A stretch of 7,699 nucleotides of DNA from the NCBI GenBank assembly GCA_029979405.1, contig JAPOHM010000062.1, positions 1 to 7,699 of the forward strand. The letters run 5' to 3'. A model generated the notes under the pieces. It was not told the origin of the DNA and searched no databases. It worked only from the letters and a program-made list of their open reading frames with translations. Positions 1 to 7,699 of the stretch are shown one piece after another; position 1 is the stretch's first letter; each line of letters begins with the position of its first letter. Both the position numbers and the translations under genes were made by a program. Origin of the DNA: Methanobacteriota archaeon. GTDB taxonomy: Archaea > Thermoplasmatota > Poseidoniia > Poseidoniales > Poseidoniaceae.

Positions 1-15
1 GAATTGGTGACTGAC

Positions 16-24
16 CTGATCATG
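16..24 (+). promoter_or_regulatory. CTGATCATG start element, copy 1
   Basis: This contains the ATG of the 45-aa ORF. TGATC can pair with the GATCA of the conserved 16S rRNA 3' end (GGATCACCTCCT), and its position directly before ATG is where the tail of an extended Shine-Dalgarno GGAGGTGATC would fall. The following ~33 nt are shared with copies 2 and 3. Confidence 0.6.
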
Positions 25-159
25 TCAAGCGTTAGCAAGACTATGAGAGAGAGAATAGCAAACTATTTTGAGAGATTTTGTTATTGGATGGCAACTAGAA
101 TATTCAGATTGCCGGAAGCACCCGCTGGAGAAAGACTGTTGGCAGGAGAGGATATTTGA
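22..159 (+). CDS. Small 45-aa protein of unknown function
   Basis: The ORF starts at the ATG of a CTGATCATG element, the same signal found at the starts of three larger genes downstream, and ends with a TGA whose last base is the A of the next gene's ATG (TGATG). The product is about 45 aa, basic and aromatic in the middle (YFERFCYWMATRIF), with no clear signal peptide. Its first residues, MSSVSKTMRER, match MLSESETERDY and MSSESETKRER of the genes at 626 and 1800, at DNA level as well. The reading frame is open upstream to the window edge, so it could instead be the tail of a longer gene. The other two plus-strand frames have stops at 8-10 and 12-14, which would suit a preceding operon gene ending there. 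No function is recognised; that it is translated is inferred from the start element and the coupling to the next gene. Confidence 0.5.
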   Translation: MSSVSKTMRERIANYFERFCYWMATRIFRLPEAPAGERLLAGEDI

Positions 160-617
160 TGACAGAAAAAGGAGAATATACCTTAGAAGAAGCCAATGAA
201 GGCTTGAAAGATACAAAATATGACGAAAACGATTGCGGTCACGCATTCGTTGAAGTGAGAAGCTGGGTATGCGAGATATACGAGGATTCGTATGAAAAAG
301 GAGAACTAGGCTATACTGGGGCCGGAATGAATGGTGGAGCAACAGGAAGATACAGAAGTTTTGAGGATGTGATAAACGAATTCTCGAAGGACTGGGCTCT
401 TTCTAGCGACCCTACACATTGGAATATCTATTTCAATGGAACCAGATGGACACTAGAAACAGATAGACAAGTAGCAGACCATAGCGATAAACAGAACGGA
501 GGTTGGATGGAACCAACCAAAAAAGAAATCGAAGAATGGAAGAAAGGCGAATACAAGTTATACAACGAAAGATGGGTTGTTTATTGTAGGCGCTTGAGAA
601 TTATCGAACTCGATTGA
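159..617 (+). CDS. Hypothetical protein, 152 aa
   Basis: No family is recognised. The ATG at 159 overlaps the stop of the preceding small ORF (TGATG), which suggests translational coupling; a TTG at 156 is possible but less likely. A purine-rich GGAGAGGA at 145-152 lies about 7 nt upstream and can serve as ribosome binding site. This is the only gene of the block that lacks the CTGATCATG start. The protein is hydrophilic, rich in Glu, Lys, Trp and Tyr, with no membrane segment. It has a glycine-rich stretch at residues 51-63 (GYTGAGMNGGATG) and three cysteines (26, 38, 143) not arranged as a zinc site. The C-terminal half has regularly spaced aromatics (HWNIYFNG, RWTLE, GGWMEP, RWVVYCRR), suggesting a small beta-rich fold. 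The next gene starts 8 nt after its stop. Confidence 0.8.
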   Translation: MTEKGEYTLEEANEGLKDTKYDENDCGHAFVEVRSWVCEIYEDSYEKGELGYTGAGMNGGATGRYRSFEDVINEFSKDWALSSDPTHWNIYFNGTRWTLETDRQVADHSDKQNGGWMEPTKKEIEEWKKGEYKLYNERWVVYCRRLRIIELD

Positions 618-619
618 GC

Positions 620-628
620 CTGATCATG
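620..628 (+). promoter_or_regulatory. CTGATCATG start element, copy 2
   Basis: This contains the ATG of the DpdA-like gene, 8 nt after the previous stop. It is followed by the shared purine-rich codons TTA AGC GAG AGC GAG ACT. It decides for ATG 626 over the upstream TTG 614. Confidence 0.7.
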
Positions 629-1783
629 TTAAGCGAGAGCGAGACTGAGAGAGATTACCGCAATTTTGCAAGTGAGCAATGGCAATTGATTAATGATGAT
701 TGGAACCTTTCCAATCACACAGAATCAGTTTTAGTGACGATAGGCGGCAATAATATTGCCGATTGGCACAATAAAACATTTGAACGCTCAATCAAAGTAG
801 CGAAGGATTCTGGTGGATTTGCTTTGTTAATGAAGCCACAACTCGCAAAGAGTTTTGATTTAGATAGGCTCATCAGACAGCACAAATTAGTTGGTTACTA
901 CGACCACGACATTATTTTGTCAGCCGATTTTCCTATACCAAGAAATATGGGTCTTTCTGACGAAGAGATTAGATATCGACAGCAAAAGTCTGTAGATTGG
1001 TATAATCTCATGAAATCAGAAATCCCCCAGACAATTCCAGTAATACATGGAACAAATACAGAGGAATTTGAAAATCATATTGAAATGTATGGTCTAAAGG
1101 ACAAAGAAACAGTAGCAGTGGGGTCTAACTTGGCCCAATCTACGCCAAGAGTGTTAGGTCAAACAGGACACAAAATAGTTAGTAGAAGCATATTGTGGAA
1201 AACAATTAGAGAAATGATGTCTGTTATGAGAAAGCATGAATTTGATTCATTTCTACTTGGTGCTGGGGGAATGAGTGCTGCTCCAGAAGCGGCACTTCTC
1301 GGCACTAAATTTACAGACGCAACAAGCTGGAGGCTGAACGCATATCAATGGGCGTTATTTTGCCCGGAAAGGAGACAATATATCCATTGTGGAGATAAGA
1401 AAAACAATCTTGAGAAAGAATGGGTCGAAAATTACCTTAGAGAGTGCTTAGAAGACGAGAACTACCCTTTAGGTAGGAATCTAGCCGGAAACGACTACCG
1501 TAGTCTTATTGAAGCCCTACGGGGAGTAAATAGAACGGGAACAGAAGGCTCACGAGCACGACAGATTCACAATCTATATGTCCAGGAGAAAGATGCCGAG
1601 TGGATTAGGACATACGAAGACGATCCAGAAGGACTAGGTAAGGCTTTGATTCAACAGCACGAGTTGAACAGCGAGCAAGGCTGGAGAAACAGCGCAGCAA
1701 TCAAAAGAATACGAGGTCATTTAGATTCGATACGAGAATCAACCGTATCAGAAGATTTTGAATTGATATTTTCCTTGCTGTAA
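626..1783 (+). CDS. TGT-like base-exchange enzyme, probable DpdA-type DNA transglycosylase
   Basis: The 385-aa protein resembles the TIM-barrel catalytic domain of tRNA-guanine transglycosylases. Visible motifs in order: DSGGF at 61-65 (the Asp aligns with the conserved Asp of TGT DSGGFQ); SADFP at 99-103 (position of the second substrate-binding Asp); VIHG at 139-142; AVGSNL at 164-169 (equivalent of the AIGG loop); FLLGAGG at 209-215; and FTDATSWRLNA at 229-239, where D231 is the expected nucleophile. It lacks the PUA-type RNA-binding domain of archaeosine TGT. Its length and the D-A-T-S-W motif fit DpdA, the subfamily that inserts preQ0-type 7-deazaguanines into DNA in bacterial islands and viruses. 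That the substrate is DNA is inferred from family resemblance. The ATG at 626 is chosen because it lies in a CTGATCATG element; an upstream TTG at 614 would overlap the previous gene. No preQ0 synthesis genes are in the window, so they lie elsewhere or the host supplies the base. A tRNA-acting TGT paralogue is the alternative. Confidence 0.72.
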   Translation: MLSESETERDYRNFASEQWQLINDDWNLSNHTESVLVTIGGNNIADWHNKTFERSIKVAKDSGGFALLMKPQLAKSFDLDRLIRQHKLVGYYDHDIILSADFPIPRNMGLSDEEIRYRQQKSVDWYNLMKSEIPQTIPVIHGTNTEEFENHIEMYGLKDKETVAVGSNLAQSTPRVLGQTGHKIVSRSILWKTIREMMSVMRKHEFDSFLLGAGGMSAAPEAALLGTKFTDATSWRLNAYQWALFCPERRQYIHCGDKKNNLEKEWVENYLRECLEDENYPLGRNLAGNDYRSLIEALRGVNRTGTEGSRARQIHNLYVQEKDAEWIRTYEDDPEGLGKALIQQHELNSEQGWRNSAAIKRIRGHLDSIRESTVSEDFELIFSLL

Positions 1784-1793
1784 ATGCGAGACT

Positions 1794-1802
1794 CTGATCA
1801 TG
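1794..1802 (+). promoter_or_regulatory. CTGATCATG start element, copy 3
   Basis: This contains the ATG of the 201-aa gene. From the C of the 9-mer through codon 10 the match to copy 2 is 32 of 36 bases without gaps, although the two proteins are otherwise unrelated. Confidence 0.7.
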
Positions 1803-2405
1803 TCAAGCGAGAGCGAGACCAAGAGAGAGAGAAGATACAGGCCAGTAAAACTGCATTGCGGAGGCACTAACCTGATGGGCTACATTAGCCGAGGTGAAGA
1901 TGAACCAAGAACACGACACAATACCTGGAATGGGTGGGAATGTCCACTTCTTGATAGAGAACAGCTACTTGACTACATCGAACTCCAAAAATGGAGATTA
2001 TATGAGGATAGTTACGCAGATGAATGGACTTTCATAGAAGAAGACGATGAATGGGGATATGAGATATTCTCGAAAGATTATATGGAAAGTGAAAGATTCA
2101 TGTCCTCTGAGGTTGAAACTACAGACGGAAAAAAAATAGAAGTCGTAGGAACTCCATGCTATTGCTATGAATTAGGATGGGAGCCACAAGAAGGAACCTA
2201 CAATATGGAGGAATATAACAAGCAATTCCCACATGGAATAGAACTACACAGAGTCTTAAGGAACGGAGAATCGCTAATTGATTCAGGTTACAAGCCTACA
2301 AAGGATTTTATGAATATGGGTGTGAAAGAACTAAGACAAGAGATATTGGGTTCATTTGAACTTGATTACCTAGTGGAAAACGGATTCATTGAGAAAATCT
2401 CCTGA
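1800..2405 (+). CDS. Hypothetical protein, 201 aa, acidic, four cysteines
   Basis: No family is recognised. The start is the ATG of a CTGATCATG element, 16 nt after the preceding stop; its TGA stop forms the first bases of the next gene's CTGATCATG. The first residues, MSSESETKRERRYR, repeat the N-termini of the genes at 22 and 626, while the rest is unrelated to them. The protein is soluble and strongly acidic (EEDDEWGYE around 80-88), rich in Trp and Tyr, with no transmembrane segment. Cysteines at 20, 48, 120 and 122 could bind a metal but do not form a standard zinc finger. The last 35 residues (MGVKELRQEILGSFELDYLVENGFIEKIS) look like a small helical C-terminal region. Gene size, composition and packing are typical of accessory genes in viral early regions; that is context only. 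Confidence 0.8.
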   Translation: MSSESETKRERRYRPVKLHCGGTNLMGYISRGEDEPRTRHNTWNGWECPLLDREQLLDYIELQKWRLYEDSYADEWTFIEEDDEWGYEIFSKDYMESERFMSSEVETTDGKKIEVVGTPCYCYELGWEPQEGTYNMEEYNKQFPHGIELHRVLRNGESLIDSGYKPTKDFMNMGVKELRQEILGSFELDYLVENGFIEKIS

Positions 2406-2410
2406 TCATG
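2402..2410 (+). promoter_or_regulatory. CTGATCATG start element, copy 4
   Basis: This contains the ATG of the 378-aa zinc-motif gene. The TGA is at the same time the stop codon of the 201-aa gene, so the element joins termination and initiation. The shared purine-rich codons of copies 1-3 are absent here. Confidence 0.7.
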
Positions 2411-3544
2411 CAAAACTGTGAAAAATGCGCCAAGCCAATGAGTGATAAGTTATCACTCATTTATGGGCTTGGTCCAGAATGCAGAGAGAGTTTTAGCAAA
2501 ACCGTAGGTTATATGCCTTCATACAGTATTTGTCATAATCAACCAGTAGAATTTTCGTTTGTGAAATATGAAGAAATTGTTAATGAGATAGGGCGTTTTT
2601 ATGGCGTCGATATTGTAGCAACAATTAGTAATTTAAGCGAATATTGTTGTGATGATTGTTTCAATTATTACTCATTTTACATGAAGAGTAGAAACCCACC
2701 GTATGATTTTCGTCTGATGTCGGATGAGGAAGTCAATTTTTACTTTGATAGAAGTAGATTTTTGCTTCACAATTATGAAGTGATATTTCCCACAAAAAAT
2801 TTCGATGATGAGTCTTTTTCATATTACGAAGAAGCATGTGGGAATATGTTGAGATATTTAGACCATCACGACCGAACCAACATTAAACAGATATTCAGCT
2901 TTATGATGGATGACAAAGAAGAATTGGCCGAGCAAATGAATCACAACTTCGACATGGCTACATTGAGCGACAGTGACTCGATGATGGCAGAAATAATGGA
3001 ATTACTGGAAGATGTGATGACATTTGGTGATGGGCATTATATGGACAAAACCGTGATGGAGATATTCGAAGACAATTCAGATTACGGAATTTTCGATGGT
3101 TGTAATTGCCGAAAACACGGACAAGGCGCAAGCAAATGTGACTATTGCGACATTTTTTGGGGTGGTGGCTATTGGTTTGATTGTTGGCTAAGTCCAATAC
3201 CAGGAAGCAAGACAAAACGAATAACCGAAGCGGGATGGAACTTTGGTCTTACAATGGAATCTTATGAGAAAAGGCTTGCCGACATCGAGGAAGACGGCAT
3301 GGAAAGGCACTGGTCGAAATACAAAAGACCAATTTTGCCGATATGTCGTAAATCCAAGAAAAACACCAAAGAGTTCAAACCAACTACAGATGTAGAATGG
3401 AACACAAAAGAAAGGATAATCACTTCCGACAATGGTATGTTAGATGAGCTTCTGATGAAATTAGATGAAGAAAGCATAAAGCACTCATACTATGATTTCG
3501 TTTCGAACGCAAACACTCATACGCTTGACGACTTCTCGCACTAA
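2408..3544 (+). CDS. Cysteine-rich protein with N-terminal DUF6011-like zinc motif, 378 aa
   Basis: The N-terminus has the pattern C4-x2-C7, then a Ser-Leu-x3-Gly-Leu-Gly-Pro-x-C25 segment. This resembles the short DUF6011-type zinc motif (CxxC...S...GxGPxC) common in phage and actinobacterial proteins. Two more cysteine clusters follow: C80, C81, C84, and C232, C234, C244, C247 (CNC...CDYC), either of which could bind zinc. The middle is rich in aromatics and acidic residues (a helical stretch at 190-205); the tail after 300 is basic and then acidic. No catalytic motif is recognised. The ATG belongs to a CTGATCATG element whose TGA is also the stop of the previous gene, so translation is probably coupled. 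A strong inverted repeat (2430-2472) lies within codons 8-22, over the zinc motif. Function is unknown; nucleic-acid or protein binding through zinc sites is the only reasonable inference. Confidence 0.83.
   Translation: MQNCEKCAKPMSDKLSLIYGLGPECRESFSKTVGYMPSYSICHNQPVEFSFVKYEEIVNEIGRFYGVDIVATISNLSEYCCDDCFNYYSFYMKSRNPPYDFRLMSDEEVNFYFDRSRFLLHNYEVIFPTKNFDDESFSYYEEACGNMLRYLDHHDRTNIKQIFSFMMDDKEELAEQMNHNFDMATLSDSDSMMAEIMELLEDVMTFGDGHYMDKTVMEIFEDNSDYGIFDGCNCRKHGQGASKCDYCDIFWGGGYWFDCWLSPIPGSKTKRITEAGWNFGLTMESYEKRLADIEEDGMERHWSKYKRPILPICRKSKKNTKEFKPTTDVEWNTKERIITSDNGMLDELLMKLDEESIKHSYYDFVSNANTHTLDDFSH
2430..2472 (+). repeat. Long inverted repeat in the 5' coding region of the zinc-motif gene
   Basis: The arms are AATGAGTGATAA (2437-2448) and TTATCACTCATT (2450-2461), a perfect 12-bp inverted repeat around a single G. 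Outside these, CCAAGCC (2430-2436) pairs with GGCTTGG (2466-2472) after a 4-nt bulge, TATG, on the right side. That is 19 pairs in total; a real RNA hairpin would open the innermost ones to form a loop. It lies 20 nt after the start codon and encodes residues 8-22 of the 378-aa protein, between C7 and C25. There is no T run after it, so it does not look like a terminator. A translational control structure, an RNA processing site or a protein operator are possible. Confidence 0.75.
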
Positions 3545-3545
3545 C

Positions 3546-3845
3546 ATGGCGAGATATCAGGCGGCTACGGTTGGCCCACTATGGGCAGAAGCAGAACTGA
3601 TCATGGAATCGTGGGCCAAAAAATTGGCGGAATCACTTAATCCCCGATTATTAATGTCTATTCAAAGGGTTGATGGTGGCTATGAATGCACCATTTCAAC
3701 AGATATCAGAAGGCAACCAATGAATGAGGCCCATAGAAAAATCGCCAGCACAGCATCATCGTATGTAGGAGACTCCTTAGAAAACGCACTTACTGGTGCT
3801 ATATCGGCATACATTGATGTTGTAAACAACGAGACTCGCCAGTAG
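3546..3845 (+). CDS. Small hypothetical protein, 99 aa (or 80 aa from an internal start)
   Basis: No family is recognised. The extent given starts at an ATG one base after the previous stop, which suits the packing of this block, but no ribosome binding site precedes it. A second, in-frame ATG at 3603 lies in a perfect CTGATCATG, the signal used by four other genes of the block, and would give an 80-aa protein starting MESWAKKLAESL. Either or both may be used. The protein looks alpha/beta: an N-terminal helix, a probable strand pair (LLMSIQRVDGGYECTISTD), then helices to the C-terminus (KIASTASSYVGDSLENALTGAISAYIDVV). It has no membrane segment or metal motif. The TAG stop falls in the loop and start of the right arm of the first terminator hairpin, so this is the last gene of the transcription unit. 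Confidence 0.7.
   Translation: MARYQAATVGPLWAEAELIMESWAKKLAESLNPRLLMSIQRVDGGYECTISTDIRRQPMNEAHRKIASTASSYVGDSLENALTGAISAYIDVVNNETRQ
3597..3605 (+). promoter_or_regulatory. CTGATCATG element, copy 5 (possible true or internal start)
   Basis: The 9-mer is perfect and its ATG is in frame with the small gene annotated from 3546, 19 codons downstream of that start. It marks either the real start of an 80-aa product or a second internal start. The downstream shared codons of copies 1-3 are absent. Confidence 0.5.
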
Positions 3846-3861
3846 GCGAGTCCTTTTTTTT
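3833..3861 (+). terminator. Intrinsic terminator 1 (hairpin plus T8)
   Basis: A perfect 8-bp stem, GACTCGCC / GGCGAGTC, with loop AGTA, is followed by C and eight T. The stop codon of the small gene (TAG 3843-3845) is inside the hairpin. It ends the plus-strand block. Archaeal polymerases mostly need only the T run, so the strong hairpin is notable. Confidence 0.85.
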
Positions 3862-3929
3862 GGCAAATTGCAACTTTTTTGAACACCCTTCCAAAGCGGA
3901 AGGGGTTTTTTTTGGCGAATTGCAACTTT
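3854..3929 (+). repeat. Direct repeat pair following the two terminators
   Basis: Bases 3854-3877 and 3906-3929 are 24-bp direct repeats, 52 bp apart, differing at one base: T8, then GGC, then A or G, then AATTGCAACTTT. Because the preceding hairpin stems differ, the similarity beyond the T runs is not explained by terminator function. Shared use as a 3'-end processing or pausing signal, a protein site or a remnant of duplication are all possible. Confidence 0.7.
3886..3913 (+). terminator. Intrinsic terminator 2 (hairpin plus T8)
   Basis: A 7-bp stem, CCCTTCC / GGAAGGG, with loop AAAGC, is followed by G and eight T. It starts 24 nt after the T run of terminator 1 and has an unrelated stem, so it is a back-up terminator rather than a copy of the first hairpin. 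Confidence 0.82.
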
Positions 3930-3956
3930 CATACGGCAACAGCGTTTGGGCCGTGC

Positions 3957-4448
3957 ATGGCGAAAATGACATGGCCGCAATTTATGTCAGCGCACAAAGG
4001 AATGAAAAAGGAAGAAATCTCAGCCCTATGGGAAGAATTCAAACAGGGAACATACACAGTATCGGTATCTGGAAAAAGGCTCTTTCAGAAGTCAGTAGAA
4101 GAAGCGGAAAGGCCTCCAGAACAGATTGAGGCGCTTACTAATCAAGCTGTGGAAGAGATACAGCCCCCAGAGCCTCCTGTGGAGGAGATACAGCCCCCAG
4201 AGCCTCCTGTGGAGGAGATACAGCCCCCAGAGCCTCCTGTGGAAGAGATACAGCCTCCAGAGCCTCCTGTGGAGGAGATACAGCCTCCAGAGCCTCCTGT
4301 GGAAGAGATACAGCCTCCAGAGCCTCCTGTGGAGGAGATACAGCCTGTAGAGGCAATACCAGAACCAGCTAATACACCTCAACCAACAATGCAGAACGAA
4401 AAGTCCAACATCAAAGGTAGTGACTTAATCGGTTCAGGAATAATCTAA
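3957..4448 (+). CDS. Repeat protein with PEPP rod, 163 aa
   Basis: The product has a short folded-looking N-terminus (residues 1-50, with TWPQFMSAHKGMKKEEI...LWEEF), then six perfect copies of VEEIQPPEPP and the start of a seventh (about residues 65-130), then a short disordered tail. Such Glu/Pro repeats form stiff, extended, unstructured rods, comparable in composition to TonB-type linkers, so a tether or adaptor role is plausible but not shown. The N-terminus shares a W/F/G/W spacing with the C-terminus of the protein encoded at 6761-7345. The frame is open upstream to 3879, but that would read through the terminators, so ATG 3957 (or 3966) is preferred. No clear ribosome binding site or TATA box is seen in the 43 nt after the second terminator. 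The 3' end overlaps the opposing polymerase gene by 15 bp. Confidence 0.72.
   Translation: MAKMTWPQFMSAHKGMKKEEISALWEEFKQGTYTVSVSGKRLFQKSVEEAERPPEQIEALTNQAVEEIQPPEPPVEEIQPPEPPVEEIQPPEPPVEEIQPPEPPVEEIQPPEPPVEEIQPPEPPVEEIQPVEAIPEPANTPQPTMQNEKSNIKGSDLIGSGII
4149..4346 (+). repeat. 30-bp in-frame tandem repeat (VEEIQPPEPP)
   Basis: There are six full 30-bp units (4149-4328) and 18 bp of a seventh. They differ only at two synonymous positions: GAA/GAG in codon 2 and CCC/CCT in codon 6. In order the units read A-C, G-C, G-C, A-T, G-T, A-T, G-T, so the last four look like a duplicated 60-bp pair. All copies keep the frame. There are no spacers, so this is not a CRISPR array. Confidence 0.95.
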
Positions 4449-6722
4449 GGGTTCTAAATCAATCATTGACTTAGCATAATTAAGACGATTTATAGCTTCA
4501 CGGAGTTCACTTGAAATTTGTTGCATTTCGGAATCTTGCATGATTTCTTGAAATTGTTTTTTACGAATGTGTGCAATCACTCTGGAGGCCTTTGTGTAAT
4601 TCCTAATCTCATCAAAGTTAGGATTCAGTTCTGTTCCCTTTTGTAGCAATTGATTCTCAAGAAACCGGATTTCTGAATTTATCTCTGATATTTCATTTCC
4701 TAAATCAGCAAGTCCTTGTTTTTTGTAGGAGTTGTGTGGCGGGAGTGGCATTGGAGCATGGTCTTCAACCCATCCTACAAACTGTCTACTTTCAGGGTGC
4801 TTAAGGGGATCAGTAACTCCCATTAAAGTGTAATTTGGGATTTGTTGGAAAGTTGATTCGTATGCCAAGATAGACACAGCATCTCGATAGTGCTTGAAAG
4901 AACCATCGGGTTGCAAAATAGAGCGACTTCCAGCAGTAGCGGTCAAACCTGTGATAGCAGCCCTGGAAGGTTGTTGATGTAGTGGTATTTCCATCTTACA
5001 CAAATCGTCTGCATAGAGCATCAGATGTTTGATTGAAACCATGTTATCCTTACCAGCAACAGAGAAAATCGCCCTTCCAGACGCATCATTTCCTAATGTT
5101 TCAGGGTCTCTCGCCATTGTTGCATATAGATTGTTCAGAATAACGGTTCTTGCTGCCTCTATGCCTAACGCATGAAACACCATCAACGGATTATTACAAG
5201 ATGTTCTCATAAAATCAAACCTTTCATCACCATCAATCAAGGCATAGTAGCCACCGAACGATCTAGCCTTCGAGTCGAATACGATTTCAGGCCCAGAAAT
5301 ACTCCTTTTAGGATAAGCAGTCATAGACTCTCCAGGCAAGTTTGGCTTTGGAGCAAGTTCTCCGTTGCCAAATATACCAGATAACAAAATGTAATACTCT
5401 CCATCTCTGGCATTGAATGGAATCAAGCCATCATGGAAGAAAGTTGGCTCGTAATCACTTTCAACTTCTGGATCTTGATGACTGTATGCAACTAAATTTT
5501 GTAAGTCCTCGCCAGTAAATGAAGTAAGCTTATTCAAATCCGCAGAACCACCGGATGCCATCCTACTCTCGAACTCCTCAATAATCCGTTCTAATCGGCT
5601 CCTCGTTTCATCAAATACCATGCCCCCAGAACGAGCAGTCCAACTAGCGTCATCTGCGTAAGATGACTGTCCAACTTTCATAGGCGCTGCGTGGACACCT
5701 CTCCACCCTAAACCACACTCAACACAACAATGGGTGTCGCTAGACTTATCCTTAGCTCCAAATGTATAGCCGACAGCCGAGATTAAAGGCCAATACATTT
5801 CATCTTTATCTTGTAGCAGTATTGCCTCCCATTCCTCCCTTTTTTTCGTTACCCACCAGCCCATGTTTCCTTCGGGATCCTTTCCTTCCTCATCCCACAA
5901 AGAGAATTTTTTGATTCGGGTAGAACTGCCCCAAGTTAGGGTTTGCAAGGGAGTAAGGCAAGGAACTGGACATACCTCCAATACCGATATCTTATCTGCG
6001 AAATCAACCACCATTCTTTGACTCCATCTTGGGCCAAAGACACATACAATCTCTGAATCATCTCTTATTTCCATTCTATTGTCCGACCACATACCGGGAA
6101 ATTTGAACGGCGCACGGAATGATTCTGGGTCTTCTTGTTTCCAAGAATTAGAAAGTAAATCGTATAGGTCGTAAAGACCCACGCCCGGAAGTGGCTTGAA
6201 TACGATTTCCTTTGAATCAAGCTCTAAATTCAGTTTTTCCAAAATGCTATCGTAATCCTCACCGAATTCGTCGTAATCGTTTTGCACTACTTCAATACTG
6301 CAAATCTCAGACAATCTTTGCCTCATCAATCTGTTCGACAGACTAACAACGGAATCAAAACCGCTGAACTCTGGTTTCAATGCAAGTGCCATTGTAAATG
6401 ACTTCATACCAGCCAAAGAAGCGTTTTCATTCAAAATTGAAACAATGTCTGTGTTAGCATTGACTCCCGCATAATGAAAACTACGCATGATCGCTTGAGT
6501 TAGCGGTTCTCCTATGGAATGCGCCGCAATAACGCCAATGTTTGTGCCTGGAGAGACCTTACTACTTTCATAGGCTTGTAGCATCGAATCAAGAATTTTC
6601 TCGATTTGTTGTTCAGAGGGGTCTATCCCTCTTCTTTCCAATTCACTTGCTACAGCATAAAGGGAGGCATCAGGCACAGAAGAAAGGCCGCGCATCCTCT
6701 CCACTAAGTCAATGACTCCCAC
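4434..6722 (-). CDS. Divergent archaeal-type RNA polymerase subunit A'' homologue, 762 aa
   Basis: Residues 35-150 match the start of archaeal Rpo1C/A'': a helical lead-in, PGTNIGVIAAHSIGEP (58-73), the trigger loop TQAIMRSFHYAGV (75-87, with Q76, M79, R80, F82, H83 at the functional positions), and MKSFTMALAL...LSEICSIEV (106-145). The C-terminal core also aligns: HALGIEAAR (517-525), VSIKHLMLYADDL (562-574), and SILAYESTF plus GVTDPL...FVG (617-650), whose G-D-L-K-V-G spacing fits the family pattern GEVDELK...IVG. Ordinary A'' is about 380-400 aa; this one carries about 350 extra residues between 150 and 500, with CPVPC (251-255) and CVEC (333-336) as a possible zinc site, and a helical, probably coiled-coil tail (672-755). 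It should form part of the polymerase active centre with A' and B, which are not in the window. The start is GTG 6722, directly after an in-frame stop; ATG 6695, preceded by GGAGAGG, would keep all conserved parts. It is the last gene of a minus-strand block. Confidence 0.85.
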   Translation of the reverse strand: MGVIDLVERMRGLSSVPDASLYAVASELERRGIDPSEQQIEKILDSMLQAYESSKVSPGTNIGVIAAHSIGEPLTQAIMRSFHYAGVNANTDIVSILNENASLAGMKSFTMALALKPEFSGFDSVVSLSNRLMRQRLSEICSIEVVQNDYDEFGEDYDSILEKLNLELDSKEIVFKPLPGVGLYDLYDLLSNSWKQEDPESFRAPFKFPGMWSDNRMEIRDDSEIVCVFGPRWSQRMVVDFADKISVLEVCPVPCLTPLQTLTWGSSTRIKKFSLWDEEGKDPEGNMGWWVTKKREEWEAILLQDKDEMYWPLISAVGYTFGAKDKSSDTHCCVECGLGWRGVHAAPMKVGQSSYADDASWTARSGGMVFDETRSRLERIIEEFESRMASGGSADLNKLTSFTGEDLQNLVAYSHQDPEVESDYEPTFFHDGLIPFNARDGEYYILLSGIFGNGELAPKPNLPGESMTAYPKRSISGPEIVFDSKARSFGGYYALIDGDERFDFMRTSCNNPLMVFHALGIEAARTVILNNLYATMARDPETLGNDASGRAIFSVAGKDNMVSIKHLMLYADDLCKMEIPLHQQPSRAAITGLTATAGSRSILQPDGSFKHYRDAVSILAYESTFQQIPNYTLMGVTDPLKHPESRQFVGWVEDHAPMPLPPHNSYKKQGLADLGNEISEINSEIRFLENQLLQKGTELNPNFDEIRNYTKASRVIAHIRKKQFQEIMQDSEMQQISSELREAINRLNYAKSMIDLEPLDYS

Positions 6723-6760
6723 GACTTACGATGCATGGGTTGGCGTATGAGGGTTGTTCT

Positions 6761-7345
6761 CTATGGAGGGGAACCTTCTATCCAATTTTTGATTTCAGCG
6801 GCCTTCGAGACACCGCCGCACATTTTCACGAAATCTGCCCACGAAATCTCTTTCGCCTTCCACGCATGGTAGCCATCGACCATTTCGATTGGAAATTTAT
6901 CTATTTCTTCGGAACCGGTCGAACCCTCTTCGTTTTTGCTCTCCTCTTGCTGGACATCAGCTTCGACCCCTTGTGCCTGAGAGGTGGTTATCTCTTCAAA
7001 CACTTTCGGTGCATCATACGCTAAATTAGTCATTGTAGGACTTGGATCTGCAATCATATTTTCAACTTGAGCAATTCGTCGTTCCAACCGCCCGATAGCT
7101 TCTGCGATAGCGTTGAACCCCTGTCCTGTGTCTATTGCGGTTTGATTTTGATTTTCAACTAATTGTCCGAGAGCGGGTAGCATCAGGTTTTCGATAGATG
7201 AATTCAAATTAGTAGAAGTCCTTTCGTCTAAGGCATCCACTAGCATTTCAAACCAAGGAGTAGGTTGCAACTGCTCCTCTTGGTTTTCAGTGACTTGACT
7301 ACTCTGTTCAACACGATCCATAAAGGCATCTTTCCAATCAGCCAT
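6761..7345 (-). CDS. Acidic coiled-coil protein with C-terminal W-F-G-W motif, 194 aa
   Basis: No family is recognised. The protein reads as helical N-terminal segments (WFEMLVDALDERTS at 31-44; IENLMLPALGQLV at 51-63), a probable short coiled coil at 76-98 (GFNAIAEAIGRLERRIAQVENMI), a low-complexity acidic linker at 120-150 rich in Gln, Glu and Ser, and a compact C-terminal helical segment at 157-192 (YHAWKAKEISWADF...GVSKAAEIKNWIE). The last part resembles, with identical spacing, the N-terminus of the repeat protein encoded at 3957. The start ATG at 7345 lies 24 nt after the stop of the upstream gene and is preceded by AGGTTC. The polymerase A'' homologue begins 38 nt downstream, so the two are probably co-transcribed. 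A scaffold or polymerase-associated role would fit the composition and position but is only a guess. Confidence 0.8.
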   Translation of the reverse strand: MADWKDAFMDRVEQSSQVTENQEEQLQPTPWFEMLVDALDERTSTNLNSSIENLMLPALGQLVENQNQTAIDTGQGFNAIAEAIGRLERRIAQVENMIADPSPTMTNLAYDAPKVFEEITTSQAQGVEADVQQEESKNEEGSTGSEEIDKFPIEMVDGYHAWKAKEISWADFVKMCGGVSKAAEIKNWIEGSPP

Positions 7346-7369
7346 GAACCTGCGAAGGCTCTCTCCCGT

Positions 7370-7699
7370 TTAGGGATTGCAGTTGCACAACCCATCTTCA
7401 AAAGAGATTGCCTTACAACACGAGGGGCAATAAGGCTCAGTTTGAGTGACGCCCATGAACCATAGTTCGTCGCCCCAAATAGATTTCACGAACTGGTCTA
7501 AATGAAATTGAGCAATATTGAGTCTATCCTCATCAGCCATGACTCTATCAAAACGACCAGAAAGTGCTTGCCTCGACAGGTCTTCTTTCACTATTGGCTC
7601 ATCGGAATCTAGTAAAACAATTCTTAGATATTCGAGCATGTCGGTAGCATCAAGCTTCAACAAAGACTCACTCAGTTTGCTAACATGAACGAAACCCCC
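7370..7699 (-). CDS. C-terminal part of a protein with zinc-ribbon-like end (cut by window edge)
   Basis: The frame is open to the right edge of the window, giving 109 codons; the true start is probably outside. Possible internal starts are TTG 7663 and ATG 7639. The visible part is mainly helical and acidic (DMLEYLRIVLLDSDEPIVKE, then ADEDRLNIAQFHLDQFVKSIWGDELWFMG). It ends in a cysteine cluster, CPSCC-x11-CNC, typical of a small zinc ribbon at an extreme C-terminus. It does not resemble the C-terminus of polymerase A' or B. It is followed after 24 nt by the coiled-coil gene and then by the A'' homologue on the same strand. Function is not recognised; the zinc ribbon and neighbourhood would allow a transcription accessory factor, but nothing specific shows this. 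Confidence 0.7.
   Translation of the reverse strand, partial: GGFVHVSKLSESLLKLDATDMLEYLRIVLLDSDEPIVKEDLSRQALSGRFDRVMADEDRLNIAQFHLDQFVKSIWGDELWFMGVTQTEPYCPSCCKAISFEDGLCNCNP

What the first reader, a model, noticed from the sequence alone, without database searches (positions are those of the whole stretch)
4434..6722. Very divergent archaeal-type RNA polymerase A'' encoded outside an archaeal rpo operon
The protein keeps the trigger loop (Q76, M79, R80, F82, H83) and the C-terminal core motifs of Rpo1C/A'' but is otherwise extremely diverged and twice the normal size. It lies between unknown genes, not beside rpoB/A' or L30e/nusA/S12. With a DpdA-like gene 2.6 kb away, this points to a virus or plasmid of an archaeon encoding part of a multisubunit polymerase. 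I know of no well-described archaeal virus with its own A''. Preserved trigger-loop residues argue for catalytic use rather than mimicry.
Basis: partly seen in the sequence, partly recalled or inferred. Interest (0 to 1): 0.88.

Follow-up and report, generated by a model that had tools for sequence, protein, structure and literature searches.

The report
Archaeal virus carrying lone polymerase subunit
An apparently marine, virus-like DNA element that probably infects archaea carries one half of the largest subunit of an archaeal gene-copying enzyme and none of the other large parts, which suggests that it may swap its own piece into the host's enzyme.

Summary
The 762-aa protein at 4434-6722(-) is a very diverged archaeal RNA polymerase A''/Rpo1C: trigger-loop block and C-terminal core align, though TIGR02389 scores far below its cut-off. 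It belongs to a discrete clade of large A'' proteins (20 of 120 listed hits score at least 433 bits, the next 151; three more), split from 35 cellular-type A'' by a 100/100 branch. Two members lie on IMG/VR records of 128.8 and 127.6 kb with terminal repeats, colinear with each other; seven of nine window ORFs match one. Neither record shows A', B or B-family DNA polymerase by profile or a credible DxDGD motif; the same scans found A' in the other 9 of 11 loci. The chaperonin points to Poseidoniales. A 2022 review says no sequenced archaeal virus encodes an RNAP-subunit homologue except primase. Best reading, inferred: viral A'' replaces host A'' in host RNAP. Against simple catalysis, the GxPR half of the trigger loop is absent in all 25 rows. 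A genome-specific start-codon-adjacent motif was also found.

The parts
4434..6722 (-). Diverged archaeal-type RNAP subunit A'' (Rpo1C), 762 aa, GTG start at 6722 as called
6462..6551 (-). Trigger-loop block, residues 58-87 (Q76, M79, R80, F82, H83 kept)
5715..5972 (-). Clade-specific stretch with two cysteine pairs (C251/C255, C333/C336; 25 of 25 rows of the clade); putative zinc site
   Evidence: zinc binding is inference
4773..5216 (-). C-terminal A'' core, residues 503-650 (DFMRT, LGIEAAR, KHLMLYAD, DPL)
6761..7345 (-). Small gene just upstream of A''; its match lies just upstream of A'' in G001 and G002
3879..4448 (+). Gene convergent with A''; N-terminal WPQF...EISALW module shared with the gene convergent with A'' in G001 (72060-72449)
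614..1783 (+).
156..617 (+). Gene 80% identical to G001 85908-86381
1800..2405 (+). Unknown gene conserved in G001 (73% over 48 aa) and G002 (53% over 146 aa)
16..21 (+). CTGATC directly before ATG 22
620..625 (+). CTGATC directly before ATG 626
1794..1799 (+). CTGATC directly before ATG 1800
2402..2407 (+). CTGATC directly before ATG 2408
3597..3602 (+). CTGATC directly before ATG 3603 (in frame inside ORF 3492-3845)

Best explanation
The window is a piece of a large (about 128 kb), virus-like element, most likely of Poseidoniales (Marine Group II) archaea, that encodes a stand-alone copy of the archaeal RNAP subunit A'' and no other large RNAP subunit that I could find. In archaea the largest subunit is split into A' and A'' (established knowledge), so A'' is a separate chain that can in principle be exchanged. 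I propose that the viral A'' is assembled with host A', B and small subunits in place of host A'', giving a hybrid RNAP. That enzyme would carry a viral trigger loop and jaw plus a clade-specific stretch with four invariant cysteines, probably a zinc site, and would favour viral templates. A divergent TFB-like protein on the same genomes may help with promoter choice. Shown: homology, the discrete clade, conservation of A'' and a neighbour gene on three sequences, absence of A' and B by profile and motif in two apparently complete records, near-invariant trigger-loop N-half and C-terminal core. Inferred: host, incorporation into host RNAP, catalytic activity, template preference, zinc binding.
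For: A'' homology over the trigger loop and C-terminal core. Clade members are 24-30% identical to the window apart from one at 98%, yet trigger-loop residues Q76, R80, F82, H83 are invariant in 25 of 25 rows, which suggests that the part still works. G001 and G002 have exact terminal repeats of 123 and 77 bp and are circularly permuted relative to each other, so a missing A' or B is unlikely to be a truncation artefact. A' profiles PF04997 and PF00623 and B profiles PF00562 and PF04563 give 0 of 2; the first three scans, run over all 11 loci, found A' in 9 and B in 7, and all four rang in 14 of 14 control genomes. No DxDGD motif in any frame of G001, one in an 85-codon frame of G002. TFB-like proteins at G001 116130-117080 and G002 58114-59205: PF00382 18.6 and 23.0 bits (cut-off 23.6), and TFIIB chains from 9e-4 with the pair profile. 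Foldseek's top 6 and VIA-align's top 10 PDB chains are archaeal Rpo1C.
Against: The GxPR segment that opens the second trigger-loop helix is present in 35 of 35 cellular-type rows and 0 of 25 of the clade, so the loop may not fold as in an active enzyme. Position 531 is N in 25 of 25 but E in 35 of 35 cellular-type rows. Nothing here tests assembly with host A' or B. The model is weak (pLDDT 59.6, most of the trigger loop below 50; Foldseek TM-scores 0.2-0.5, rmsd 12-19; RNAP II chains follow the Rpo1C chains closely in VIA Z, 9.7 against 9.9), and 35 of the 60 rows of its alignment were cellular-type A'', so the fold match is not independent. In the six-frame search PF00382 rang in G001 only, below its cut-off. 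No relative of the window's A'' in phage, plasmid or GTDB-genome collections. Only two complete genomes were found, also with two other genes as queries, so gene absence rests on n = 2.
Confidence: 0.45

Rival explanations
1. Mimic or inhibitor: the viral A'' binds host A'/B or assembly partners and yields a dead or altered RNAP that shuts off host transcription, as ATV RIP does by a different route.
For: Loss of the GxPR half of the trigger loop in 25 of 25 rows; large insertions; a virus inhibitor of archaeal RNAP is known (PMC5123050, abstract in the listing).
Against: Q76, R80, F82, H83 stay invariant across a clade whose members are otherwise 24-30% identical to the window, which a pure decoy would not need; the virus must still be transcribed by something.
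Confidence: 0.22
2. Second polymerase form for one gene class: hybrid RNAP is made only late, or is packaged and injected, and works on some genes rather than replacing all host RNAP.
For: A'' lies outside the unidirectional array whose genes carry the start-adjacent motif, and converges with it; jumbo phages use a virion and a non-virion RNAP (PMC7598289, abstract in the listing).
Against: No expression or virion data; no late-promoter signal identified.
Confidence: 0.15
3. The element encodes a full private RNAP whose A' and B are too diverged to be seen.
For: Several large unannotated ORFs (up to 2989 aa in G001; the 2989-aa one was not scanned against Pfam or PHROGs); A'' itself is very diverged.
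Against: No DxDGD metal motif in G001 and one only in an 85-codon frame of G002; A' and B profiles silent there but positive in other viral records.
Confidence: 0.06
4. A'' fold reused for another task, such as nucleic-acid binding in replication or packaging, with no role in transcription.
For: No partner subunits; extra cysteine pairs; flanked by small genes of unknown function.
Against: Among 30-residue blocks, conservation within the clade is highest in the trigger-loop block (mean identity 0.74 for residues 61-90, 24 rows).
Confidence: 0.1
5. Cellular contig or assembly artefact.
For: No whole genome is held for the window.
Against: Same A'' neighbourhood on two separate records with terminal repeats; a 98% identical protein on contigs of up to 19 kb.
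Confidence: 0.02

Closest known systems
Cellular archaeal RNAP subunit A''/Rpo1C (TIGR02389; e.g. PDB 7ok0_C, 8cro_C)
   Same: Trigger-loop N-half, LGIEAAR and HLMLxAD core, N- to C-terminal order
   Different: 762-961 aa against about 390; insertions with conserved Cys pairs; no GxPR; far below the family cut-off; not beside A'; separate 100/100 branch
Viral multisubunit RNAPs of jumbo phages and nucleocytoplasmic viruses
   Same: Virus-borne homologues of a cellular RNAP large subunit; seven IMG/VR loci from my scan (L005-L011) match both A' and B profiles
   Different: Those carry the catalytic A' and B parts; here only A'' was found
Poseidoniales viruses: Aoguangviridae (Magrovirales) and MGII clade 1 of Nishimura 2017
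   Same: Likely host; clade 1 encodes archaeal-type chaperonin; sliding clamp
   Different: About 128 kb rather than the 90-100 kb of aoguangvirids; no B-family DNA polymerase by PF00136 and no PF03237 terminase; orphan A''. Genome sizes and gene lists of clade 1 were not seen.
ATV RIP/ORF145 and TFB homologues of Italian rudiviruses
   Same: Archaeal-virus proteins acting on host transcription
   Different: Not homologues of an RNAP large subunit

Membership tests
Archaeal RNAP subunit A'' (Rpo1C) | Trigger-loop block with Q, R, F, H | tested here: met
Archaeal RNAP subunit A'' (Rpo1C) | C-terminal core (LGIEAAR, HLMLxAD, DPL) | tested here: met
Archaeal RNAP subunit A'' (Rpo1C) | Score over the curated equivalog cut-off | tested here: not met
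   77.4 against 420.65 bits
Archaeal RNAP subunit A'' (Rpo1C) | GxPR second half of the trigger loop | tested here: not met
   0 of 25 rows of the clade against 35 of 35 cellular-type
Archaeal RNAP subunit A'' (Rpo1C) | Assembles with A' and B into RNAP | not testable with these tools
   needs biochemistry
Virus-encoded complete multisubunit RNAP | A' with DxDGD and B on the same genome | tested here: not met
   0 of 2 records
Magrovirales | B-family DNA polymerase on the genome | tested here: not met
   PF00136 0 of 2; feature from passages of PMC10768690
Tailed viruses (Caudoviricetes) | Terminase, portal, HK97 capsid | tested here: inconclusive
   PF03237 0 of 2; phrog_2666 hit is partial and rings in 14 of 14 controls; the ATPase pair's best PDB hit is HerA, E 0.006; portal and capsid families not searched by name
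TFB/TFIIB | Cyclin repeats over the Pfam cut-off | tested here: inconclusive
   18.6 and 23.0 bits against 23.6; 1 of 2 records in six-frame search; TFIIB chains from 9e-4
DpdA | Match to a DpdA or TGT profile | tested here: inconclusive
   no match in four libraries, none significant in PDB

The most novel reading that the evidence does not exclude
An archaeal virus lineage takes over transcription by subunit exchange: it makes only A'', swaps it into the host RNAP, and the hybrid enzyme, with a viral TFB-like factor, starts at virus-specific signals. The start-codon-adjacent motif (CTGACC, CTGATC or ACCRCTC, one per genome), which sits in the gaps of one long gene array, could be such a signal, read as leaderless starts in the manner of poxvirus TAAATG (recalled); it could equally be a translation or RNA-processing signal.
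Probability: 0.12. Interest if true: 0.96.

Novelty: new variant of a known kind. Interest (0 to 1): 0.86.

Why it matters
Two reviews state that archaeal viruses encode no RNAP, or no RNAP-subunit homologue except primase (PMC5569661, PMC9501531; passages). A lineage with a lone A'' contradicts the second statement and offers a takeover route that I did not find described in my paper searches (mostly listings): replacing one catalytic-half subunit of the host enzyme. Because archaeal A'' is a separate chain, the idea is directly testable in reconstituted archaeal RNAP, and the diverged trigger loop would be a natural experiment on which parts of that loop are essential.

Tried and rejected
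Window A'' as query found no relative in IMG/VR by itself, in the phage or plasmid collections or in GTDB contigs (the C-terminal alignment A5 also found none there). P0002 and P0004 found none in IMG/VR. A5 in IMG/VR returned G001 alone. Two other genes of the element returned only G001 and G002.

Of the 11 IMG/VR loci, nine were set aside; only the trigger-loop region of each had matched. L003 and L004 carry PF04997 at about 1e-90, and L004 reads as a eukaryotic giant virus (by eye). L005-L011 match A' and B profiles.

The first structure model (8 rows, pLDDT 49) was not used. Calling the element a tailed virus was considered and dropped: the three tail-protein hits of G001 8064-10010 share one stretch (about residues 290-376), which I take for an Ig/Fn3-like domain, and the terminase hit is partial. 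Shine-Dalgarno pairing for the start-adjacent motif was considered and not adopted: there is no spacer and, by eye, G002's heptamer does not pair with the 16S 3' end as I recall it. A module regex found only 3 matches, so I claim no wide repeat family. The structural pairs aligned were not searched further. Rfam found only two tRNAs in the window and six loci scanned. Family scans covered 103 of 163 filtered G001 ORFs.
Full report
Observation. The minus-strand ORF at 4434-6722 encodes 762 aa. Pfam RNA_pol_Rpb1_5 matches at 3e-16, best stretch residues 53-91; TIGR02389 (A'') matches at 1e-21 in two stretches, but at 77 bits against a curated 421; the three best PDB sequences are Rpo1C/A'' chains (9e-12 to 2e-11). 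The eight-row family profile A4 aligns 125 columns of its C-terminal core to a cellular A'' at E 1.5e-25. In the 60-row alignment A8, trigger-loop residues Q76, R80, F82, H83 and Y84-V87 and C-terminal residues such as R506, L519, G520, E522, A524, R525, H566, L569, D572, E622 and G635 are invariant in all rows. This is true homology, not chance.

A separate clade. A first search gave six homologues, one at 98% identity on contigs of up to 19 kb and five at 24-30%. A profile search gave 2654 hits, of which 120 were listed: 20 large proteins score 433 bits or more and the next scores 151. With P0001, P0004 and P0005, which only one search returned, that makes 23 large proteins of 762-961 aa. 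In a tree of 60 rows and 378 columns, 25 large rows (window, P0001-P0023, G002) form one side of a 100/100 branch from 35 cellular-type A''. The tree tool warned that long branches meet between the two groups and that the window and P0001 have an odd amino-acid make-up, and the root is a midpoint, so the origin is unresolved. Only two of the 25 rows are known to lie on records classed as viral (P0008, which equals the A'' of G001, and G002); for the rest the viral label is by clade. P0008 also bears a Tara source label, the main ground for calling the element marine.

The element. With alignment A1, 11 IMG/VR loci were found. Two (G001, 128,784 bp; G002, 127,570 bp) carry a full-size A''. Both have exact terminal repeats (123 and 77 bp) and are circularly permuted relative to each other, which suggests complete genomes. 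Of nine filtered window ORFs, seven match G001 and five match G002 at E 0.01 or better; one of them, 2408-3544, matches weakly over 23-32 aa. The gene just upstream of A'' (6761-7345) has its match just upstream of A'' in both; the gene convergent with A'' (3879-4448) has a match beside A'' in G001. Family scans of 103 of 163 filtered G001 ORFs found a PCNA-like clamp, DNA methyltransferases, glycosyltransferases, a serine recombinase, a RusA nuclease and a guanylate-kinase domain. Both genomes encode a Cpn60/TCP-1 chaperonin. Below a group of 46 large-element-like relatives at 42-100% identity, the highest hits of the G001 chaperonin that bear an organism name are Poseidoniaceae thermosome (35%), Thermoplasmatota (36%) and Euryarchaeota (35%) (120 of 1130 hits listed). 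This points to Marine Group II archaea as hosts but does not prove it.

No partners. PF04997 and PF00623 (A'), PF00562 and PF04563 (B) give 0 of 2 on G001 and G002. The first three were run on all 11 loci and found A' in 9 and B in 7; all four rang in 14 of 14 control genomes. The metal motif DxDGD is absent from all six frames of G001 and occurs once in G002, in an 85-codon frame. B-family DNA polymerase is not found either. Each genome has a TFB-like protein: 18.6 and 23.0 bits against a cut-off of 23.6, TFIIB chains from 9e-4 with the pair profile; the six-frame search reported it in G001 only.

Features of the clade. Residues C251, C255, C333, C336, G339 and W340 are invariant in 25 of 25; the last five fall in columns that are gaps in all 35 cellular-type rows, 27 of which have K at 251: a likely zinc site (inference). 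The GxPR segment that opens the second trigger-loop helix is in 35 of 35 cellular-type rows and in none of the 25. So half of the loop is preserved as if under selection and half is remodelled. This counts for a role in RNAP and against unchanged catalysis.

Mechanism. Archaeal A'' is a separate polypeptide (established knowledge), so a virus that encodes it alone could exchange it. I put 0.45 on subunit exchange giving a working hybrid enzyme, 0.22 on an inhibitor or mimic, 0.15 on a late or packaged form of the hybrid, 0.10 on a role outside transcription, 0.06 on a hidden complete RNAP and 0.02 on an artefact.

What is in print. [quoted passage not shown] PMC9501531 (passages) says none of more than 230 sequenced archaeal viruses encodes a homologue of an RNAP subunit except primase. 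Searches pairing 'Rpo1C' or 'RNA polymerase subunit A' with archaeal viruses gave no paper; wider searches showed none that I recognised as describing this, judged from listings. A 2023 magrovirus paper holds no mention of RNA polymerase (word search). Most subscription papers and preprints are outside that library.

Unexpected finding. In G001, CTGACC directly abuts ATG at 61 of 76 minus-strand sites (1.7 expected; opposite strand 1 of 13); in G002, ACC[GA]CTC does so at 98 of 113 (opposite strand 0 of 4); in the window, CTGATC does so at 5 of 5 plus-strand sites (opposite strand 0 of 1). With ORFs of at least 80 aa as mechanically called, the motif starts 48 of 64 genes of the G001 array and 0 of 80 elsewhere, and 70 of 78 of the G002 array and 2 of 80 elsewhere, those two lying just past the array edge that I set. 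The stop of the previous frame lies 6-13 nt before the ATG at 40 of 61 and 66 of 98 sites, so the motif mostly fills the gap. Upstream AT content is nearly flat (G001 0.57-0.64), with no clear TATA-like peak. The position is fixed while the sequence changes from one genome to another. Whether it acts in transcription, translation or RNA processing is open. One search on start-adjacent motifs (listing only) showed no obvious match.

Noticed in passing
G001 minus strand 72-114.5 kb (L025-L027), G002 minus strand 11-57 kb (L029-L031), window 16-21, 620-625, 1794-1799, 2402-2407, 3597-3602: Genome-specific 6-7 nt motif (CTGACC, ACC[GA]CTC, CTGATC) directly abutting ATG of most genes of one unidirectional array and almost none elsewhere. 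Function unknown; could be a leaderless initiator, a translation signal or a processing site.
   Followed up: partly
L027:16130-17080 (+) and L048:3114-4205 (+): Divergent TFB/TFIIB-like proteins in both apparently complete genomes, below the Pfam cut-off.
   Followed up: partly
L023:7441-8205 (+) and L033:6118-6876 (+): 254-aa and 252-aa ATPase, 55% identical; best PDB match HerA (E 0.006), partial phrog_2666 match; no PF03237 terminase. Packaging may be of the FtsK/HerA kind, not terminase; virion type unresolved.
   Followed up: partly
window 4147-4346: 30-bp tandem repeat, 6.7 copies, coding for a PPEPPVEEIQ repeat in ORF 3879-4448.
   Followed up: no
window 614-1783, L025:14535-15668, L047:3535-4665: Conserved family with KDSGGF and LLGAGGM motifs that recall (from memory) tRNA-guanine transglycosylase/DpdA but match no library searched.
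   Followed up: partly
window 156-617: Weak match to AbiEii (6.6e-5) in PADLOC for a gene 80% identical to G001 85908-86381.
   Followed up: no
L023:3377-3973 and L033:943-1542: 198-199-aa protein 75% identical between otherwise diverged genomes, no match in PDB or phages; candidate abundant virion protein.
   Followed up: no
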